Assembly: GCA_021810905.1 (NCBI GenBank)
Contig: JAJZQH010000001.1
Location: 1 to 64,000, forward strand
DNA length: 64,000 nucleotides
Direction: 5' to 3'
DNA from: a bacterium
Lineage (GTDB): Bacteria > UBA10199 > 2-02-FULL-44-16 > JAAZCA01
In this document: positions 1-64,000 of the stretch, one piece after another
How positions within the stretch are numbered: the stretch's first letter is position 1
Layout of the letters: each line of letters begins with the position of its first letter
Notes under the pieces: model-generated
Database searches by the model: none
Told to the model about the DNA's origin: nothing
What the model saw: the letters and a program-made list of their open reading frames with translations, nothing else
Program-made: the position numbers and the translations under genes

Positions 1-95
1 TGAACTGCTTCGTATGATTTCGTCGTGGTCTTCTCATCCCTTGCTCCTTTCGGTCCGTGCCTTACACGAACGTGAAAAGCAAGGCTATCACTTAA

Positions 96-488
96 CTACT
101 TGTCCAATCTTCCGGCTCCGGCTCTCTCCTCGGTGCCTGTCGCTTGTCCGTCGTTGCAGATCACAGGGGGTGGACATACCTGAGACCCCGCGAGGCTCGA
201 ACAGGTGCACTGGCACGTGTCAGGATTGCAGACATAGGCAGGCCCTGCCTTGGCGCACAGGTTGCAATCAGGATTGATGCTCGCATCGCAATTGGGATCG
301 CACTGCTCTCCTGCTTCGCGTTCGCCATCGCCGCACTTGACGAAGGGAAGGTCGGTGTGCGGTGTAAGCTCTTCCGCTGGTGGATTGGCCACGAGCGGCG
401 CATTGGCGGTTATGTCTGCAGATGCGACTGCCCACGGAATTGCCATGCACAGGATAAGGGCTATGATGAAGCAAGGCAGGCGTTTCAT
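96..488 (-). CDS. Secreted cysteine-rich protein (Myxococcus-type Cys-rich repeat)
   Basis: This is a predicted 130-residue exported protein. Residues 1-22 form a signal peptide (MKR, then a hydrophobic run ending AVASA). The start at 488 has an AAGAGGT ribosome site about 7 bases upstream, so the longer upstream extension is not used. The mature part contains CGDGEREAGEQCD, which matches the CGDG-x-GEqCD signature of the Myxococcus cysteine-rich repeat, followed by dense C-x-C and CxxC spacing (NPDTCQCTC). The repeat is probably disulfide-bonded outside the cytoplasm. Only one repeat copy is present, and the C-terminal tail after VICNDG loses its cysteines, so the protein may be a short or decayed member. 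Its function is not known. It lies alone downstream of lysC with a gap of about 170 bases. Confidence 0.6.
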   Translation of the reverse strand: MKRLPCFIIALILCMAIPWAVASADITANAPLVANPPAEELTPHTDLPFVKCGDGEREAGEQCDPNCDASINPDCNLCAKAGPAYVCNPDTCQCTCSSLAGSQVCPPPVICNDGQATGTEERAGAGRLDK

Positions 489-657
489 ATGGACCTCTTG
501 GTGAAAGGATCCTGTTACCACCCTTTTATCAGCAAGATTAATGCCATACGTGAAATTTTTCGGCCAGAGGATAATTGGTTGATATGCAAACAAATATTAC
601 ATCCGCCCCGTCACTTGGCGCCTCTCAATTTGAGATTTTGGAAAGAAAGCGTCAATA

Positions 658-1914
658 TTATGCCGCCAGCCCGAAGGCCTCGTGCAGGACGCGCACGGCG
701 AGCTCCGCGTATTTGATGTCTATGACTATGGAGACCTTGATCTCCGAAGTCCCGATCATCTGAATTGCGATCCCCTCCTTTGCCAGCGCCTCGAACATCC
801 GGTGCGCGACCCCCGCGTGGGAGCGCATGCCGAGACCCACCACCGAGATCTTGGCTATGTCGCCAGCGGCCTCCACCCTGCCGGCCGCGACTTCGCGCGC
901 TGCGTTCTCCGCGAGCGTCATGGCGCGGCGCAGGTCTTCCTTGGGAGCGGTGAAGGTGAGGTCCGTGTAGCCGTCCTCCGAGACGTTCTGGATGATGAGG
1001 TCCACGTTGATCCCGGCCTTTGCTATAGGCGCGAATATCGCGGCGGTCACGCCCGCCCGGTCGGGCACGCGCCGGATCGCCACCTTTGCCTCGCCGGTGT
1101 TGCAGGTGATGCCGGAAACGATTGCTCCCTCCATATGTTCCTCCTCGGGCACTACCCACGTGCCTTCTCCGTCCGTGAACGAAGAACGCACTACAAGCGG
1201 CATGCGATAGCGCGCCGCGATCTCCACGCAGCGGCTGTGCAGCACCTTTGCCCCGGCGTCGGCGAGCTCCATCATCTCTTCATAGGTGATCTTCGGAAGC
1301 AGCCGCGCTCCTGGCACGATGCGGGGATCGGCCGTGTGCACGCCGTCCACGTCGGTGAAGATCTCGCAACGATCCGCGCCGATTGCCGCAGCGAGAGCAA
1401 CGGCGGAGGTATCCGAGCCGCCGCGGCCGATCGTGGTGATGGCGCCCTGCTTTGTCGCGCCCTGGAAACCCGCGACCACGGCCACTTTGCCGGACTCAAG
1501 CGCCGTCCTTACAGGCTCGGCGTCTATACGCTCAATGCGCGCGCGGCCGTGGTTTTCGTCCGTGACGATACCGGCCTGGAAGCCGAGAAACGTCTCCGTC
1601 TCGATTCCGAGCTCGCGGAGGGCGAGCGACAAGAGCGCCACCGAGGTCTGCTCGCCCGTGGCCATGAGAAGGTCGAGCTCGCGCGACATGGGCTCTGCCG
1701 TAAACTCCCTGCCGAGCTTGATGAGCCGATCGGTCTCGCCGGCCATCGCGGAGACCACGACCGCCACGCGATCGCCTTCCCGCGCCTGCGCGGCCACTCG
1801 TTTCGCCACCGCGCGGATCCTCTCGACGCCGGCCACGGAGGTCCCGCCGTATTTCTGGACAACGACAAGTGGTACGTTAGTACGTTGGTACGTTGGTACG
1901 TTGGTGGAATTCAT
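658..1914 (-). CDS. lysC: Aspartate kinase
   Basis: Aspartokinase phosphorylates L-aspartate in the first step of lysine, threonine and methionine synthesis. The kinase domain opens with the ATP-binding VVVQKYGGTSV at residues 17-27 and runs to about 260. Two ACT-type regulatory domains follow (about 280-418), as in lysine/threonine feedback-regulated enzymes. The length of 418 is close to the usual 400-410. The start is odd: ATG 1914 overlaps the stop of the four-helix-bundle gene (ATGA), and residues 4-15 (TNVPTYQRTNVP) are translated from a GTACGTTG word repeat. No other in-frame ATG, GTG or TTG precedes the conserved kinase strand, so the native N-terminus seems to have been replaced. Expression may depend on translational coupling to the upstream gene. 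Confidence 0.93.
   Translation of the reverse strand: MNSTNVPTYQRTNVPLVVVQKYGGTSVAGVERIRAVAKRVAAQAREGDRVAVVVSAMAGETDRLIKLGREFTAEPMSRELDLLMATGEQTSVALLSLALRELGIETETFLGFQAGIVTDENHGRARIERIDAEPVRTALESGKVAVVAGFQGATKQGAITTIGRGGSDTSAVALAAAIGADRCEIFTDVDGVHTADPRIVPGARLLPKITYEEMMELADAGAKVLHSRCVEIAARYRMPLVVRSSFTDGEGTWVVPEEEHMEGAIVSGITCNTGEAKVAIRRVPDRAGVTAAIFAPIAKAGINVDLIIQNVSEDGYTDLTFTAPKEDLRRAMTLAENAAREVAAGRVEAAGDIAKISVVGLGMRSHAGVAHRMFEALAKEGIAIQMIGTSEIKVSIVIDIKYAELAVRVLHEAFGLAA
1871..1906. repeat. GTACGTTG word repeat, left arm flanking the four-helix-bundle gene
   Basis: About four and a half copies of an 8-base word (TACGTTGG/TACGTTAG) occur in tandem. The block overlaps the first codons of lysC. 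It is the inverted counterpart of the block at 2296-2334 on the other side of the four-helix-bundle gene. Confidence 0.9.
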
Positions 1915-2273
1915 GTTCGAATACCTTTGTAGAACTTCGTAATCCGTCGACTCAGAAGTTCTGATGCGGCAAGCGCTTCATGCACGTCTTCATGTGGAAT
2001 ATAGTTTAACCTGGCAGAAAGTGTCAGCTGCGTGTCAAGTTCAGCTATAGAAGCAAGCGAGATCGATAGAAAATTTTTGAATTCTTTTGGATGCTTTCTC
2101 ACAAATCCTTCAGCAATATTTGAAGGGATTGAAACGACGGCACGTCTCATTTGAATAACAAGCCCGTATTGTTCATTCTTAGGAAATCTGCCGGTTAAAT
2201 GGTAGATTCTTTCACAAAGATCCATAGCTTCATTCCAGATCGTTAAATCCCTGTAACTTGTTATGACAGCCAT
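1911..2273 (-). CDS. Four-helix-bundle protein (S23/IVP family)
   Basis: This 120-residue protein carries the family signature: YRDLTIWNEAMDL near the N-terminus, FPKNEQYGLVIQMRRA in the middle and SIPSNIAEG at about 48-56, followed by two more helices. The family (TIGR02436) is known from intervening sequences in 23S rRNA and is structurally related to Avd of diversity-generating retroelements. Its biochemical role is unresolved; a basic helical bundle that binds nucleic acid is the usual suggestion. ATG 2273 has a GGAGG site 6-7 bases upstream. The stop overlaps the lysC start (ATGA). The gene lies inside an inverted pair of GTACGTTG word repeats. No reverse transcriptase or variable repeat is nearby, so it is not part of a complete diversity-generating retroelement. 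Confidence 0.88.
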   Translation of the reverse strand: MAVITSYRDLTIWNEAMDLCERIYHLTGRFPKNEQYGLVIQMRRAVVSIPSNIAEGFVRKHPKEFKNFLSISLASIAELDTQLTLSARLNYIPHEDVHEALAASELLSRRITKFYKGIRT

Positions 2274-2295
2274 GAATAACCTCCGTGCAGCTTTT

Positions 2296-2334
2296 TACTA
2301 ACGTACCAAAGTACGAACGTACAAACGTACCACT
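2296..2334. repeat. GTACGTTG word repeat, right arm flanking the four-helix-bundle gene
   Basis: This tandem block of 8-base words (CGTACCAA, AGTACGAA, CGTACAAA) is inverted relative to 1871-1906. It begins directly after the lpdA stop codon and ends shortly before the ribosome site of the four-helix-bundle gene, so it fills the intergenic gap. Confidence 0.88.
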
Positions 2335-2336
2335 CG

Positions 2337-3731
2337 CTAGCGATCCCTGCTAACCTTGTGTATCGCCATTCCATACACATCCGCTGCCGCCTCTGCCATG
2401 ATCTCCGAAAGTGTGGGGTGCGCGTGGATCGTCTCTTCCAGTTCGCGCGCGGTCATCCCTTTGCGTACCGCGAGTGCGGCTTCCGGGATGAGCAGCGTTG
2501 CGTCGCGGCCTATGATGTGCACACCGAGGATTTTCCCCTCCATGTCGGTGTGGACGATCGCCTGTCCGTCGGTGTCGCCGTCGCAGAGCGCCTTTCCGCA
2601 TGCGGCGTAGGGGAAGCGGCCGGTGAGAAATTCGCTGCCGCGTCGCTTGAGTTCTTCGGAGGTGAGTCCCACGCAGCCTATTTCCGGCGACGTGAATATC
2701 GGCGAAGGGACCATCTCCGGGTCAAATACCTCGGACTTGGCCCCGTTGCCGAATATCCCCTCCACTGCGGAGATGCCCTCTGCGCTTGCGGCGTGCGCGA
2801 GCATGGGCTGGCCGATCACGTCGCCGATAGCGTAGATTCCCGCAACGCTCGTGCAGAAATTCTTATCCACTTTGATCGCGCCGCGCTCCGTGAGCTCTAC
2901 TCCGCAGGATTCGAGATGGAGTCCGGCCGTGAGGGGTCTTCGCCCGACTGCGACGAGGAGCTTGTCGACTACGAGTTCGTTGCCTGTCGAAAGAAGCGCG
3001 TGCACTTCGTTACCTTCGACTTGCGCCGACTTCACGGTAGTGCCGGTCAGTATGTCCGTGCCCTGTGCCTTCATCGTGCGCGCGAGCAACCTGGAAATTG
3101 CGCCTTCGACGGGCGGCAATATGGAAGGCGTGGCCTCGACTATCGTCACCTTTGAGCCGAAATCGCGCATCATGCAGGCGAACTCACAGCCGATGACGCC
3201 GCCGCCGACGATGAGAAGCCTCGCTGGAACCTCGTCCCATGACAGTGCTTCATCGGTGGTCACGATCAAACGACCGTCGATCTTGATTCCTGGCAGCTCC
3301 ATCCATGTAGAGCCGGTTGCGATGAGGATGTTTTTTGCCTCGTGCAGAACGCCGTCGACGTTGACACTTCCTTTTGCCGCCAGCGACGCCGTGCCCTTTG
3401 CAATCTCTATGCCCCTGCCCTTGATCAACTGGAGTATACCGCTGCGCAGCTTCTCGACGATCGCTTCTTTTCTCTGCTGCACCTTGCGCATGTCTATCGC
3501 AGCGGGGCCCGCTGGTACGGAAATGCCGTATTCGCCCGCAGCACGCACCGCGGCGAGCGCGTGCGCGGACGCGATCATGGATTTCGTGGGTATGCAGCCG
3601 CGATTGAGGCAGACGCCGCCCACGTCACCGCGTTCGATGAGCAGGACCTTTGCGCCGAGCTGCGACGCCTTGATTGCCGCGACGTAACCGCCCGGCCCGG
3701 CGCCGATTACTGCGAGATCATATGAACTCAT
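2337..3731 (-). CDS. lpdA: Dihydrolipoyl dehydrogenase
   Basis: This is the E3 flavoprotein that reoxidises dihydrolipoamide in 2-oxoacid dehydrogenase or glycine cleavage complexes, using FAD and NAD. It has 464 residues, the normal family length. The FAD motif GAGPGGYVAA is near residue 10, and the redox-active pair lies in GGVCLNRGCIPTKS at about 37-50. The NAD motif VGGGVIGCEFA follows at about 180, and the C-terminal dimer interface ends with the catalytic HAHPTLSE. The start at 3731 is chosen because it directly precedes SSYDLAVIGAGPGG and has a TGGAGT site. The upstream extension is only translated word repeat. No E1 or E2 gene is adjacent, so the partner complex cannot be named. Confidence 0.95.
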   Translation of the reverse strand: MSSYDLAVIGAGPGGYVAAIKASQLGAKVLLIERGDVGGVCLNRGCIPTKSMIASAHALAAVRAAGEYGISVPAGPAAIDMRKVQQRKEAIVEKLRSGILQLIKGRGIEIAKGTASLAAKGSVNVDGVLHEAKNILIATGSTWMELPGIKIDGRLIVTTDEALSWDEVPARLLIVGGGVIGCEFACMMRDFGSKVTIVEATPSILPPVEGAISRLLARTMKAQGTDILTGTTVKSAQVEGNEVHALLSTGNELVVDKLLVAVGRRPLTAGLHLESCGVELTERGAIKVDKNFCTSVAGIYAIGDVIGQPMLAHAASAEGISAVEGIFGNGAKSEVFDPEMVPSPIFTSPEIGCVGLTSEELKRRGSEFLTGRFPYAACGKALCDGDTDGQAIVHTDMEGKILGVHIIGRDATLLIPEAALAVRKGMTARELEETIHAHPTLSEIMAEAAADVYGMAIHKVSRDR

Positions 3732-3744
3732 GTGGACTCCATGT

Positions 3745-3862
3745 GGTACGTTGGTACTTTGGTACGTTAGTACGTTAGTTAAACCTGTGAGTGGACAGAC
3801 GGTCTTGTGCATTTCCATGTCATTCACAGCCTTAACTAACGTACCAACGTACTAAAGTACTA
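3745..3862. repeat. Word-repeat hairpin (GTACGTTG family), empty loop
   Basis: The left arm (3745-3780, GGTACGTTGGTACTTTGG...) and right arm (3833-3862, AACTAACGTACCAACG...) are inverted copies with few mismatches. The loop is about 50 bases. Within the loop CTGTGAGTG and CATTCACAG can extend the stem. The hairpin fills the gap between lpdA and tsaE, and its right arm provides the tsaE stop codon. Confidence 0.92.
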
Positions 3863-4286
3863 CTTGAATCTCCCTCGTATTATCATCAACAATGTGAAAA
3901 CGAATATGCTTCGTGCGCGCTGGTAATGCCGTTGGAAAGCGATCCGCCCATTCGATTACCGTGATACCGTCGCCGTCCATGTACTCCTCAATGCCGAGGT
4001 CCATAAGCTCGCTCTGTTTTACGAGCCTGTAGAAATCGAAATGAAACAGCGTGAGCCTGCCGCCCTTGTACTCATTGAGGAGCGCAAACGACGGAGAGCG
4101 GACGTATACATTTTCTGGAACGCCCAGCCCCGCGGCCAGACCTTGTACGAATCGCGTCTTGCCGGCGCCCAGCTCGCCCTCGAGCGCCAACACGTCTCCG
4201 CGCTTCAAACGCCGCGCATATTCCGCAGCCAGTTCGAAAGTCTCGTCCGGGGATGTGGTCGTGTGTGTCATAATTCGTGAGTTCAT
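3852..4286 (-). CDS. tsaE: tRNA threonylcarbamoyladenosine biosynthesis ATPase TsaE
   Basis: TsaE is the ATPase that works with TsaB, TsaC and TsaD to form the t6A37 modification on ANN-decoding tRNAs. The protein has 144 residues, slightly shorter than the E. coli form. The P-loop GELGAGKTRF lies at about 40-49, and FDFYRL and VIEWADR, both family hallmarks, follow. The start is uncertain: ATG 4286 and ATG 4271 are both possible and neither has a strong ribosome site. The last codons (VVL-stop) lie inside the right arm of the GTACGTTG hairpin, so the native C-terminus may have been altered. The tsaB and tsaD partners are not in the window. The gene is probably co-transcribed with nnrE-nnrD upstream. 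Confidence 0.92.
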   Translation of the reverse strand: MNSRIMTHTTTSPDETFELAAEYARRLKRGDVLALEGELGAGKTRFVQGLAAGLGVPENVYVRSPSFALLNEYKGGRLTLFHFDFYRLVKQSELMDLGIEEYMDGDGITVIEWADRFPTALPARTKHIRFHIVDDNTREIQVVL

Positions 4287-4289
4287 GAA

Positions 4290-4424
4290 AAACCGTCCGA
4301 CCGTCCGTTCGTCAAAACCTGTGCGACCGTCCGATCGTACTCTCGTGCGATCGAAAAACCTTGGACGGGGTTACGAACGCACGAAGTACGGCCGGACGAG
4401 AGTACGGTCTTTCGATCGCACAGT
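4290..4424. repeat. Word-repeat hairpin (CGACCGTC word)
   Basis: An 8-base word (CGACCGTC/CGATCGTA) is repeated imperfectly on the left arm, and its inverse returns on the right arm. CTGTGCGA and ACTCTCGT on the left match TCGCACAG and ACGAGAGT on the right. The block separates tsaE from nnrD and extends into the nnrD coding sequence. The word differs from those at neighbouring hairpins, but the architecture is the same. Confidence 0.8.
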
Positions 4425-5951
4425 GTCATCTATCGCTCGGCCCAGCCTCTCAATCACATCTGTGGCAATCACGGCGCTCTCGCCGAGTTCGGCCGCCGTC
4501 ATGTCTCCCGCCAATCCATGCAGATATACAGCCGCTGTACAGGCTGTACGCGCGTCCATGCCCTGCGCGAGAAACGATGCAATGATTCCCGTGAGAGCGT
4601 CGCCCATGCCGGCGGAGGCCATGCCTGGATTGCCTGTCGGGTTGATGGCGCACGTGCTGTCTTGCGTTGCCACCACGGTCGCGGCACCTTTCAGAACGAC
4701 TGTTGCATTGACGCGCGCGGCAAGCCTCTGTGATACGCCCAGGCGATCGGCCTGCACTTCTGCGGTCGTGATGCCTTCCAGCCTGGACATCTCCCCCGGG
4801 TGCGGCGTGAGAATGGTCGACGCAGTTCTTTTTCTTAATGAGTCGATACCAAGCACGTTCAGCGCGTCTGCATCTATTACTGCGGGCGTATTGAGTTCTC
4901 CAAGAAATGCGTTCACGAATGCACGCGTTTCTGCGTCGGTGCCTATCGCAGGCCCCAAGGCCACCGCATCGAATTTCTTTGAGAGATTAACTGCGCGTTC
5001 GATACCCTCGGGCGAAAAATAACCCTTTCCATCGTCGGGTATCGGGTCGCACATGATCTCCGGGTATCGTGCGTCGAAGCGCGCGAACGCAGATTCGGGG
5101 ATACAGTAGGTCGCGAGCCCGCATCCCGCGCGCAGGGCCGCAAGCGCAGCGAGATATCCCGCTCCAAGATGTCCGCCCGATCCGGCGAAGATCGCCGCGT
5201 GACCGAAATCTCCTTTGTGGCTCGTGCGCCTTCTGTCCGCGAAATGCGCGCTGAACGTCGCCGGTTCGATCATCTCGACCCGCGAGTCCACACAGGCAAC
5301 GGCATCGGCTGGAATACCGATGTCAACGACCGTAACCCTTCCGGCGTAATCAGGGCCTTGCCCCACGAACAGCCCCAGCTTGGGAAGCCCGAACGTGACG
5401 GTTCGCGCGGCGCGCACTGCAACGCCAAGGGGCAGTCCCGTGTCCGCGGAGAGGCCGGACGGAACATCTGCTGCGACAACATGCGCGCCGAGTTCGTTGA
5501 TCTTTCGAATGGCCAGCGCCTGCATCCCTTCCACGTTACGGTCGAGGCCTGTACCAAGCAGCGCGTCGATGATACAGGAGGAATTCTTAAATTCCGGTTC
5601 GAGTATCTGCAGCGAGGATTCGTCCGCGACATGAATAATGCGGACATTCATCGCACAAAGGCGATGGTAATTTGCGTGGGCGTCGGCAGAGAGTTCTTTC
5701 GATATCGCCAGGATCACTACGAGCACCTTGTTGCCGCGCTCCATGAGGAGCCTCGCAGCGACCAGCCCGTCTCCGCCGTTGTTGCCGCGTCCGCACAAGA
5801 CTACGACTGGCCCTGAGTCCCCTGAAATTTCGGCGGCAACTGCAGCGAGCCCGGCGCCAGCCCGCTCCATCAACTCGATAGAAGGAATTCCGTACTGCTC
5901 TATGGCGGCACGATCTAGAGAACGCATCTGGGAGGATGTGACGATTTTCAT
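4371..5951 (-). CDS. nnr: Bifunctional NAD(P)HX epimerase / ADP-dependent dehydratase
   Basis: This repair enzyme acts on hydrated NAD(P)H. The N-terminal half (about 1-215, YjeF_N) epimerises NAD(P)HX, with the signature VVVLCGRGNNGGDGLVAARL. The C-terminal half is a ribokinase-like dehydratase, with GNPGMASAGMGDALTG near residue 440. The protein has 526 residues, as usual for the fused form. The start at 5951 (MKIVTSSQM) is the conserved one, but its ribosome site is poor and an AGCAACGC word hairpin lies immediately upstream. The final residues (DTVRSKDRTLVRPYFVRS) are encoded by the CGACCGTC word repeat and have no expected counterpart in the family. This suggests that the original stop codon was lost when the repeat arose. 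Confidence 0.93.
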   Translation of the reverse strand: MKIVTSSQMRSLDRAAIEQYGIPSIELMERAGAGLAAVAAEISGDSGPVVVLCGRGNNGGDGLVAARLLMERGNKVLVVILAISKELSADAHANYHRLCAMNVRIIHVADESSLQILEPEFKNSSCIIDALLGTGLDRNVEGMQALAIRKINELGAHVVAADVPSGLSADTGLPLGVAVRAARTVTFGLPKLGLFVGQGPDYAGRVTVVDIGIPADAVACVDSRVEMIEPATFSAHFADRRRTSHKGDFGHAAIFAGSGGHLGAGYLAALAALRAGCGLATYCIPESAFARFDARYPEIMCDPIPDDGKGYFSPEGIERAVNLSKKFDAVALGPAIGTDAETRAFVNAFLGELNTPAVIDADALNVLGIDSLRKRTASTILTPHPGEMSRLEGITTAEVQADRLGVSQRLAARVNATVVLKGAATVVATQDSTCAINPTGNPGMASAGMGDALTGIIASFLAQGMDARTACTAAVYLHGLAGDMTAAELGESAVIATDVIERLGRAIDDTVRSKDRTLVRPYFVRS

Positions 5952-5967
5952 ATCACGCAGTGAAGAG

Positions 5968-6075
5968 AGCAAGCAACGCAAGCAAAGCCAGCAAGGCAAG
6001 CAACGTTAAAATCAGTACAAAGAACTTGTCATCTCACGCGTTGCTGGCCTTGCTGGCGTTTCTCGCGTTGCTGGC
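5968..6075. repeat. Word-repeat hairpin (GCAAGCAAC word)
   Basis: The left arm (5968-6005) repeats AAGCAACGC/AAGCAAAGCC/AGCAAGGC. The right arm (6037-6075) is its inverse (GCGTTGCTGGCCTTGCTGGC). The loop is about 30 bases. The hairpin fills the gap between acpS and nnr, and its right arm abuts the acpS stop codon. Confidence 0.88.
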
Positions 6076-6449
6076 TACTTTTCCAATACAACATTTGCAA
6101 TGCCGTAGTCCCCGTCGTGCGAGACCATGAGGTGCACCTTTGCAAGTCCCTGTTCGTCGGCAAGGCGCTTGACCTCGCCGTGCAGGTTGATCATGGGCCT
6201 CGATTCGTGCTGGTCTATCTCGATGTCGCGGAAGCGTATCCCCTTTTGGCCGCGCGGCAGCAGGGCCTTGATGAAGGCCTCCTTGGCCGCGAACCTCGTG
6301 GCAAAGCGCTGCGCGGGATGTTTTTTCGTGTTGCAATAGCGTATTTCCTTGTCCGTGAAGATCCGCTTCAGAAAACGGTGCTGCCAGCGAAATATGATTG
6401 ATTCGAAGCGTTTGACATCCACCAGATCGACGCCGATACCGATGATCAT
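6075..6449 (-). CDS. acpS: Holo-[acyl-carrier-protein] synthase
   Basis: AcpS transfers the 4'-phosphopantetheine arm of coenzyme A to apo-ACP in fatty acid synthesis. The protein has 124 residues, typical of this trimeric family. The N-terminal IGIGVDLVDVKRF carries the Mg-binding Asp, and the second signature FATRFAAKEAFIKAL contains the Glu and Lys that contact CoA. ATG 6449 has a GGAGG site 5 bases upstream. It lies downstream of pdxJ with a CAGAATT word hairpin between them. The pdxJ-acpS-nnr order is common in proteobacteria. Word repeats abut the stop codon but do not change the protein. Confidence 0.95.
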   Translation of the reverse strand: MIIGIGVDLVDVKRFESIIFRWQHRFLKRIFTDKEIRYCNTKKHPAQRFATRFAAKEAFIKALLPRGQKGIRFRDIEIDQHESRPMINLHGEVKRLADEQGLAKVHLMVSHDGDYGIANVVLEK

Positions 6450-6467
6450 GGAACCTCCGTCCTGAAA

Positions 6468-6536
6468 TCAGAAGCCAGAATCCAGAAGTCAGAATTCAGA
6501 ATGACAACAGACATCCCTATTCTGGATTCTGGCTTC
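6468..6536. repeat. Word-repeat hairpin (CAGAATT word)
   Basis: The left arm consists of 7-base words (CAGAAGC, CAGAATC, CAGAAGT, CAGAATT, CAGAATG). The shorter right arm (TATTCTGGATTCTGGCTTC) is their inverse. The loop is about 16 bases. The block lies between the acpS ribosome site and the pdxJ stop codon. Confidence 0.88.
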
Positions 6537-6544
6537 CTCAGTAG

Positions 6545-7276
6545 TTACGATCCGCGAACGACGTTAAGCAACCCCTTCATTTCCCTCACAGCCTGTTCCA
6601 TCCCTGCGAATACGGCGCGGGCTACGATCGCATGACCGATGTTGTATTCCACTACCTCCGGCAGCGCCTTTGCCAGGCCGCTTGCGTTATCGTAATTGAT
6701 GCCGTGGCCCGCGCAGACGACCAGGCCGAATTTCTTTGCGATGCGAGCCGCGACTATCAGCCGCTCGAGTTCAGCAGCCGCGGATTCCGCAGAGGCTGCA
6801 TCGCAATATGCGCCCGTATGCAGTTCGACGGCCGGCACTCCCATGGCCGCGCAGGCCTTTACCTGATGCGCATCCGGGTCGATGAACATGCTGACGCGTA
6901 TGCCCGCTGCCTTGAGGCGAGCGACGTGCTCTGAAATGCGTCCGGAATTCGAAGCTACGTCGAGCCCGCCTTCGGTAGTCAGTTCCTGACGGCGTTCGGG
7001 AACCAGGGTTGCGGTATCGGGTTTCACCTCACAGGCTATGGTTGCAATTTCTTCGTTTGCCGCCATTTCAAGGTTGAGCTCGGTCGCAAGCTCGCGGCGC
7101 ATGCGGCGCAGGTCATGTTCCTGAATATGCCTTCGGTCCTCGCGGAGGTGGAGCGTGATCTGATCCGCCCCGCCTCTTATTGCGAGGCGCGCTGCCTCAA
7201 TCGGGTCGGGATAGACGGTACCGCGCGCCTGCCTGAGCGTGGCCACGTGATCGACATTTATACCGAGACGGATCAA
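6545..7276 (-). CDS. pdxJ: Pyridoxine 5'-phosphate synthase
   Basis: PdxJ condenses 1-deoxyxylulose 5-phosphate with 3-amino-2-oxopropyl phosphate to form pyridoxine 5'-phosphate in the DXP-dependent vitamin B6 pathway. The 243-residue protein has the usual length. GINVDHVATLRQARG is the N-terminal signature, TLHLREDRRHI carries catalytic residues, and GHGINYDNA lies near residue 190. The start is a TTG codon at 7276, supported by a GGGAG site 8 bases upstream and by the position of the conserved N-terminus. That ribosome site overlaps the glmM stop region, with only 11 bases between the genes, so the two are probably translated from one mRNA. Confidence 0.95.
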   Translation of the reverse strand: MIRLGINVDHVATLRQARGTVYPDPIEAARLAIRGGADQITLHLREDRRHIQEHDLRRMRRELATELNLEMAANEEIATIACEVKPDTATLVPERRQELTTEGGLDVASNSGRISEHVARLKAAGIRVSMFIDPDAHQVKACAAMGVPAVELHTGAYCDAASAESAAAELERLIVAARIAKKFGLVVCAGHGINYDNASGLAKALPEVVEYNIGHAIVARAVFAGMEQAVREMKGLLNVVRGS

Positions 7277-7287
7277 GTGAGACTCCC

Positions 7288-8670
7288 TTATTGTATCATC
7301 CCGATATCGCTGCCGAGATACGACTTGATCATTCCAGCCAGGTCGTTTGCCATGGTGCGTATGCGGCAGTGGTCCGCGCCTTCCACCATGACGCGCGCTA
7401 TATTTTCCGTTCCTGAATACCTGAGCAAAAGCCGCCCTCCTTCGCCAAGCTCGCCCTGGAACGATTTCAGCGCGTGGGCGATCTCGGGGATTTCCGTGAA
7501 TTCGCGTTTGCGCAGGACCTCTATGTCGACTCGCACCTGAGGATACGGTTCGAAGACTCGGGCCAGTTCCGAGAGGGTTCTCTCTTCCCTGAGCATGATG
7601 GCGAGCACGTTTAGAGCTCCCATGATGCCGTCGCCGGTCGTGTTGTGATTGAGGAAGATGAGGTGTCCGGACTGCTCGCCGCCCAGATTGAAGCCACCCT
7701 CGCGCATGGCATTTATGACGTAGCGGTCGCCCACCTTCGTGCGCACGACGTCGATGCCGCGATCGCGCAGCGCACGATCGAGCGCCAGGTTGCTCATGAT
7801 AGTTGCAACGAGCGTATTCTTATTGAGTACGCCCCTGGACTTCTTGTCTATCGCCGCCAGCGCCATGATTACGTCGCCGTCAATGATGTCGCCCTTTTCG
7901 TCGCACATGATTACGCGGTCCGCGTCCCCGTCGAGCGCGATGCCGGCGTTTGCGTGTACCTTGCGCACGATCTCGCCCAGCCTCTCCGTGTGAAGCGAAC
8001 CGCATTCTTCGTTGATGTTGATGCCGTCCGGATGGGTGCCGAGTTCGATGACCTCAGCTCCAAGTTCGGTGAATACCGCCGGCGCCACGCGATAGCCTGC
8101 GCCGTTTGCGCAATCCACGACCAGCCTCATTCCATCGAGCGTGAGGGCATTCGGGAACGTGCCTTTGAGAAACTGGATATATCGGCCTGCAGCGTCATCT
8201 ATTCTATGCGCCCTGCCTATCTCAATGCCCGTGGGTCGTAAGACACCCGACATGCCGTTTCTTATGAACTCTTCCATCTCTAGCTCAAGTTCATCGGGAA
8301 GTTTGAAACCGTCGCGATCGAAAAACTTGATGCCATTATCGTCAAAGGGATTATGCGACGCGGAAATCACGACACCTGCATCAGCGCGCATGCTCCTTGC
8401 GATGAACGCGATTCCGGGCGTGGGCAAAGGGCCCACGAGCATAACATCAGCGCCCATGGAGCAGACGCCTGATGCAAGGGCTGTTTCAAGCATATAGCCG
8501 GATAGCCTCGTGTCCTTGCCCACCACGATCTTGTGTTTATGACCGCCGCTGCGAAAGAGGGCCGCCACGGCGCGGCCGAGCCCAAGCGCCATCTCGGAAT
8601 CCATCGGGTGTTGATTGGCCTTGCCGCGTACTCCGTCGGTACCGAAGATCTCTCTCACAGGTTTTTTCAT
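7288..8670 (-). CDS. glmM: Phosphoglucosamine mutase
   Basis: GlmM interconverts glucosamine-6-phosphate and glucosamine-1-phosphate on the way to UDP-GlcNAc for peptidoglycan and lipopolysaccharide. It has 460 residues, slightly longer than the usual 445-450. The N-terminal [11 protein letters not shown] is diagnostic. The phosphorylated serine lies in [16 protein letters not shown] at about residue 105. The metal-binding loop DGDADRV and the sugar-binding GGEQSGHL follow, and the phosphate-binding [15 protein letters not shown] is near the C-terminus. The start at 8670 is fixed by an AGGGGG site. The gene shares a transcription unit with pdxJ. A word-repeat block separates it from folP upstream. 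Confidence 0.95.
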
Positions 8671-8743
8671 GATGTTGCCCCCTTGACGAAAGATTCGGGC
8701 CCAATACAGGAAATCGATAGAGATATCAAGTAAATACAAAAAG

Positions 8744-8867
8744 GCAGAATTCAGAATCCAGAAGTCAGAATACAGAATGACATATGAACAAGCCTTCTAC
8801 TGACTTCTGGATTCTGGTTTCTTTACATGCCATTCTGGATTCTGACTTCTGTATTCTGAATTCTGGT
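8744..8867. repeat. Word-repeat hairpin (CAGAATT word), the longest arms in the window
   Basis: The left arm (8744-8778) and the far right arm (about 8831-8866) are inverted copies of 35 bases differing at only two positions. They are built from 7-base words CAGAATT, CAGAATC, CAGAAGT and CAGAATA. A third, shorter arm fragment (8800-8818) lies in the loop. The block starts just after the folP stop codon. Confidence 0.93.
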
Positions 8868-9685
8868 TTATCCCCTACATGCGCAATACATATCCGTGAA
8901 GCGCTTTGTCGGGCCCACGTCATGCACGCGCAGGATGGATGCACCGCCATCTATTGCTATGGCGAGCGTGGCGAGTGTGCCTTCAAGTCGATTCTCAATA
9001 TCAACATCCAATATCTTACCGATAAAAGATTTTCTGGATGTTCCAATGACGATTGGTGCGTTGAGATCACACAGATCCGCGAGCCGTCTGAGTATTGTCA
9101 CGTTGTCGGTTACCGTCTTGCCGAAGCCTATGCCGGGATCGATCATTATATTCCTGCGATGAATTCCCGCAGAGATTGCGCGCGATATTGCGTCGGATAA
9201 AAAAGCAGTGATCTCTGTCATGAGGTCCGTGTAATGCGGCGCTTCCTGCATAGTGCGCGGCGTGCCCTTCATATGCATGATGCAGACCGGTATCCCTGTC
9301 CTAGCTGCAACGGTAAAGAGCTCGTTATCGAACCTGCCGGCTGATACGTCGTTGAGCATGTCGGCGCCCGCTTCTATCGCCCTGTGAAGTACGAAGGATT
9401 TGCTCGTATCTATGGATATTGCGCAGTCCCGATGTTTTTTTACGCCCTCAATGACCGGGATCACTCGCATCAACTCATCTTCGGCTGAAACGGGTTCAGC
9501 GCCCGGTCGCGTCGATTCGCCGCCAACGTCGATGATGTCAGCCCCTTCATCCACGAGCCTGATGGCGTGCTCCACCGCTGCCGCAGTGTTCGAGTATATG
9601 CCACCGTCGGAGAACGAATCTGGAGTCACGTTGACGATGCCCATGATTGCGGGTCTGGCCGTACTCAAGTGGAATGATCCTATCT

Positions 9686-9689
<4 letters not shown>
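8868..9689 (-). CDS. folP: Dihydropteroate synthase
   Basis: FolP joins p-aminobenzoate to 6-hydroxymethyl-dihydropterin pyrophosphate in folate synthesis and is the sulfonamide target. The protein has 273 residues, a normal TIM-barrel length. The first signature is [15 protein letters not shown] (residues 16-30). The second is [15 protein letters not shown]. The pterin-binding lysine is in GTSRKSFIG, and the C-terminal RVHDV is conserved. ATG 9689 overlaps the ftsH stop (ATGA), matching the classical ftsH-folP-glmM order of proteobacteria. A CAGAATT word hairpin follows immediately after the stop. Confidence 0.96.
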
Positions 9690-11632
<1,943 letters not shown>

Positions 11633-11697
11633 TTCCCCTCCTGAGCTGTAACGTGTCCTGCGAAATTAACCGAGAAAGGCCTGCGGCGCAACATCTA

Positions 11698-12687
11698 TCA
11701 GCGATGGATGGTGCAGATTTGGCCGGCCTTTGTGAAGCGCAGCCCTGCCGGCAAACGGTACTCGCCCGCGGACTTTTGGGCGCAGGCGATATGATCGATG
11801 CGCGCGAGCTGATCTGCGTTGAGGTCCCTTGTGCTGCCGGCCATGCGTTCGAAGGCGATCCGAATCAGACGCCTGCGGATTGACGCGGGAAACGCCTTGT
11901 AGGTGTCGATGTTGATCGCCACACCTTCTCCCCTGGTCGCCGGATCGGCGACCAGGGCCTCATCGAGGGATGCCTCTGCAATGGCGTCCAGCGCGTCGTC
12001 ATCGTCAGCGAGGCGAAGCGCCGTCTGGGAGAGAGTATCCTCGATACGAGGATTGAATTCGCGCAGGAGCGGTATGAGGCGATGTCGCACGGAATTTCTG
12101 CGATATTTGATCTTTGCATTCGTCCTGTCTTCGCGAAACGCGATGCGCCTCTCCTTCGCATATAACGCGATGTCCGATCTCGCTGCATCCAGCAGCGGCC
12201 TCACTATGCGCACGCCTGCCTGCATCGACATAAAAGCCATGCCCCGCAGGCCCGTAAGGCCGGAGCCTCGCAGCAGGTGGAGAAGAACCGTCTCCGCCTG
12301 ATCGCCAGCGTGATGTGCAAGGCAGATCGCAGATGCCCCGTGTTTTTCGGCCAGCTGAGAGAAGAAATCGTATCGCAGGCGCCGGGCAGCGTCCTGGAGG
12401 TTCTTCCCCTTTGGCGGCTTGAGGCTCGCCGTTTCCAAGGGAATGCCGTAGCGCAGGGCCGCTTTTTTTACGAGCGCTTCATCCGCGTTGGACTCCCTGC
12501 CGCGCAACTTGTAATTAACGTGCGCCGCGATGATCGAAAGATTCATGCTCGGTGACAGGCGGCAGAGCAGATCCAGCATGACCATTGAATCGATACCCCC
12601 GGAGACGGCGGCAACTATCCGATCGCCTTTGTCGATGAGGGACCTGCTGACTATGCATCTGCGAAAATTTGGATATAACATAATCAT
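11698..12687 (-). CDS. tilS: tRNA(Ile)-lysidine synthetase
   Basis: TilS modifies cytidine 34 of tRNA-Ile2 to lysidine, which changes its decoding from AUG to AUA. The PP-loop SGGIDS is at residues 29-34, and CLAHHAGDQAETVLLHLLRGSGLTGLRG-type active-site sequence is near 130-155 (HHAGDQAET core). The protein has 329 residues, so it lacks most of the long C-terminal domains of the E. coli enzyme and resembles shorter bacterial forms. ATG 12687 and ATG 12681 are both possible starts and neither has a clear ribosome site. A GTACGTTG word hairpin starts 8 bases upstream of the start codon, so the original leader may have been displaced. Confidence 0.92.
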   Translation of the reverse strand: MIMLYPNFRRCIVSRSLIDKGDRIVAAVSGGIDSMVMLDLLCRLSPSMNLSIIAAHVNYKLRGRESNADEALVKKAALRYGIPLETASLKPPKGKNLQDAARRLRYDFFSQLAEKHGASAICLAHHAGDQAETVLLHLLRGSGLTGLRGMAFMSMQAGVRIVRPLLDAARSDIALYAKERRIAFREDRTNAKIKYRRNSVRHRLIPLLREFNPRIEDTLSQTALRLADDDDALDAIAEASLDEALVADPATRGEGVAINIDTYKAFPASIRRRLIRIAFERMAGSTRDLNADQLARIDHIACAQKSAGEYRLPAGLRFTKAGQICTIHR

Positions 12688-12694
12688 ATGAAAG

Positions 12695-12834
12695 AGTACG
12701 TTAGTACGTTAGTACTTTGGTACAACATCTTGTGGAATATCTCGTTAGGTCACTGCAGTTGTACCAACGTACTAACGTACCAACGTACCAACGTACGTAT
12801 TTCAGATTTTGTACTATCGTACTATCGTACGGTT
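12695..12834. repeat. Word-repeat hairpin (GTACGTTG family) plus an extra GTACGATA block
   Basis: The left arm (12695-12726) and right arm (12758-12798) are inverted copies of the GTACGTTG word with a loop of about 30 bases. A further block (12807-12834) uses GTACTATC words and is preceded by TTTCAGATTTTG. It overlaps the end of the carbonic anhydrase gene and supplies its stop codon. Confidence 0.9.
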
Positions 12835-13334
12835 TTCTTGTACTGCGCGGCAAGCTCGGCGTAACTCCCGGCGTAACCAGCGACGACGCGGGACTCTTCG
12901 TCGGAGACCTTCCTGCTGACCTTGGCCGGCATGCCCAGGACTAGCGAGCGCGGCGGGATGATGGTTCCTTCAGTCACTACGGCGCCGGCTCCTATAATGC
13001 TCTCGTCGCCGATCGTTGCTCCGTTCATCACTACGGCGCCCATGCCGATGAGGACGCGATCGCCTATCGTACAGCCGTGGAGTATCGCTCGGTGGCCGAC
13101 CGTGACGTCATCGCCAACGACGAGTCCCTCGCCCATATCGGTGTGAAGCACGCAGAGATCCTGGATGTTCGTGCGGCAGCCTATACGGATAGATCCTATA
13201 TCTGCGCGCACGACTGCGTTGAACCAGAGGCTGGAGCCTTCGCTCACGAAGGCATTGCCGATCACGTGTGCGCCTTCGGCTATAAAGCAGCTGGCGTGAA
13301 TTTGAGGGCTCTTTCCTCCGAATGGGGAGATCAT
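12822..13334 (-). CDS. Gamma-carbonic anhydrase family protein (YrdA/CaiE-like hexapeptide protein)
   Basis: This 170-residue left-handed beta-helix protein belongs to the gamma-carbonic anhydrase family, which forms trimers with a metal at each subunit interface. The three metal-ligand histidines are visible at H64 (VLHTD), H81 (TVGHR) and H86 (ILHGC). Hexapeptide repeats run from about 30 to 140. Whether it is an active anhydrase or a ferripyochelin-binding-type homologue cannot be told. The start at 13334 has a GGAGG site and overlaps the vanZ-like stop (ATGA). The last codons TVR-stop lie inside a GTACGATA word repeat, so the C-terminus probably ends at a repeat-derived stop codon. Confidence 0.9.
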   Translation of the reverse strand: MISPFGGKSPQIHASCFIAEGAHVIGNAFVSEGSSLWFNAVVRADIGSIRIGCRTNIQDLCVLHTDMGEGLVVGDDVTVGHRAILHGCTIGDRVLIGMGAVVMNGATIGDESIIGAGAVVTEGTIIPPRSLVLGMPAKVSRKVSDEESRVVAGYAGSYAELAAQYKKTVR

Positions 13335-13729
13335 CTTTCGCCTCCAGAAACAATTGTCGCACGCCTGCCGGCGCATATTTTCGCAACGATGACCGCAACG
13401 ATAACGCCGGCAGTCGCTCCGGTGGCATCCGCCGCTACATCCCAGACGCTGCAAGAACGCCCGGGCACAAAGAACTGATGAATTTCGTCAAACGCCCCGT
13501 ACGCGATGGCGAGGCCTGCCGCAAGAAGAGGCGTTACGTAATACCCCGCCGACTCAGTTACGCGCAAGGACCATGCACACAGAAACGCGAGCCCGCCGTA
13601 CAGAAAGAAATGGATGATCTTGTCCGCAAAGAAAAACGAAGGCATTCCGCTCCACGGTCTTGAAGAGAGATAAAAAATGACGGCTGCATAGGAAAGTGTG
13701 ATGAGCCAGCGGATGTATTTCATATGCAT
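13331..13729 (-). CDS. VanZ-like membrane protein
   Basis: This 132-residue integral membrane protein has four predicted hydrophobic segments (about 8-24, 38-55, 66-83 and 105-125). Its VanZ-like signature is GAFDEIHQFFVPGRSCSVWD at about 78-97. Known VanZ proteins affect teicoplanin resistance, but most family members have no assigned role. The start could be ATG 13729 or ATG 13723. The stop overlaps the carbonic anhydrase start by 4 bases, so the two genes form a coupled pair. This pair is bounded on both sides by blocks of the same GTACGATA/AAAATCTGAAA repeat in inverted orientation. Confidence 0.82.
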   Translation of the reverse strand: MHMKYIRWLITLSYAAVIFYLSSRPWSGMPSFFFADKIIHFFLYGGLAFLCAWSLRVTESAGYYVTPLLAAGLAIAYGAFDEIHQFFVPGRSCSVWDVAADATGATAGVIVAVIVAKICAGRRATIVSGGER

Positions 13730-13756
13730 GTTATGCGCGACGGTGCAAAATCTGAA

Positions 13757-13874
13757 AACCGTACGATGGTACGTTGGTACGTTGGTACTCTGGTACGTTT
13801 GTACAACGGCAGAGTTATTACAAGGTTGCCACTACGGTTTTGTACCAGAGTACTATCGTACCATCGTACGGTTT
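13757..13874. repeat. Word-repeat hairpin (GTACGTTG/GTACGATG words)
   Basis: The left arm (13757-13806) starts AAACCGTACGATGGTACG and the right arm (13838-13874) ends CGTACCATCGTACGGTTT, a long inverted match. The left arm carries two extra 8-base units. The loop is about 30 bases. The hairpin fills the gap between the vanZ-like gene and the bifunctional nuclease gene. Confidence 0.93.
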
Positions 13875-13878
13875 AATT

Positions 13879-14406
13879 TCACATTTTGTATTTTCCGAAG
13901 TCTTCCGGCGAGAGATTTTCAAGTATTTCGGCCCATTTCTGCTTCTTCATCTCTTCCTTTGAGCCTTCCTTGGCGAGGTCGATCTTGCGCGATTTGTCGA
14001 TCACGTGCCTTGCCACATAGATAGGCGCCTTGGCACGCAGGGCGACTGCGATCGCGTCCGACGGCCTTGAATCCATCACGAATTCATCGTCGCCCCTGGC
14101 CAGAAGAATTCTCGAATAAAAAGTGTTATCCGCCAGATCGTTTACCTCCACTCGCTTGACGGAGATGCCGACCTCTTCCAGAATATTCCTGAGCAGGTCG
14201 TGGGTCATCGGCCTGGAAAGGTGAATGTGTTCGAGTTCCGTGGCGATGGCCGAGGCCTCTATGAGGCCTATCCAGATCGGCAGCGCGCATTTCTCCTCCA
14301 GGTCTTTGAGGATGATTATAGGCATGCTGGTGAAAGGATCGATCGTGAGTCCCGTCACCTTCATTTGTAGAAAATCCGGCTTGGTTTCCATGTGTTGCCC
14401 CATCAT
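13879..14406 (-). CDS. Bifunctional nuclease domain protein (DUF151)
   Basis: This 175-residue protein has the BFN/DUF151 domain over about residues 14-135. Diagnostic stretches are LPIWIGLIEASAIA, RPMTHDLL and DSRPSDAIAVALRAKAPIYV. Some members have reported DNase/RNase activity and others are annotated only as conserved proteins, so the substrate here is open. The C-terminal 40 residues are charged and rich in Lys and Glu. ATG 14406 overlaps the miaB stop, giving a miaB-bfn coupled pair. The stop codon lies five bases from the word-repeat hairpin at 13757-13874. Confidence 0.88.
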   Translation of the reverse strand: MMGQHMETKPDFLQMKVTGLTIDPFTSMPIIILKDLEEKCALPIWIGLIEASAIATELEHIHLSRPMTHDLLRNILEEVGISVKRVEVNDLADNTFYSRILLARGDDEFVMDSRPSDAIAVALRAKAPIYVARHVIDKSRKIDLAKEGSKEEMKKQKWAEILENLSPEDFGKYKM

Positions 14407-15725
14407 TGCACCATCTCCGCTGACAGCGAATTGTCGTGCGCCGCTGTAATTGCGACGGGCACTATAGACCCAACGAGGTTGGGATGGCCAGCAAAATGTA
14501 CGATGCGGTTGTCGGGCAACCTGCCCGTCACCAGTCCGTTATTCATGCGATCCATGCCAGTGGCAAGGGCTTCCGCCCTCTTGCCGACGAGCGCCTCGTT
14601 GCGCGCGCGAGAGGTGCGCCTCTGCAGATCGAGAAGCACCGAGAGGCGGCGTTCCTTATCTGCAAGCGGCACATCGTCTTCCATTTTCTCCGCTGCCTCC
14701 GTGCCGGGGCGCGGTGAATATTTGAAGGCAAAGGCCTGATCGAATTCCGCTTCGCGCATGAGCCGCAGCGTATCCTCGAAGTCTGCTTCTGTTTCGCCCG
14801 GGAAACCGACTATGAGATCTGTAGTAATCGCCAAACCGGTTCTTGCCGCGCGCAGAGATCTCACGATATCCAGATATCTTTCGCGAGAATATCCACGGCG
14901 CATATTTTTCAATACGGCGTTCGAGCCGGCCTGTACGGGCAGATGAATATGAGGACAGAGTTTTTCGTTCTCCGCGTATTCGCGCACGAGATCCTCCCCT
15001 ATCCAGAGGGGATGCGGAGAGGTGAAACGTATGCGCATGATATCGGTCTCACGGGCGATGCGACCTATGAGCGCAGCCAGACCTCCGCGTCCGTATGACG
15101 AGACATTCTGTCCGAGCAGCGTGACTTCCTTTGCGCCCAGACTCGCTAGCCTGCCGACTTCGGCAACGATCTCATCTTCAGGGCGTGAAATCTCCCGGCC
15201 ACGCACGGATGGAACAATGCAATAACTGCATGCGCAATTGCACCCTTTTGACACCAGAACAAATTCCGTGATTCGTGACTCGTGATTCGTCACTCGTAAC
15301 GTCGCATCGGGAAAACGATATTCCTTGGGATCGTCGATCAGATCGAGCGCCCACGCCCTGTTTCCCGCGCGTGCATGCTCGATGAGCTCTGGAAGCCGCC
15401 ACAGCTGGTCCGGACCAAAGACAAAATCAACGCCAGGGTAACGATCGAGGAGAGAAACGCCATCCTGCTGGGCAACGCATCCGCATACGCCCACGAGCGC
15501 TGAGGGTTTTTGCCTCTTGAACGTCGGCGCCCTTCCAATTTCAGATATGGCCTTGTGCCTGGCCTTCTCTCTTATCGTGCAGGTGTTGAACAGGATGAGA
15601 TCGGCTTGCTCAGGAAGATCAGTCGAAACGTAACCAAGGCCGCGCAGCATGAGCTCTATCTTCTGAGAATCATGCTCGTTCATCTGGCAACCGAAGGTCT
15701 TGATGTACACACGTTTGAGATGCAT
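14403..15725 (-). CDS. miaB: tRNA-2-methylthio-N6-dimethylallyladenosine synthase MiaB
   Basis: This radical SAM methylthiotransferase adds the 2-methylthio group to i6A37 of tRNA. In the 440-residue form starting at 15725, the UPF0004 domain has Cys13 (KTFGCQMNEHDS), Cys49 and Cys83 for the auxiliary cluster. The radical SAM cluster cysteines are 162, 166 and 169 (GCNCACSYC). A TRAM domain follows at about 375-435. The N-terminal extension upstream of 15725 overlaps the PqqD-like gene and is not used. Residues 144-153 (RVTNHESRIT) are a translated 7-base word repeat in the linker between the two domains. The frame is intact, so the enzyme is probably functional. Confidence 0.94.
   Translation of the reverse strand: MHLKRVYIKTFGCQMNEHDSQKIELMLRGLGYVSTDLPEQADLILFNTCTIREKARHKAISEIGRAPTFKRQKPSALVGVCGCVAQQDGVSLLDRYPGVDFVFGPDQLWRLPELIEHARAGNRAWALDLIDDPKEYRFPDATLRVTNHESRITEFVLVSKGCNCACSYCIVPSVRGREISRPEDEIVAEVGRLASLGAKEVTLLGQNVSSYGRGGLAALIGRIARETDIMRIRFTSPHPLWIGEDLVREYAENEKLCPHIHLPVQAGSNAVLKNMRRGYSRERYLDIVRSLRAARTGLAITTDLIVGFPGETEADFEDTLRLMREAEFDQAFAFKYSPRPGTEAAEKMEDDVPLADKERRLSVLLDLQRRTSRARNEALVGKRAEALATGMDRMNNGLVTGRLPDNRIVHFAGHPNLVGSIVPVAITAAHDNSLSAEMVQ
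15266..15300. repeat. Heptamer word repeat inside miaB
   Basis: Five 7-base words (CGTGATT, CGTGACT, CGTGATT, CGTCACT, CGTAACG) are in tandem within the miaB coding sequence. They encode ten extra residues without a frameshift. The word differs from those of the intergenic hairpins. A clear inverted partner arm was not found nearby. Confidence 0.82.
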
Positions 15726-15745
15726 GGCTTCCAAGGCGTACGCTT

Positions 15746-16093
15746 TTATGTCGAGGTCAGCAGTTTCACGAATTTGTCTCGATACAGGAGTATGAGGAAC
15801 TGCTGCAGCCTTTGCTCGGCGGGTTCCACGCGTTCGCCGAAATGTTCGCGCATTGCGTTGACGATTTCGGTAAAGCGCGTTTTCCCGTCCATGCGATGCC
15901 ACGCGAAGCTGCCGATCTCATCGAGCTTAACGCGGATGTGAGGCCGCTTGAGCCTGGGCTGCAGCCAGCGCGCGAGCGGCCCCTTTCTGAAACGAGGGAC
16001 AAGAAGGACGGCCCGTTCTTCCGGGCCGTCCTCCCATTTCATATCGTGCATTGGAACTACGTCATGCCATTGCTGAAGGCGGTGCTGGTTCAT
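15746..16093 (-). CDS. PqqD-like (RRE-type) small protein
   Basis: This 115-residue protein resembles the PqqD family, small winged-helix chaperones that bind peptide leaders for radical SAM and other modifying enzymes. The match covers about residues 30-112: VPRF near the start, IRVKLDEIGSFAWHRMDG in the middle, then G-x-T-F-x-EIV and a helix-rich C-terminus. The start at 16093 lies within the last 32 bases of the OPT transporter gene and has a GGGAGT site, so the two genes overlap and are likely coupled. miaB follows 20 bases later. No precursor peptide gene was recognised nearby. A structural role with the transporter or a peptide is a guess. Confidence 0.7.
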   Translation of the reverse strand: MNQHRLQQWHDVVPMHDMKWEDGPEERAVLLVPRFRKGPLARWLQPRLKRPHIRVKLDEIGSFAWHRMDGKTRFTEIVNAMREHFGERVEPAEQRLQQFLILLYRDKFVKLLTST

Positions 16094-18080
16094 CAGGACT
16101 CCCTGCGTTAGCGAGCGGTATCTTGATCAGTATAAGCGCAAGAAGCGCGAACACTATGATCCCGCCGATGAAAGACGGATTCTCAATGAGCGCAGGCAAA
16201 GATATGTTCTTGAAGGCCAGCGATGCGATCACAAGGCCCATGAGTGCCTCGCCCGCGATGAAGCCTGAGGAGAGGAGTACGCCGTTGTTCTCCATTCGGA
16301 TCTTCTGCGCGTCATTGAATTTCCTGCGCTTTGCCAGCATATCGGCCGCGCCGCGGATCATGCCGCCCACGAATATTGCGGCTATCGTCTCAAATGGCAG
16401 GTACATGCCGACCGATACGAGCATCGGGCTGCGGACCTGCACGCAGATCATGGCCACGGCCATGACCATGCCGACTATGACGAGGGGCCACGCCATCTCG
16501 TGCGCCACGATTCCCTGCGTGAGCATCGCCATGAGGCCCGCCTGCGGGGCAGGCAAAGCCCTTCCTCCGAAGCCCATTCCGCCGGCATTGATGTCGCCCT
16601 GATGCAGGATCATGAGCGGGTAGAACATCACGGCCGAGGCAACAAGCACGCCGATTATATCGCCGATCTGCATCTTCCACGGCGTACCGCCGAGTATATG
16701 ACCGACCTTGAGATCCTGCAGCATCTCGCCTGCGACTGCCGAGGAGACACATACCACAGCCGCCACTCCGAGCACGGCGGCAACTCCGGAAATGCCGGAT
16801 ACGCCCAGGAAGAGCATGAGCAGCGCTGCTACGATGAGCGTTGAAATAGTGAGACCGGAAACCGGGTTGTTGGACGAACCTATCATGCCCACGAGATATC
16901 CGGAGACCGCCGCGAAGAAGAAGCCGGCTATCACCATGACTACGGTGGCCACGACCGACGCGGTTACGTCCTTGCAGAAATGATAATAGAGAAAACCCAT
17001 CGCGATGGAGACCAGTATAATAAGAGGTGCGACGATGCTGAAGTTGATGTCCTTGTCCAGCCTGCTCTTCTCCTCGCCGGCTGTAGCTGCCTTTTTCAGA
17101 TCGCTCAGGGAGCGCGTGAGGCCGAGGCCGAGGTTTTTACGCATGCGGTAGAGCGTGTAAGCCGCAGAGACGAGCATTCCGCCGATAGCTATGGGGCGCA
17201 CAAGAAATTTCCATACGCCGTACGCCATCGTCACCCATGTGATCTCAGTGCCCTGCTGAGCGAGTATCGGTTCCAGATCGGGACCCACGAAGTAGAGCAG
17301 CAGCGGAACGAGCAGTCCCCACGAGAGCAGTCCGCCTGCGAAGTTGAGCGCCGCAAGCCTTGGCCCGATGATGTAGCCGACGCCAATGTACGCCGGAGAA
17401 ACCGCTGGAGTGGTGAGCAGCGTGCCGCCGCCTGCGGTGATCTTTGTGATGAGTTCGCCCTTGCCGGTGAATACGCCGACGCCGGTCTTGGCAAATAAAA
17501 TGAATTTTTCCCAGCTGGTGGCAAATATCTTGAGTGCTCCGGCCAGCTGTATCACAGCGCCGAAAATGAGCGCGCCGAAGAGGTACTTTGCGCCGGTGCC
17601 GCCGTGCCGGCCGGCCTTGTGAATTTCGGATGCAGCCACGGACTCAGGATACGGAAGTTCTGCATCTTCAACCATCACGCGGCGGAGCATGGTGACGAAC
17701 AGTATGCCGAGCGTTCCTCCGACGAGCATGATTGCTGTGGCATCCAGATAATGCGAAGGTCCGAAATCAGGCCAGACCCTTGCAAGAAAGAACGCCGGTA
17801 TCGTGAAGATGGCGCCGGCAGCCACGGATTCGCCGATGGAGCCCACGGTTCGAGCGATGTTCTCCTCAAGAATGGAACCGCGGAAGATCCTGAGAATCGC
17901 CATGCCGAGCACTGCCGCAGGATACGTGGCGGCGATGGTCATGCCGGCCTTGAGCCCCAGATACGCGTTTGCGGCGCCCAGGATCACGGTCATCACCAAT
18001 CCAAGCACGAGGGCTCTGATCGTGAACTCTCTCAGATCGGTCTTCTCAGGAACGTAAGGCTTGAACTCGCGTTTCTCCAT
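16062..18080 (-). CDS. OPT-family oligopeptide transporter (copy 1)
   Basis: This 672-residue integral inner-membrane protein belongs to the OPT family, proton-coupled importers of small peptides or metal chelates. The N-terminal VPEKTDLREFTIRALVLG and GAANAYLGLKAGMTIAA are family hallmarks. The sequence holds about 14-16 hydrophobic segments. A conserved loop, SSNNPVSGLT, is near residue 410, and LKVGHILGGTPWKMQIGDI is near 470. ATG 18080 has a GGGGGA site. A paralogue (copy 2) lies on the opposite strand at 18738, separated by an NTF2-like gene. The PqqD-like gene overlaps its 3' end. The substrate is unknown. Confidence 0.92.
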   Translation of the reverse strand: MEKREFKPYVPEKTDLREFTIRALVLGLVMTVILGAANAYLGLKAGMTIAATYPAAVLGMAILRIFRGSILEENIARTVGSIGESVAAGAIFTIPAFFLARVWPDFGPSHYLDATAIMLVGGTLGILFVTMLRRVMVEDAELPYPESVAASEIHKAGRHGGTGAKYLFGALIFGAVIQLAGALKIFATSWEKFILFAKTGVGVFTGKGELITKITAGGGTLLTTPAVSPAYIGVGYIIGPRLAALNFAGGLLSWGLLVPLLLYFVGPDLEPILAQQGTEITWVTMAYGVWKFLVRPIAIGGMLVSAAYTLYRMRKNLGLGLTRSLSDLKKAATAGEEKSRLDKDINFSIVAPLIILVSIAMGFLYYHFCKDVTASVVATVVMVIAGFFFAAVSGYLVGMIGSSNNPVSGLTISTLIVAALLMLFLGVSGISGVAAVLGVAAVVCVSSAVAGEMLQDLKVGHILGGTPWKMQIGDIIGVLVASAVMFYPLMILHQGDINAGGMGFGGRALPAPQAGLMAMLTQGIVAHEMAWPLVIVGMVMAVAMICVQVRSPMLVSVGMYLPFETIAAIFVGGMIRGAADMLAKRRKFNDAQKIRMENNGVLLSSGFIAGEALMGLVIASLAFKNISLPALIENPSFIGGIIVFALLALILIKIPLANAGSPDEPAPPSAMA

Positions 18081-18134
18081 GACTTCCCCCTTTGAGATTA
18101 TTATTGGGAGCTCAACTTCAATCGGCGTGAGGCG

Positions 18135-18584
18135 TCAGTCAAAACGTACGCCGTGCATGCCGAGGTACGGGACTGCGTATTCTTTTGTCGGAACCGAGCG
18201 GTGAAATTGTACCAGCACCCACTGCCCGCCTCTCTTTTCTGCTATGCCTGACAGGCGGAACTTGCATTCGTGCTTTCCCTCGCCGGTGAGGAAGTTGCCG
18301 GTCATTTCCTCCGCGAACCAGGCGCAATTGCCGTCTCTCGAAAAGGTGACGCGCGGCGTGCCCCTGTTCCAGTGTATTTCCCGGGCAAAGGCGAAGAGTT
18401 GCTCTGCGGCAGTACGAAATTTGTCCCATCCGTACCATGTTTCGCCCTCGTCAGAGCCGAAGGCGACGAAGTTTGCATCCCTGGCCACCACGTCGCCCAG
18501 GGCGCTGATATCCCTTCGCTGATATGCTTCAAGGTAGCGATTGATGAGGTCTGTCACATCTTTTGTATTATAATTTTCCGCCAT
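18135..18584 (-). CDS. NTF2-like/SnoaL-type protein
   Basis: This 149-residue soluble protein has the cone-shaped NTF2/SnoaL fold pattern: an N-terminal helix pair (LINRYLEAYQRRDISALGDVV), then ANFVAFGSDEGETWYGWDKF and curved beta strands ending in WVLVQFHRSVP. Such domains act as small isomerases, hydrolases or ligand-binding modules. The resemblance is to the SnoaL-like/DUF4440 class, and no catalytic residue can be assigned. The start at 18584 is chosen for the GGGGGAGG site. It lies between the two OPT transporters and is transcribed in the same direction as copy 1, about 50 bases upstream of it. Confidence 0.72.
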   Translation of the reverse strand: MAENYNTKDVTDLINRYLEAYQRRDISALGDVVARDANFVAFGSDEGETWYGWDKFRTAAEQLFAFAREIHWNRGTPRVTFSRDGNCAWFAEEMTGNFLTGEGKHECKFRLSGIAEKRGGQWVLVQFHRSVPTKEYAVPYLGMHGVRFD

Positions 18585-18737
18585 GATCGCCTCCCCCATT
18601 GAAAACTGTACGCATTTTTTTATGATAAATTTCGATCCCCATAACACACGGAGGCAAAAAGGCAAGTGCGTTCATAGGGTTTGACACGACTATCCGTTTC
18701 CGCTAATCGGGCCGAAATCGATCACCAAGGGGGAAGC

Positions 18738-20762
18738 ATGCCGCCGAATTTTCAGCCTTACGTTCCAGAAAAAACAGATATGCCGGAACTCACTATCAAG
18801 GCGCTGCTGCTCGGCCTTGTCATGGCTATAGTGCTCGGCGCTGCGAACGCGTATCTCGGGCTCAAGGCAGGAATGACGATTTCGGCCTCTTTTCCAGCGG
18901 CCGTTATCGCCATAGCTGCTTTTCGCCTGCCGTTCTTCCGCGGCTCCGTTCTCGAACAGAACATAACCCGCACCACGGCTGCCATCGGCGAAGCGCTTGT
19001 GGCAGGCGCCATCTTCACCCTGCCGGCGTTCGTCATGGTCAACCTTGGCGGAGAGCGGCTCTGGACTTCCTTCCATTATTGGCACGCGTCGATAATCCTG
19101 CTCGTGGGCGGCGTGGTGGGCATACTCTTCGTCATAATGCTGCGCCGCACCCTCGTCGAGGATGCCAACCTTCCGTTCCCTGAGGGAGCAGCATGCTTCG
19201 AAATCGTGAAGGCCGGACAAAAGGGCGAGAGCGGAGCGAAGTACGTGTTCGGAGCGATGGGTCTGGGCGTTATCATAGAAATTTTGAAAAACTCCGTAGG
19301 GTTCTCGATATTTCAGGAGTGCAAGGAATTTTTCTTTTCGTTTCCGCAATCGGTCATACACCATTTCAACACGGCGAAGGAGGCGCTGTCGGATATCCGC
19401 TACAAGGGCGGAATTTTGTTCAAGACCCCCCTCGCCTCTCCCGCGCTCATCAGCGTTGGTTACATAATAGGCCCCAAGTACGCGTGCATCAACTTCGCCG
19501 GCGGCATACTCGCGTGGTTCGTATTCATTCCGCTTGCGATATTTCTTAATCCGCAGTTCATGAACGAACTCGCAGCAGGCGGCGCCTCGGTGACCAACAC
19601 CGACATGATGTATACGGCCTGGTACAACCTCGTGCGCCCGATGGCGGTCGGAGCAATGCTCGTCGGCTCTTTCTACACGCTCTGGGGGCTCAAAGGATCG
19701 TTGATCGCGGGCATGAAGGGAATTTTTTCGAAGCATGCGGCAGGCGCCGCGGATACCGGCCGTCTCAATAAGGATCTGAATCTTCGCTGGGTCTTTATCA
19801 TTGCGCTCCTGCTTCTCATACCGGCGAGCGTGCTAATCTACAATTATTGTCACAGCGTGTTGGGCGCCGTGGTTGCGGCAATCGTGATGACGCTTACCGC
19901 TTTCCTCTTCGCCGCGGTCGGCGGCTGGCTCGTGGGCCTCGTGGGCAATTCCAACCAGCCGGTCTCAGGACTTACCCTCTCCGCCCTGATAGTCGCCGCA
20001 GTCGTAATGCTTGCGGTCGGAGTGTCAGGAATGGCTGGTGTAGCCGCGGTGCTCAGCGTCGCGGCCGTTGTCTGCTGCGTTGCGTGCCTCTCCGGAGACA
20101 TCATTCAGGACCTGAAGGTGGGACAGCTAGTTGGCGGCACGCCCTGGAAGATGGAGCTCTCCGGAATCATCGGAACCGCGGTCGCTGCGTTCGTGCTGGT
20201 AATTCCTATAATGATACTGCACAACGGTACGCCGGGCGGAATCGGCGGCGCAGCGCTTCCAGCACCGCAGGCAGGGCTTATGGCGCAGCTTGCCACCGGT
20301 ATCGTAGGCGGCGAGATGCCGTGGGGCCTCATCCTCATTGGGATGTGCTTTGCGCTCGGCCTCATCCTCATCAAGGCGCCGGCTCCGATGCTCATAGCGG
20401 TAGGCATGTATCTCCCTTACGAGACGACGTTTGCTATCTTTGTAGGAGGCGTGATCAAGTGGATTGCCGACAAACTGTCACAGAGGCGCGGCATCAGGCC
20501 CGAGGGTGAAGAGGGAATCGGAACTTTGCTCGCCTCGGGCTTCATCGCAGGAGAGGCGATAACAGGCGTGATCCTGGCTGGGGCCTACATAGGAATGAAC
20601 GCCGGTTTGCCGGAGGACATGAGGATCGAATCGCTCACGCAGCGCTTCTTCGGCATTGCCGAGCTGCCCATCAGGGAGTCGATGGGCGGGTGGCTCTCCA
20701 TAGCGATCTTCGCTGCCGTGGCCTATTGCCTCATCTGGCTGCCGTTGAAACGCAAATCGTGA
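18738..20762 (+). CDS. OPT-family oligopeptide transporter (copy 2)
   Basis: This 674-residue paralogue of the OPT protein at 16062-18080 has the same N-terminal QPYVPEKTDMPELTIKAL and the GAANAYLGLKAGMTISAS core. It also shares GNSNQPVSGLTLSALIVA and LKVGQLVGGTPWKMELSGI. It has about 14-16 transmembrane segments. The start at 18738 has an AAGGGGGAAG site, so the longer form from 18681 is not used. The two copies are clearly related but divergent across their length, suggesting an old duplication with distinct substrates. A CAGAATT word hairpin begins right after the stop. Confidence 0.92.
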   Translation: MPPNFQPYVPEKTDMPELTIKALLLGLVMAIVLGAANAYLGLKAGMTISASFPAAVIAIAAFRLPFFRGSVLEQNITRTTAAIGEALVAGAIFTLPAFVMVNLGGERLWTSFHYWHASIILLVGGVVGILFVIMLRRTLVEDANLPFPEGAACFEIVKAGQKGESGAKYVFGAMGLGVIIEILKNSVGFSIFQECKEFFFSFPQSVIHHFNTAKEALSDIRYKGGILFKTPLASPALISVGYIIGPKYACINFAGGILAWFVFIPLAIFLNPQFMNELAAGGASVTNTDMMYTAWYNLVRPMAVGAMLVGSFYTLWGLKGSLIAGMKGIFSKHAAGAADTGRLNKDLNLRWVFIIALLLLIPASVLIYNYCHSVLGAVVAAIVMTLTAFLFAAVGGWLVGLVGNSNQPVSGLTLSALIVAAVVMLAVGVSGMAGVAAVLSVAAVVCCVACLSGDIIQDLKVGQLVGGTPWKMELSGIIGTAVAAFVLVIPIMILHNGTPGGIGGAALPAPQAGLMAQLATGIVGGEMPWGLILIGMCFALGLILIKAPAPMLIAVGMYLPYETTFAIFVGGVIKWIADKLSQRRGIRPEGEEGIGTLLASGFIAGEAITGVILAGAYIGMNAGLPEDMRIESLTQRFFGIAELPIRESMGGWLSIAIFAAVAYCLIWLPLKRKS

Positions 20763-20772
20763 CAATCTAAAG

Positions 20773-20858
20773 GCAGAATTCAGAATACAGAATTCAGAAG
20801 GGAGCTTGCTTCCCCTCGGCGGTTTTTTCATTCTGTCTTCTGACTTCTGTATTCTGAT
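20773..20858. repeat. Word-repeat hairpin (CAGAATT word)
   Basis: The left arm (20773-20799) uses CAGAATT, CAGAATA and CAGAATT. The right arm (20828-20858) is the inverse (TTCTGTCTTCTGACTTCTG...). GGGAGC and GCTTCCCC in the loop can also pair. The block fills the gap between two convergent genes. Confidence 0.9.
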
Positions 20859-20863
20859 TGTTT

Positions 20864-21202
20864 TTAAAATCCCTCTTCGATTTTCAGGCGGCGGATGATC
20901 TCTTCGATTTCTTCTTCCGATGCCTCCGCGTCAAATTGTAACTCCGCTTCTTCAGTGCCGAAATTATCTTCGATATAGCTGTCGAAATCCGGATTTTGCA
21001 GGTCGCGCTTTATGACCTCCGCGTAATCATCCGGATTTTCGCGGCAGACGCGCTCTATGTAACGATTGAGCTTCTTGGCGGCAGTGCGTTTCTTTGATGC
21101 CCTGATCTCCTTCCAGCGCCGCAGATAATGCAGACGACAATAGCCGCCGGTAGTAGCCGCATCCTGACACCCTTCTTCCCTGCATATTTTAATGCGGGCC
21201 AT
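20864..21202 (-). CDS. Small putative zinc-binding protein
   Basis: This 112-residue protein was not recognised as a named family. Near its N-terminus CREEGCQDAATTGGYCRLHY gives a C-x4-C-x9-C-x2-H spacing consistent with one zinc site. A basic segment (RRWKEIRASKKRTAAKKLNRY) follows. The C-terminal half is very acidic (EEAELQFDAEASEEEIEEII). The start at 21202 has a GGTGAG site and overlaps the upstream small membrane gene by 14 bases. The basic-then-acidic layout with a zinc knuckle would suit a nucleic-acid or protein adaptor, but this is an inference. Confidence 0.7.
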   Translation of the reverse strand: MARIKICREEGCQDAATTGGYCRLHYLRRWKEIRASKKRTAAKKLNRYIERVCRENPDDYAEVIKRDLQNPDFDSYIEDNFGTEEAELQFDAEASEEEIEEIIRRLKIEEGF

Positions 21203-21425
21203 GCTCACCGCCTTTGGCTTCTGATTGAGCCTTTGTAAGCGCATCCCGCCAATGACCCCGGCGTTTTATCGCTTCGTTGCGTTCTTCCTCTATTTCCTGC
21301 CACAGCTCGGGGCTCATGGCCTGCGAAGTCTTGAGCCGTTCATAACGCCGGTCGCGCACATACGAGTAGATAAGTATGGCGAGAGCCGCCGAAATTGCAA
21401 TGCCTGCGATGATATACCACACCAT
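21189..21425 (-). CDS. Small single-pass membrane protein
   Basis: This 78-residue hypothetical protein has one N-terminal transmembrane segment (about 3-23) followed by YVRDRRYERL and a charged cytoplasmic helix (SPELWQEIEEERNEAIKRRGHW). It begins 6 bases after the glnD stop, and its 3' end overlaps the start of the zinc-binding protein gene. The three genes are therefore probably co-transcribed. No family was recognised. Ribosome-site evidence is moderate (GAGGAA about 11 bases upstream). Confidence 0.6.
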   Translation of the reverse strand: MVWYIIAGIAISAALAILIYSYVRDRRYERLKTSQAMSPELWQEIEEERNEAIKRRGHWRDALTKAQSEAKGGEHGPH

Positions 21426-21431
21426 GATCCG

Positions 21432-24110
21432 TTATTCCTCGACTGCTTCCATGAGCCGCCTGCGTATTTCGGTCTGCCGGTCGCGGTTGTCGATCTTCTT
21501 TCCCTGAGCGTCTCGAATATAGAAGACATCGATCACCCGGTCAACATGTGTCGTAATGCGCGCGAGATCAATCGAACATCCGAGTTCATGGAATATGGAC
21601 GCTATTGTGTAGAGGAGTCCGCGCCTGTCGTCAGCCATTATCTCGACGACGGTATGGATAGCCGAAACGCCGTTGTCGATGACGATCTCCGTGGGTCTGC
21701 GGTTCTGGCTCGACGAAAGAAACCTCCTTCGAAACCTTCCGCCCACGATCTCCTCTATCCTGCGCCTTCCCGAGATTGCGTCGGAGAGTTCGCTCCTGAT
21801 GCGCGACCGGCTCTCCGGATCGTCAAATGACTTGTACAGCGGATCCGTCACCCAAAGTACGTCGACGGCAAGTCCGTCATTTGCCGTGCACAGCTCTGCA
21901 TCGACGATATTGGCGCCGTTAGCCGAGAGCACGCCGGCGATCTTTGCAAAGAGTCCCGGAGCATCCCTTGTCACTATGGAGAATTCCGTGCAGCTTCGTT
22001 CCGCCACGTCCCGCACCAGCGTGGCCACGGGCGCTGAGTCGAGTTCGCGCGACATCATTATATGCGCGGCTATCGCCTCCGGACTCGTGTAATGGGTATA
22101 TCTCTCCGGCATTTTCGACAGGAAATCGCGGATGGAGGATTCATTTTCATCCCTGCCGAGGCTGCGATGGATAGTCTTGATGAGCCGCGCTTCGTCGCGG
22201 CACAGCCTTTCCGCCCTGATACCTCCGGGACTCAACCGATCGCGCGTGCGAAGGTAGAGTTCCGAGAGCAATCCTCCCTTCCAGTCGCTCCATGCGTGCG
22301 GTCCCACAGCCCTGAGATCGGCAAATGTCAGCAGGTAGAGCATATCGAGGAGTTCGGGAGCGCGGAAGGATTGGGCGAATCGCTCTATCATCGCCGGATC
22401 GCGCACGTCGCGCTTGAATGCGATCGTCGCCATCAGCAGATGCGTTCTCACCAGGAATTCGATATCCGCCGCATCCTGCGCAGATAACCCCATCCGCAGC
22501 GCTATCGATCTTGCGAGTTCGGCCCCTTTCTCGGAGTGATCCACGCCACGGCCTTTACCAACGTCGTGGAACAATGTGGCGAGGGCCAGCACGCGCTGAC
22601 GACCGATGTTGGCCAACGCTCGAGCGGGAACTGCGAAATTACGCCTTCCCTCCCTCGTCGCGAGGAAGCAGATTTCGCCGACTGCGCGAATCGAGTGAAC
22701 GCCGGCCGTGTAATAATGGAAACCGTCTCTCTGCACGCGATGCAGCATAGGCCCCATCTCCGGGAACCAGCGCTCGAGGGCTCCGCATTCCTGCATCTGC
22801 GCGAGAGTGCGGTCGAGGTTTTTTACGTCCGAAAATATATCGCGCAGCAATTTCGCCGCATCGGAGCTCGACCTCACTGATTCGTTCAATCGTTTTTCAA
22901 AAACCGAAACAGCAGCTTGCGCGGCCGGGTCCACGGGGATTCCCCTGCGCCTCGATTCAGCGAACAGGTTGAGCGACACGATCTCACCGGCTTCAGTATG
23001 GATTTTTTCTGCAAGCGCAAGGGTGTCGTACTCTGTGCGGATGATGCCGTGGCCCAGGCGTCTGCGCTTCAAAAAAGAAACGACGGGCTTTACGGGCGCC
23101 AGCTCGCGCCATGCGAGTTCTACCGCGCGGGCGCAGCCGTCGTGCAGCGCGGCGGCGTGCCTGTGATAGACGGTCATGAATCTCTCCGCAGCGCTTCCGT
23201 CCACGTCAGATTTAATTCCAAGCCGCGCTGCAACTTCCGTTTGTACGCCTTCGCTCAGCCTGTCCGAGCGTGTCCCCTGCGAGAGATGCAGGGCATGCCG
23301 CACTGCCCAGAGAAATTTCAACGCCGAATATATCGCTTCGCGCCCGCTCGCGTCGGGAATGTATCTCTTCACCAGCTCGTCACGCCCTTCGCCGAAATGG
23401 ACGCACGCGGCGACCCACAGGAGCGTGTCGAATTCCCTCAGGCCGCCGATGCCGTCCTTGACGTTAGGTTGCAGGGCGCTGCCCGATATCGACGTGCGCG
23501 ACAGCCGCTCCTTTTGTTCGCTTATCTTGAGCTCGGCAAAACGCCGACGCGCAGCCAGACGCTTGAAGTGCGAGCTCAGAAGCGATCCGAGTCTTTCTGC
23601 TAGCAACTGGTTCCCGCCGATCAAGCGTGCGTCCATCATCGCGGTCAGCGCTCGCGCGTCGTGATCCATCGCGGACGCGCAGTCCGCCAGCGTTCGAGTC
23701 GCTCCTCCAGCCTCCATGCCGCCGTCCCACAGAGGATAAAGTATTCCATCGGTGATAGCAGCCGCGTGCTCAGCCGCTCCGGGCTCCACCAGAAAGAGAA
23801 GATCGACGTCGCTCGCCGGTCCCATTGCGCGGCGTCCGTATCCGCCAAGCGCCATCACGGCCGTGAACTGCAATTCCTGCCGCCCGATATCATTCGTGGC
23901 CAGGTCGAAGAGTTCCCTGACCACGCAGTCGATCATGGCGCTGTTCGCTGACGCGATTTCGAGTGGGTCACTACCCGAATCCAGGGCGTCTTCGAACCAT
24001 TGCGTGCGGCTGGCCAGAAATTTTCGGACCGATGACGCAGGATCGCCTTCCGCCGCAGAGAGCTCAAAAACGGGCGCCGCCGGCAGATGTGAATGGGCTT
24101 GATTCGGCAT
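21432..24110 (-). CDS. glnD: Bifunctional uridylyltransferase / uridylyl-removing enzyme GlnD
   Basis: GlnD senses glutamine and adds or removes UMP on PII proteins, so it controls nitrogen assimilation. The protein has 892 residues. The nucleotidyltransferase motif GGYGRRAMGPASDVDLL is at about 89-105. The HD domain for UMP removal includes LFHDVGKGRGVDHSEKGAEL near residue 510. Two ACT domains occupy the last 200 residues (TRDAPGLFAKIAGVLSANGANI and MADDRRGLLYTIASIFHELG). The start at 24110 has an AAGGGA site; the upstream extension is not family-like. It follows the amidase gene by 20 bases. No glnB or glnA is in the window. Confidence 0.95.
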   Translation of the reverse strand: MPNQAHSHLPAAPVFELSAAEGDPASSVRKFLASRTQWFEDALDSGSDPLEIASANSAMIDCVVRELFDLATNDIGRQELQFTAVMALGGYGRRAMGPASDVDLLFLVEPGAAEHAAAITDGILYPLWDGGMEAGGATRTLADCASAMDHDARALTAMMDARLIGGNQLLAERLGSLLSSHFKRLAARRRFAELKISEQKERLSRTSISGSALQPNVKDGIGGLREFDTLLWVAACVHFGEGRDELVKRYIPDASGREAIYSALKFLWAVRHALHLSQGTRSDRLSEGVQTEVAARLGIKSDVDGSAAERFMTVYHRHAAALHDGCARAVELAWRELAPVKPVVSFLKRRRLGHGIIRTEYDTLALAEKIHTEAGEIVSLNLFAESRRRGIPVDPAAQAAVSVFEKRLNESVRSSSDAAKLLRDIFSDVKNLDRTLAQMQECGALERWFPEMGPMLHRVQRDGFHYYTAGVHSIRAVGEICFLATREGRRNFAVPARALANIGRQRVLALATLFHDVGKGRGVDHSEKGAELARSIALRMGLSAQDAADIEFLVRTHLLMATIAFKRDVRDPAMIERFAQSFRAPELLDMLYLLTFADLRAVGPHAWSDWKGGLLSELYLRTRDRLSPGGIRAERLCRDEARLIKTIHRSLGRDENESSIRDFLSKMPERYTHYTSPEAIAAHIMMSRELDSAPVATLVRDVAERSCTEFSIVTRDAPGLFAKIAGVLSANGANIVDAELCTANDGLAVDVLWVTDPLYKSFDDPESRSRIRSELSDAISGRRRIEEIVGGRFRRRFLSSSQNRRPTEIVIDNGVSAIHTVVEIMADDRRGLLYTIASIFHELGCSIDLARITTHVDRVIDVFYIRDAQGKKIDNRDRQTEIRRRLMEAVEE

Positions 24111-24130
24111 GATCCCTTGAGATGGAGGCG

Positions 24131-25873
24131 TCACAGCGAGACGAGCTGCTTCTCCCTGCCCTTGAGATATCTCTGCACGCCTTCGGTGATGGATGAAGCC
24201 AGTCCTTCCTGATATTTTCCCTTGCCAAGAAGTTTCTCTTCGCGCGGATTGGAGATAAAAGAAGTCTCTACCAGAATCGCAGGGCACTTCGCGCCGACGA
24301 GCACATAGAAGAGCGCAGAACGCACGCCGCGGTCGCGCGCCTTGCCGTTGGTCTCGGCCATCCCGCGGGACATCGCACGCTGTACCTTCTCCGCGAGCTC
24401 CCGCGATTCCTCGGTGTCGAAATTCTGCAGCATGGTCGAAAGTATATGCTCGACGGTAGAGAGTTTCTTTTTAGTCGATTTGTTCTCGCGTTTGGCCAGC
24501 CTCGCCGCGGCCTCGTCGGTGGCGTTGTTAAGATAGTAAGTTTCTATTCCAGACATGGACTTGTCGTTGGCGGCGTTAGCGTGAATCGATATGAAGAGGT
24601 CGGCCTTCTTCGCAACGGCCGTTGCGTCGCGCTGATCGAGCGTAAGCGTTCTGTCGTCGCCGCGCGTGAGCCATACCCGAGCGCCCAGTTCGTCCCTTAT
24701 CTCGTCAGCGAGTCGCTTTGATATGGCAAGCGTTACGTCTTTCTCCGGCGTTCCACCGGGTCCGATGGCGCCGGTGTCATCGCCTCCATGACCGGGATCG
24801 ATAACGATCTTGAGGCTGGAAAGCGGTCCGCTCTTTGTCCTCGGTCCTTTTTTCTTCTCGGCCGGAGCAGGCTCTCTGCTGAGAGCCGCCTTTTCACCGA
24901 AGCGCACCAGGATCTTCGATCCGTCGCGAAGCACCTGATAATCGGTGTCGGGCGTGAGGGTGAATAGTATTCGAACGCCGCTGCCCAGCATTCTCTTCTT
25001 GATGCTGAAATTAGTGAGTTGAGGTGATTCGATGGAACGTTCGCGAGCGAGATCGGGTACTGTCGTGGCATGCAACAGTATGAGATCGAGTTGGGGCGGA
25101 GAATTGGTGCGGCCGCCGAGTTCCGTGTACTCCACGGAATATTCAACCTGTTTGTCCAGCGTGAGCTGCACGGAGGTCACATCACCGGATGTAATGACGT
25201 CTATGGAAGATAGCATGGACTTGCTGAACGCATCGGCAGTGCCCTGCTCCGGCGGCGGCGCGGCCTTCTCGTTTTCAACGGTCGGCGCCGCGGGTCTTGC
25301 GGACTTCTTTGTCTCTGCAGTCGGGCTCGTTTCCGCTTTAGACTCAGATGCGGCCGGTTCTTCCCCCTCCGCGCCCGACTCCAGCGCCGCCAGGTCTTCC
25401 CTCGCGCGCGGCGCAGCGTCGCCATTCGGATAATGCTCAATTATGTATTTAAACGCCCTGCTTGCCTTATCCATCTCGCCCAGCTGATCCCTTCGAATAC
25501 AGCCCAGCTTGTACAGGGCGTCATCCGCGAGATTGCTGTCCGGATATTCATGCACGAACTGGTTGTACAGTTTGATCGCGCGGTCCAGATCCTCCTGCTT
25601 CTGCGTTACGGAATATAATTCCTGGCTCAGGCGGGCCTCGCTGAAGAGCGCATGGGGGCCCTTTTCTCCCTTCGGAAATCTGGCATGTATTCGATCGAAC
25701 TCATCGAGGCATTGTTTCCACTCCTCGATTTTTGCCACCTGCTTGTCAGGACCCATGAGTGACTTGTAACAAACTCTCGCCTCTTCATATACGGCGACAG
25801 ACTTGTCGGCCCGTGCCGCGGATGGCTGGAACAGAATCGCAAATGTCGCGAATATGAAGAGGAATTTCTTCAT
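24131..25873 (-). CDS. N-acetylmuramoyl-L-alanine amidase (TPR-AMIN-Amidase_3)
   Basis: This predicted periplasmic peptidoglycan amidase separates daughter cells or remodels the wall. It has 580 residues. A signal peptide occupies 1-22, tetratricopeptide-like repeats resembling the YbgF/BamD type cover about 25-160 (ALYKLGCIRRDQLGEMDKA), and a Glu/Ala/Pro-rich linker lies at 165-215. An AMIN domain covers about 220-325, and Amidase_3 covers 345-575. Zinc ligands are visible in IDPGHGGDDTGA and FISIHANA, with the catalytic Glu in VETSFISN. A TPR module before AMIN is not the usual AmiC layout. The start at 25873 (MKKFLFIF) is placed by the signal peptide. Confidence 0.9.
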   Translation of the reverse strand: MKKFLFIFATFAILFQPSAARADKSVAVYEEARVCYKSLMGPDKQVAKIEEWKQCLDEFDRIHARFPKGEKGPHALFSEARLSQELYSVTQKQEDLDRAIKLYNQFVHEYPDSNLADDALYKLGCIRRDQLGEMDKASRAFKYIIEHYPNGDAAPRAREDLAALESGAEGEEPAASESKAETSPTAETKKSARPAAPTVENEKAAPPPEQGTADAFSKSMLSSIDVITSGDVTSVQLTLDKQVEYSVEYTELGGRTNSPPQLDLILLHATTVPDLARERSIESPQLTNFSIKKRMLGSGVRILFTLTPDTDYQVLRDGSKILVRFGEKAALSREPAPAEKKKGPRTKSGPLSSLKIVIDPGHGGDDTGAIGPGGTPEKDVTLAISKRLADEIRDELGARVWLTRGDDRTLTLDQRDATAVAKKADLFISIHANAANDKSMSGIETYYLNNATDEAAARLAKRENKSTKKKLSTVEHILSTMLQNFDTEESRELAEKVQRAMSRGMAETNGKARDRGVRSALFYVLVGAKCPAILVETSFISNPREEKLLGKGKYQEGLASSITEGVQRYLKGREKQLVSL

Positions 25874-25923
25874 GGTCAAGGCACATACTACCATCGTCGG
25901 GGAAGCGCTTCAATTGCGAATTA

Positions 25924-28542
25924 TCAGGACCGGATTTTGAGCGAAAGTTCGTGGAGGAGGTTGAGGGCCTCAATAGGCGTGACTGCCGTCGCGTCAACGG
26001 ACTTGAGGCGCTCGATGACTTCGTGCGATTCGGGGTGAGAAAAAAGATGATACTGCGCCGCCTGCGCGCCCTGATTGGCTTTGGAATGAGTGGAGGCTAT
26101 GCGGGGTTTTCCTACTTCGTCGAGTTCGCCTTCTTCCAGGTTCGTGAGCACCTCGGTTGCACGGTTGATGACGCCTTCGGGGAGTCCCGCGAGTTTTGCC
26201 ACGGCGATTCCGTAGCTGCGCGACGTTGCGCCAGGCACGAGCCTCCGCAGGAAAATTACCTGCCCGTTCCATTCGCGCACGGCTATGTGGCAGTTCACGA
26301 TCCCGGGCTTTGTGAGAGAGAGGTCGGTCAGTTCATGATAGTGCGTCGCGAACATCGTGCGGCTGCGGACGCGGTCGTGCAGGTCCTCTGCCACCGCCCA
26401 CGCTATGGCAAGGCCGTCAAACGTGGATGTGCCGCGGCCGATCTCGTCGATCAGCACCAGGCTGCGGGGGCCAGCCTCGCGGAGTATGACCGAGGCCTCC
26501 GACATCTCCACCATGAATGTGGACTGGCCCTGAGACAGGGCATCGGATGCCCCGACCCGCGTGAATATGCGATCCACAACACCGATCGTCGCAGCCTTTG
26601 CCGGCACGAACGAACCGATCTGCGCCATCAGCACGATGAGCGCGGTCTGGCGCATGACTGTCGATTTGCCCGCCATATTGGGGCCGGTGATCATGAGAAA
26701 GCGCGCCTCGCCGCCGTCGATGCGCACGTCGTTCGGCACAAAGCGCTCTGCCGTATTCATCCGCTCTATGATCGGATGCCGTCCTTCGCGTATATCGATG
26801 ATGAGCCCGTCATCGACCTCGGGCCTCACGTAGTCGTACTCGGCGGCCACGCGCGCGAGCGAGGCGAGCGCATCGATGGACGCGATGGCCGCCGCGGTCC
26901 GCTGTATCCTCGCTGCGGCCGTTGCCACCGATTCCCGAAGCTCCGAGAAGAGCCCCTGCTCCATCGCCTTGACGCGCTCGGAGGCGCCCAGGACCTTTTC
27001 CTCGTATTCCTTGAGCTCAGGCGTGATGTAGCGCTCCGCGTTCGAGAGCGTCTGCTTTCTGATGTAGTGCTGCGGCACCTTTGCGCGGTTGGCGTTGGTG
27101 ACTTCCAGGTAATAGCCGAAGACCCTGTTGTAGCGGACCTTGAGGGAGGTTATGCCTGTGGCCTCACGCTCCTTCGTTTCGATGCCGGCGATGGTATCCT
27201 TGCCGTGCGCGATTATCGCGCGCAGCTCGTCGAGCTCCGGCATGACCCCTTCGCGAATGATGCCGCCTTCGCGCACCGTGGCCGGCGGCTCGTCCACGAG
27301 CCTTGAGGCGATGGCATTCGATATGTCCTCACATGGATCGATCCGGCTCGCGAGTTCGGCGAGCAAGCCCCCCTGTTCCGCAACGAGGGATTTGAGCGCC
27401 GCCGCGGCCGAGAGCGAATCCTTGAGCGACGCGAGGTCGCGGGGCCCGGCGCTGCCTATGCCTGCCCTTGCGGCTATGCGCTCTATGTCATAGATGCGGG
27501 CGAGCACGTCGGGAACCCTGCGCAGTAGCGCTGCGTCGTTGATTATCGTCTCGACCGCACCCTGCCTTGCGCGGATCATTGCGACGTCGGTGAGCGGATA
27601 GAGTATCCAGCGCCTGATCGCCCTGGCGCCCGCCGCGGTTGAGCTCCGGTCCATGGCCGCTAGGATCGAGCCCTCCCTCTCCCCCTCGCGCATCGTGCGC
27701 ACGAGTTCCAGATTTCTCTTGGACGCCTCATCAAGGTGCATGAGACCGCGCTCGGGTCGCCGCTCTATCGCCGCGATATTTCCCATGCGGCCCATCTGAG
27801 TGGATTTGAGATATGAGAGTATACCACATGCCGCCAGGGCGCCCGCGGGGAGATCGCGCACGATTTCGCTGCCGCCTTCAAGACCGTCAAGCGCTACATT
27901 ATGGAACTCCTCGGCTGCGAGTGCGGTGCAGACGAGGGAAGGTATCCGGCGCAGGATGGCATCCAGGTCCGGCAGTCCTTCCGGGGTTGGGTCGGGCGAT
28001 ACGAGCTCCCTCGGTTCGGAACGGCCAAGCTCCTCCAGGAGCAGTTCAGCGTTCGGGAACTCCGCTGTCTGAAAAAAACCAGTGGAGGCGTCAGCTATCG
28101 CAAGACCGAATTTTCCGTCTTTATGGGCTATGGATGCAAGAAAGTTGTGAGTATCTGCTTTCAGCCCCAGGCCATCGGTTATAACTCCGGGTGTAACAAC
28201 CCGTGTAACTTCACGTTTTACAACGCCTTTGGCCGATGCCGGGTCTTCGACCTGGTCGCAGATAGCTACTTTTCTTCCATTTTCCAGCAACTTGGCGATA
28301 TATGGCTCTACCGAATGAAAAGGCACGCCACACAGAGGTATCGGATTTGGGTTGTTTTTGTTTCTGGAGGTTAAAGTTATTTCTAACAATTTGGATGCTA
28401 TCACCGCATCATCATAGAACATTTCATAAAAATCGCCGAGGCGAAACATGAGGATAGCGTCCGGGTGCTCCGCCTTTATCCGGCGATACTGCCGCAGCAT
28501 GGGCGTATCCGCGTCATTATATATGGTAGGCGCTTCCTGCAT
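25924..28542 (-). CDS. mutS: DNA mismatch repair protein MutS
   Basis: MutS recognises mismatches and small loops and recruits MutL. The protein has 872 residues. The mismatch-contacting motif FRLGDFYEMF is at about 33-42, with Phe and Glu both present. Walker A ITGPNMAGKST and Walker B SLVLIDEIGRGTSTFDG lie in the C-terminal ATPase. The tail is short. Start 28542 gives MQEAPTIYNDADTPMLRQY, matching the usual TPMMRQY opening, although no strong ribosome site precedes it. It is transcribed divergently from the small-protein block at 28671. No mutL is in the window. Confidence 0.96.
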   Translation of the reverse strand: MQEAPTIYNDADTPMLRQYRRIKAEHPDAILMFRLGDFYEMFYDDAVIASKLLEITLTSRNKNNPNPIPLCGVPFHSVEPYIAKLLENGRKVAICDQVEDPASAKGVVKREVTRVVTPGVITDGLGLKADTHNFLASIAHKDGKFGLAIADASTGFFQTAEFPNAELLLEELGRSEPRELVSPDPTPEGLPDLDAILRRIPSLVCTALAAEEFHNVALDGLEGGSEIVRDLPAGALAACGILSYLKSTQMGRMGNIAAIERRPERGLMHLDEASKRNLELVRTMREGEREGSILAAMDRSSTAAGARAIRRWILYPLTDVAMIRARQGAVETIINDAALLRRVPDVLARIYDIERIAARAGIGSAGPRDLASLKDSLSAAAALKSLVAEQGGLLAELASRIDPCEDISNAIASRLVDEPPATVREGGIIREGVMPELDELRAIIAHGKDTIAGIETKEREATGITSLKVRYNRVFGYYLEVTNANRAKVPQHYIRKQTLSNAERYITPELKEYEEKVLGASERVKAMEQGLFSELRESVATAAARIQRTAAAIASIDALASLARVAAEYDYVRPEVDDGLIIDIREGRHPIIERMNTAERFVPNDVRIDGGEARFLMITGPNMAGKSTVMRQTALIVLMAQIGSFVPAKAATIGVVDRIFTRVGASDALSQGQSTFMVEMSEASVILREAGPRSLVLIDEIGRGTSTFDGLAIAWAVAEDLHDRVRSRTMFATHYHELTDLSLTKPGIVNCHIAVREWNGQVIFLRRLVPGATSRSYGIAVAKLAGLPEGVINRATEVLTNLEEGELDEVGKPRIASTHSKANQGAQAAQYHLFSHPESHEVIERLKSVDATAVTPIEALNLLHELSLKIRS

Positions 28543-28670
28543 GTGAGCGGCACTAACACAGGCCAGTCAATATAATCAACGGTATCCATAAAATTTTTTC
28601 TCGATCACGCAACTTTGCCTTACTGCCCTGCCGATAATTGTGACGAGGGGAAAGCCCCCGGAGGAGATTC

Positions 28671-29066
28671 ATGATAGCAGTCATAGGCATAATGGCATGC
28701 GTCAGCGTTGCGGTAGGAGTCATTATCGGCGGCGGTATTGCCGCAGTTGGTACCGGTTATGCCATTTACAACGGGGAACGAAGCTCTGCACAGGCGGAAG
28801 ATATCGCCAATAAACAGCGGGCGATGCAGGAACAGGCCCAGACAAAGGCGGAAAACCGCGCCAAGGCGATGAAGCTCGTGCAGGAGCGGCAGGCGGCATC
28901 GAGCCTGCTCAAGACGCAGCAGGCGGTCGGAGGCTCCATCATGCTCAACGAGATCCTGGCCGAACGGGCCGAGCTCAAGGCGAACCGCACCCGGATGGAA
29001 AACAGTATCAACAAACCGTCACAGAAGCTCAGTCACGATATGGGCACGCCTCAGCAGAAGATATAA
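28671..29066 (+). CDS. Small membrane-anchored coiled-coil protein (accessory block, protein 1)
   Basis: This 131-residue protein was not recognised. An N-terminal hydrophobic stretch (about 2-33, rich in Gly, Val, Ile and Ala) suggests a membrane segment. A long Gln/Ala/Lys/Glu helix with coiled-coil character follows (YNGERSSAQAEDIANKQRAM onward). The ATG has a GGAGGAG site. It is the first of three consecutive small genes on the plus strand, spaced 11 and 15 bases apart, so they form one operon that ends at the terminator at 30262. The overall design (hydrophobic head, helical Q/A-rich tail) is shared with proteins 2 and 3. Confidence 0.72.
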   Translation: MIAVIGIMACVSVAVGVIIGGGIAAVGTGYAIYNGERSSAQAEDIANKQRAMQEQAQTKAENRAKAMKLVQERQAASSLLKTQQAVGGSIMLNEILAERAELKANRTRMENSINKPSQKLSHDMGTPQQKI

Positions 29067-29077
29067 AGGAGAACACC

Positions 29078-29677
29078 ATGATAAGCGCAGGCATTGGAGA
29101 GACCCCTTACCCGACTCAACAGGCTGGATATCCGCAGCAGGGATACGGCTCGCCATATGGTTACGGCGGCGGCCCCTCCTATGTGCAGCCGACGATGCCC
29201 GCATACAACCCCGGTGTCGGACTCTCGGGGCCCAGCATAGCGATCGAGACCAATAAGGTTGATTACGACAAAGTCGCACCGATCATGTGGGGTAACGTGG
29301 GCGTGCAGGCGTTGGCTGTCATCGGCGGGATCTTTGCTCAGAACTGGGCAGCTAACGTAGCGATCAAGGGCATGGAAACACAGCTGGCTCTGGGTCAGTC
29401 GTACTATGCGACGCAGGACAGCATTGCCGGCAAGCAGCAGGAAGTGGCCATACAGCAGCTCATGGTCCAGGGAAAGGCGATAGACGCGCAGGTACAGATG
29501 CATACCGAGCAGGTGGATCACGAGAAGGCGATGGCCGAGCTTGAGGGAAATGCGCAGGCGCGAATCACGGAACTTCAGGAGAAATACAAGACCAAGAGGG
29601 CGGAGATTTATTCGGTGACCGATGCATTCAGCAGCCGTGGCGGCTGGGATATGGGCTCGCCGGCTTTCGCAGCATAA
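29078..29677 (+). CDS. Small Y/G/Q-rich and helical protein (accessory block, protein 2)
   Basis: This 199-residue protein was not recognised. Residues 10-45 are low-complexity and rich in Tyr, Gly, Pro and Gln (GYPQQGYGSPYGYGGG). A hydrophobic segment covers about 68-92. A long helix with coiled-coil character follows, containing LALGQSYYATQDSIAGKQQE. Protein 3 carries a matching stretch (LKSGQSQYAHQDRMAEIQKE), so the two are paralogous in their helical part. The start has an AAAGGAGAA site. There is no signal peptidase site, so export by a standard Sec signal is unlikely. Confidence 0.74.
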   Translation: MISAGIGETPYPTQQAGYPQQGYGSPYGYGGGPSYVQPTMPAYNPGVGLSGPSIAIETNKVDYDKVAPIMWGNVGVQALAVIGGIFAQNWAANVAIKGMETQLALGQSYYATQDSIAGKQQEVAIQQLMVQGKAIDAQVQMHTEQVDHEKAMAELEGNAQARITELQEKYKTKRAEIYSVTDAFSSRGGWDMGSPAFAA

Positions 29678-29692
29678 CGGCAGGAGGAGATC

Positions 29693-30238
29693 ATGATAGC
29701 AGCAGGTCAAGTAGCACCGACAGATTATAATTTAGGAACTCAATGGGGAGAAACGATAAATTCTCCAGCTCCAACCATGGCCGCAGATGCACCGGCTGGC
29801 AGCGCTGCGCCTGCCGCGGAAGGTGGCGGCATCGGCGCTCCCATGGGCGCAATGCTCGCCATGAACGCAGGCGCGGCGATTTCGGGCATCATAAACAGTT
29901 ACTACGGCGCTAAGGTGAGTGAGATCACGGCGGACGCGCAGCTGAAATCCGGTCAGTCCCAGTACGCACATCAGGACAGGATGGCCGAGATCCAGAAAGA
30001 GACCCAGATTAACTTGCTCAAGAAGCAGTCGGAAGCAATTGAGTACAAGGCCGAACACAACGATGCCTACCTCAAGTCGGTTGAAAAGCGCAAAGAGGCA
30101 GAGGACAACCTGGCGTTCGCAAAGGAACAGGTGAAGGTGAAGAACTCATACGAAAAAGACCTCAAGACCTACGACAAGGCGGTCGACAAACTCTTCGGAA
30201 GGCACGGCTACTACAGCGGCAGCCCGGTCACAGTGTAA
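29693..30238 (+). CDS. Small helical protein, paralogue of protein 2 (accessory block, protein 3)
   Basis: This 181-residue protein was not recognised. A disordered N-terminus (Ala/Pro/Gly-rich, about 1-48) leads into a Gly/Ala/Met-rich hydrophobic segment (about 49-70). A long charged helix follows, with GQSQYAHQDRMAEIQKE shared with protein 2. The C-terminus ends in GRHGYYSGSPVTV, while protein 2 ends with GGWDMGSPAFAA, so a G-SP tail motif also recurs. The start has a CAGGAGGAG site. A strong terminator begins about 24 bases after the stop. Secreted or structural roles are possible but unproven. Confidence 0.74.
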   Translation: MIAAGQVAPTDYNLGTQWGETINSPAPTMAADAPAGSAAPAAEGGGIGAPMGAMLAMNAGAAISGIINSYYGAKVSEITADAQLKSGQSQYAHQDRMAEIQKETQINLLKKQSEAIEYKAEHNDAYLKSVEKRKEAEDNLAFAKEQVKVKNSYEKDLKTYDKAVDKLFGRHGYYSGSPVTV

Positions 30239-30261
30239 GACAACCTGATCGACTATCACCG

Positions 30262-30293
30262 AGGGGATGACGATAGTCATCCCCTTTTCTTTT
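30262..30293 (+). terminator. Rho-independent terminator after the three-gene small-protein operon
   Basis: A 9-base-pair stem (GGGGATGAC / GTCATCCCC) with a GATA tetraloop is followed by TTTTCTTTT. It ends the 28671-30238 operon. The U-tract overlaps the -35 box of the next promoter, so two transcription units abut exactly. Confidence 0.93.
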
Positions 30294-30320
30294 GACACTG
30301 AGCCGGATTGCCTTTAAAAT
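30292..30320 (+). promoter_or_regulatory. Sigma70-type promoter giving a nearly leaderless mRNA for 30331
   Basis: TTGACA (30292-30297), a 17-base spacer and TAAAAT (30315-30320) make a near-consensus promoter. The expected start point is about 30327, only some 4 bases before the ATG at 30331. There is no Shine-Dalgarno site, so initiation would be leaderless. Confidence 0.82.
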
Positions 30321-30330
30321 TACAATACTT

Positions 30331-31095
30331 ATGCCATTTGAACTGAACAGATTCGACGTGATGGAGCACCTCTGGGAGACGATAGAGAAGACCCCTGACG
30401 GCCATCACATCCGTTACACCGAACTCGATATCGATCAACTCTGGTGGATGGGCTTCGTCGATACTGAAAACGTGAGTCTTGAGGAGTGGATCGCCCTCTT
30501 TCAACCGCTGCGCCAACCGGATGGTACGTATCTGCTGAACAAGGACGATTTTCTCTCGCTCGACCGCTATCGGTACAAAGGCGAGATCCGCATCCCCTTT
30601 GATCCGATGCAGATCAACGAGGGTAAGTACACCGACGAAGGCCTGGATCAGCTGGTGGATGCGTCCATCGCTCCATCCTGCAGGCTTTCGCGCGAGGAGG
30701 TCCGCAAATTCGTGGATAGCCTCAAGAAGGATTTCCGCCAGCCGGACGGACTCATACTCATAAAGACGCCGGCCAAACAGCGCGTCAAGGCGCTGCTCGA
30801 CGACAACCCTTCGCCGCTGCGCAACCTTGAAATACTCATGGATCAGATGATAGCCGCGCGCGGTGCCGATGCCCATGCGATGATCGAGGAGGCTGAGGTG
30901 GGCGCGGCCGCCATGGAGGCCGCGCGGCAGGCCTCGCGCTTTACGGCAAAGCCCGTGAGCCGTACCGAGCAGAAGGCGATGGGTTTGAAGGCCCTTGAGA
31001 AGGCGCGGCACGCTAAAGTCGCCGATGAAGTCGAAGGCGCCCCGAAGACCGAACTCAAGAAGATCCGCCGCTCTCGCAAGGGAATGAGGGGGTAG
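30331..31095 (+). CDS. Unknown protein upstream of a B12-binding radical SAM enzyme
   Basis: This 254-residue protein was not recognised. The N-terminal half is mixed alpha/beta with many aromatic and acidic residues (TELDIDQLWWMGFVD, YLLNKDDFLSLDRYRYKG). It has internally similar segments: QPLRQPDGTYL and DFRQPDGLIL both carry the RQPDG core. The C-terminal 75 residues are Ala/Lys/Arg-rich and helical, ending in a basic tail (KKIRRSRKGMRG) that could bind nucleic acid or acidic partners. The start at 30331 (MPFELNRF) is chosen because a consensus promoter lies immediately upstream. The radical SAM gene begins 3 bases after its stop, so they share an mRNA and probably a pathway. Confidence 0.78.
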   Translation: MPFELNRFDVMEHLWETIEKTPDGHHIRYTELDIDQLWWMGFVDTENVSLEEWIALFQPLRQPDGTYLLNKDDFLSLDRYRYKGEIRIPFDPMQINEGKYTDEGLDQLVDASIAPSCRLSREEVRKFVDSLKKDFRQPDGLILIKTPAKQRVKALLDDNPSPLRNLEILMDQMIAARGADAHAMIEEAEVGAAAMEAARQASRFTAKPVSRTEQKAMGLKALEKARHAKVADEVEGAPKTELKKIRRSRKGMRG

Positions 31096-31098
31096 CGG

Positions 31099-32841
31099 AT
31101 GCCCCGCCGTAACACCTCCCGTATCGACCTGTTGCTTATACATTGTGAAGCCGGTATTTCGCCGCTTCCGTTCAGCAGTTTCCTGCCGCCGCTTGGACTC
31201 GTCGATCTGGCCTCGTTCCTGAACGCACATGATGTCCGATGTCGTGTCATCGATTGTCGCGATCCGCAATTTTCCTTAACCTGGCTGGCTGATTATCTGG
31301 TCGAGACAAGGCCGCGCTGGATCGGGGTGGATGTACTCACGGACACCGTCTTCACGGCGGCACGGCTTGTGAATCTCGTCCGCAACGTATCCCCTTCATC
31401 GCGGGTCGTCCTTGGAGGGGCGCATGCCACCATACTTCCGGAAAAAATACTCAAGGGGCTGCGCCCCGATGCCGTGGTGATCGGCGAAGGCGAGATAGCA
31501 TGTCTCGATCTCCTCACGCGAAAACGCCTGCTCGATGTGCGCGGAATCGCCTTCAAACGCGGTCGCGGAATTGTGCGCACTCCGGCGCCTCCCCTGCTCG
31601 ATCTGGATGAGAAACCTGCCCCTGACCTGAGCGTAATCGAGGGTTTCAGGGATATCCCGTACATACCCGGCATCAGTACCGGGCGAGGCTGTCCATACAG
31701 ATGCGCATTCTGCGCAGCCGGCATATTGAACCCGACGGTCCGCTGGCGGAGCGTGGACAGGATAATGGAGGATATCAGAACCATCTTCGCCTCCAGAGAA
31801 TTTAGAAGCAGGTATCTTATAATCGCCGACGACACCTTCACTGTGAGCCCCGAGCGCACGTTGGAGTTCTGCAATGGCATAAGGAATCTTGGAGGAGGTA
31901 AGGACCTATTCTGGTACGCCGAAGGACGAATAGATCGGCTGGCAAAGGATAAGGCGCTCATCCCCGCAATGAAGGCGGCCGGCCTGTGCATGCTGCAGCT
32001 GGGCATAGAATCGGGCGACGAACGCGTGCTAAAGGCTTATCGCAAGGGAATTTGTGTTGAGGATTCGGTTCATGTCATGGAAGCGTGCGCACGTGAAGGC
32101 GTCCTTGTTCACGGCGGATTCATCACCGGCGGGCCGTTTGAATCGCCATCGACGATCGAGTCCACGCGCGCGCTGGCCCTGCGGCTTTCCGAGACCGGAC
32201 AGGGCATCGCGCAGTTCCAGTTCGGATTCCTCAATCCGCTACCGGGAACGGACGTATTCGATCGCCCCGGCGAATTCGGCCTTAAGCTCCTTGACCCCAA
32301 TCTCTTGAGTTCCATCACCTTCGATAACTGTGTCACGAGAACCAGCGATTTTTCCCGGGAGGATATCTTCGATGCGCGTAACATGCTGCGCGATGAAACT
32401 AATGCCAAGCTGGAGGAAGTCTTTCGTGCGCATTACGAGCGCCGGCTTGCGCACCTTGCGGAACTCAGACAACGCATAGGGCCGGCGCATAATTCTCTCA
32501 GTCTCCTCAGCGGTCAATCTATTGAAGAGAGGAAGGCGGAGCAGATCAACGGTATTTTTGAGAAGATCGAATCCTCAATTCAGTTCATCTCCCAGGCGGG
32601 AGATGGATGGCGTGATTCGATACCTGTCCGGCTGCCTTTCTTTTCCCTGGACAAGGATAGCCGTTACATCACTGCGGAAAGAATCAAACTGGAAGTCGTC
32701 GAAAGCGAAATTTTCCATTATGCGAGCGGAAAACTGACGGGCGCCGAGATCGCCATGATACTGGATCGGAGTGAAGAAGAGCTCACGCAGGCGTTTGCTT
32801 CGCTGGAACAGAAGAAGGCCATCATCTACAGACTCTACTAA
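31099..32841 (+). CDS. B12-binding radical SAM protein with C-terminal winged-helix-like extension
   Basis: This 580-residue protein has a cobalamin-binding-type Rossmann domain at about 8-140 (VLGGAHATILPEKIL and VIGEGE are typical). A radical SAM core follows, with Cys198, Cys202 and Cys205 in GCPYRCAFC. Family members catalyse methylation or other radical reactions, and the substrate here is unknown. Residues from about 510 (FSLDKDSRYITAERI... GKLTGAEIAMILD) look like a small winged-helix domain of PqqD/RRE type, although this is a pattern reading. The start has a GGGGG site within the end of the preceding gene. It is convergent with lapA, 8 bases away. Confidence 0.88.
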   Translation: MPRRNTSRIDLLLIHCEAGISPLPFSSFLPPLGLVDLASFLNAHDVRCRVIDCRDPQFSLTWLADYLVETRPRWIGVDVLTDTVFTAARLVNLVRNVSPSSRVVLGGAHATILPEKILKGLRPDAVVIGEGEIACLDLLTRKRLLDVRGIAFKRGRGIVRTPAPPLLDLDEKPAPDLSVIEGFRDIPYIPGISTGRGCPYRCAFCAAGILNPTVRWRSVDRIMEDIRTIFASREFRSRYLIIADDTFTVSPERTLEFCNGIRNLGGGKDLFWYAEGRIDRLAKDKALIPAMKAAGLCMLQLGIESGDERVLKAYRKGICVEDSVHVMEACAREGVLVHGGFITGGPFESPSTIESTRALALRLSETGQGIAQFQFGFLNPLPGTDVFDRPGEFGLKLLDPNLLSSITFDNCVTRTSDFSREDIFDARNMLRDETNAKLEEVFRAHYERRLAHLAELRQRIGPAHNSLSLLSGQSIEERKAEQINGIFEKIESSIQFISQAGDGWRDSIPVRLPFFSLDKDSRYITAERIKLEVVESEIFHYASGKLTGAEIAMILDRSEEELTQAFASLEQKKAIIYRLY

Positions 32842-32849
32842 TACTCATT

Positions 32850-33209
32850 TCAAATTCCTGCGGGCGGCTCGTCGCCCTCGCCTTCCCGCGGTTTTTCGGA
32901 CATCTGCCGCACCACTGAAAGTTCACGCTCCAGCTGGCGGATCTTCTTGTTCTTCGATCGAATTTCGAGCGTCTTGAAGAAGGAAGGCAGGGCCTCAAGC
33001 AGCGCGATAGCCACCATGCCGCTGGTGAATGACACGAGCATTACGAAGCCCATGGGCAGAGGCACCGATTGCACTGAAAGTATGTAAGGAATGCTGAATT
33101 TAAATACGACGCGATAGCCGAAAACCGCGCTGTCCAGATTGCAATAGATGAAATTGAGCAGGACAAAGAAAAGAACAGCCATCACTACTGCAAAAATGAG
33201 TTTTTTCAT
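32850..33209 (-). CDS. LapA domain-containing membrane protein
   Basis: This 119-residue inner-membrane protein resembles LapA (DUF1049), a factor in lipopolysaccharide assembly that affects LpxC turnover through FtsH in enterobacteria. Two hydrophobic segments are visible at about 4-24 and 48-72, followed by a cytoplasmic coiled-coil tail (LEIRSKNKKIRQLERELSVV). The start at 33209 has a GGGGGAT site. It lies downstream of the HIT, ihfB and sppA genes. LapB is not adjacent, so a role with LpxC is only inferred from the family. Confidence 0.82.
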   Translation of the reverse strand: MKKLIFAVVMAVLFFVLLNFIYCNLDSAVFGYRVVFKFSIPYILSVQSVPLPMGFVMLVSFTSGMVAIALLEALPSFFKTLEIRSKNKKIRQLERELSVVRQMSEKPREGEGDEPPAGI

Positions 33210-33256
33210 GATATCCCCCGGATAAAACGCCAGTAAATCAAGCAACGCGTAAATCG

Positions 33257-33748
33257 TTAACTACCCCGTGCAAACCCGGCCGCCAGTCGGTCGTACGTCT
33301 GCTCCAGATATTCCGGCATCGATCGGGTATCGCCGATGATCGGCAGAAAATTCGCATCACCACACCATCTCGGCACAACGTGCAGATGCAGATGATCTTT
33401 GATTCCTGCGCCAGCTACTGCGCCGAAGTTGAACCCGCAGTTGAATCCTTCCGCGTTGAGAGAGGACTTCATCACTTCGATGGATCTGGCGCAGAGCTCA
33501 AGTATTTCCGCGTGCTCGTCATGCGTGAGCTCCGAAAGAGAAGCCGCGTGTTTGTAAGGGACTATCATCAGATGCCCGTTGTTATACGGGTAGCGGTTCA
33601 TCACTGCGTAACAGAATTTTCCTTTGGAGAGGACCAGCCGCTCGCGGCCCACGTCTGCAGCCGCGAGTTCGCAGAGTATGCAACCGCCTCCGCTGTCGCG
33701 GAGTTCTTCTATGAATTGCATCCGCCAGGGCGCCCAGAGTTGCTGCAT
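33257..33748 (-). CDS. HIT-family nucleotide hydrolase/phosphorylase (Ap4A type)
   Basis: This 163-residue member of the histidine triad superfamily has the catalytic HLHLHVV at 119-125. Its N-terminus contains CILCELAAADVGRERLVL, with a Cys pair of the zinc type seen in Ap4A phosphorylase-like HIT proteins. NRYPYNNGHLMIVPYKH is the substrate loop. It probably cleaves dinucleoside polyphosphates or nucleoside phosphoramidates. ATG 33748 overlaps the ihfB stop (TGATG), so translation is coupled. An in-frame GTG immediately upstream is less likely because it lies inside the ihfB stop region. Confidence 0.92.
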   Translation of the reverse strand: MQQLWAPWRMQFIEELRDSGGGCILCELAAADVGRERLVLSKGKFCYAVMNRYPYNNGHLMIVPYKHAASLSELTHDEHAEILELCARSIEVMKSSLNAEGFNCGFNFGAVAGAGIKDHLHLHVVPRWCGDANFLPIIGDTRSMPEYLEQTYDRLAAGFARGS

Positions 33749-34032
33749 CACTGCCCCTTATTGACGCGTTCGCGCAGTTCCTTGCCGACCTTGAAAAACG
33801 GAACCATTCGTTCGCCCACCTCGACAGACATGCCGGTCTTGGGATTGCGGCCAACCCTCGGTTTGCGCACCCGCACCTCGAAGCTGCCGAAGCCGCGGAT
33901 TTCTATCCGCTCCTGGCGCCTCAGCGCGTCGGTCATGCTATCGAAGACCGTGTTGACGATAACTTCAACGTCGCGCGCGGCCAGATTTGGTAGCCGCTTT
34001 GAAAGGGACTCGATAAGGTCGCTCTTGTTCAA
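33748..34032 (-). CDS. ihfB: Integration host factor beta-type DNA-binding protein
   Basis: This 94-residue HU/IHF-fold protein has exactly the usual IhfB length. NKSDLIESLSKRLPNLAARD forms the N-terminal helices. GFGSFEVRVRKPRVGRNPKTG contains the DNA-intercalating Arg-Asn-Pro arm, and KELRERVN closes the fold. The start is a TTG at 34032, placed by an AGGAGG site 6 bases upstream and by the family length; the longer ATG form adds residues with no family match. It bends DNA for transcription and recombination. The sppA stop is 16 bases upstream, and sppA-ihfB is a common proteobacterial order. Confidence 0.93.
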   Translation of the reverse strand: MNKSDLIESLSKRLPNLAARDVEVIVNTVFDSMTDALRRQERIEIRGFGSFEVRVRKPRVGRNPKTGMSVEVGERMVPFFKVGKELRERVNKGQ

Positions 34033-34048
34033 GGCCGTCCTCCTTTCG

Positions 34049-34963
34049 TCATCGCACAACGGCGTTCGCAGGCAATGACATTACCGGTTGCCAGTAATCA
34101 ACCTGAGATGGCGAAAGGTCCGTTGCCATAGAGAGCACGGATTTTGCGCCGTCGATCAGCCGTAAAAAAATTTCGCCTTTTTTCTTCGAATACGTAAGCT
34201 TCGGTTCTCCCTTGATGCCGCCCAACTCGGCCGCGACCTTGATCGCCTCGGTGAAACCTCCCAGCTGATCCACCAGCCCCAGATCGAGCGCCTGCCTGCC
34301 AGTGTAGACGCGCCCATCGGCCAGCCTGCCTACTTCGTCAATCGGCAGATTGCGCGACTCTGCAACGGTCTCCTTGAATTGTTCGTAGAGGTCATTGAGA
34401 ACGCCTTCGAGCAGCTCGCGCTCCTCAGGGTTAAGCGGGCGATCGAACGAACCCGTATCCTTGAACTTGCCTACCGCGAGCGTCTCGTGGCCTATCTTGG
34501 CCCACTTGAGCAGCTCGCCTACGGTCACGTGATCCATGCGCACGCCGATGGAACCGGTGACCGTGCCAGGATCTGCAAGTATCTTCGTGCCGCCGCAGGC
34601 TATGTAATATCCGCCGCTGGCAGCCACAGAGCCCATGGACACCACTACAGGCTTCTTGTTAGCGAGATTTTTGACTGCTTCAAGTATCTCCTGCGATGCC
34701 CCTATCGAACCGCCTGGCGATTCAATGCGCAGGATCACACTCACGATGTCGTCGTCCTTTCGCGCGTCTTCGATCTCTTTTACCTTATCGTCTGAGGAAG
34801 AGATGAACCCATCGACGGAGATCACACCGACCATCTTGCCGGAGAAAACCGAGGGCGTGAATTCGGCGTCGCCGCTCAAAAAATACGAAGCCACGCCGGC
34901 TATAAACGCGAACCCCAGGATCACAACGGCGAGAAGGCTTATGATCAACCACTTATGCCGCAT
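34049..34963 (-). CDS. sppA: Signal peptide peptidase SppA (short form)
   Basis: This 304-residue membrane-anchored serine protease digests released signal peptides. A transmembrane helix occupies about 5-29. The nucleophile is Ser116 in VAASGGYYIACGG, and the general base is Lys168 in GKFKDTGS, as in the short Ser/Lys SppA36K class. TGSIGV is also conserved. ATG 34963 has a GGGGA site. It follows rpsA by 27 bases and precedes ihfB, so the order rpsA-sppA-ihfB-HIT-lapA forms one likely operon driven from the rpsA promoter. Confidence 0.93.
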   Translation of the reverse strand: MRHKWLIISLLAVVILGFAFIAGVASYFLSGDAEFTPSVFSGKMVGVISVDGFISSSDDKVKEIEDARKDDDIVSVILRIESPGGSIGASQEILEAVKNLANKKPVVVSMGSVAASGGYYIACGGTKILADPGTVTGSIGVRMDHVTVGELLKWAKIGHETLAVGKFKDTGSFDRPLNPEERELLEGVLNDLYEQFKETVAESRNLPIDEVGRLADGRVYTGRQALDLGLVDQLGGFTEAIKVAAELGGIKGEPKLTYSKKKGEIFLRLIDGAKSVLSMATDLSPSQVDYWQPVMSLPANAVVR

Positions 34964-34990
34964 GCGTGAAATCCCCCTGCAACCCGCCGT

Positions 34991-36574
34991 CTATTCCTTC
35001 GGCTTTGCGACCGCCAAAGTGAAACGCCGCTCTCGTGGATTGGTTTGCTTTACAACGATCTCGAACTCGCTCCCCACGTCAGTACCTTCGGGCGCGTCCG
35101 TCAGCGGTAGAAGCCCTTCGACGCCCTCTTCCAGCTGGACTACAAACCCCGCTGTGTTCTTTGCGATAACCTTGCCCGGTGCGCGGGAGCCTTCATTATA
35201 TGATGAGTTGATTTGATCCCATGGATCGTCGGCGAGCTGCTTGAGCCCGAGAGAAAAGCGTTCGTTCTGCGGATCGACGTGCAGGACCACTGCCTCGACC
35301 TCATCGCCCTTCTTGAACAGGTCTGACGGATGGCCGAAGTTCTGGACCCAGGAGAGATCGGAGATGTGCACGAGCCCGTCGATCTCACCGTTCACGTCAA
35401 CGAAGATGCCGAAGTCCGCTATGTTGCGAACCGCTCCCCTTATCTTGCTGCCAATCGGATATTTCTCTTCAAGACGCTCCCAGGGGTTCGGTTCGATCTG
35501 TTTCAGACCGAGGGAGATGCGCTTTCCCTCCGTATCCACGTCCAGAACGATTGCGTCAACCGAGTCGCCCACGTTGAGAACCTTCGAGGGATGCTTGATC
35601 TTCTTCGTCCAGCTCATCTCGGAGATATGAATGAGCCCCTCGACGCCGTCCTCCAGTGCGATGAAGGCGCCGTAATCCGCGAGGCTCACGACCTTACCCG
35701 TTACGCGCGAACCTACCGGGAAGCGGCGCTCTACGTCAACCCACGGATCAGGTTGCAACTGCTTGAGTCCAAGGCTTACCTTCTGCGACTGCTGGTCGAA
35801 TTTGAGCACCGCCACGCGTATTTCGTCGCCGACCGAGAACATCTCCGACGGATGATTGATCCTGCCCCACGTCATATCTGTGACGTGCAGGAGGCCATCT
35901 ATGCCGCCGAGATCCACGAAGACACCGTAATCGGTAACATTCTTGACGATGCCGTCGAAGACCTGGCCCTCTGCGAGATTCTGCAGCGTCGCCTCGCGCA
36001 TCGCCTCGCGTTCCTTCTCGAGAATGACCTTGCGAGAGAGAACGACGTTGCCGCGCCGCTTGTTGAGCTTGATGATCTTGAATTTATAAACATTGCCCAC
36101 GTACTTATCCAGATTGCGCGCGGGCCGCAGATCCACCTGCGAACCAGGCAGGAACGCCCTCACGCCGATGTCGACGGAGAGTCCGCCCTTGACCTTTGCC
36201 ACGACTGTTCCCTCGATCTCGCCGTCTTTCTCAGCGACCTCTGAGAGGATGTCCCACGTGCGCATGGCGTCGGCGCGTTCCTTGGAGAGGACCATCATGC
36301 CGCTTTCATTTTCGACAGTTTCCAGCAGGACGTTCACCTCGGCGCCGACATTGGCCGTGACCTCGCCGCGGGCGTTCTTGAACTCCTCGACCGGGATCTG
36401 GCCCTCTGACTTGAAGCCGATATCAACGACTACGTAGTCACGGCTTATGCGGACTACGCGTCCCTTGACGATCTGGCCTTCCTTTACTGCGGCGGCCTTT
36501 GTGCTCTCCTCGAAGAGGCGGGCAAATTCACTGCTTTTCTGCACACTACTCGGTTCGATCTGGACTGGACACAT
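34991..36574 (-). CDS. rpsA: 30S ribosomal protein S1
   Basis: S1 binds the mRNA leader and helps the 30S subunit unfold and select transcripts. The protein has 527 residues with six S1 domains: 1 near 32, 2 near 119, 3 near 203 (GVFVDLGGIDGLLHVTDMTW), 4 near 288, 5 near 375 and 6 near 460. Six domains are typical of Gram-negative S1. The start has a GGAGGAAG site about 11 bases upstream. A promoter (TTGACA-N17-TATGGT) lies in the divergent region. The presence of a full S1 alongside leaderless-looking genes is notable, because leaderless mRNAs do not need S1 for initiation. Confidence 0.95.
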   Translation of the reverse strand: MCPVQIEPSSVQKSSEFARLFEESTKAAAVKEGQIVKGRVVRISRDYVVVDIGFKSEGQIPVEEFKNARGEVTANVGAEVNVLLETVENESGMMVLSKERADAMRTWDILSEVAEKDGEIEGTVVAKVKGGLSVDIGVRAFLPGSQVDLRPARNLDKYVGNVYKFKIIKLNKRRGNVVLSRKVILEKEREAMREATLQNLAEGQVFDGIVKNVTDYGVFVDLGGIDGLLHVTDMTWGRINHPSEMFSVGDEIRVAVLKFDQQSQKVSLGLKQLQPDPWVDVERRFPVGSRVTGKVVSLADYGAFIALEDGVEGLIHISEMSWTKKIKHPSKVLNVGDSVDAIVLDVDTEGKRISLGLKQIEPNPWERLEEKYPIGSKIRGAVRNIADFGIFVDVNGEIDGLVHISDLSWVQNFGHPSDLFKKGDEVEAVVLHVDPQNERFSLGLKQLADDPWDQINSSYNEGSRAPGKVIAKNTAGFVVQLEEGVEGLLPLTDAPEGTDVGSEFEIVVKQTNPRERRFTLAVAKPKE

Positions 36575-36639
36575 GCTTGGACTTCCTCCTTTTTCCTTTA
36601 GAATTTAAGGCGTTGTAGCGATTCGCCTTGAAGGCGCCG

Positions 36640-36668
36640 ACCATAGATATCCGAAGCGATTTTGTCAA
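36640..36668 (-). promoter_or_regulatory. Putative rpsA promoter
   Basis: Reading the minus strand: TTGACA at 36668-36663, a 17-base spacer and TATGGT at 36645-36640. Its -35 box overlaps that of the divergent promoter at 36662-36689 by five bases. Confidence 0.6.
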
Positions 36669-36689
36669 AGGAAATGTTTAGATTTTAAT
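36662..36689 (+). promoter_or_regulatory. Putative promoter of the aldolase-like gene
   Basis: TTGTCA (36662-36667), a 16-base spacer and TTTAAT (36684-36689). The expected start near 36696 would put the hairpin at 36692-36716 at the 5' end of the transcript, leaving a leader of about 115 bases before ATG 36811. Confidence 0.5.
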
Positions 36690-36691
36690 GG

Positions 36692-36716
36692 GTTATCTGC
36701 GAAAGCCGCAGATAAC
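36692..36716 (+). promoter_or_regulatory. Perfect 10-bp hairpin in the 5' leader of the aldolase-like gene
   Basis: GTTATCTGCG and CGCAGATAAC form a perfect inverted repeat with a 5-base loop (AAAGC), located at the predicted transcription start. It could protect the mRNA end or be an operator. It has no U-tract, so it is not a terminator. Confidence 0.6.
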
Positions 36717-36810
36717 GGCCAATTCACGACTTGCGCAGGTTAATGATTTTCAAAAATCTCGCGTTCCATTGGAAAATCGGGTATCTATGACAAAACGTCG
36801 GGGGAAAAAC

Positions 36811-37869
36811 ATGAAAAAGAACAGGGACGTCTCGATATTGGACGTTACGATCCGCGATGGCAGTTATGCTATCAATTATCAATACACGCCTGAGCAGGTT
36901 GGCAGAATTGCCGGCGCACTGGATAGGGCTGGAGTAGATTTCATCGAAGTAAGCCACGGTTGCGGCCTGGGGGCGCGTGAAAACCTGAAGATTGAGGCCG
37001 CGGCGAGCGATGCTGAATATGTTGAGGCTGCCAAGCTTGCTACAGGACGCGCCAAGGTTGGAGTGATTGCAGGTCCAGCCCCAGTGACACTGCCGAAAGA
37101 TATAGATGCGGTCATCGATTCCGTGGATTTCATACGTTTTGCCGCCAATTGTGACAACCCTCGCTCAATCGAACCGAACCTTTCATATGCTTTGAAGAGA
37201 CGGCCGGACCTCAAGGTCTTCATGCAACTCATGCGTTCGACACGTAGGCCGAAGAGCGTCCTTATCGAATCCGGCCGAAAAGCGCAGGAGATGGGCATAG
37301 AAATAATGTATCTGGTCGATACGGTGGGCCACTTTCTCCCCTGGGAAGTCGAGGAGATCGTGCGTGAGCTCGCCTCCGAACTGAATATGGGAGTCGGTTT
37401 TCACGGTCACAATAACCTTGGCCTCGCGCTTGCGAACACCCTCGCGGCTGTCCGCTCGGGCGCTTGCTCTGTCGACGCGAGTCTTCGGGGCATGGGCAGG
37501 GCCGGTGGAAACGCGCAGCTTGAGGCCCTTGCTTCGCTCCTCAGTCGACTGGGTTCTGCTGATAGGCTTGATCTGGATGCACTGCTCGCCGCTGGGGACG
37601 AGCTGATCGCTCCCATGATGCCGCCGCGAAGGGGGATTGCGGCCGAGGACGTGCTCACCGCAGACGCAAATCTCGATCTCTACCCTCTCCCCTTTTATAG
37701 AATGCTCGCGGAGCATGCTGGCGTTCCATTTGAGGATCTCGTGCGTGCGCTCGGAAGCGATCCCGCGCTCATGGAGGCAGGGATTGACGAGATGGAGCGG
37801 GCACTCGCTAAACTTGGCGCAGACACAGAGCATGCATTTGCTGCCGTGGGCATCGAAAAGAAGAAGTAG
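36811..37869 (+). CDS. DRE-TIM (HMGL/4-hydroxy-2-oxovalerate aldolase-like) protein
   Basis: This 352-residue TIM-barrel enzyme resembles 4-hydroxy-2-oxoacid aldolases. The metal-site Asp is in TIRDGS (Arg15, Asp16), and the metal histidines are His198 and His200 in GFHGHNN. This agrees with DmpG-type spacing. Where that family has a catalytic-base His (RDGMHAIRHQY) the sequence is RDGSYAINYQY, so Tyr19 replaces it. The reaction may therefore differ. There is no acetaldehyde dehydrogenase partner nearby. The start at 36811 has a GGGGG site; an earlier in-frame ATG runs through the leader hairpin. It is convergent with the aminotransferase gene, with only 12 bases between stops. Confidence 0.82.
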   Translation: MKKNRDVSILDVTIRDGSYAINYQYTPEQVGRIAGALDRAGVDFIEVSHGCGLGARENLKIEAAASDAEYVEAAKLATGRAKVGVIAGPAPVTLPKDIDAVIDSVDFIRFAANCDNPRSIEPNLSYALKRRPDLKVFMQLMRSTRRPKSVLIESGRKAQEMGIEIMYLVDTVGHFLPWEVEEIVRELASELNMGVGFHGHNNLGLALANTLAAVRSGACSVDASLRGMGRAGGNAQLEALASLLSRLGSADRLDLDALLAAGDELIAPMMPPRRGIAAEDVLTADANLDLYPLPFYRMLAEHAGVPFEDLVRALGSDPALMEAGIDEMERALAKLGADTEHAFAAVGIEKKK

Positions 37870-37881
37870 GATCGAGATGCG

Positions 37882-39159
37882 TCAGGTTTTATCGATGGAA
37901 TCTTCGAGAGCGCTGCAGATGAATTTCACGTCCTCCTCAGAAAGCCTTGTGTGAAACGGAAGGAAGGTCAACAGGGGGGCGATTGTTTCAGTGATCGGTA
38001 GCTGTGATATCCTTTTTCCAAGATAGGCGTGGTAGATCTCCTGCATGTGATGGGCGTGCCAGAGGCCAAGAGTAATGCCGTAACGTTCGTACAGCGGCAA
38101 GATAAGGCGATCCCTTTCGGGCAATAGTACGGCATAATGAGTAAGCACTGTTTCATCATCCACATCCTGAAGTGTGATCAATCTCCTGTCGCGCAATCCT
38201 GAAAGGCACTCGTCATACACATCCTTGAGCCTTTTGCGCCGTGCGAATATCTCCTCGCTGCGTTTAAGATTCTCCAATGCGATGACCGCATTCAAAGCGC
38301 TCAACTTAAAATTGGCGCCGAATTCTTCAATTATAGAAGGCTGGCTGAAACTCACACCCTGGTGAGCGATCGTGGCGACCCGATGAAGAAGCCCCTCGTC
38401 GTGCGAGGTCATCAGCGCACCGCCAAGGCCTGTGATGTTCTTGGAGACCGCAAGGCTGAACACAGTGGCGCTATGCCTGCCCAGGTTGAGCACACCGGGT
38501 CTCAGCCCGTTTTGCCTCGATCCAACGGCCAATGACGCATCCTGTATGACGGGTATATCTTTTCCAGCCCCCTCTGTCAGGTCGTAGAACGGTGCGAGAT
38601 CTACAAACCTGTTGAGATGGGTGAGAACTATGGCCCTTGTCTCATTCGTAATTGCGCGGGCAACTTCTTCAGGATCCATGCACCAGCTCTTTTCATCCAC
38701 ATCCACGAAGCGCGGTATTCCGCCAGCGGCCATGATCGCGTTAGGAACTCCCACGTAGTTGAGAGAGGACATGATGACCTCTCCGCCTGCCACGCCGAGC
38801 GCCGTCATCAAGGCCCAGAGCGCCCCGGTGGCGCTGGCGGCCCCGACGGCGTGCATCGGCAATGAGTCGATATTACGGTCCTTCATCATGCGCTGGGCAA
38901 GTGGATGTCTGATTCCTTCATCCTCGCCCAGGTATTGGAGAAAATTCTGATAAAGGCGTTGCATGGGCCCGCCCGCTGTCGGGCGGAAGAAGATCTCCGG
39001 CAGGGATTCCTGCGTGAGCAGATCTATGAGAGCCGACACCTCGCCTGCGCCTTCGTTGGCGCCACCCTGCCAGGAGCGCAGAAGCTCATCGATAAGCTCG
39101 CGAGTCCGGCCGCGGCCCGGATCGATATCCGGATGAATCAGCGTATATGCTTTCGGCAT
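37882..39159 (-). CDS. DegT/DnrJ/EryC1/StrS-type PLP aminotransferase
   Basis: This 425-residue fold-type I PLP enzyme is of the sugar or aminocyclitol aminotransferase family. The PLP lysine is Lys240 in FSLAVSKNITGLGGAL, and Asp207 lies in VIQDASLAVGS. The large-domain glycine motif is in AVGAASATGALWALMTALG at about 105-123. The first 100 residues form an N-terminal extension beyond the usual family start, including a Pro/Arg-rich loop at 55-70. Partners in this class usually act in surface polysaccharide or natural-product synthesis. It faces the aldolase-like gene convergently and is divergent from the radical SAM gene at 39225. Confidence 0.86.
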   Translation of the reverse strand: MPKAYTLIHPDIDPGRGRTRELIDELLRSWQGGANEGAGEVSALIDLLTQESLPEIFFRPTAGGPMQRLYQNFLQYLGEDEGIRHPLAQRMMKDRNIDSLPMHAVGAASATGALWALMTALGVAGGEVIMSSLNYVGVPNAIMAAGGIPRFVDVDEKSWCMDPEEVARAITNETRAIVLTHLNRFVDLAPFYDLTEGAGKDIPVIQDASLAVGSRQNGLRPGVLNLGRHSATVFSLAVSKNITGLGGALMTSHDEGLLHRVATIAHQGVSFSQPSIIEEFGANFKLSALNAVIALENLKRSEEIFARRKRLKDVYDECLSGLRDRRLITLQDVDDETVLTHYAVLLPERDRLILPLYERYGITLGLWHAHHMQEIYHAYLGKRISQLPITETIAPLLTFLPFHTRLSEEDVKFICSALEDSIDKT

Positions 39160-39189
39160 GCCGATGCTTTATAACACAATAATACCTGC

Positions 39190-39218
39190 TTGGCTACGAT
39201 CACGAATCGTACTAAAAT
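39190..39218 (+). promoter_or_regulatory. Promoter giving a leaderless mRNA for 39225, with a palindrome in the spacer
   Basis: TTGGCT (39190-39195), a 17-base spacer and TAAAAT (39213-39218). The ATG at 39225 begins 7 bases after the -10 box, which is the expected start point itself. The spacer contains ACGAT-N5-ATCGT (39196-39210), a possible operator. Confidence 0.7.
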
Positions 39219-39224
39219 TGAAAA

Positions 39225-40535
39225 ATGAAACTCCTCCTGATCAATCCAAATGACAACAATACGTCCCGGAACCCGGCGCTCAATGAATATGTTGTACAAA
39301 ACCCGCATATCTTCATCATGCGGCAGCCCTCTCTGCCCCTTCTGACCGTTGCCGCCCTTACGCCTGAAGATATCGAGGTGGAATACGTTGATGAAAACGT
39401 GAGCAATATTGACCTGAGCTGCGAGGCCGACCTGGTTGGCATCACCGGGATGACACAGCAGGCCGTGCGCGCCTACGAGATTGCAGACGGATTTCGCAGC
39501 CGACGAATCAAGGTGGTGATGGGCGGTATCCACGCAACCGTATTGCCCGAAGAAGCAAAGCAACATGCGGATTCAGTCGTCATCGGAGAAGCCGAGGACG
39601 TGTGGACGACATGCATATCCGATTTTTTAAACGGATCAATGAAAGAATATTATCATGGCGGGATGCCTGAGTTGAAAAAATCCCCGCTCCCTCGCTACGA
39701 TCTTGCGCGTGATTTTGACTTTGCCGGCTCGCCGCTGAGTTATGTTCCAATACAGGTCTCCCGCGGCTGTCCGAATAACTGCGCATTCTGCACGGTCACT
39801 TCCATCTACGGGAAGAAATACAGGACAAAGACGGTTCAACAGGTAGTTCGAGAATTCGAGTCCATACTCGCGGCCTGCCGGTTTCAAAACATGGTGATAA
39901 AGTTCAACGACGACAATCCTTTTATCGACAAAAAATTCACAAAGGCGATGCTGCGCGCTATCACGCCACTGAAGGCCAAATGGTTCTCCCTGGCCGATAT
40001 CTCCATCGCCAGATCTCCTGACATTCTCGATCTGCTTCGTGAGTCAGGATGCCTGGCGCTGGGGATCGGATTTGAAAGCGTCGACCCTCATGTCCTGGAC
40101 GACGTGAGTCATTGGAAACGCAAATACCTTCAATCCTACGCCGAATCGGTACGCATCATCAAAGAACACGGCATGATTGTCGCAGGGAGCTTCATGTTTG
40201 GTTTTGATCACGATACGGTGGAGACTTTCAGGAGGGTGCGCGATTTCGTGCTCGAAAACAACGTCCCGAGCAAATACAGCATTGTCACTCCCTTTCCCGG
40301 TACCAGGCTATACGATAAGATATGTGCGCAGGGCCGCCTGAAGAAGGAACTGAATTGGAGCCATTACAACTTCCTTAACGTGGTCTATAAGACGAAGATG
40401 CCCGAAGCACTCCTTATGGAGGAACTCAGGAAACTCTACGAAGAAACTTGGAGCCAGCAGGCAATGAATCAGATCAGCGCCTCTAATGCCACAGTGATGG
40501 AGAAATCTGAACGATTGAGGAAACAAACAAGGTAG
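39225..40535 (+). CDS. B12-binding domain radical SAM protein
   Basis: This 436-residue protein has an N-terminal cobalamin-type Rossmann domain at about 1-135 (VVMGGIHATVLPEEA and VVIGEAEDVW). The radical SAM cluster is Cys182, Cys186 and Cys189 (RGCPNNCAFC). The C-terminal TIM-barrel half carries IGFESVDPHVLDDVSHWKRK and TPFPGTRLYDK, typical of the BchE-like superfamily. Members act on tetrapyrroles, lipids, peptides and other substrates, and the target here is unknown. No Shine-Dalgarno site is present; the promoter position predicts a leaderless transcript. A long terminator follows at 40584. It may work with the adjacent aldolase-like and aminotransferase genes. Confidence 0.88.
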   Translation: MKLLLINPNDNNTSRNPALNEYVVQNPHIFIMRQPSLPLLTVAALTPEDIEVEYVDENVSNIDLSCEADLVGITGMTQQAVRAYEIADGFRSRRIKVVMGGIHATVLPEEAKQHADSVVIGEAEDVWTTCISDFLNGSMKEYYHGGMPELKKSPLPRYDLARDFDFAGSPLSYVPIQVSRGCPNNCAFCTVTSIYGKKYRTKTVQQVVREFESILAACRFQNMVIKFNDDNPFIDKKFTKAMLRAITPLKAKWFSLADISIARSPDILDLLRESGCLALGIGFESVDPHVLDDVSHWKRKYLQSYAESVRIIKEHGMIVAGSFMFGFDHDTVETFRRVRDFVLENNVPSKYSIVTPFPGTRLYDKICAQGRLKKELNWSHYNFLNVVYKTKMPEALLMEELRKLYEETWSQQAMNQISASNATVMEKSERLRKQTR

Positions 40536-40583
40536 TTAATCCGCAATGTTCTTACCGGGTGCAACAAACGCCGGTCTCCTCCT

Positions 40584-40625
40584 CAAAAGAAAACGACCCC
40601 GAAAAACCGGGGCCGTTTTCTTTTG
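40584..40625. terminator. Bidirectional terminator between radical SAM gene and tRNA-Gly
   Basis: Two 18-base arms (CAAAAGAAAACG... and ...CGTTTTCTTTTG) are complementary except for one position, which becomes a G-U pair on the minus strand. They flank a loop of about 6 bases. The A-rich and T-rich outer parts supply U-tracts in both directions, so it can stop both the tRNA and the radical SAM transcripts. Confidence 0.9.
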
Positions 40626-40697
<72 letters not shown>

Positions 40698-40704
40698 AAG
40701 GCGA

Positions 40705-40871
40705 AACGAAGCTTTTGCCCTGATACTTCGTTGGGCTCGTCGGCACGGCCTGCGACGTACTGTCTAGATCTGACGCGGCGGTTTGCCTTCGTCCACTGGA
40801 CGAAGTTTTCCCGCCTTGTCTGACTCGGCCGGCTTCCTCGCCCTGCCTCGTCTCAGGGCAAAATCTTCGTT
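40705..40871 (-). ncRNA. Candidate structured RNA or palindromic element upstream of tRNA-Gly
   Basis: This non-coding segment of 167 bases is closed by a 19-base inverted repeat with one mismatch (40705-40723 and 40853-40871; one arm begins AACGAAGCTTTTGCCC). Inside it is a perfect 8-base-pair hairpin with a 3-base loop (CTTCGTCC/GGACGAAG, 40787-40805), enclosed by GGCGG/CCGCC. On the minus strand a TTGACA lies just upstream and the tRNA just downstream. It could be a transcribed structured RNA processed together with the tRNA, or a mobile palindrome. The strand and identity are inferred. Confidence 0.45.
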
Positions 40872-40934
40872 CCGCAAACAGATTGTCAAGCCATCAACAG
40901 ATGCATCAAATTCAAAAAAGTGGCGGGCTGCTTA

Positions 40935-41558
40935 TCATTCGACTGGAATTTTGTCAATCGCCCGTATTTGTGCCTCTTGCCGCGACATCTCACGGAAAAA
41001 GCCTATCGCATAATGCAGCCCGGATCCGAGGGAAAGGAGCATGGACGGGATAATCAGCACCCATGCCATGAGCCTCCATTGCATTCCAAAAAAGGGATAG
41101 TGCAACAGCAGCCCCACCGTGGCGCTCGACACGAAAGCGGATTTGTATTTTCCCCAGTGGCTCGCGGCTATCACCACGCCTTCGTCCACCGCGATTCCCC
41201 TCAAAGCAGTGACAGTTACTTCTCTGATGAAGAAGATCGCCACGATCCACGCTGGCATGCGTCCGAGCCCCACCATCATGATCATCGCCACGAGAAAGAT
41301 CATCTTGTCGGCCAGCGGATCGATGAACTGACCGAACGTGCTGGAGAGGCCCTTTTTTCTCGCGAGGTAGCCGTCGACCATGTCGGAACACATGGCCAGA
41401 GTGAAGACCAGCGCCGACGCCAATGAAAGGGATCGATTCAGCCGTACGTCCGGGCTCGAATCGTCAATAAAGAGCATGAGTACGAGCAGCACAGGTACAG
41501 CGAGCAGTCGGCCGATCGTGATCCAGTTAGGAAGATTCAGATATGATGATTTAGGCAT
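40935..41558 (-). CDS. pgsA: CDP-diacylglycerol-glycerol-3-phosphate 3-phosphatidyltransferase
   Basis: PgsA makes phosphatidylglycerol phosphate, committing CDP-diacylglycerol to phosphatidylglycerol and cardiolipin. It is a 207-residue inner-membrane protein with about four to six hydrophobic segments. The CDP-alcohol phosphotransferase motif is complete: DMVDGYLARKKGLSSTFGQF followed by IDPLADK, with all the aspartates needed for metal and substrate binding. The N-terminal LPNWITIGRLLAVPVLL is typical of PgsA. ATG 41558 has an AGGA site. It is divergent from nadB. The palindromic segment and tRNA-Gly lie downstream. Confidence 0.93.
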   Translation of the reverse strand: MPKSSYLNLPNWITIGRLLAVPVLLVLMLFIDDSSPDVRLNRSLSLASALVFTLAMCSDMVDGYLARKKGLSSTFGQFIDPLADKMIFLVAMIMMVGLGRMPAWIVAIFFIREVTVTALRGIAVDEGVVIAASHWGKYKSAFVSSATVGLLLHYPFFGMQWRLMAWVLIIPSMLLSLGSGLHYAIGFFREMSRQEAQIRAIDKIPVE

Positions 41559-41665
41559 AAATTCCTGCGCATCCCCTTCTTGCTCGGTGAATAGCGCTTA
41601 CAGCTTATGACCGGTTTTTGTCAAAGAGATTGTACTCGTTCCTCATCTTTGTTAATCACGAAGGG

Positions 41666-43339
41666 ATGAAGGATAAATACGATTATCTGGTGATCGGAAG
41701 CGGCATCGCGGGCCTCACGTTCGCTCTTTCCGTTGCTGACAGCGGTTCTGTCGCGGTCGTAACAAAAAGAAACCGCGAGGAATCTGCCACGAGTTATGCC
41801 CAGGGCGGAATCGCAGCCGTGGTTGGCGAGGCCGATTCGTTCGAGAGCCATATCGAAGATACGCTGCGCTCGGGCGCCGGCCTCTGCCGCAAGGATGTGG
41901 TCACGGAGATCGTGCGGGAAGGTCCCAAGCAGGTACGAAGACTCATAGACTGGGGCGTGCGATTCACTCACGGTGAACGGTGGCCGTTCGATCTCACGAA
42001 GGAAGGCGGCCACAGCCACAGGCGTATATTACATGCCGGCGATTTCACAGGTCAGGAAATCGAGCGCGCCCTTCTCGCAGCGCTCGCCGATCACAGAAAC
42101 GTGACTTTTTTTGAGGATCACATCGCGATCAACCTTGTGACGACTCACAGCATAGGACGCAAACGATCCGGGACCGACCGGTGTATCGGTGCATACGTGC
42201 TCGATATCAGGAAAAAGAAAGTGCGGGCCATGTCTGCCAGGACGACTGTCCTTGCGACCGGAGGCGCTGGCAAGGTCTATCTCTTCACTTCAAATCCTGA
42301 TATCGCCTCGGGAGACGGCATAGCCATGGCATTCCGCGCCGGCGCACGCGTGGCGAACCTGGAATTCGTCCAGTTCCATCCCACGTGCCTCTTCCATCCC
42401 AAGGCAAAATCATTTCTCATCTCCGAGGCGCTGCGCGGAGAAGGCGCGCGGCTGACGCTCATGGACGGCACACCCTTCATGAAGCGTTACGATTCGCGGG
42501 GCGATCTCGCAACCAGAGACATAGTAGCGCGCGCGATAGATTCGGAACTCAAACGCCGCGGAGACGACTACGTGTTGCTCGATGCGACGGGCCTCGGTGC
42601 GGCCTTCATCAGGCGCCGTTTCCCAAACATATATGAACGCTGCCTTTCGTTCGGAATCGATATCACGCACGAACCCATGCCGGTCGTTCCGGCCGCCCAT
42701 TATTTTTGCGGCGGTGTCGTGTGCGACATGGACGGCAGGACAAACATCGATGGACTCTTCGCTTGCGGAGAGGTCGCATGTACCGGCCTTCATGGCGCAA
42801 ACCGGCTGGCGTCGAATTCTCTGCTTGAAGCCGTCGTAGTCGCAGCGCGTGCAGCCAACGCGGCCATGAACGGATGCGCGGAATACGCATCCAGGGATTA
42901 CATGATTCCGCAGTGGGACTCGGGCGGTGCGACTGACTCCGACGAAGAAGTGGTGATAAGTCAGAACTGGGATGAGCTCCGGCGCACGATGTGGAATTAT
43001 GTGGGGATACTGCGTTCCGACAAGAGGCTCATGAGGGCGCTTCGGCGCATCCTTCTTCTCCAGGAAGAAATTCAAGATTATTACTGGAATTTTATCGTCA
43101 CGTCGAATCTCATCGAACTCAGAAACATCGCGCTCGTTGCCGAGCTCGTCATACGTTCGGCCCTCTCCCGCAAAGAGAGTCGAGGCCTTCACTTCAACAT
43201 CGATCATCCCGACGCCAAAATATCATTGGCGCACGATACGGTTCTTGTCCGTCGGCCAGGTGTGAAGACATCGAAAGATCGCTCCGGCAAGAGAAATTCG
43301 CGAGTGAGTCGAGGGTCAAGAATAAGACGAAACGTTTAG
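41666..43339 (+). CDS. nadB: L-aspartate oxidase
   Basis: NadB oxidises aspartate to iminoaspartate, the first step of de novo NAD synthesis. The protein has 557 residues, close to the usual 530-550. The FAD motif [13 protein letters not shown] is at about 9-21. [10 protein letters not shown] is diagnostic, and [14 protein letters not shown] and [10 protein letters not shown] lie in the capping domain region. [17 protein letters not shown] is the C-terminal FAD-binding signature. The start at 41666 ([11 protein letters not shown]) is placed by the family start, although AAGGG is very close to the ATG. The basic C-terminal tail (about 535-557) is extra. nadA and nadC are not adjacent, but nadE is 7 kb away. 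Confidence 0.94.
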
Positions 43340-43358
43340 AGCGTCGGCGCCAGGCCGC

Positions 43359-43922
43359 TCACTTCACCCTCCACGTGAGCGTGGATTTGCCTACCACGCT
43401 TTCCATCGTGAGCCAGAATCTTTCGCCGAGCGGTACTTTTGGGAACGTCACGCGATACTCCGCCGACCAGCGATCTATGAAAGGATACATGACCTCTTCG
43501 TAAGGAGTGATCGGTATCATATCCACAGATATCGGTTTGTAGACCTCACCTGATTCGGTTTCCAGCAATATCTTCCAGAACGAGTCTTCAAACGAAGTGA
43601 AATTTTTATAGTCTGACTTTGTGTACATAATTATTGTGAACTGCCATGAGTCCGCCTGGCGGCGCTCCTGTTCTTCCCTGTATAACGCAGCTTCTTCCGG
43701 CGAGAGGTAGTTTACCTTGATGTGCCTGTCGATGTACGCGTCTCTGAATGTGTCGCTGAAAAAAGTGGCGTGCCAGATGAGTTTCAGATCCCAGGTCACG
43801 GTGTGAAACACCCTGCCGACCTTGGTGGCGGAGCGAAGCGACGGGCCGTAGGCCGCCTCGGCGATGACCGGCGCAACGATGAAGACAAGCGCCAGTATTA
43901 AGGAAGAGATACGTTTTCCCAT
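43359..43922 (-). CDS. Exported protein of unknown function
   Basis: This 187-residue protein has a signal peptide (about 1-23, ending APVIAEAAYG). The mature domain is rich in aromatic residues (TVTWDLKLIWHATFFSDTFRD, DSWQFTIIMYTKSDYKNFTSF) and probably forms beta strands in the periplasm. It was not assigned to a family. The start at 43922 has a GGAGGGAA site and lies within the last 25 bases of the upstream hydrolase gene, so the two are overlapping and coupled. It is convergent with nadB, with about 19 bases between stops. Confidence 0.78.
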   Translation of the reverse strand: MGKRISSLILALVFIVAPVIAEAAYGPSLRSATKVGRVFHTVTWDLKLIWHATFFSDTFRDAYIDRHIKVNYLSPEEAALYREEQERRQADSWQFTIIMYTKSDYKNFTSFEDSFWKILLETESGEVYKPISVDMIPITPYEEVMYPFIDRWSAEYRVTFPKVPLGERFWLTMESVVGKSTLTWRVK

Positions 43923-44812
43923 AGCGGTTCCCTCCGGTTGAGCGCGTACTGCCCATCGGCTGGCGTAACGCGAGCAGCCATCTCCAGTATCCAGCCTGCT
44001 ACGTCTTCGATGACCTGTTCTTTGCCGATATCGTGAAGAAGATCGTGATACATGCCTGGATATATATGCTGACAGCGCTCACGCGACGCTAGCGCCCTTG
44101 CGAAATTCACCGTTCCCTGGGGATCGCAGATTCCGTCATCGGAACCCGCCAGCATGAGCATCGGCGCGTGAATCCGGCAGGCGAGGGCGTCTGCAAGTTC
44201 CACGTTACGCAGTATTTCCTGCCCGGCCCACAAAGTCAGTCTATGATGAAAAAGAGTATCTGCCGAGAGAGCTTCGATTTCCGCCTGATCTCGCGTCAAA
44301 TCCTCAATACGGATGCCGTTGTGAATAGAAAGCGTGGGCATCAATCTCGCGAGTTTAAGTCCCAGGTTCCTCTTCCAGACCGGAATGCGCACGGTAGGCA
44401 CGAGAGCCGCGCTGAGCGCCACCATTCCGCTGACAGGAGCTGCGTGCGTCAGAAGGTAATTGATGCCGATGAGCGCGCCGAGGCTTGAACCGACAATAAA
44501 GACCGGCGTTTCCGGGGATACCTCGCCCCGAGAGAAATGGACGAAACTGGCAAGGTCGTCCACCCAGTCCATGAAGCGCTCGACGTGCCCTCTCCTGCCC
44601 TCGCTGCGTCCGTGGCCACGCTGATCGTAGAGCGCACAAGCGGCGCCATGTTCGACGAGACGATTCACAAGTTTGTTGTAGCGTCCTATGTGATCGCCCA
44701 GCCCGTGGACATATACGACCAGTGCTTTGGGATCCTGAGGGATCCAGTGCTGGTAGTAATATACTAACCCGTGCGGCAGGCGGGCATGTTTGACCGTTAT
44801 GTTGATCGGCAT
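43898..44812 (-). CDS. Alpha/beta hydrolase (monoacylglycerol lipase-like)
   Basis: This 304-residue alpha/beta hydrolase is of the Hydrolase_4/monoacylglycerol lipase type. The oxyanion region is VYVHGLGDHIGRY, the nucleophile elbow is VGSSLGALIG (G-S-S-L-G), DQRGHGRSEG is conserved, and the acid and His are in GSDDGICD and YHDLLHD. It probably hydrolyses acylglycerols or lysophospholipids. The start at 44812 (MPINITVKH) is placed by the domain and by a promoter immediately upstream; it has no Shine-Dalgarno site. The longer reading from 44887 would overlap dnaJ. It is coupled to the exported protein gene downstream. Confidence 0.85.
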   Translation of the reverse strand: MPINITVKHARLPHGLVYYYQHWIPQDPKALVVYVHGLGDHIGRYNKLVNRLVEHGAACALYDQRGHGRSEGRRGHVERFMDWVDDLASFVHFSRGEVSPETPVFIVGSSLGALIGINYLLTHAAPVSGMVALSAALVPTVRIPVWKRNLGLKLARLMPTLSIHNGIRIEDLTRDQAEIEALSADTLFHHRLTLWAGQEILRNVELADALACRIHAPMLMLAGSDDGICDPQGTVNFARALASRERCQHIYPGMYHDLLHDIGKEQVIEDVAGWILEMAARVTPADGQYALNRREPLWENVSLP

Positions 44813-44820
44813 GGCGGATT

Positions 44821-44849
44821 TATTTAAAGGATTTAGATGGTCAATGCAA
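44821..44849 (-). promoter_or_regulatory. Putative promoter for the hydrolase gene, near-leaderless
   Basis: On the minus strand TTGCAT (44849-44844), a 17-base spacer and TAAATA (44826-44821) precede ATG 44812 by 8 bases. The expected leader is 0-2 bases. The -35 box is imperfect, so this is weaker than the promoters at 30292 and 39190. Confidence 0.45.
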
Positions 44850-44876
44850 TCAGTTTGGGTCACAGCAGAAACAGAA

Positions 44877-45935
44877 TCACTCCTCATTCATGAGTTGCTC
44901 GATGAGTTCGCGCTGGCGCTTTGTGAGCTTTTTCGGCGTTTTCACGGAAAGACGCACTATCTGATCCCCCCTGTGTTTATGCCTGCGCACGTCGGGCAGC
45001 CCCTTGCTCTTGATACGAAGCTCATCGCCGGTTTCGGAGCCCGGCGGTATCTCGATTTCAATTTCTTCCTCTAAACCTGGGACCCTGATGCGCGCGCCGA
45101 GTGCGGCTTGCGGGAAGGAGACAGCGATCTCACATACAAGATCGTCGCCACGCCTCGAAAAGAACTCGTGCGGCGCTACACCGATGAATACGTAGAGATC
45201 GCCGGCCGGACCGCCGCGCTCGCCACCCTCGCCTTGCCCGCGCAAAACGAGCTGCGTTCCCGCTTCAATTCCCGCCGGTACCTTTACATTGATCGTAGAT
45301 GATTTCCGGACGCGCCCCCGTCCACGGCATTCCTCGCACGGGCTCTCTATGCGAGAGCCCTCTCCCCTGCATTGCGGGCAGGTCGTCTGTAGGATGAAGA
45401 ACCCTTGTCTCTGCGTTATTTGTCCCGCGCCGCCGCAGGTGCCGCAATTTTTTCTACCGGTGCCGGGTTTTTCTCCAGTGCCGCTGCATGTATCGCACCT
45501 GACCTCGCGCGCAACGGATATCTCCTTCTCTGTGCCGAGCGCCGCTTCCATAAAGGAAATGGAGAGGTCGTAATGCATGTCCCTGCCTGTGCGTGCCCAT
45601 GTTCTGCTGGAGCCTTGGCCAAAACCGCCCATACCTCCGAAGAACTCCTCGAATATGCTGCCCATCGAACCGAAGATGTCGTCTAGATCGGTAAATCCGT
45701 GGAAGCCAGATCCCTGCAGGCCCTGATGGCCATATGCATCATATATCTGGCGCCGCTGGGAATCGGAGAGGACTTCGTATGCCTCCGAGGCCTCCTTGAA
45801 TTTCTCCTCCGCATCTGGCTCGGGGTTGCGATCAGGGTGGTACTTCAGCGCCATCTGCCGGTAGGCCTTCTTTATATCGGCATCGGGTGCGTTCCGGTCC
45901 ACACCGAGAATCTCATAATAATCTCGTTTTATCAT
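44877..45935 (-). CDS. dnaJ: Chaperone protein DnaJ
   Basis: This is a type I J-domain co-chaperone of DnaK. It has 352 residues. The J domain at 1-70 contains [15 protein letters not shown] with the essential HPD. A Gly/Phe-rich region follows (GGMGGFGQG, about 100-115). Four zinc-finger repeats are complete: [24 protein letters not shown] and CEECRGRG. The C-terminal substrate-binding domain follows. The start at 45935 has a GGGGTAT site. dnaK lies 1.7 kb away on the other strand, separated by a lipoprotein gene, so the two are not in one operon. Confidence 0.96.
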
Positions 45936-46078
45936 ACCCCTCCCGACACACCCATCCATTCACTGAGATGAGGCCTTGGCGCCGCCATTACAAGGGCGCG
46001 ATAACTTTCAGAAGAAAAGGGTTCTGTCAACGAATTGACGTGTTTATCATTTCGATATTCCCTGCAATACATAATGCA

Positions 46079-46106
46079 TTGATCTTTAGAGGGAATTATC
46101 TATAAT
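46079..46106 (+). promoter_or_regulatory. Putative promoter for the SdrD-like lipoprotein gene
   Basis: TTGATC (46079-46084), a 16-base spacer and a perfect TATAAT (46101-46106) precede ATG 46157, giving a leader of about 45 bases that contains the GGGAGGT ribosome site. Confidence 0.65.
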
Positions 46107-46156
46107 TCGTGGCACGGTTATTGCTATATTATACGTTGGGTAGGCGGGAGGTATCG

Positions 46157-47497
46157 ATGAATACGCTATCTGCAGGCCGCGGCAAAAAATTTTGCGCCGG
46201 TTTAACAGCTATGATCGCAGGACTGATTCTGGCTTCATGCAGCGGGTCGATCAACGGTCAGGTCTTTCTGGATAAGAACCAGAACGGGACAATGGATGCT
46301 GACGAAACAGGGATTGCCTATGCGAAGCTCGTCGTCACGCGTGACGGCAAGGTCATTGCGGAAAAATACAGCGACGGCAACGGCGCGTATACCGTGCACG
46401 TGAGGCAGCGCAAGGGCCAGCTCTGCATCAAGCCGGACCTTACCTATGCGCAGGAGAACCTGAACTTCATCCAGTCTTCGATGGGTAAAGCCGCAAAGAT
46501 AAAGACACTCAAGGCAGAGACCTCTACGACTCCTGGGACGTCAACAGGCACCGGCACCGATACAGGTGGTGAGACTGGATCGAGCGAAACCGGCGACACG
46601 ACAGTAGATACGAATCAACCTGCCAAGCCAGAGCCTCCAGAAGGCAAGATCGGCGATCAGTACTGTTACAATTTCAAGAACAAGGGCTTGGAGGTGAATA
46701 TCCCCGTTAAGGTCGATTTTGAAGCAGCTCTCTCGGAAATGCCTACTCGCCTGGAGGCCAAATGTTTTTCAGGGGCCGCATGCGAGATCAAGATCCCCTA
46801 TCCTACTGGATGCCAGCTGGACACCATATACCTCCCGCCGGAGCTGGTTGCTGATCCGGCTCAACCCGGCATTTCCTTTAGCGCCTCGCTCAACAGCGTG
46901 AGCTTTGAGCAGCCCGCGTTGACAGGATCGAACAGTGGTAAGGCCGTCTCCACGACAGGATCCGCGATATCAATAAGCGGGTTCGAAGTCGCTGACCTGA
47001 AACTCAAGGTCAAAGATGATGCCTCAGACACTGATCTCACGCTGAATCCCACTGCCCAATGCCTGGGCGAAACTCTTGATCTGCAGAAGATCCCGATATC
47101 CATAAAGCGCGACATCAACTACGCGGTATATCAGCATACGGCGAAGACGCTCGATCTGCACCCCGGAGATCAGGTGGATGTCGAGGTAACAGTTGATAAC
47201 AAAGGACAGAGCCCGCTCATCGACGGTGAGCTTACGTTCACCTCGCCCGACGGCGCATCTTTGATAAAAGGGACTGACTGCGCGCTGCAGACCTCGGGCC
47301 AGGCTGCGGTTGCAATCTGCAAGATCGACAAAATAGATCCGAAATCGATTCAAACGATGACATTCAAAATGACGTTGCCGGAGTGGACGAATCAGCCGTC
47401 GGGTTACAGCGATGAGCTGATGTGCGGTGCCGTGTTCACAACATCAGGGTCTAAAGTCGAAGCAGAGGATATATCATTCGAAGTGAAGAAGCCCTGA
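46157..47497 (+). CDS. Lipoprotein with SdrD B-like domain
   Basis: This predicted 446-residue surface or outer-membrane lipoprotein has a lipobox LASC near residue 28. The first domain after the acylated Cys reads GQVFLDKNQNGTMDADETGI, an SdrD B-like (Cna-B) fold with a DxNxNGxxDxxE calcium loop. A Thr/Gly-rich linker (about 118-150) follows. A second, larger region carries paired cysteines and a DUF11-like strand pattern (VDVEVTVDNKGQSPLIDGEL). The start at 46157 has a GGGAGGT site. It is monocistronic, with a promoter at 46079 and a terminator at 47526. Function is unknown; adhesion or cell-surface interaction is possible. Confidence 0.82.
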   Translation: MNTLSAGRGKKFCAGLTAMIAGLILASCSGSINGQVFLDKNQNGTMDADETGIAYAKLVVTRDGKVIAEKYSDGNGAYTVHVRQRKGQLCIKPDLTYAQENLNFIQSSMGKAAKIKTLKAETSTTPGTSTGTGTDTGGETGSSETGDTTVDTNQPAKPEPPEGKIGDQYCYNFKNKGLEVNIPVKVDFEAALSEMPTRLEAKCFSGAACEIKIPYPTGCQLDTIYLPPELVADPAQPGISFSASLNSVSFEQPALTGSNSGKAVSTTGSAISISGFEVADLKLKVKDDASDTDLTLNPTAQCLGETLDLQKIPISIKRDINYAVYQHTAKTLDLHPGDQVDVEVTVDNKGQSPLIDGELTFTSPDGASLIKGTDCALQTSGQAAVAICKIDKIDPKSIQTMTFKMTLPEWTNQPSGYSDELMCGAVFTTSGSKVEAEDISFEVKKP

Positions 47498-47525
47498 TAC
47501 GGTCTACGACTTACCAGTTACAAGA

Positions 47526-47552
47526 GGCGGCTGATCGAGCCGCCTTTTCTTT
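47526..47552 (+). terminator. Rho-independent terminator after the lipoprotein gene
   Basis: A 7-base-pair stem GGCGGCT/AGCCGCC with loop GATCG is followed by TTTTCTTT. It isolates the lipoprotein gene from dnaK. Confidence 0.92.
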
Positions 47553-47558
47553 GAACCC

Positions 47559-47587
47559 CTTGACTTGACTGATAAAAGGACCCATAT
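47559..47587 (+). promoter_or_regulatory. Sigma32-like heat-shock promoter of dnaK
   Basis: CTTGAC at 47559-47564 and ACCCATAT at 47580-47587 resemble the sigma32 consensus (CTTGAA, then CCCCAT-T) with about 15 bases between. A second CTTGAC at 47564 has a poorer spacing. Its position just before dnaK fits heat-shock control. Confidence 0.5.
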
Positions 47588-47632
47588 GAGCCACGCCAAC
47601 GAACATATGTCTCATCATTACGGGAGGAAATA

Positions 47633-49546
47633 ATGGGAAAGATCATCGGAATCGACTTGGGCACGACAAATTCATGCGTTGCAGTCATGGAAGGCGGCGA
47701 GCCCAAGATAATAGCCAATGAAGAAGGCGCCAGAACAACTCCGTCGGTCGTCGCATTTGTAAAAGGCGGCGAGATTCTTGTCGGGCAGATCGCCAAGCGA
47801 CAGGCCATCACCAACCCCGAGAACACCATATATTCGATCAAGCGATTCATGGGTCGAAAGTACGATGAAGTGCCAGAAGAGATCCGCATCGTCCCCTACA
47901 AGGTGGGACATGCCGACAACGGCGATGCAGAGGTGATAGTAGGCGACAAGGTATATTCGCCGCCAGAAATCTCCGCGCATGTCCTGCGCAAGCTGAAGAA
48001 AGCTGCGGAAAATTATCTGGGAGAGCCCGTCACCGAAGCGGTCATCACAGTGCCTGCTTACTTCAACGACAGTCAGCGCCAGGCTACAAAAGACGCGGGC
48101 AAGATCGCGGGCTTTGACGTGAAGAGGATCGTGAACGAGCCGACGGCCGCAGCGTTGGCCTACGGCCTGGACAAGAAAAAAGACGAGACGATCGCGGTCT
48201 TTGATTTCGGCGGCGGCACTTTCGACATCTCTGTACTGGAGGTCGGAGAGAACGTTGTCGAGGTGAAATCGACGAATGGCGACACGCACCTGGGCGGTGA
48301 CAACATCGATCAGCGGCTCATGGAATATCTGATCGACGAATTCAAGAAAGACCAGGGAATCGATGTCAGCAAGGACAAGATGGTGCTGCAGCGCCTGAAG
48401 GAGGCCGCAGAAAAGGCGAAGATCGAACTCTCACAGACCATGGAGACCGAGATCAACCTCCCCTTCCTGACCGCGGACGCCTCAGGTCCCAAGCACATGA
48501 ACATAAAGCTCACTCGCGCCAAGTTCGAGGCGATGGTGGCCGATCTTCTCGCAAAAACTCTGGAGCCTTGTCGCAAGGCCTTGACCGATGCGGGGGTGAG
48601 TTCATCCGACATCGACGAAGTCGTGCTGGTCGGAGGATCGACGCGAATTCCTAAAGTACAACAGATCGTGAAAGAGTTTTTCGGCCGCGATCCTCATATG
48701 GGCGTCAACCCCGATGAGGTGGTGGCGGCGGGTGCGGCAGTTCAGGCGGGCGTGCTTGCCGGCGAAGTTAAGGACATGCTCCTGCTCGACGTCACCCCGC
48801 TCTCTCTGGGCATCGAGACGTTGGGCGGCGTGATGACCCGCCTCATCGAGCGAAACACGACCATTCCGACGCGCAAGAGCCAGATATTCTCCACTGCGGC
48901 GGACAGTCAGACCTCGGTCGAAGTCCATGTGATGCAGGGCGAACGAGAGATGGCCTCGGATAATCGCACGCTGGGCCGCTTCCATCTGGACGGCATCCCT
49001 CCGGCGCCGCGCGGCATTCCGCAGATAGAGGTGACATTCGATATCGACGCCAACGGTATCGTTCATGTTATGGCCAAGGACAAGGCCACCAGCAAGGAGC
49101 AGAAGATAACGATCACGTCCACATCGGGCCTTGGCAAGGACGAGATCGACAAACTCGTGAAGGATGCGAAGGCCCACGAATCCGAGGACAAGAAACGGCG
49201 CGAAGAGATCGATCTGCGTAACCAGGCCGACGCGCTCGTCTACAACACTGAGAAGGTCCTCAAGGACAATCGCGAAAAGATTCCTGCAGATGACGCCAAA
49301 AAGATCGAAGAGATGTGCGCTGCCTGCAGGAAGGCGATCGAAGAAAAAGACAGCTCCCGCATCAAAAAGGCGATGGAGGAACTGACTCAGGCCTCGCACA
49401 AGATGGCTGAGGCGATGTACAAGTCCGCCAGCGGCGGTGAACAGAAGGCGCAGGCAGAGCCCGGCGCGGGCGCTGAGGAGCCCAAGGAAGAGAAGAAGAA
49501 AGACGAGAAGGTCGTGGACGCGGAATTCGAGGAGTCGAAGGAGTAA
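47633..49546 (+). CDS. dnaK: Chaperone protein DnaK (Hsp70)
   Basis: DnaK is the ATP-dependent Hsp70 chaperone that folds and protects client proteins with DnaJ and GrpE. It has 637 residues. The N-terminal [18 protein letters not shown], the phosphate-binding [17 protein letters not shown] and the [14 protein letters not shown] motif define the ATPase. The substrate-binding domain runs from about 385 to 505, and the helical lid ends in a Lys/Glu-rich tail ([11 protein letters not shown]) typical of Gram-negative DnaK. ATG 47633 has a GGGAGGAAA site. A heat-shock-like promoter is upstream and a word hairpin at 49556 lies just downstream. grpE and hrcA are not adjacent. Confidence 0.97.
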
Positions 49547-49555
49547 GATTGAAAT

Positions 49556-49617
49556 CAGCACTCAGCATTCAGCTTAAAACTTGTGAGACACAGGTTTTAG
49601 CTGAAAGCTGAGTGCTG
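49556..49617. repeat. Word-repeat hairpin (CAGCACT word) after dnaK
   Basis: Left arm CAGCACTCAGCATTCAGC and right arm GCTGAAAGCTGAGTGCTG form a stem of about 27 base pairs with mismatches, including AAAAC/GTTTT near the loop (TGTGAGACA). It uses 7-base words like the hairpins at 2-14 kb. It could also reduce readthrough between the convergent dnaK and rsmI genes, but it lacks a U-tract. Confidence 0.85.
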
Positions 49618-49639
49618 CCACCTGAATAGTTACCATTCG

Positions 49640-50341
49640 TCATTTGGATTTGGAAATTGGGATTTGCGAAGTTTCTGCTGCGATGATGAGGGTCATCTCT
49701 CCTTTTGGGGGGCGCTCTCGTAACAGGGCAGCAAGTGCTTCGAGATCGTCTCGTACGAATTCTTCGTGAATCTTCGTCAATTCTCGGCATAGGCAGGCGC
49801 GGCGATTACCGAATACCGTCAGGCAATCTTCCACAGTCGCCGCACCCTTCCACGGAGATACGTAAAATGCCAGCGTGTGCGACAGCGCCTTCAACTCTTC
49901 TAGCGCCCTCCTCCTCTTTCCCGGTTTATCGGGAAGAAAACCGACGAACGTAAATCTGTCGGTAGGGAGACCTGCCGCTGAAAGCGCGGCAGCAAGTGCG
50001 GACGGGCCTGGTATGGGAACGACGTTAACGCAAGATTGCACGGCTGCTGCGAGCAGAGGATAGCCGGGGTCGGAGATACAAGGGGTGCCCGCATCGGAGA
50101 CGAGTGCGACAGAGCGCCCTTCCAACAATGCCGCTATGATGGATGCTGTCTTTTCCCGTTCGTTCCCTTTGAAAAAACTCGTGAGCGGCGTATGGATATC
50201 GAAGTGAGAGAGCAGCTTGCGTGTGTGGCGCGTGTCCTCAGCGGCAATGAGATCCACCTCTCGAAGAATACGCAGTGCCCTCGCGGTAATATCCTCGAGA
50301 TTTCCGATCGGCGTGGCAACTATATAGAGAATGCCTGACAT
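49640..50341 (-). CDS. rsmI: 16S rRNA (cytidine-1402-2'-O)-methyltransferase
   Basis: RsmI methylates the ribose of C1402 in 16S rRNA and tunes the decoding site. It has 233 residues, shorter than the E. coli form (about 286) because the extra C-terminal domain is missing. The SAM methyltransferase signatures are complete: LYIVATPIGNLEDIT, AEDTRHTRKLL, LVSDAGTPCISDPGYPL and PIPGPSALAAALSAAGL. The last residues (SQIPISKSK) are encoded by a 7-base word repeat, so the stop is repeat-derived. It is downstream of nadE by 21 bases. Confidence 0.93.
   Translation of the reverse strand: MSGILYIVATPIGNLEDITARALRILREVDLIAAEDTRHTRKLLSHFDIHTPLTSFFKGNEREKTASIIAALLEGRSVALVSDAGTPCISDPGYPLLAAAVQSCVNVVPIPGPSALAAALSAAGLPTDRFTFVGFLPDKPGKRRRALEELKALSHTLAFYVSPWKGAATVEDCLTVFGNRRACLCRELTKIHEEFVRDDLEALAALLRERPPKGEMTLIIAAETSQIPISKSK
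49641..49671. repeat. Word repeat forming the 3' end of rsmI
   Basis: On the minus strand AATCCCA, ATTTCCA, AATCC and AAATG words run in tandem through the last eight codons and the stop of rsmI. No inverted partner was found nearby. Confidence 0.7.
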
Positions 50342-50362
50342 ATTTCAGATCTCTGGCCCGTT

Positions 50363-51997
50363 CTATGGTTTCCAGGCAATGGGAAATCGCCTCCCAAGCC
50401 CGAACGCCTTTGATGTGATCTTGATGCCCGGCGCTGCCTGGCGGCGCTTGTATTCGTTTCGGTCGATCATCCCAACTATGCGTTCCACTTCGGATCGGTC
50501 AAAACCGGCGGCGATGATCGCCTCCGCGCTCATCTTCTCTTCTATATAATTTTTCATGATTTGATCGAGCACATCATAGGGCGGCAGCGAGTCCTGATCC
50601 GTCTGATCGGGTTTGAGTTCGGCCGTAGGAGGCCTGGTGAGTATCTCCTCGGGAATGACAGCAGCTTTTCTATTTATATACCTCGCGAGCGAATAGACCA
50701 TACATTTTGGAATGTCGGAAATGAGCGCCAGACCTCCCGCCATGTCGCCGTATAGCGTGCAGTACCCAACCGAGAGTTCGGATTTATTTCCGGTCGAGAG
50801 GACGAGTGCCCCTTCACGATTCGAAATCGCCATGAGGATGTTTCCGCGTATGCGCGCCTGGATATTCTCCTCCGCTATTGAAACCTTTTTCTCAAGACCG
50901 CCGGCGTAGCCCAATGCCCGTCGATACGAATCATAGATGCCGCCTATCGGAACTTTGCATGTGATTATGCCCAGATTCGATGCGAGCTTTTCTGCATCTT
51001 CAACGCTGCGAGGATGCGTATACGGCGATGGCATCATGACCCCCATCACCTTGCCGTTTCCTATTGCCTCGCATGCAAGGGCCGCGACCACAGCTGAATC
51101 TATGCCGCCGGAGAGTCCTATCACGGCGCGCTCGAATCCGCACTTGCGCATATAATCGCGCAATCCGAGTATCAGCGCCCGCCGCACGAGCTCCTCATCA
51201 TCGAGAATCGGCAATTTTTTAAGAGGAACGAGTTTTTCGATATCAACTATAAACGAGTCCTCTTCAAAAGCGCCGGCCTCGCTCGCAACTCGTCCTGCCG
51301 CGTCTGCCGCGAAGCTCCTGCCGTCAAAAACGAGTTCGTCATTTCCGCCGACCATGTTGCAGTAGACCACTGGCAGGCCAAAGGCACGCGCCTCATCACA
51401 TACGAGGCCGCGGCGAATCGTCTGTTTTCCTAGAGTGAAAGGCGATGCGGACAGATTCAGTATGATATCCGCGCCGGCAGCAGAGAGTTTTTCCACCGGA
51501 TCGATCTGATAGATGCGGCGGCCGCCAAAGCGGTGCAGGCTCCAGAGGTCCTCGCACAAGGTAAGCCCAAGCGTCGAGCCTGAAAAAGGATATACCTCTT
51601 GCCTGTTGGCCGGATCGAAGTGTCTCGCTTCATCAAAGACGTCATATTCAGGGAGAAGAGTTTTGTGTTGCACAAAGCGTACTTTGCCGTCGTGCATGAT
51701 CCCGGCGCTGTTGAAAAGTCCCTTGCCCTCGGCGCTCTCGTTGACTGAGACATAGCCCACAACCGCACCCACTCTCCCGGTATGCGACGCTATCTCTTCG
51801 ACCGTTTGCAGGTTTTTCTGCACAAAGGAGGGTTTTTCCAGCAGGTCGCGAGGAGGATAACCGCAGACCGCGAGTTCGGGGAATAAAACAAGATCAGAAC
51901 CGGAGGCCTCCGCCCAGCGAATCCTCTCAAGGATTCTGGCTTTATTGCCCTCAAAATCGCCGACTGTCGTGTTTATCTGCGCAACTGCGATCTTCAT
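50363..51997 (-). CDS. nadE: Glutamine-dependent NAD synthetase
   Basis: NadE amidates nicotinate adenine dinucleotide to NAD, using ammonia from glutamine. It has 544 residues. The N-terminal nitrilase-type glutaminase (1-270) has the triad Glu41 (LFPELAVCGYPP), Lys112 (HKTLLPEYD) and Cys148 (LTLCEDLWS). The C-terminal synthetase has the PP-loop GLSGGIDSAVVAAL near residue 295 and the STGNKSELSVGYCTLYGD motif. ATG 51997 has a GAGGGCG site. With nadB in the same window, the cell appears able to make NAD de novo. rsmI follows directly. Confidence 0.96.
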   Translation of the reverse strand: MKIAVAQINTTVGDFEGNKARILERIRWAEASGSDLVLFPELAVCGYPPRDLLEKPSFVQKNLQTVEEIASHTGRVGAVVGYVSVNESAEGKGLFNSAGIMHDGKVRFVQHKTLLPEYDVFDEARHFDPANRQEVYPFSGSTLGLTLCEDLWSLHRFGGRRIYQIDPVEKLSAAGADIILNLSASPFTLGKQTIRRGLVCDEARAFGLPVVYCNMVGGNDELVFDGRSFAADAAGRVASEAGAFEEDSFIVDIEKLVPLKKLPILDDEELVRRALILGLRDYMRKCGFERAVIGLSGGIDSAVVAALACEAIGNGKVMGVMMPSPYTHPRSVEDAEKLASNLGIITCKVPIGGIYDSYRRALGYAGGLEKKVSIAEENIQARIRGNILMAISNREGALVLSTGNKSELSVGYCTLYGDMAGGLALISDIPKCMVYSLARYINRKAAVIPEEILTRPPTAELKPDQTDQDSLPPYDVLDQIMKNYIEEKMSAEAIIAAGFDRSEVERIVGMIDRNEYKRRQAAPGIKITSKAFGLGRRFPIAWKP

Positions 51998-52055
51998 GTC
52001 ACGCCCTCTATGGAGTGCCGTCCGACTTTATTTACATCAATTATCTACTAAACAT

Positions 52056-52448
52056 TCAGACAGCCAGTTTTACGATCCATTGCAAAAGCAGTACCGCGAT
52101 AAATACCCACAAGATCGCGTCCCTGTGCGCCTGTTTCAGGATGGGAGGCCACGGGCGTCCCTTTAGCAGCGAATACATCTGCCGCATGAAGACATACACG
52201 AGCCATGCGGCTATGACAATGCCAAGAGGATGGAAGTCGATGCTCGCATTGAAATGTCCGTGCACCAATTCAATAAAAGAGCTCTTGAGGCCGCAGCCCG
52301 GGCAATCGAATCCCAGAAATCTCCTTACGGTGCAGAGTCCGATGGAGCTGAGCCATGGAACTTTAGGAATTATGAAGGCGGCTACAAAAAGGGCCGGGAT
52401 GCCCACAAGGACACCCCAGCCCGTAAATACGGATCTTCTCTGATCCAA
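52056..52448 (-). CDS. DUF2752 membrane protein
   Basis: This 130-residue protein has two or three hydrophobic segments (about 10-28, 75-92 and 108-127). The DUF2752 signature is GFDCPGCGLKSSFIELVHG, followed by HPLGIVIAAW. The two cysteines in CPGC are the family hallmark. Its function is unknown. The start is a TTG at 52448 with GGAAGG just upstream; no ATG is available before the first membrane segment. It lies downstream of the DUF4870-type membrane protein gene, so these two small membrane proteins are probably co-expressed. Confidence 0.75.
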   Translation of the reverse strand: MDQRRSVFTGWGVLVGIPALFVAAFIIPKVPWLSSIGLCTVRRFLGFDCPGCGLKSSFIELVHGHFNASIDFHPLGIVIAAWLVYVFMRQMYSLLKGRPWPPILKQAHRDAILWVFIAVLLLQWIVKLAV

Positions 52449-52462
52449 AGTACCTTCCCGCT

Positions 52463-52867
52463 CTATACGCCGACCTTCTTTGCCGCAAAGTCGCCGATGA
52501 TCGGTATACGCCAGCGCTCGCCTTGATACGCCTTGACCAGGCAGACCACCCAGACGATGAACGCGGCGAGCATGACTATCGGAATAAAGAAGCCGACGAT
52601 AATGCCAAGCACGCTGGCGATCATTCCCAGGATTGCGGCCAATATCTCAAGTATAATCACGATGGCGATGTAGGCGATGCCGAAGACTAGCGATTGCCAC
52701 GCATGAAATTTGACATCGTTGTTTTCCTTTTCGATCAGGAGAAAGACGATGCCCGTAATCGGTGCGCATATATAGCACAGAAGACTGGCGATGTTGGGAG
52801 CAAGCCCCGTTCCCTGGGTTCCGCCCGCCGGCGGAGTTCCTGTTGGCGTTTGACCTGCGCAGATCAT
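52463..52867 (-). CDS. DUF4870-type small membrane protein
   Basis: This 134-residue protein has a Gly/Thr/Pro-rich cytoplasmic N-terminus (1-22). It then has LAPNIASLLCYICAPITGIVFLL, KENNDVKFHAWQSLVFG and two further hydrophobic segments. This is the layout of the DUF4870/Tic20-like family. The NDVKFHAWQSL motif is the best family match. Its role is unknown. ATG 52867 has an AGGGGGG site. DUF2752 follows after about 14 bases, and the acyl-CoA synthetase gene lies upstream. Confidence 0.78.
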   Translation of the reverse strand: MICAGQTPTGTPPAGGTQGTGLAPNIASLLCYICAPITGIVFLLIEKENNDVKFHAWQSLVFGIAYIAIVIILEILAAILGMIASVLGIIVGFFIPIVMLAAFIVWVVCLVKAYQGERWRIPIIGDFAAKKVGV

Positions 52868-52945
52868 AATCCCCCCTTTGAACAGTTTAGTGGTTTATGC
52901 CTCAAACAACGGCCGCATGCAACATCCCTTTTCAAAAAAACCGGT

Positions 52946-54721
52946 TCAATCGCTATACAGGGATTCGAGCAGGTCCCGGTATTTTTCGCTTGTATAAGCG
53001 CGCCGAACCTTCAATGTCGGTGTGAGTTCGCCAGTTGTCTGGGAAAAATCGCTCTCCAGGATAGCAAAGCGCTTGATCGTTTCATACCGGGCGAGGAGGC
53101 GGTTTTTATCCTCGATATGCGCAGCAATGAGTTTCCTGACGTCAGCTCTATGTGCAAGCCTCTCCTGATCGCTTATCTTCTCCCCCTTGCTGCGCAGGTG
53201 CCGCAACACATCCTCGCGATTCAACGTGACCAGCGCCGTGAGGTACTTGTGCCCGTCTCCGAATACCATGAAGTTGCTTATGAACGGAGACGAGAGCATA
53301 GTTTGTTCGATCATCTGAGGCGCTATGTTCTTACCGCCGGACGTGACTATCATATCCTTCTTTCGGCCGGTAATTCGAAGGAATCCGTCTCGCGAGTATT
53401 CGCCGAGATCGCCACTCTTGAACCAGCCCTCTTTGTCAAAGGCTGCACTGCTTTCTTCCGGTCTGTGCAGATATTGGCGAAAGACCACAGGCCCCTTGAT
53501 GAGGACCTCCCCGTCAGCCGCAAGCTTGATAGCAATTCCTGGTAAAGGCTTGCCGACCGTACCGAAATGGTAGTCATCCGCACGATTGACGGTTACGGCT
53601 GCAAAGGTCTCCGTAAGGCCATAGCCCTCGAGGACTTTGATGCCCACGGCATACAAAAATCGAATAGTGTCTTCCGATAGCTTGGCCCCCCCGCATATAA
53701 AACCGCGAATTTTTCCCCCAAGCCGTGCCCTTAACTTTTTAAAGACCAGATGCTCGGCGATAAAGCGCTTTGCAGCAAAGCCCACTGGTACGCGCCTGCG
53801 TTTCTGATCGAAGGCGTTGCACTCAAGACCGATCTTGATGGCCCATTCGAAGAGCCTCCTTCGGTGCGGCGAGAGGAGAGCGATGCGTTCCCGCGCCCTT
53901 TCATGGATTTTTTCGAGCATCCTTGGAACGCAACAAACAAAATGTGGCCTCAGATCGATGTAGTTTTCAGCGAGCGTTTCAATACTTTCTGCATACGCCG
54001 ACACCGTACCCTGAACCAGCTGATAGAACTGCATCATTCGGCCGAGCACATGGGCAAGGGGAAGACAGGCCAGCCCAACTTCGCCGGGCTGGAAACCAAA
54101 TACCTGCCTGGCCGCATCTATCTCAGCTGCGATCATGCCTTGAGTAATGATCACTCCCTTGAGTTCGCCCGTTGTACCGCTCGTGTACACATAGGTCGCT
54201 GTATCGTCCAGTCCTGGTCGTTGGATTTCCTGCCGGATATCGGAGAGTTCAGCCGGTGTCGCATCTTTTCCCAGATCCCCGAACATGAACGGCGCGCTGC
54301 CGCCTAAAATGCCTATCACGGTTATACCGGAAATACCGCCCATGCGTGTGGCTTCTTCGAACAACTGCGCAACTCTGTTGTCCTCCACGATAGCTGCCGA
54401 TGGGGCCGAGTCCCGCAGGATATAGGCAATTCTGTCCTTAGTCAGAGAACAGTAGATGGGCACTGTAATACCGCCGACCGCTATGATGGCGCAGTCCGCT
54501 ATGGTCCATTCCAAACTCGTATTGGCAAGTAGAGCTACTCGATCACCCCTCTTTACCCCCAAGCGCCTGAGGCCTACCGCCTTTTCAAGAACGCTGCGCG
54601 ACACATCTGCCCAGCTGACTTTAACCCAATGCCCATCGCGCTTGACAATGGCACAGGTCGTCTTGCCGCGCTCTTCAGCAGTCTTAAAGAAAGATGAAAG
54701 AATATTGGGTAACTGTGCCAT
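52946..54721 (-). CDS. Long-chain acyl-CoA synthetase
   Basis: This AMP-forming ligase activates long-chain fatty acids to acyl-CoA. It has 591 residues. The ATP-binding motif is TYVYTSGTTGELKG near residue 165. The A5 motif is VLEGYGLTETFAAVTVN, the hinge/A8 region is GWFKSGDLGEY and GRKKDMIVTSGGKNIAPQM, and the usual C-terminal Lys region follows. The extended middle domain (about 270-330) matches the FadD15/ACSL-type long-chain subgroup rather than short-chain ligases. ATG 54721 has a GGGGGA site. It lies downstream of yraN and likely feeds fatty acid recycling; no beta-oxidation genes are adjacent. Confidence 0.9.
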   Translation of the reverse strand: MAQLPNILSSFFKTAEERGKTTCAIVKRDGHWVKVSWADVSRSVLEKAVGLRRLGVKRGDRVALLANTSLEWTIADCAIIAVGGITVPIYCSLTKDRIAYILRDSAPSAAIVEDNRVAQLFEEATRMGGISGITVIGILGGSAPFMFGDLGKDATPAELSDIRQEIQRPGLDDTATYVYTSGTTGELKGVIITQGMIAAEIDAARQVFGFQPGEVGLACLPLAHVLGRMMQFYQLVQGTVSAYAESIETLAENYIDLRPHFVCCVPRMLEKIHERARERIALLSPHRRRLFEWAIKIGLECNAFDQKRRRVPVGFAAKRFIAEHLVFKKLRARLGGKIRGFICGGAKLSEDTIRFLYAVGIKVLEGYGLTETFAAVTVNRADDYHFGTVGKPLPGIAIKLAADGEVLIKGPVVFRQYLHRPEESSAAFDKEGWFKSGDLGEYSRDGFLRITGRKKDMIVTSGGKNIAPQMIEQTMLSSPFISNFMVFGDGHKYLTALVTLNREDVLRHLRSKGEKISDQERLAHRADVRKLIAAHIEDKNRLLARYETIKRFAILESDFSQTTGELTPTLKVRRAYTSEKYRDLLESLYSD

Positions 54722-54740
54722 CAATCCCCCTGGTTACAAC

Positions 54741-55118
54741 TTAAACAAAAGCATCAAAAATACACTCTATCTTATTGTTAAGTATGTCGATACCTACGAC
54801 ATCAAAGAAACAAGGTGGAAGTTCTCTATCCTTAAACCCGTTCCTTGCATCAGCAAGAAAAAGCAGGGCCGCCTTCCTGATGCGCCTCCTTTTTTGTTCC
54901 GTTATCGTCTCTATGGGTGAGAGGAATGACGCATTGTTTCTCGTGCGCACTTCGATGAAGTGCAATTCCGCTTTACGCTCTGCCACGATATCGAGTTCAC
55001 CCTGTTTGAAACGCACGTTCCTGGCGATAATCCGAAATCCCTGCTTTTTCAGGTAATCCGCAGCAGCTGCCTCACCAGCATCACCTAGTTCCTTGTTTTT
55101 GCTCGTTTTGTCTTGCAT
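54741..55118 (-). CDS. yraN: YraN/UPF0102 endonuclease-like protein
   Basis: This 125-residue protein has a restriction-endonuclease fold. LGDAGEAAAADYLKKQGF is the N-terminal helix, and the catalytic-type core reads GELDIVAERKAELHFIEVRTR (Asp and Glu present; Arg replaces the usual Lys in the VKTR position). The family is conserved but its substrate is not firmly established. The start at 55118 is preferred over the TTG two codons upstream because of the GGAAG spacing. It is divergent from rpmB and upstream of the acyl-CoA synthetase gene. Confidence 0.88.
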   Translation of the reverse strand: MQDKTSKNKELGDAGEAAAADYLKKQGFRIIARNVRFKQGELDIVAERKAELHFIEVRTRNNASFLSPIETITEQKRRRIRKAALLFLADARNGFKDRELPPCFFDVVGIDILNNKIECIFDAFV

Positions 55119-55177
55119 GGCCAATACTTCCGTGCTAGAGGTCCCGAACTTTTCAGAAAGCAGTCAGGAGGATAACC

Positions 55178-55366
55178 ATGCCACGCACATGCGATATATG
55201 CGGCAAGGGACGGCTCGTAGGCCGCAACGTCTCACATGCCAACAACAAAACACCGAAGATTTCACACCCCAACCTCCAGATCGTCAGGATCCGGAAAAAC
55301 GGGGCTACGTTGCGCGCCAGGGTATGCACGCGCTGCATCCGTTCCGGTGCGGTAGAGAAGGCCTGA
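55178..55366 (+). CDS. rpmB: 50S ribosomal protein L28
   Basis: This 62-residue L28 has the conserved [20 protein letters not shown] opening. A second Cys pair (VCTRC) completes a zinc-ribbon (C+) form. The start has an AGGAGG site. rpmG (L33), often next to rpmB, is not here. The stop is only 3 bases from the rel stop on the other strand, an extremely tight convergent junction with no terminator hairpin visible between them. Confidence 0.95.
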
Positions 55367-55369
55367 TCA

Positions 55370-57523
55370 TTATTCCCTGACTCTCTCCACTGAAATTATT
55401 CCCTTCACGCGCTCCAGCGACTTCATGACGTTTCGAAGCTGGGTCAGATCTTTGATCTCAACGTCAAAGCTGTTCAGCGCCGTCTTGTCGTCGTTGATCC
55501 GAATGGACGCGCCCGCGATGTTGGCGCCTTCGGATGTAATCGCCTCCGTCATCTTGGCGAGTATGCCTATCCTGTCCTGGCACATTACCCTAATACGCAC
55601 AACTCGGGCTGCTGACTGCGTCATATCCCACTCGACCTGTATCAATCTATCGTGTTCCTGGCTCAAGACCTTATCGCAATCAGATACGTGAACCGAGACT
55701 CCGCGGCCCCTTGTCACAAAACCGACGATCGGATCTCCAGGCACTGGATTGCAGCACTTGCCAAAGCTCACCATCATGTCGCTCATGCCGCCGACCTTCA
55801 CAAGACCCTTTGGCCGCGTCAGCCGCTGAACGATCTTTCCTATGACGGATGACTCCTCCTTTGGCCTGTCCTCGGGGTGCAGCTGATCGTGCGGCACGAC
55901 CAGTGATATGATCTGCAGCGGAGAGAATTTTCCGTAGCCTATCGCTGACAACAGGGCTTCGGTCGAATCATAGGATGAACTCTTGGCAAAATTCTCGACC
56001 TCTTTGTTCTTGAGCAGCTGATTGATGGAGATGTTATATCTGCGGCACTCCTTCTCCAGAAGCTCGCGCCCGATGAGAGAACTCTTGTCCTGCTCCTCCT
56101 GCCTGAGCCACTGCCGTATTTTTGCCTTCGCACGCGACGTCTTGACCACAGAGAGCCAGTCCTTGTGCGGCTGGGGCTTCTTGCCGCGCAATATCTCCAC
56201 TGTATCTCCGCTGCGCAGCTGGTACTTCAGCGGCACTATCTTTCCGTTTACCTTGGCGCCTATCGTCGTATGACCGAGATCGGTATGTATCGAATAGGCG
56301 AAGTCCAGCGGCGTGGAACCACGAGGGAACTCAAGCAGTTCGCCCGCAGGAGTAAAGACGTAAACATCGTCTGCAAAGAGATCGAGTTTGACGGTATCGA
56401 GAAACTCTGCCGGGTCCGAAAGCTCGCTCTGCCATTCCAGGAGCTTTCTGATCCACTTGAACTTCATCTCTTCCTTATCGTCGATAAGGCGGCCTTCCTT
56501 GTATTTCCAGTGTGCGGCGATTCCATGTTCGGCAAAGTCATGCATCTCGCCCGTGCGGATCTGGAATTCTATTCGATCCCCGCTAGGGCCGATGACTGTC
56601 GTATGAAGCGATTGGTAACCGTTCGCCTTCGGCATCGCGATGTAGTCCTTGAACCTGCCGGGCACCGGGCGCCACAGCGCGTGGATCACTCCCAGCGCTT
56701 CATAACATTGCTGTACGGATTCCACGATCAGGCGGAACGCGATGATGTCGTGAACCTGATCGAACGGGATGTGCTGCGATTCCATCTTCCGCCAGATGCT
56801 GCAATAGTGCTTGAGCCTGCCGTAGATGTCGCACTCCACGTTATGCTCGCGCATCCTGTCGCCGACGAGTTTCTTTATCTCGGTGATGTATTTTTCGCGC
56901 TGCCCTTTGCGTTTGCGCACTTGCTCGTCGATCATCTGATAGATATCGGGTTTGAGATATTTGAGGGAAAGATCCTCGAGCTCTATCTTCATCTCCTGAA
57001 TGCCCAGGCGGTTCGCGATCGGCGCATAGATGTCCATCGTCTCCTGGGCTATGGCCACCTGCCTCATCTCGGGCATATGCTCCAGGGTGCGCATGTTGTG
57101 GACGCGGTCGGCGAGCTTGACCAGGATGACGCGGATATCCTTGGCCATCGCCATGATCATCTTGCGGAAGTTCTCGGCCTGCCGTTCCTGCGAAGTCGTA
57201 AACTGGATCTTAGACAGTTTCGTAACGCCGTCGACGAGATTTCGGATTTCCGGACCGAAGAGCTGCTCGACCTCCTCCAGAGTGGCCACGGTGTCTTCTA
57301 CTGTATCGTGCAGGAGCGCCGTGGCTATGGAGGGAACGTCGAGTTTCATCTGCGAGAGGATACCCGCAACTTCCATCGGGTGGGTGAGATACGGTTCACC
57401 CGATCGGCGTGTCTGGCCCTGATGCGCCTTCGCAGAAAAGACATATGCCTTTTTTATGAGATCGAGATCCGCCTCTGGGTTATAGGCGGCCACCATATCC
57501 AGTATGTCGTGCAGGCGGATCAT
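55370..57523 (-). CDS. rel: Bifunctional (p)ppGpp synthetase/hydrolase (Rel/SpoT)
   Basis: This enzyme makes and degrades the stringent-response alarmone. It has 717 residues. The hydrolase HD domain has ATALLHDTVEDT at about 67-78 with the essential His-Asp. The synthetase has RFKDYIAMPKANGYQSLHT near 300, with YQSLHT conserved. The TGS domain has DDVYVFTPAGELLEFPRGST near 390. An ACT domain (RVVRIRVMCQDRIGILAKM) is at the C-terminus. It is therefore likely bifunctional. ATG 57523 overlaps the gmk stop (ATGA). rpoZ, often between gmk and rel in related bacteria, is absent at this locus. Confidence 0.96.
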   Translation of the reverse strand: MIRLHDILDMVAAYNPEADLDLIKKAYVFSAKAHQGQTRRSGEPYLTHPMEVAGILSQMKLDVPSIATALLHDTVEDTVATLEEVEQLFGPEIRNLVDGVTKLSKIQFTTSQERQAENFRKMIMAMAKDIRVILVKLADRVHNMRTLEHMPEMRQVAIAQETMDIYAPIANRLGIQEMKIELEDLSLKYLKPDIYQMIDEQVRKRKGQREKYITEIKKLVGDRMREHNVECDIYGRLKHYCSIWRKMESQHIPFDQVHDIIAFRLIVESVQQCYEALGVIHALWRPVPGRFKDYIAMPKANGYQSLHTTVIGPSGDRIEFQIRTGEMHDFAEHGIAAHWKYKEGRLIDDKEEMKFKWIRKLLEWQSELSDPAEFLDTVKLDLFADDVYVFTPAGELLEFPRGSTPLDFAYSIHTDLGHTTIGAKVNGKIVPLKYQLRSGDTVEILRGKKPQPHKDWLSVVKTSRAKAKIRQWLRQEEQDKSSLIGRELLEKECRRYNISINQLLKNKEVENFAKSSSYDSTEALLSAIGYGKFSPLQIISLVVPHDQLHPEDRPKEESSVIGKIVQRLTRPKGLVKVGGMSDMMVSFGKCCNPVPGDPIVGFVTRGRGVSVHVSDCDKVLSQEHDRLIQVEWDMTQSAARVVRIRVMCQDRIGILAKMTEAITSEGANIAGASIRINDDKTALNSFDVEIKDLTQLRNVMKSLERVKGIISVERVRE

Positions 57524-58092
57524 GAAACGCCTCCGCTGCGCTTCGATATTATAAGCGCCGCGAGTTCCTCACAGGCCCTCTCAAGCTTGTCGTTCACTAT
57601 GTTGTATTCGTAATGCTGCTTGAAGGATATCTCCCTTCTCGCATTCTCGAGACGGAGTTTCATCTGCTCTTCGCTCTCCGTACCCCGCGAGGCGAGCCGC
57701 ACCCTGAGTTCATCAAGACTTGGAGGGAGGAGAAAAACTGTAACCGCGTCCGGAAATGCGCCCTTTATCGCCATACCGCCCTGCACGTCTATATCGAGCA
57801 GCACGTCCTGCCCCGACGAGGCCATACGCTCAAGAGGGGCCCTGGGCGTCCCATAGCACTCTCCGTGAACTTCAGCCCACTCAACAAATTCGCCATCCTG
57901 CACCATCTTCTCAAACGTCTCTTTGCCCACGAAGCAGTAATCGATGCCGTCGCGTTCGAAACCGCGGCGAGGCCTGGTGGTGTATGAAACCGAGAATGCG
58001 AGGTCCGGGAATCGCTCACGGATTCGCGTAAGCACCGTTGATTTTCCAGTGCCTGAAGGAGCGGAGATTACAAAGAGTCGGCCTCTGTTCAT
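57520..58092 (-). CDS. gmk: Guanylate kinase
   Basis: Gmk phosphorylates GMP to GDP. The protein has 190 residues, within the normal range. The P-loop is FVISAPSGTGKST, the GMP-binding region includes SVSYTTRPRRGFERDG and DYCFVG, and DVLLDIDVQGG is conserved. ATG 58092 has no strong ribosome site but follows the yicC stop by 9 bases, so coupling is likely. Its stop overlaps the rel start. The yicC-gmk-rel order fits a nucleotide and stringent-response neighbourhood. Confidence 0.95.
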   Translation of the reverse strand: MNRGRLFVISAPSGTGKSTVLTRIRERFPDLAFSVSYTTRPRRGFERDGIDYCFVGKETFEKMVQDGEFVEWAEVHGECYGTPRAPLERMASSGQDVLLDIDVQGGMAIKGAFPDAVTVFLLPPSLDELRVRLASRGTESEEQMKLRLENARREISFKQHYEYNIVNDKLERACEELAALIISKRSGGVS

Positions 58093-58101
58093 AAATAAAG
58101 A

Positions 58102-58971
58102 CTATTCGATATTCTGTATCTGCTCGCGGAGCCGCTCAAGCTCAGACTTGCCGTCTACGACCCTCTGCGAAATACGGGCGTCAGCCGCCTTGGAGCCGAT
58201 GGTATTGATTTCGCGGCCCATCTCCTGAAGCAGGAAATCAAGCTTGCGGCCGACAGGTTCTTTGAGGTCCATAAGTTCAGAGTACTGCTTGAGATGACTC
58301 TCGAGCCGCAGGAGTTCTTCGGCGATATCCTGCCTACCGCCCAGGTAGGCCACCTCAGCCTGTAGGCGCTGTTCGTCGACGATGTTTCCGCCGCCGCCGA
58401 CTTTCTTGCGCAGCCTGTCGAAATGCCTCCCGAGTGCGATGTCGGAGTGTTTCCCTATCTCTTCAACCAGCTTGCGGAGCTTTGAAAGCCTATCGCGTTG
58501 ATCTTTTTTGATGTGAGTTCCTTCCTTCATCCTCATGTTCTTCACCTGCCTGGAAGCATTGTCAAGAAGCCTTACTATCTGCGCCCACAGGCGTTCGTAG
58601 GACCCCTCGCTCTCCTCAACTCTGAGCACCCTGTCCAGACCTACGACCTGCAGAAAATCCGCTCGCGTTTCTATGCCTAGTTCTTTCTTCATCCTGCCCA
58701 ACAGGCGCTTATATTGCCTCGCAATCTCGGCATCGAATGTCACGGTAACTCCGCCGAAGAGAGGTTCCTTCTCCTTGAAAAAGACATCTACCTTGCCGCG
58801 GGCAAAGAGATTGGACAGGTGCTTTCGGATGTTGGATTCGAGCACCCCCATCCGCGCCGGTATCTTTACGTTGATCTCGCTGAATCTGTGGTTGATGCTT
58901 TTGATCTCTACGAAGAGGCGGCCCTTGCCTACCCTACCCTCGGCCGTGCCGTATCCAGTCATGGATTCCAT
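58102..58971 (-). CDS. yicC: YicC-family endoribonuclease-like protein
   Basis: This 289-residue member of the YicC/YloC family was recently linked to endoribonuclease activity in E. coli. The N-terminal ESMTGYGTAEG opening is the family signature. The C-terminal conserved block contains RLDFLLQEMGREINTIGSKA-type sequence (LLQEMGREINTI core). It probably acts on RNA in the cytoplasm. The start at 58971 has a GGGGGA site; the longer form extends into the FHA gene region. It is followed by gmk 9 bases later and preceded by the FHA protein gene 13 bases upstream. Confidence 0.92.
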   Translation of the reverse strand: MESMTGYGTAEGRVGKGRLFVEIKSINHRFSEINVKIPARMGVLESNIRKHLSNLFARGKVDVFFKEKEPLFGGVTVTFDAEIARQYKRLLGRMKKELGIETRADFLQVVGLDRVLRVEESEGSYERLWAQIVRLLDNASRQVKNMRMKEGTHIKKDQRDRLSKLRKLVEEIGKHSDIALGRHFDRLRKKVGGGGNIVDEQRLQAEVAYLGGRQDIAEELLRLESHLKQYSELMDLKEPVGRKLDFLLQEMGREINTIGSKAADARISQRVVDGKSELERLREQIQNIE

Positions 58972-58984
58972 CGGTTGATCCCCC

Positions 58985-59638
58985 TCACCTCTCAAAGGCG
59001 ATTGCGGTGTCGCCCAGTTCAATCGTATCGCCTCGTGCCAACATCCTCGATTCTATTTCCTGTCCGTTCACGTACGTGCCGTTTTTGCTGACCAGATCCA
59101 GAATCGCAATATTCTCGCCGTCTGAAAATATCATCGCATGAAGCCGCGAGAGGCTGGGATCAGAGAGCACAACGTCGGGCGCTCGCCTGAACATTCCCAG
59201 TGTCTCCCCGCCGCCTTCTGCTTCGCCGCTTCCCCTTTGGAACTGCCTGCCTATATATTGGAGTACGAGACTTTTTGTACTATCGTCAAGGGCGAGAGCT
59301 ATGTCGACATTGAAAACAGCGGTCCTGTTTGGATCGGCGGCCGCGCGGCCGATAGCTCGACAAGTGCCATGCTCGATATGAAACGTGAGGTTCATATCGG
59401 GTCCGGAAATGACCCTGAAACTCGCTTTTGCCAACTTGACCGACGCGCCTCCAGCAGAACTCTGCCCGGTACGAAGATCCTGTGCTTCCTGAACGAGCAT
59501 TACCGGGATGCCGGACCTGACAGGATATTTGATTTTACATCTTTCGCACAAGAGGCCCTGCCCCCCGTCGACTTCGGCCAGCCCGCCCTTGCACTGAGGA
59601 CAAACGAGGATATCTCGAAGGCGCGCGGGAAGATCCAT
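58985..59638 (-). CDS. FHA-domain protein with N-terminal Trm112-like zinc ribbon
   Basis: This protein has about 217 residues and a two-part architecture. Residues 6-50 form a Trm112/YcaR-like zinc ribbon (LRDILVCPQCKGGLAEVDGG ... LLCERCKIKYPVRSGIPVML), with CPQC and CERC as ligands. A central region (about 65-125) lacks clear family features. The C-terminal FHA domain has SDPSLSRLHAMI and LVSKNGTYVNGQEI, the residues that bind phosphothreonine. It may read a Ser/Thr kinase signal. ATG 59638 has a GGGAG site at good spacing; ATG 59644, overlapping the skp stop, is an alternative. No kinase gene is adjacent. Confidence 0.84.
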   Translation of the reverse strand: MDLPARLRDILVCPQCKGGLAEVDGGQGLLCERCKIKYPVRSGIPVMLVQEAQDLRTGQSSAGGASVKLAKASFRVISGPDMNLTFHIEHGTCRAIGRAAADPNRTAVFNVDIALALDDSTKSLVLQYIGRQFQRGSGEAEGGGETLGMFRRAPDVVLSDPSLSRLHAMIFSDGENIAILDLVSKNGTYVNGQEIESRMLARGDTIELGDTAIAFER

Positions 59639-59640
59639 CG

Positions 59641-60210
59641 TCATCTCCCTTTTTTGGATCCGCCGCCTCGGTTATATTCAGCGATGACGCGATCCGTGAG
59701 ATCACGCGCCGATGGGGCATAAAGCACGACGTCCTGTGATTTTTCAAGGATGAGGGCGTAACTTTCTTTATCTCCTATGGATCGCACGATATCTCGCAGT
59801 TTCTGGAGGATATCTTCGGTCAGATGCGCCTCCCTATCGGCCATCTGTCTTTTGAAGTCCGCGTAGCGCTGCTGGACATCCAGGAACTTTTCCCGGTACT
59901 GCTTTTCCTTGGCCGCTATGGCCTCCGCCGAGACAAGCATACGATCGCGATCGAGATCGTCCTTCATCGCAGTGAGTTCAGCCTGAAGTATGTCGAGTCG
60001 TTGTTGTTTTTCTCGAAATTCGTCCTTCAACCGTTTTTTGGCCGATACTCCATCCGATACCTCGTTGAGGGCGCGGTTGAAGTCAACATAGCCGATCCTG
60101 ACCGAATCTGAGGTCAAATCGGTTGAAGCCGAATACGCGCACAGCGGCGCTCCTATCAGGAGCGCCGCTGCGGCGATAAGGCCTATCAAATGAGCAGATA
60201 CTGCGCGCAT
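59641..60210 (-). CDS. Skp/OmpH-like periplasmic chaperone (copy 1)
   Basis: This 189-residue Skp-family protein guides outer-membrane proteins through the periplasm. A signal peptide occupies about 1-28. After it, SVRIGYVDFNRALNEVSDG matches the OmpH start, and a long coiled coil (about 60-130) forms the tentacle. The conserved closing block near 150-180 (ESYALILEKSQDVVLYA) is typical. The start has a GAGG site. It shares clear similarity with the second copy directly upstream, so it arose by tandem duplication. Its stop overlaps or abuts the FHA gene start. Confidence 0.9.
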   Translation of the reverse strand: MRAVSAHLIGLIAAAALLIGAPLCAYSASTDLTSDSVRIGYVDFNRALNEVSDGVSAKKRLKDEFREKQQRLDILQAELTAMKDDLDRDRMLVSAEAIAAKEKQYREKFLDVQQRYADFKRQMADREAHLTEDILQKLRDIVRSIGDKESYALILEKSQDVVLYAPSARDLTDRVIAEYNRGGGSKKGR

Positions 60211-60217
60211 TCACGCC

Positions 60218-60775
60218 TCACTTTTTGCCAGAATTATATGTAGCGATTATCTTATCTGTAAGATCTGTGCCGGGCAGCGAATAGAGCGCCATCTCCCTGG
60301 GCACGATCATCGTAAAACCATTGCTCTGGCCGTACTGCTGGATCACCGCCTGAAGTTTTTGACTTATCGGCTTTATGAAATTCGACTCTTTATCGGCAAA
60401 TTCTTTCTCGAAATCGGCCGATGTCTTCTGCAACTCGAAGAATTTCTGCTGGAACTGCTGTTCCTTCTCGGCAAGGGCATCCTTGGAGAGGATCAGCTTC
60501 TGCTTGTCGAGGTCTTCCTTCATCTTCTTGAGTTCGTTCTGCATGATCTCGAGTTTCGCTTTTTTTGCCTTTCCATCCGCCTCAAGCTGAGCCTTTGCTG
60601 TCTTGCCCTCGTTGACTTCATTGAGGCAACGGTTCAGATCCACGTAACCCAGCTTAACACCGTCTGAAGAAACCGCCTTTGCAGCGGTCTCGTCACCTTT
60701 GGCTTTTTCAGCGGCGCCTGCAGCAGTTGCGGACAAAAGCATTGCCGCAACCAGTACGACTGCTATTCTCTTCAT
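60218..60775 (-). CDS. Skp/OmpH-like periplasmic chaperone (copy 2)
   Basis: This 185-residue Skp-family protein has a signal peptide of about 20 residues (MKRIAVVLVAAMLLSATAAG). KLGYVDLNRCLNEVNEGK corresponds to the YVDFNRALNEVSDG segment of copy 1. The long Lys/Glu-rich coiled coil (about 65-130) and closing NGFTMIVPREMALYSLPGTD follow. The start at 60775 has an AGGAGG site. It lies directly downstream of bamA (90 bases), the classical bamA-skp order. Two neighbouring copies may form mixed trimers or serve different clients; this is an inference. Confidence 0.91.
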   Translation of the reverse strand: MKRIAVVLVAAMLLSATAAGAAEKAKGDETAAKAVSSDGVKLGYVDLNRCLNEVNEGKTAKAQLEADGKAKKAKLEIMQNELKKMKEDLDKQKLILSKDALAEKEQQFQQKFFELQKTSADFEKEFADKESNFIKPISQKLQAVIQQYGQSNGFTMIVPREMALYSLPGTDLTDKIIATYNSGKK

Positions 60776-60865
60776 GTCCAACCTCCTGTTTGTACGGTTA
60801 ACCCTGCAAAAGTCGGGCACATATAATATAAGGATTCCGGGAATTCAAGGGGAATCGCCGCATAT

Positions 60866-63166
60866 CTAGAAGAAGTTGCCAATGGTGAAATTGAAGACCA
60901 CCGATTTATCCCCAGGCCTCGGGTTTATAGGGAAACCCCACTCGAAACGCAACGGACCCATTGGTGAATTCCAGCGAATCCCGGCGCCGAAATCGGCCTG
61001 AAGATTAGTTATCGAATAGTTCTCATTTTCCGCAAAGGCATTGCCTGCATCAAAGAAGACTACGCCTCTGAGTCCTGCCTTGTCGTAAATCGGTAGTTCT
61101 ATCTCCGTAATAAAGAGGAGAATCTTGTCGCCGCCGTACACAAAATTCTGATCGCTGCCTGAAACCGTGGCTGGAATCCTGACGCTTGGTCCTACCGAAT
61201 CAGGCGCATAGCCGCGCAGCGAGAAGACGCCGCCGGTGAAGAAACGCTCGAAGAGCGGAACCGGCTGGTCGTTTAAGCTCCTGATGTATCCTATTCTGAA
61301 GAATTGCTTGAAAATTATACTCTTATATATCGGCTGATAGAACATGCTCCGGAAGTTCACGCGGTAGAAGTCGTTATCGCCTCCCAACTTCGTGCCAGAG
61401 ACTTCCTGGGTAACGATATCGTATAGTCCCTTTCGCGGCGTAATACGGTTGTCGCGCGTGTCGTATGCAAGCGAGAGACTGACCTGGGAGGTGATGCCGC
61501 TGGTGTTCTGCTGGAAGAACTGGGGTACGGTTATGCCGAAATCGCTCACCTTCACCTGCTCAAATGTATACCCTAATTGAGCCGACGCATTGCGGAAAAA
61601 CCTGTGGCCCAGCGATAGTTCGCCGCCGGTCGACTCGCGCCTGAAGTCCGTATAATGATATGCGTTGCGGTAACCCGAGAAACCGGCCATCCATTTCGTG
61701 TCAAGGAAGTATGGATCGTTGACGGAGAGCATGAACAGCTGACGCTTGCTCGAGAGTTCCGCAGATATATTGCCGCTCACGCCGTATCCAAAGAAGTTAT
61801 CCTTTTGGATGGAGGCGTTGAACATGAAATGTTCGACCGAAGAGAAACCTGCACCGATGTTGAAAGTCCCCGTGGGTTTTTCCTTTACGGAGATGTCGAG
61901 GTTCATCTTGTCGTCGCTGCTGCCGCGCGGAGTCGCAAAATTGACCTCTTCGAAATAACCTAGGCGCATCAGATTTTCGCGGCTGCGGCGCAAAGCGGTT
62001 TCATTGTAGCGGTCTTGTTCTTTCACCTCCATCTCGCGGCGGATAACCTTATCGCGAGTGGTCGTGTTGCCGGTGATGTTTATGCGTTCGATCGTGATGC
62101 GCCTGCCCTTCGTGATATGGATGTCGATGTCCGCGGTAAGGGTTTCATCGTTCGGGATGGTGTTTGGCACCATCGCTGCGTAAGCGTATCCCTCATCGCC
62201 ATACCGCTCGGTTAGTTTTTGCAGATCCTCTTCCATCACCTTCTGCGAGTAGATTTCGCCGCGCTTGGTCTGAAGAAGTCCCTGCAACTCGTCCTTGGTC
62301 GTGAGGATGTCGCCCGAGATACCGATGTCGCCAATTTTGTACTGCTGTCCCTCATGAAGCTGGAACGTCACATAGATATAGCGTTTGTCCTTTGAAATCG
62401 TGGTCTTTGGCGGAGAGACCTTTATCTTCAAATAACCGTGATTGAGGTAGAAATAGGTGAGCATCAACGCATCATTCCTCAACATGTCCTCTTCATATTT
62501 GCCTGAACCGGTGAGGAATGAGAGAGCGGTCTTCTGCCGGGTCTTGACCACCGAACGAAGTTCCTTGTCGGAGAAGACCTTGTTGCCTATGAAAAATACG
62601 CGGCGCACGACAACGCCTTCATGCTCATGGATATCGAAGATGAGCTTGCCATCGCCCTGGTCCGTAGTCTCGACGTGATAACTCACGTCGGCGAGATAGT
62701 AGCCCTTCTTGGCATACGCCGCGCGAATCTTCTCCATCGATTCCGCCAGCGCCTTTTCATCCAGCGGGCTGTAGGCGCGCTGAGTCACCTCAGCACGAAG
62801 ATCGTCGCTCTTGATCTTCTTGTTGCCGTCAAAACCTATGTCCGCGATCAGAGGCTTTTCCTCGACGATGTATGTGAGCTTGACGCCGCCAGCGACCGGA
62901 GTGGTCTCCGCGCGTATGTCGCGGAACTGGCCGAGCTTGAAGAGCGCAGCTATATCGCGATCGACCGCCTCGGAATCCAGAGCCCTGCCGGAGGTCATCT
63001 TTACTGCAGAACGTAGCGTCTGCTCTGAGGTGCGCTTGTTTCCGGCAAAGGAAACTTCCTGAACGATTACACTTCCTGCGTGCGCGTTCATTGGAAATGC
63101 CGATGAGACGAATGCAAGGAGCAGGATGAAGACAAGGCCCCTCACTGATTTTCCCCCGATAAACAT
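60866..63166 (-). CDS. bamA: Outer membrane protein assembly factor BamA
   Basis: BamA inserts beta-barrel proteins into the outer membrane. It has 766 residues. A signal peptide occupies about 1-30. Five POTRA domains run from about 31 to 425 (for example IVQEVSFAGNKRTSEQ at the first and ITIERINITGNTTTRDKVI at the last). The C-terminal Omp85 barrel holds the VSGSDQNFVYGGD loop region and GVFSLRGYAPDSVGP, the conserved L6 VRGY/F-type motif as LRGY. It ends in a terminal Phe (IGNFF), the usual BAM signal. The start has a GGAGGG site. It proves a Gram-negative envelope. Confidence 0.97.
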   Translation of the reverse strand: MFIGGKSVRGLVFILLLAFVSSAFPMNAHAGSVIVQEVSFAGNKRTSEQTLRSAVKMTSGRALDSEAVDRDIAALFKLGQFRDIRAETTPVAGGVKLTYIVEEKPLIADIGFDGNKKIKSDDLRAEVTQRAYSPLDEKALAESMEKIRAAYAKKGYYLADVSYHVETTDQGDGKLIFDIHEHEGVVVRRVFFIGNKVFSDKELRSVVKTRQKTALSFLTGSGKYEEDMLRNDALMLTYFYLNHGYLKIKVSPPKTTISKDKRYIYVTFQLHEGQQYKIGDIGISGDILTTKDELQGLLQTKRGEIYSQKVMEEDLQKLTERYGDEGYAYAAMVPNTIPNDETLTADIDIHITKGRRITIERINITGNTTTRDKVIRREMEVKEQDRYNETALRRSRENLMRLGYFEEVNFATPRGSSDDKMNLDISVKEKPTGTFNIGAGFSSVEHFMFNASIQKDNFFGYGVSGNISAELSSKRQLFMLSVNDPYFLDTKWMAGFSGYRNAYHYTDFRRESTGGELSLGHRFFRNASAQLGYTFEQVKVSDFGITVPQFFQQNTSGITSQVSLSLAYDTRDNRITPRKGLYDIVTQEVSGTKLGGDNDFYRVNFRSMFYQPIYKSIIFKQFFRIGYIRSLNDQPVPLFERFFTGGVFSLRGYAPDSVGPSVRIPATVSGSDQNFVYGGDKILLFITEIELPIYDKAGLRGVVFFDAGNAFAENENYSITNLQADFGAGIRWNSPMGPLRFEWGFPINPRPGDKSVVFNFTIGNFF

Positions 63167-63186
63167 TCAAGGCCCTCCAAAGGCCG

Positions 63187-63873
63187 TCAATTAGCCTTAA
63201 CAAGCGGATGCAGAGTTCCATCGCGCAGTTCCAGGGACCGCGAGAGCTCTTTCCCAAGTTCCTGATTGTGCGTGACTGCGACAAGCGCAATTCCCATCCG
63301 TCGATTCAAATCCAGCATGTACTCCCAGACCCTGCGTCCAGTCTCGTGATCGAGATTTCCCGTAGGCTCGTCAGCCAGTATGGCGCGAGGCCTCATAACT
63401 GCGGCCCTGGCCAGCGCCACTCTCTGCTGTTCGCCTCCTGAGAGCATGGCAGGCCTGTGTTTCGCCCTCGCAGCGAGCCCCATAGCCTCAAGCGCTTCGT
63501 GCGCGCGGCGCGCGGCTTCGGCCTTTCCAAGGCCCGCGATCAACGCCGGCAACATGACGTTTTCCAGAGCCGTGAACTCCGGCAGGAGATGATAGAACTG
63601 GAAGACGAATCCGATCTCCCTGTTGCGGAATCTCGCGAGTTCGACGTCGTTCAGCGCTCCGAGTTCCATCCCCGCTCCGAGAACTCTCCCGCGAGTGGGT
63701 CTGTCGAGGCCGCCCATTATATGCAGCAACGTGGACTTCCCCGCTCCCGACGCACCATATATGCATACCGACTCGCCTTCATCGAGCGAAAAATCCGCAC
63801 CCCTGAGGACTTCCACAGGCACGGCCGTGTCGGCGTAGCATTTCCATATATCATGTGCCGCGAGCAGAACCAT
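63187..63873 (-). CDS. lolD: Lipoprotein-releasing ABC transporter ATPase LolD
   Basis: LolD powers release of outer-membrane lipoproteins from the inner membrane to LolA. It has 228 residues. Walker A GASGAGKST is at 40-48, the ABC signature LSGGEQQRVALARA starts at 144, and Walker B ILADEPTGNLD starts at 165. FQFYHLLPEFTALENVMLP is the LolD/MacB-subfamily stretch. It begins 4 bases after the permease gene stop, so the two are in one operon, and bamA follows 20 bases later. The general MacB-type ATPase family is an alternative, but the neighbours favour LolD. Confidence 0.93.
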   Translation of the reverse strand: MVLLAAHDIWKCYADTAVPVEVLRGADFSLDEGESVCIYGASGAGKSTLLHIMGGLDRPTRGRVLGAGMELGALNDVELARFRNREIGFVFQFYHLLPEFTALENVMLPALIAGLGKAEAARRAHEALEAMGLAARAKHRPAMLSGGEQQRVALARAAVMRPRAILADEPTGNLDHETGRRVWEYMLDLNRRMGIALVAVTHNQELGKELSRSLELRDGTLHPLVKAN

Positions 63874-63877
63874 GTAT

Positions 63878-64000
63878 TTATCTCGCCTGCGCGAGCCCCT
63901 CCGCCGGCGTCACACCCGCCAGTTTTTTGGCTGCAAGTCTCGATGTCATAAAGATAACTACCGCACAAAATAGTGCTAACAAGCCGCATATCGGCCAGGA
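63878..64000 (-). CDS. LolC/E-type permease, C-terminal fragment (runs off the window)
   Basis: Only the last 40 residues are present. They read as a final transmembrane segment (GLLALFCAVVIFMTSRLAA) followed by KKLAGVTPAEGLAQAR and a TAA stop at 63880-63878. The end pattern (hydrophobic helix, then a-kl-xP-ae-lR) is typical of LolC/LolE/FtsX-like permeases. The gene continues beyond position 64000. The 4-base spacing to lolD supports a lolC/E-lolD pair. It cannot be told whether this is LolC, LolE or a fused LolF form. Confidence 0.8.
   Translation of the reverse strand, partial: SWPICGLLALFCAVVIFMTSRLAAKKLAGVTPAEGLAQAR

Follow-up and report, generated by a model that had tools for sequence, protein, structure and literature searches.

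The repeated words in which several genes of this genome end are most probably (we put the probability at about 0.78) the arms of small mobile hairpins of a MITE- or REP-like kind, inserted in the junctions between genes and only incidentally giving some of these genes a stop codon or a short tail. The window, i.e. the whole stretch of DNA analysed, is bases 1 to 64,000 of contig C2 in a genome of 2.98 Mb. Comparisons were made with three other genera from its family (G001-G003) and with additional families from its order and class, and elements were scanned for in C2, C9 and most of C15, which is 838 kb or 28% of the genome.

Structure and families of the word-armed hairpins

The scanned 838 kb hold 104 hairpins with a score of at least 15, which was the cut-off, where a third-order Markov null gives 2. 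They also hold 41 tandem arrays with a period of 7 nt and 23 with a period of 8 nt, where the null gives none. Unit lengths of 5 to 12 nt were searched, and nearly all arrays have units of 7 or 8 nt. An element is about 60-175 bp long and is built from tandem words of 7, 8 or 9 nt, a core of 15-55 nt and then the words again, inverted. Such inverted word arms, corresponding to the terminal inverted repeats of a MITE, are present in 46 elements; a crude filter filed 76 elements under this type, about 8 of which are longer palindromes. The words are CAGAA[TG]N (7 nt) in family A, GTAC[GT]TT[AG] (8 nt) in B, TCGT-type 7-mers in C and G, GTGCG[AT]T[CG] (8 nt) in D, GCNAG[CA]AAN (9 nt) in E and GTGA[CT]C[AG] in F. 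Tandem 7-nt units are mainly intergenic, as is typical of heptamer arrays, but there are arrays of 8-nt units as well. Longer dispersed palindromes, of the CCCCCTCCTTTGTAAGGAGGGG type and of several 120-180-nt families, are also intergenic (C2:273164, C9:150554, C15:50045 and others). The elements of the window are collected in Table 1.

Table 1. Word-armed hairpins and word arrays in the window (positions in nt).
Element	Position	Location	Folding
Single GTACGTTG array	1870..1905	predicted aspartokinase N-terminus	
Family B hairpin, 8-nt words GTACGTTG/GTACTTTG	3744..3860	between TsaE and dihydrolipoamide dehydrogenase-like gene	-55.2 kcal/mol, z -8.4
Family D hairpin, 8-nt words GTGCGATC, CGACCGTC	4281..4424	between NNR and TsaE	strong fold
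Family E hairpin, 9-nt words GCAAGCAAC	5968..6076	between AcpS and NNR	
Family A hairpin, 7-nt words CAGAATN	6469..6536		
Family A hairpin	8745..8865	past GlmM-like / FolP junction	
Family B hairpin	12695..12796	downstream of anhydrase-like gene	
Short GTACGATA array	12811..12830	anhydrase-like gene end	
Family B hairpin	13756..13874	adjoins bifunctional nuclease gene	
Family A hairpin	20774..20857	between convergent genes	
CAGCACT/CAGCATT hairpin	49556..49617	22 nt past RsmI stop	

Most contigs of this genome carry words A and B, and 45 other genomes of the class lack them, bar isolated or monotonous matches. The family D hairpin between NNR and TsaE has counterparts at 20 further places in the genome. 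Relatedness between cores of the same family exceeds that of shuffled controls, in a comparison of cores that still had a few letters of the words attached on either side, and some of the related cores lie in opposite orientation. In family F, two cores are reverse-complementary to one another and have different arms, and the 7-nt family C and the 8-nt family D have a core similarity in common. The cores of family B are strongly diverged, which means that not every copy is recent. We infer that the elements have spread as units by transposition-like copying and that the arms turn over faster than the cores; the arms may also lengthen or shorten by slippage once they are inserted.

Four gene ends written in words

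The original prediction held that repeats provide the stop codons or tails of four genes, and words do indeed write all four ends, but an extra tail is found only in NNR and RsmI. TsaE (3852-4286, minus strand) ends with GTA CTT TAG at 3852..3860 inside the arm GTACTTTAGTACGTTGG, which extends to 3860. Its terminus NTREIQVVL is of normal length, since the orthologues stop within 1-3 residues of it (NTREIVF in G002, NSREINFL in G001). The gamma-carbonic anhydrase-like gene ends with GTA CGA TAG (stop at 12822-12824) inside its GTACGATA run, and the protein equals its orthologues in length. In NNR (4371-5963, minus strand), about 17 codons and the TAA (4371-4423) lie inside the GTGCGATC/CGACCGTC hairpin, which codes for the tail (T)VRSKDRTLVRPYFVRS-stop (tail peptide RSKDRTLVRPYFVRS); the protein reaches about 14 residues beyond its orthologues, all of them within the family D hairpin. 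The tail of RsmI, SQIPISKSK-stop (49640..49667, minus strand), is coded by CAAATCC-CAATTTC-CAAATCC, a run of 7-nt words that at about 26 nt falls under the tandem-repeat threshold and is distinct from the nearby CAGCACT hairpin, and the protein exceeds its closest orthologue, which is in G002, by about 7 residues. The proposed alignment of C-termini with orthologues therefore comes out as expected for NNR and RsmI, whose tails are absent there, but not for TsaE and the anhydrase-like protein, where the length is kept without the repeat.

Relatives have repeats of their own at this place: a TCACGAG/TTACGAG array fills the NNR-TsaE gap in G002, other hairpins follow NNR or TsaE in G003 and G004, and in G004 the tail of TsaE is coded by a hairpin that resembles the longer dispersed palindromes (L011). 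G004 also has a 7-nt word of its own, TTAGACC/TGAGACC, with four arrays in about 2 kb (L258:12112-14268), two of which overlap gene 3' ends.

Comparison with orthologous junctions

At 14 co-directional junctions the gap in this genome, when the element is subtracted, equals the gap of the relatives with a median residual of 1.5 nt (range -64 to +65), and the undiminished gap is longer than theirs (P=5e-4). Junctions free of elements differ by 0 nt from the relatives in 185 comparisons. The relatives compared are different genera, with a protein identity of 40-80%, and their junctions are tight, with a median of about 20 nt. No word element is carried by the orthologous junctions of the sister genera, and other genera hold other repeats at the same junctions. 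The word hairpins thus share two characteristics of MITEs, the many related copies dispersed over the genome and the orthologous sites that are empty. The part of the original prediction that concerned insertion is supported, since an orthologous junction that lacks the element is shorter by as much as the element measures, and the repeat tails of NNR and RsmI are missing in the orthologues.

The element ends are uncertain, and in a search for target-site duplications the flanks matched each other no better than shuffled flanks did (P=0.71). Y1 (RAYT) transposases, the type that was searched for, were found at four loci, which are flanked by other sequences and not by the hairpin words. At two of the four (L266, L267; C6) the Y1 genes are flanked by GGTGCCAGGCAC palindromes, an arrangement that is RAYT/REP-like and separate from the word hairpins.

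We think that insertion of the elements between the genes of this lineage would postdate its split from the sister genera. An insertion that is to be tolerated must spare the ribosome-binding site of the next gene, and in junctions of about 20 nt the element would for that reason end a few nucleotides from the upstream stop. If the insertion reached a little way into the coding sequence, the gene would end at whichever in-frame stop comes first in the element, and between zero and about 17 element-coded residues would be gained. The repeat-coded tails are presumably mostly neutral.

Distance to stop codons

In the scanned contigs 62 gene 3' ends face a word element. An overlap is seen at 17 of them, and a further 25 are at most 15 nt away from the element (42/62 together), so that the word hairpins, like REPs, are dispersed hairpins near stops. 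When the element overlaps the stop, the protein is longer than its orthologues by a median of 2 residues and at most 11, in a small sample (n=9; P=0.026, uncorrected), whereas the median change is 0 when the element begins 1-15 nt past the stop (n=11). Two unrelated genes both terminate in STLVR-stop. The median gap is 6.5 nt on the stop side and about 22 nt on the start side, where the positions are uncertain because a simple hexamer model served for gene prediction. If elements are placed uniformly and 12 nt are reserved for the ribosome-binding site, the expected stop-side gap is 9.4 nt, and the observed gap is not below this (P=0.13). Uniform placement in tight junctions already gives about 9 nt, and an attraction to stops is therefore not needed. 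That the repeats favour stop codons or have grown at them, as had been proposed, finds no support in this comparison, nor in the arrays that are found also at starts and in genes.

We regard it as very improbable that short words at stops or mRNA ends have grown in place by slippage or template switching. Units of 7-8 nt are the commonest class in bacterial slippage (PMC4679880, PMC4692102), and some arms contain long perfect word runs, but related cores at distant sites, reverse-complement copies included, require copying; growth in place is also at odds with the arrays at starts and within genes, and with arrays that are not rich in stops. That stop-rich arrays would have selected the stop positions is ruled out, as 29% of the frames run into a stop after at most 8 codons, compared with 37% after shuffling; an abundance of stops is confined to families F and C and, in part, B. 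Insertion wherever it is tolerated, mostly in gaps, fits the stop gaps, the arrays at starts and the elements inside genes, which growth at stops does not, and it is the explanation that we prefer.

The elements fold strongly, with a median of -48.8 kcal/mol, and it could be argued that they are functional RNA hairpins, kept and selected for their position close to the stop, where they would slow the ribosome or protect the 3' end of the mRNA, roles that have been reported for E. coli REPs. This would be compatible with insertion, the many 3' ends within 15 nt of an element agree with it, and there is a precedent in REPs less than 16 nt from the stop that lower translation, in what PMC12306157 relates from Liang 2015. 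We nevertheless find selection of this kind unlikely, since tight junctions account for the distance to the stop, the sister genera do without the element at the same junctions, the arrays of G002 are placed at starts, and the two arms of an element show no covariation at the RNA level apart from having the word in common. A REP-like effect of the word hairpins on translation is all the same possible by analogy, because so many of them are within 15 nt of a stop. An Rfam search with positions 1-22000 of the window gave nothing above the gathering cut-off, only sub-threshold matches to miRNA hairpins.

The strong hairpins at gene 3' ends might also be taken for intrinsic transcription terminators that mark the ends of mRNAs. 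This is hardly credible, and we consider it ruled out by the missing T-tracts, as at least 6 T in the 8 nt after the element are found in only 1 of 37 co-directional elements; most elements moreover have co-directional genes on either side, and several of these genes directly adjoin each other in relatives, in the manner of an operon.

Arrays at starts and inside proteins

In 9 of 11 cases in the sister genus G002 a word array ends at a distance of 2-8 nt from a start codon, and for this reason the word could double as part of the ribosome-binding region; it is the 7-nt word TCACGAG/TTACGAG (L204, L192-L202). The predicted N-terminus of the aspartokinase in the window is MNSTNVPTYQRTNVP, coded by the GTACGTTG array; the alignment with its orthologues begins no earlier than residue 17-18, and there is no in-frame start between the array and the conserved stretch.

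In the valyl-tRNA synthetase (ValS; L060:9348-12089, minus strand, C15) a complete family B element lies in frame, QSYVSTLVRSYDGTDSNTADQSTNGPKYQRTT, in the stretch that follows WGHRIPVWYC, giving 32 residues here against 4 in the orthologue of G003. It is the one clear case of a whole element in frame within a conserved protein, as in Rickettsia palindromic elements. The C-termini of NuoB and PurN are coded by arrays.

A few other open frames deserve mention. The repeat-coded tail of NuoB is GRIQNSESRIQK (complex I genes, L053:5807-10610, C9), and in the same gene cluster one family D hairpin separates the 30-kDa and 49-kDa domains of a single open frame, and another is found just past a shortened 2Fe-2S domain, ahead of the NuoF-like part. 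Inside an NAD-dependent epimerase (L064:1301-2497, C15) the stretches GHGSRVTGHDSR and RGSRVTGHGSR are both coded by repeats, and the stretches next to them resemble translations of another repeat.

Discussion

Beyond the insertion of MITE- or REP-like hairpins, one may speculate that the word-armed hairpins are a mobile class of their own, with a machinery that builds or renews the arms by adding words of 7-9 nt with fixed and free letters (e.g. CAGAA[TG]N), so that genus-specific words come to surround related cores, and with insertions that have given new ends, starts and in-frame loops to NNR, aspartokinase and ValS. The fixed and free letters were judged by eye from arms whose units had been picked by those same letters, and we hold this idea to be rather doubtful. 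The several families with differing word lengths, and with different words in each related genus, do in any case make up a testable set. In annotation, tails such as TLVR-stop and peptides like SRVTGHGSR are better taken as coded by repeats than as domain features. In a compact genome like this one, small insertions can time and again rewrite the ends of proteins that are otherwise conserved.

REPs are palindromes of 20-40 bp moved by Y1 transposases, unlike the word hairpins, which are 60-175 bp long, have word arms and show no linked Y1 gene among the four loci. What they have in common with REPs and BIMEs is that they are dispersed intergenic hairpins, often at most 15 nt from a stop (PMC12306157). 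Coxiella burnetii has about 50 copies each of QMITE1 and QMITE2, which reach 1-50 bp into the 3' ends of conserved genes and provide these with a stop or a short tail, with one C-terminal extension through an in-frame insertion (PMC5896051). These are likewise small inverted-repeat elements at gene ends, but their ends carry direct repeats of 2-11 nt, their inverted repeats are single and not arms of tandem words, and the sequences are unrelated.

Heptamer arrays are known from cyanobacteria as STRR. In Xanthomonas the heptamer GGGAATC occurs in inverted pairs able to form stem-loops, with 75 cases in one strain (PMC4692102), and in Beggiatoaceae TAACTGA heptamers overlap upstream stops in 13 cases (PMC4679880). 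All three are tandem 7-nt intergenic words as here, but have one main word per genome, and not several families with units of 7, 8 and 9 nt and related cores between the arms. The Rickettsia palindromic elements are hairpins of 105-146 bp in frame within conserved proteins (PMC2229807), which is what is seen in ValS, although their sequence is unrelated and most of the word hairpins here are intergenic.

Small mobile repeats are thus known to supply stops and tails as a side effect, which demands no special event at stop codons. The word-armed hairpins are a variation on known work, in how many families there are, in the combination of units of 7, 8 and 9 nt, and in the related cores between the arms, all within one genome.

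What the first reader, a model, noticed from the sequence alone, without database searches (positions are those of the whole stretch)
28671..30238. Operon of three small paralogous hydrophobic/coiled-coil proteins of unknown family
Proteins of 131, 199 and 181 residues share a plan: flexible or hydrophobic head, then a long Q/A/K/E helix. Proteins 2 and 3 share GQS-Y-A-QD and a G-SP tail. They have excellent ribosome sites and a strong shared terminator, so they may be highly expressed. No recognisable secretion signal or domain is present. They could form a filament, pore, or injected/structural complex.
Basis: partly seen in the sequence, partly recalled or inferred. Interest (0 to 1): 0.6.

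Follow-up and report, generated by a model that had tools for sequence, protein, structure and literature searches.

The report
Type III secretion regulon helical-protein cluster
Three small helical proteins of unknown family turn out to carry the same rare promoter signal as the parts of the bacterium's protein-injection machine, across a whole class of uncultured bacteria, so they are probably membrane-active parts or cargo of that machine.

Summary
The three ORFs (131, 199, 181 aa) are real, with good ribosome sites and a strong terminator. P2 and P3 are paralogues (0 of 1000 shuffles reach their score). P1 is only weakly related by sequence, but its family shares their C-terminal G-x-P tail. 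No domain library places them.

P4 occurs in 37 of 45 class relatives and 0 of 14 genomes outside.

The key result is upstream. A 28-nt element, CAACTT-N16-CGATAA (28610-28637), precedes P1. Its 28-nt form lies upstream of 24 of 40 P4 loci and in 21 of 27 loci of the type III secretion ring gene sctJ, against 0 of 3 flagellar fliF loci. That sctJ operon also encodes a FliA/WhiG-type sigma factor (20 of 20 relatives). So P1-P3 belong, by promoter, to a class-wide type III secretion regulon.

Most likely role, inferred only: secreted membrane-active (translocator- or tip-like) proteins. Secretion and function are untested.

The parts
28610..28637 (+). 28-nt promoter-like element CAACTT-N16-CGATAA (full CAACTTTGCCTTACTGCCCTGCCGATAA), 33 nt before the P1 start
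   Evidence: the same 28-nt form upstream of 24 of 40 P4 loci and in 21 of 27 sctJ loci
28671..29066 (+). P1, 131 aa: hydrophobic glycine-rich segment from residue 2, then Q/A/K/E helix, G-x-P tail
   Evidence: (hydropathy 2.82 over residues 1-19)
29078..29677 (+). P2, 199 aa: disordered G/Y/P/Q-rich head, hydrophobic segment about residues 69-87, long helix, G-S-P tail
   Evidence: (low-confidence model: residues 1-86 mostly unstructured, helix 87-185)
29693..30238 (+). P3, 181 aa, paralogue of P2: disordered head, hydrophobic segment about residues 49-67, Q/K/E helix, G-S-P tail
30261..30286 (+). intrinsic terminator closing the P1-P3 transcript
   Evidence: z -4.66
30292..30320 (+). sigma-70-type promoter match TTGACA-17-TAAAAT (11 of 12) just before P4
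   Evidence: a consensus match only (region: 2 found, 1.4 expected)
30331..31095 (+). P4, 254 aa, conserved partner gene; two-lobed fold weakly EF-hand-like with degenerate loops; C-terminal LKKIRRSRKGMRG
   Evidence: start ATG 30331 chosen from the alignment of 35 homologues

Best explanation
P1-P3 are members of the type III secretion (T3SS) regulon of an uncultured class of 'Deltaproteobacteria' MAGs. A FliA/WhiG-type sigma factor, encoded inside the T3SS core operon, most likely reads the 28-nt element CAACTT-N16-CGATAA in front of P1 and in front of the apparatus genes, so the small proteins are made together with the machine. My most likely mechanism: P2/P3 (and probably P1) are exported by the T3SS through unstructured N-terminal signals. 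Their glycine-rich hydrophobic segments then insert into a target membrane while the long amphipathic helices pack together, so they act as a translocator or needle-tip assembly unrelated in sequence to known translocators. P4, transcribed separately, would be the cytosolic partner (chaperone or gatekeeper) that holds their helices, possibly through the common Y-x-Y-G/G-x-P tail. Shown: the genes, P2-P3 paralogy, class-wide linkage to P4, the shared promoter element, and the sigma gene in the operon. Inferred: that this sigma reads the element, secretion, membrane insertion, complex formation, and the role of P4.
For: (1) The pattern CAACTTN{13,17}CGATAA occurs 81 times in the genome against 1 for the reversed control. 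CAACTTN{14,16}CGATAA occurs 8-100 times in each of the 46 class genomes and 0-3 times in each of 14 genomes outside. (2) The 28-nt form precedes P1 and stands twice in the own T3SS operon. It is upstream of 24 of 40 P4 loci: 26 sites of 28 nt, none of 26 nt, 0 control hits in 125,423 bases. It is in 21 of 27 sctJ loci, 0 of 3 flagellar fliF loci, 0 control hits. (3) The operon rod-like gene-TPR-sctJ-hydrophobic gene-sigma-fliG-like-sctL-sctN is kept; sigma is present in 20 of 20 loci fetched. (4) The single FHIPEP of the genome passes the SctV cut-off (792.7 vs 692.25) and fails FlhA (692.6 vs 772.1). (5) Small genes before P4: 38 of 57 carry an aromatic-Gly tail, against 10.0 in shuffles. (6) Hydrophobic segments in all three. 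(7) First proteins after the sites have N-termini rich in small/polar residues (28-nt p 2.9e-4; 26-nt p 4.7e-8).
Against: Co-regulation is not co-function. No known translocator, tip or needle family matches P1-P3 and no PDB sequence matches the P2/P3 family. P1 begins with a hydrophobic segment at residue 2, which fits an inner-membrane protein better than a type III substrate. No TPR (class II) chaperone gene is adjacent. P4 is separated from P1-P3 by a terminator and has its own sigma-70-like promoter, so it is not on the same transcript by design. 16 of 40 P4 loci show no 28-nt site (some cut by contig ends or secondary copies, others really without), and two P4 loci (L080, L081/L197) show no such small genes before P4 at all. 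The P2 model is poor (pLDDT 53.7). P1 and P2/P3 profiles do not align with the two T3SS-operon proteins compared.
Confidence: 0.42

Rival explanations
1. P1-P3 are structural or accessory parts of the apparatus that stay in the producing cell (inner membrane or sorting platform) and are not secreted.
For: The 28-nt element class is the one in front of apparatus genes; P1 has an N-terminal hydrophobic segment at residue 2 and several relatives are hydrophobic from residue 2 (MVGVGAAV...).
Against: Their number varies from 1 to 4 and their sequences diverge fast (9 of 60 genomes found with P2 against 38 of 60 with P4, own included), as expected of exposed parts; P2 and P3 have long unstructured polar heads.
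Confidence: 0.22
2. P1-P3 are membrane-active effectors delivered into a target cell, one operon among many effector genes of the regulon.
For: Many other sites stand before uncharacterised proteins with small/polar N-termini.
Against: The cluster is conserved class-wide with a conserved partner gene and uses the 28-nt form found at the apparatus operon.
Confidence: 0.2
3. They serve another envelope process that merely shares the sigma factor, such as adhesion, predation contact or cell-surface assembly.
For: One 28-nt site precedes a lytic transglycosylase, and FliA in other bacteria is said to control numerous behaviours beyond motility (PMC4866697, start of abstract in a search listing only).
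Against: The 28-nt form is tied to sctJ and P4 loci class-wide.
Confidence: 0.11
4. They are remnants of phage DNA-ejection or spanin genes.
For: Weak hits: Pfam T7_gp14 15.7 bits (cut-off 27), PHROG Rz-like spanin 23.6 bits, PHROG internal virion and pilot proteins 17.8 and 15.8 bits.
Against: Hits are below cut-off or of coiled-coil type. The locus is stably placed beside the same chromosomal genes in family relatives. The P4 family was not found in 2.9 million viral contigs.
Confidence: 0.03

Closest known systems
T3SS hydrophobic translocators (SctE/SctB: YopB/IpaB, YopD/IpaC types; names recalled)
   Same: Small operon of several hydrophobic, helical, fast-evolving proteins controlled with the T3SS
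   Different: No sequence match; shorter (131-199 aa); no adjacent TPR chaperone gene; instead a conserved, weakly EF-hand-like P4; common Y-x-Y-G/G-x-P tail
Dedicated-sigma T3SS regulons: HrpL of Pseudomonas syringae (PMC5263251, start of abstract seen in the listing)
   Same: One alternative sigma factor coordinates most T3SS genes
   Different: HrpL is an ECF sigma; here the candidate is FliA/WhiG-type and is encoded inside the T3SS core operon
E. coli FliA (sigma-28) promoters (PMC4183435, passages with Table 2 seen)
   Same: The GCCGATAA -10 element and an AACTT-type -35; the 26-nt sites here have the same spacing as a listed FliA motif (TCAACTTCCTGCTTTTCCTGCCGATATT)
   Different: The form at P1-P3 and at sctJ is 2 nt longer (28 nt), and its genes are T3SS, not flagellar
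'Needleless' T3SS* of Myxococcus xanthus (PMC12075869, passages seen)
   Same: A non-pathogen T3SS-like machine in a former deltaproteobacterial lineage
   Different: T3SS* is described as one large gene cluster lacking secretin, needle and translocon. Here sctJ, sctU and sctV lie on three contigs, and a rod/needle-like first gene and the P1-P3 set share the promoter element

Membership tests
T3SS regulon of this class | 28-nt CAACT-N18-GATAA element upstream on the same strand | tested here: met
   Window 28610-28637; 24 of 40 P4 loci; 21 of 27 sctJ loci
T3SS regulon of this class | transcription depends on the operon sigma factor | not testable with these tools
   Needs expression data or a mutant
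Non-flagellar T3SS (the system, in this genome) | SctV rather than FlhA | tested here: met
   TIGR01399 792.7 bits (cut-off 692.25); FlhA 692.6 (cut-off 772.1); single FHIPEP
Non-flagellar T3SS (the system, in this genome) | SctJ | tested here: inconclusive
   TIGR02544 136.5 bits against cut-off 161.95; fliF 43.3 bits
Non-flagellar T3SS (the system, in this genome) | SctN rather than FliI ATPase | tested here: inconclusive
   Above both cut-offs: FliI_clade2 646.7 (629.8) and SctN 629.4 (604.75)
Non-flagellar T3SS (the system, in this genome) | outer-membrane secretin | not tested
   No search made for it
Known T3SS translocators (SctE/SctB) | profile match to a known translocator family | tested here: not met
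   Pfam and NCBIfam scans, no such family up to E 1
Known T3SS translocators (SctE/SctB) | hydrophobic segment(s) plus helical region | tested here: met
   KD19 maxima 2.82, 1.61, 1.41 in P1, P2, P3; helix 87-185 in a low-confidence P2 model
Known T3SS translocators (SctE/SctB) | adjacent class II TPR chaperone | tested here: not met
   P4 is not a TPR; an LcrH/SycD-like TPR gene lies in the sctJ operon instead (34.6 bits, cut-off 104.8)
Known T3SS translocators (SctE/SctB) | secreted, forms a pore in a target membrane | not testable with these tools
   Experiment needed
FliA (sigma-28) promoter | GCCGATAA-type -10 element | tested here: met
   GCCGATAA at 33 nt before P1
FliA (sigma-28) promoter | canonical spacing between -35 and -10 | tested here: not met
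   28-nt form at P1, 2 nt longer than the 26-nt form (compare PMC4183435 passages)
Phage internal virion/ejection protein or spanin | family match above cut-off, or phage context | tested here: not met
   T7_gp14 15.7 bits of 27; Rz-like spanin 23.6 bits; no viral contig found to encode P4
EF-hand proteins (for P4) | fold match | tested here: inconclusive
   EF-hand proteins dominate the lists, but best Foldseek E 0.078 and best Z 4.7

The most novel reading that the evidence does not exclude
An entire class of uncultured bacteria carries a dispersed type III secretion system run by a FliA/WhiG-type sigma factor with a two-letter spacing code. Promoters with a 28-nt element drive the apparatus and a new, non-homologous translocator set (P1-P3 and relatives, with the EF-hand-like partner P4). 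Promoters with the canonical 26-nt spacing drive dozens of unrecognised effectors, possibly for attacking or living with other microbes.
Probability: 0.3. Interest if true: 0.85.

Novelty: new variant of a known kind. Interest (0 to 1): 0.66.

Why it matters
The promoter element turns a set of orphan proteins into a readable regulon: about 80 sites in this genome and 8-100 in each of 46 class genomes. That gives a direct list of candidate machine parts and effectors for a T3SS in a lineage for which my searches of the paper library found no T3SS account. If P1-P3 are translocators, they would be a translocator type with no detected sequence relation to known ones.

Tried and rejected
Phage or spanin origin: rejected. 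Defence system: one weak PADLOC hit only (P1 to OloA, E 0.0065). Known T3SS family for P1-P3: none. P1 as a relative of the hydrophobic gene after sctJ, and P2/P3 as relatives of the rod-like gene: no profile similarity. The rod-like gene as a known needle/rod: no Pfam match and no PDB match better than E 0.53. P4 in PDB by sequence: nothing better than E 0.22. P4 by fold: only weak EF-hand-like matches. P2 by structure prediction: uninformative. Hits of P3 in G053 (outside the class) and in G000:C20 were judged chance and not used. Paper searches for T3SS in this lineage gave nothing on the topic; 'UBA10199' as the name of the lineage is from memory and was not confirmed.

Full report
OBSERVATION. 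The three ORFs are as described. P1, P2 and P3 have strong ribosome sites and are closed by a strong terminator at 30261-30286. P2 and P3 are paralogues: local score 110; none of 1000 shuffles under any of three schemes reaches it. P1 is related to them weakly at best by single sequences, but the P1 family profile aligns with the P2/P3 profile through the helix to the G-x-P tail (probability 84.6%); helical composition may inflate that figure.

WHAT SURROUNDS IT. P4 is the conserved element. It is found in 38 of 60 genomes searched (window's own included): 37 of 45 class relatives, 0 of 14 outside. P2 gave 9 of 60 and P3 6 of 60, own included, in the same set. In the relatives G001, G002, G003 and G008 a hydrophobic P1-like gene and P2- and P3-like genes stand before P4, beside mutS and, where the stretch allows, the rpsA-sppA-ihf-HIT-lapA genes (mutS and most neighbour names are recalled from sequence, not searched). 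Farther away in the class the small genes differ in sequence and number but keep the place: 24 clusters with the promoter element hold 57 small ORFs by my caller, 1 to 4 per cluster, of which a few are surely caller errors (for example an overlapping frame in L023 and two short ORFs in L192). Of these 57, 38 have an aromatic residue followed by Gly in the last 16 or so residues (shuffles: mean 10.0, maximum 18 in 500) and 24 have G-x-P near the end (mean 3.0, maximum 8).

THE PROMOTER ELEMENT. Reading the upstream regions showed GCAACTT...CCGATAA in front of many clusters. Scanned over the whole own genome, CAACTTN{13,17}CGATAA has 81 matches against 1 for the reversed pattern. With N{14,16}, each of the 46 class genomes (own included) has 8 to 100 matches, the 14 genomes outside have 0 to 3, and reversed controls have 0 to 4. 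Of 67 distinct sites whose surroundings I held, 20 are 28 nt long, 10 are 27, 36 are 26 and 1 is 25. The 26-nt form has the spacing of E. coli FliA motifs (PMC4183435, passages of Table 2). The 28-nt form is 2 nt longer.

LINK TO TYPE III SECRETION. The 28-nt form stands before P1 and twice in the own T3SS operon: before a rod/needle-like gene (a reading of its C-terminus from memory; no family match) and before a 140-aa hydrophobic gene. Across the class it lies upstream of 24 of 40 P4 loci within 3.5 kb on the same strand (26 sites of 28 nt, 0 of 26 nt, 0 reversed control). It is present in 21 of 27 T3SS sctJ loci (37 sites of 28 nt; one further locus has a 27-nt site, 5 have none), in 0 of 3 flagellar fliF loci, with 0 control hits (30 of the 41 sctJ/fliF matches had loci). 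The sctJ operon is kept: TPR, sctJ, FliA/WhiG-type sigma and fliG-like gene occur in 20, 20, 20 and 19 of 20 loci fetched, some of which are cut short by contig ends or by my fetch. The own sigma is the best FliA/WhiG match in the genome (138 bits) but below that family's cut-off (189.6), and four other sigma-70 family stretches also match, one of them near sctV (L084:2906-3925). Which sigma reads which spacing is therefore open. The system is a non-flagellar T3SS by its single SctV. SctJ and SctN assignments are less clear-cut. sctV, sctU and the sctJ operon lie on three different contigs. A secretin was not searched for.

OTHER REGULON MEMBERS. Genes after the other sites are mostly uncharacterised proteins whose first 40 residues are richer in small/polar residues than control ORFs of the same genome (28-nt: 16 genes, p 2.9e-4; 26-nt: 29 genes, p 4.7e-8; sites without a gene of 90 aa or more starting within 110 nt were dropped, leaving 51 of 66 sites of 26-28 nt). 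This is what type III substrates would look like, but no substrate predictor was available.

STRUCTURE. P4 is predicted with confidence over about residues 10-178 (mean pLDDT 73.4 overall, about 90 in most of that stretch) as helix-loop-strand-helix repeats in two lobes. All-PDB comparison brings up mostly EF-hand proteins, weakly (best E 0.078, best Z 4.7). Its loops keep only a recurring P-D-G and lack the calcium ligands of canonical EF hands (my reading of the sequence). P2 is not predicted well (pLDDT 53.7).

MECHANISM. Co-regulation with the apparatus is the strong result. I put regulon membership at about 0.9; the stated confidence of 0.42 is for the full translocator-like role. Polar, unstructured heads (P2, P3), a glycine-rich hydrophobic segment, a long amphipathic helix and fast evolution in a conserved slot fit exposed, membrane-active T3SS parts best. 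P1's hydrophobic start and the separate transcription of P4 argue for caution; inner-membrane accessory parts (0.22) and membrane-active effectors (0.2) remain live.

KNOWN OR NEW. Sigma-driven T3SS regulons are known (HrpL, PMC5263251, abstract start in a listing only). The former deltaproteobacterial Myxococcus has a 'needleless' T3SS* (PMC12075869, passages). I found no paper linking a T3SS to this lineage in the searches made, which cover open-licence PMC papers only. Named relatives are 'Deltaproteobacteria bacterium' MAGs, several from groundwater by their isolate names, e.g. NC_groundwater_1217 and RIFCSPHIGHO2_01_FULL_43_49. I therefore file P1-P3 as a new protein set inside a known kind of system, and not as members of any known translocator family.

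Noticed in passing
L084 (G000:C18:6001-26000) 11579-12979 and 13062-14744: Two adjacent HEAT-repeat proteins beside sctV share a nearly identical N-terminal region of about 100 residues (MSSVN...), as if one head had been copied onto two bodies; possible shared secretion signal.
   Followed up: no
L084:2906-3925 (own genome, C18): A second sigma-70-family factor lies near the sctV locus; it may explain the two promoter spacings (26 and 28 nt).
   Followed up: partly
L132 and L134 (G000:C4 near 15754 and 72472): Two 28-nt sites are followed by nearly identical starts (MHCGGDTRV...), and the first frame is short in both; duplicated or decayed effector-like genes.
   Followed up: no
G000:C2:92933-92960 and L163:199-891: A 28-nt site stands before a lytic transglycosylase (SLT domain), a usual companion of envelope-spanning secretion machines.
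   Followed up: partly
G014 (loci L063, L064): One relative carries five matches to P4, in two groups near contig ends; several have other small genes before them.
   Followed up: no
window 29037-29050 and 29648-29661: The P1 and P2 tails share 13 of 14 bases (GATATGGGC-CGCC), so the G-x-P tail similarity is visible even in the DNA.
   Followed up: no
L118:10458-10880 and relatives: A conserved hydrophobic 140-aa protein with its own 28-nt promoter element follows sctJ in much of the class and has no Pfam match; an unassigned T3SS part.
   Followed up: partly
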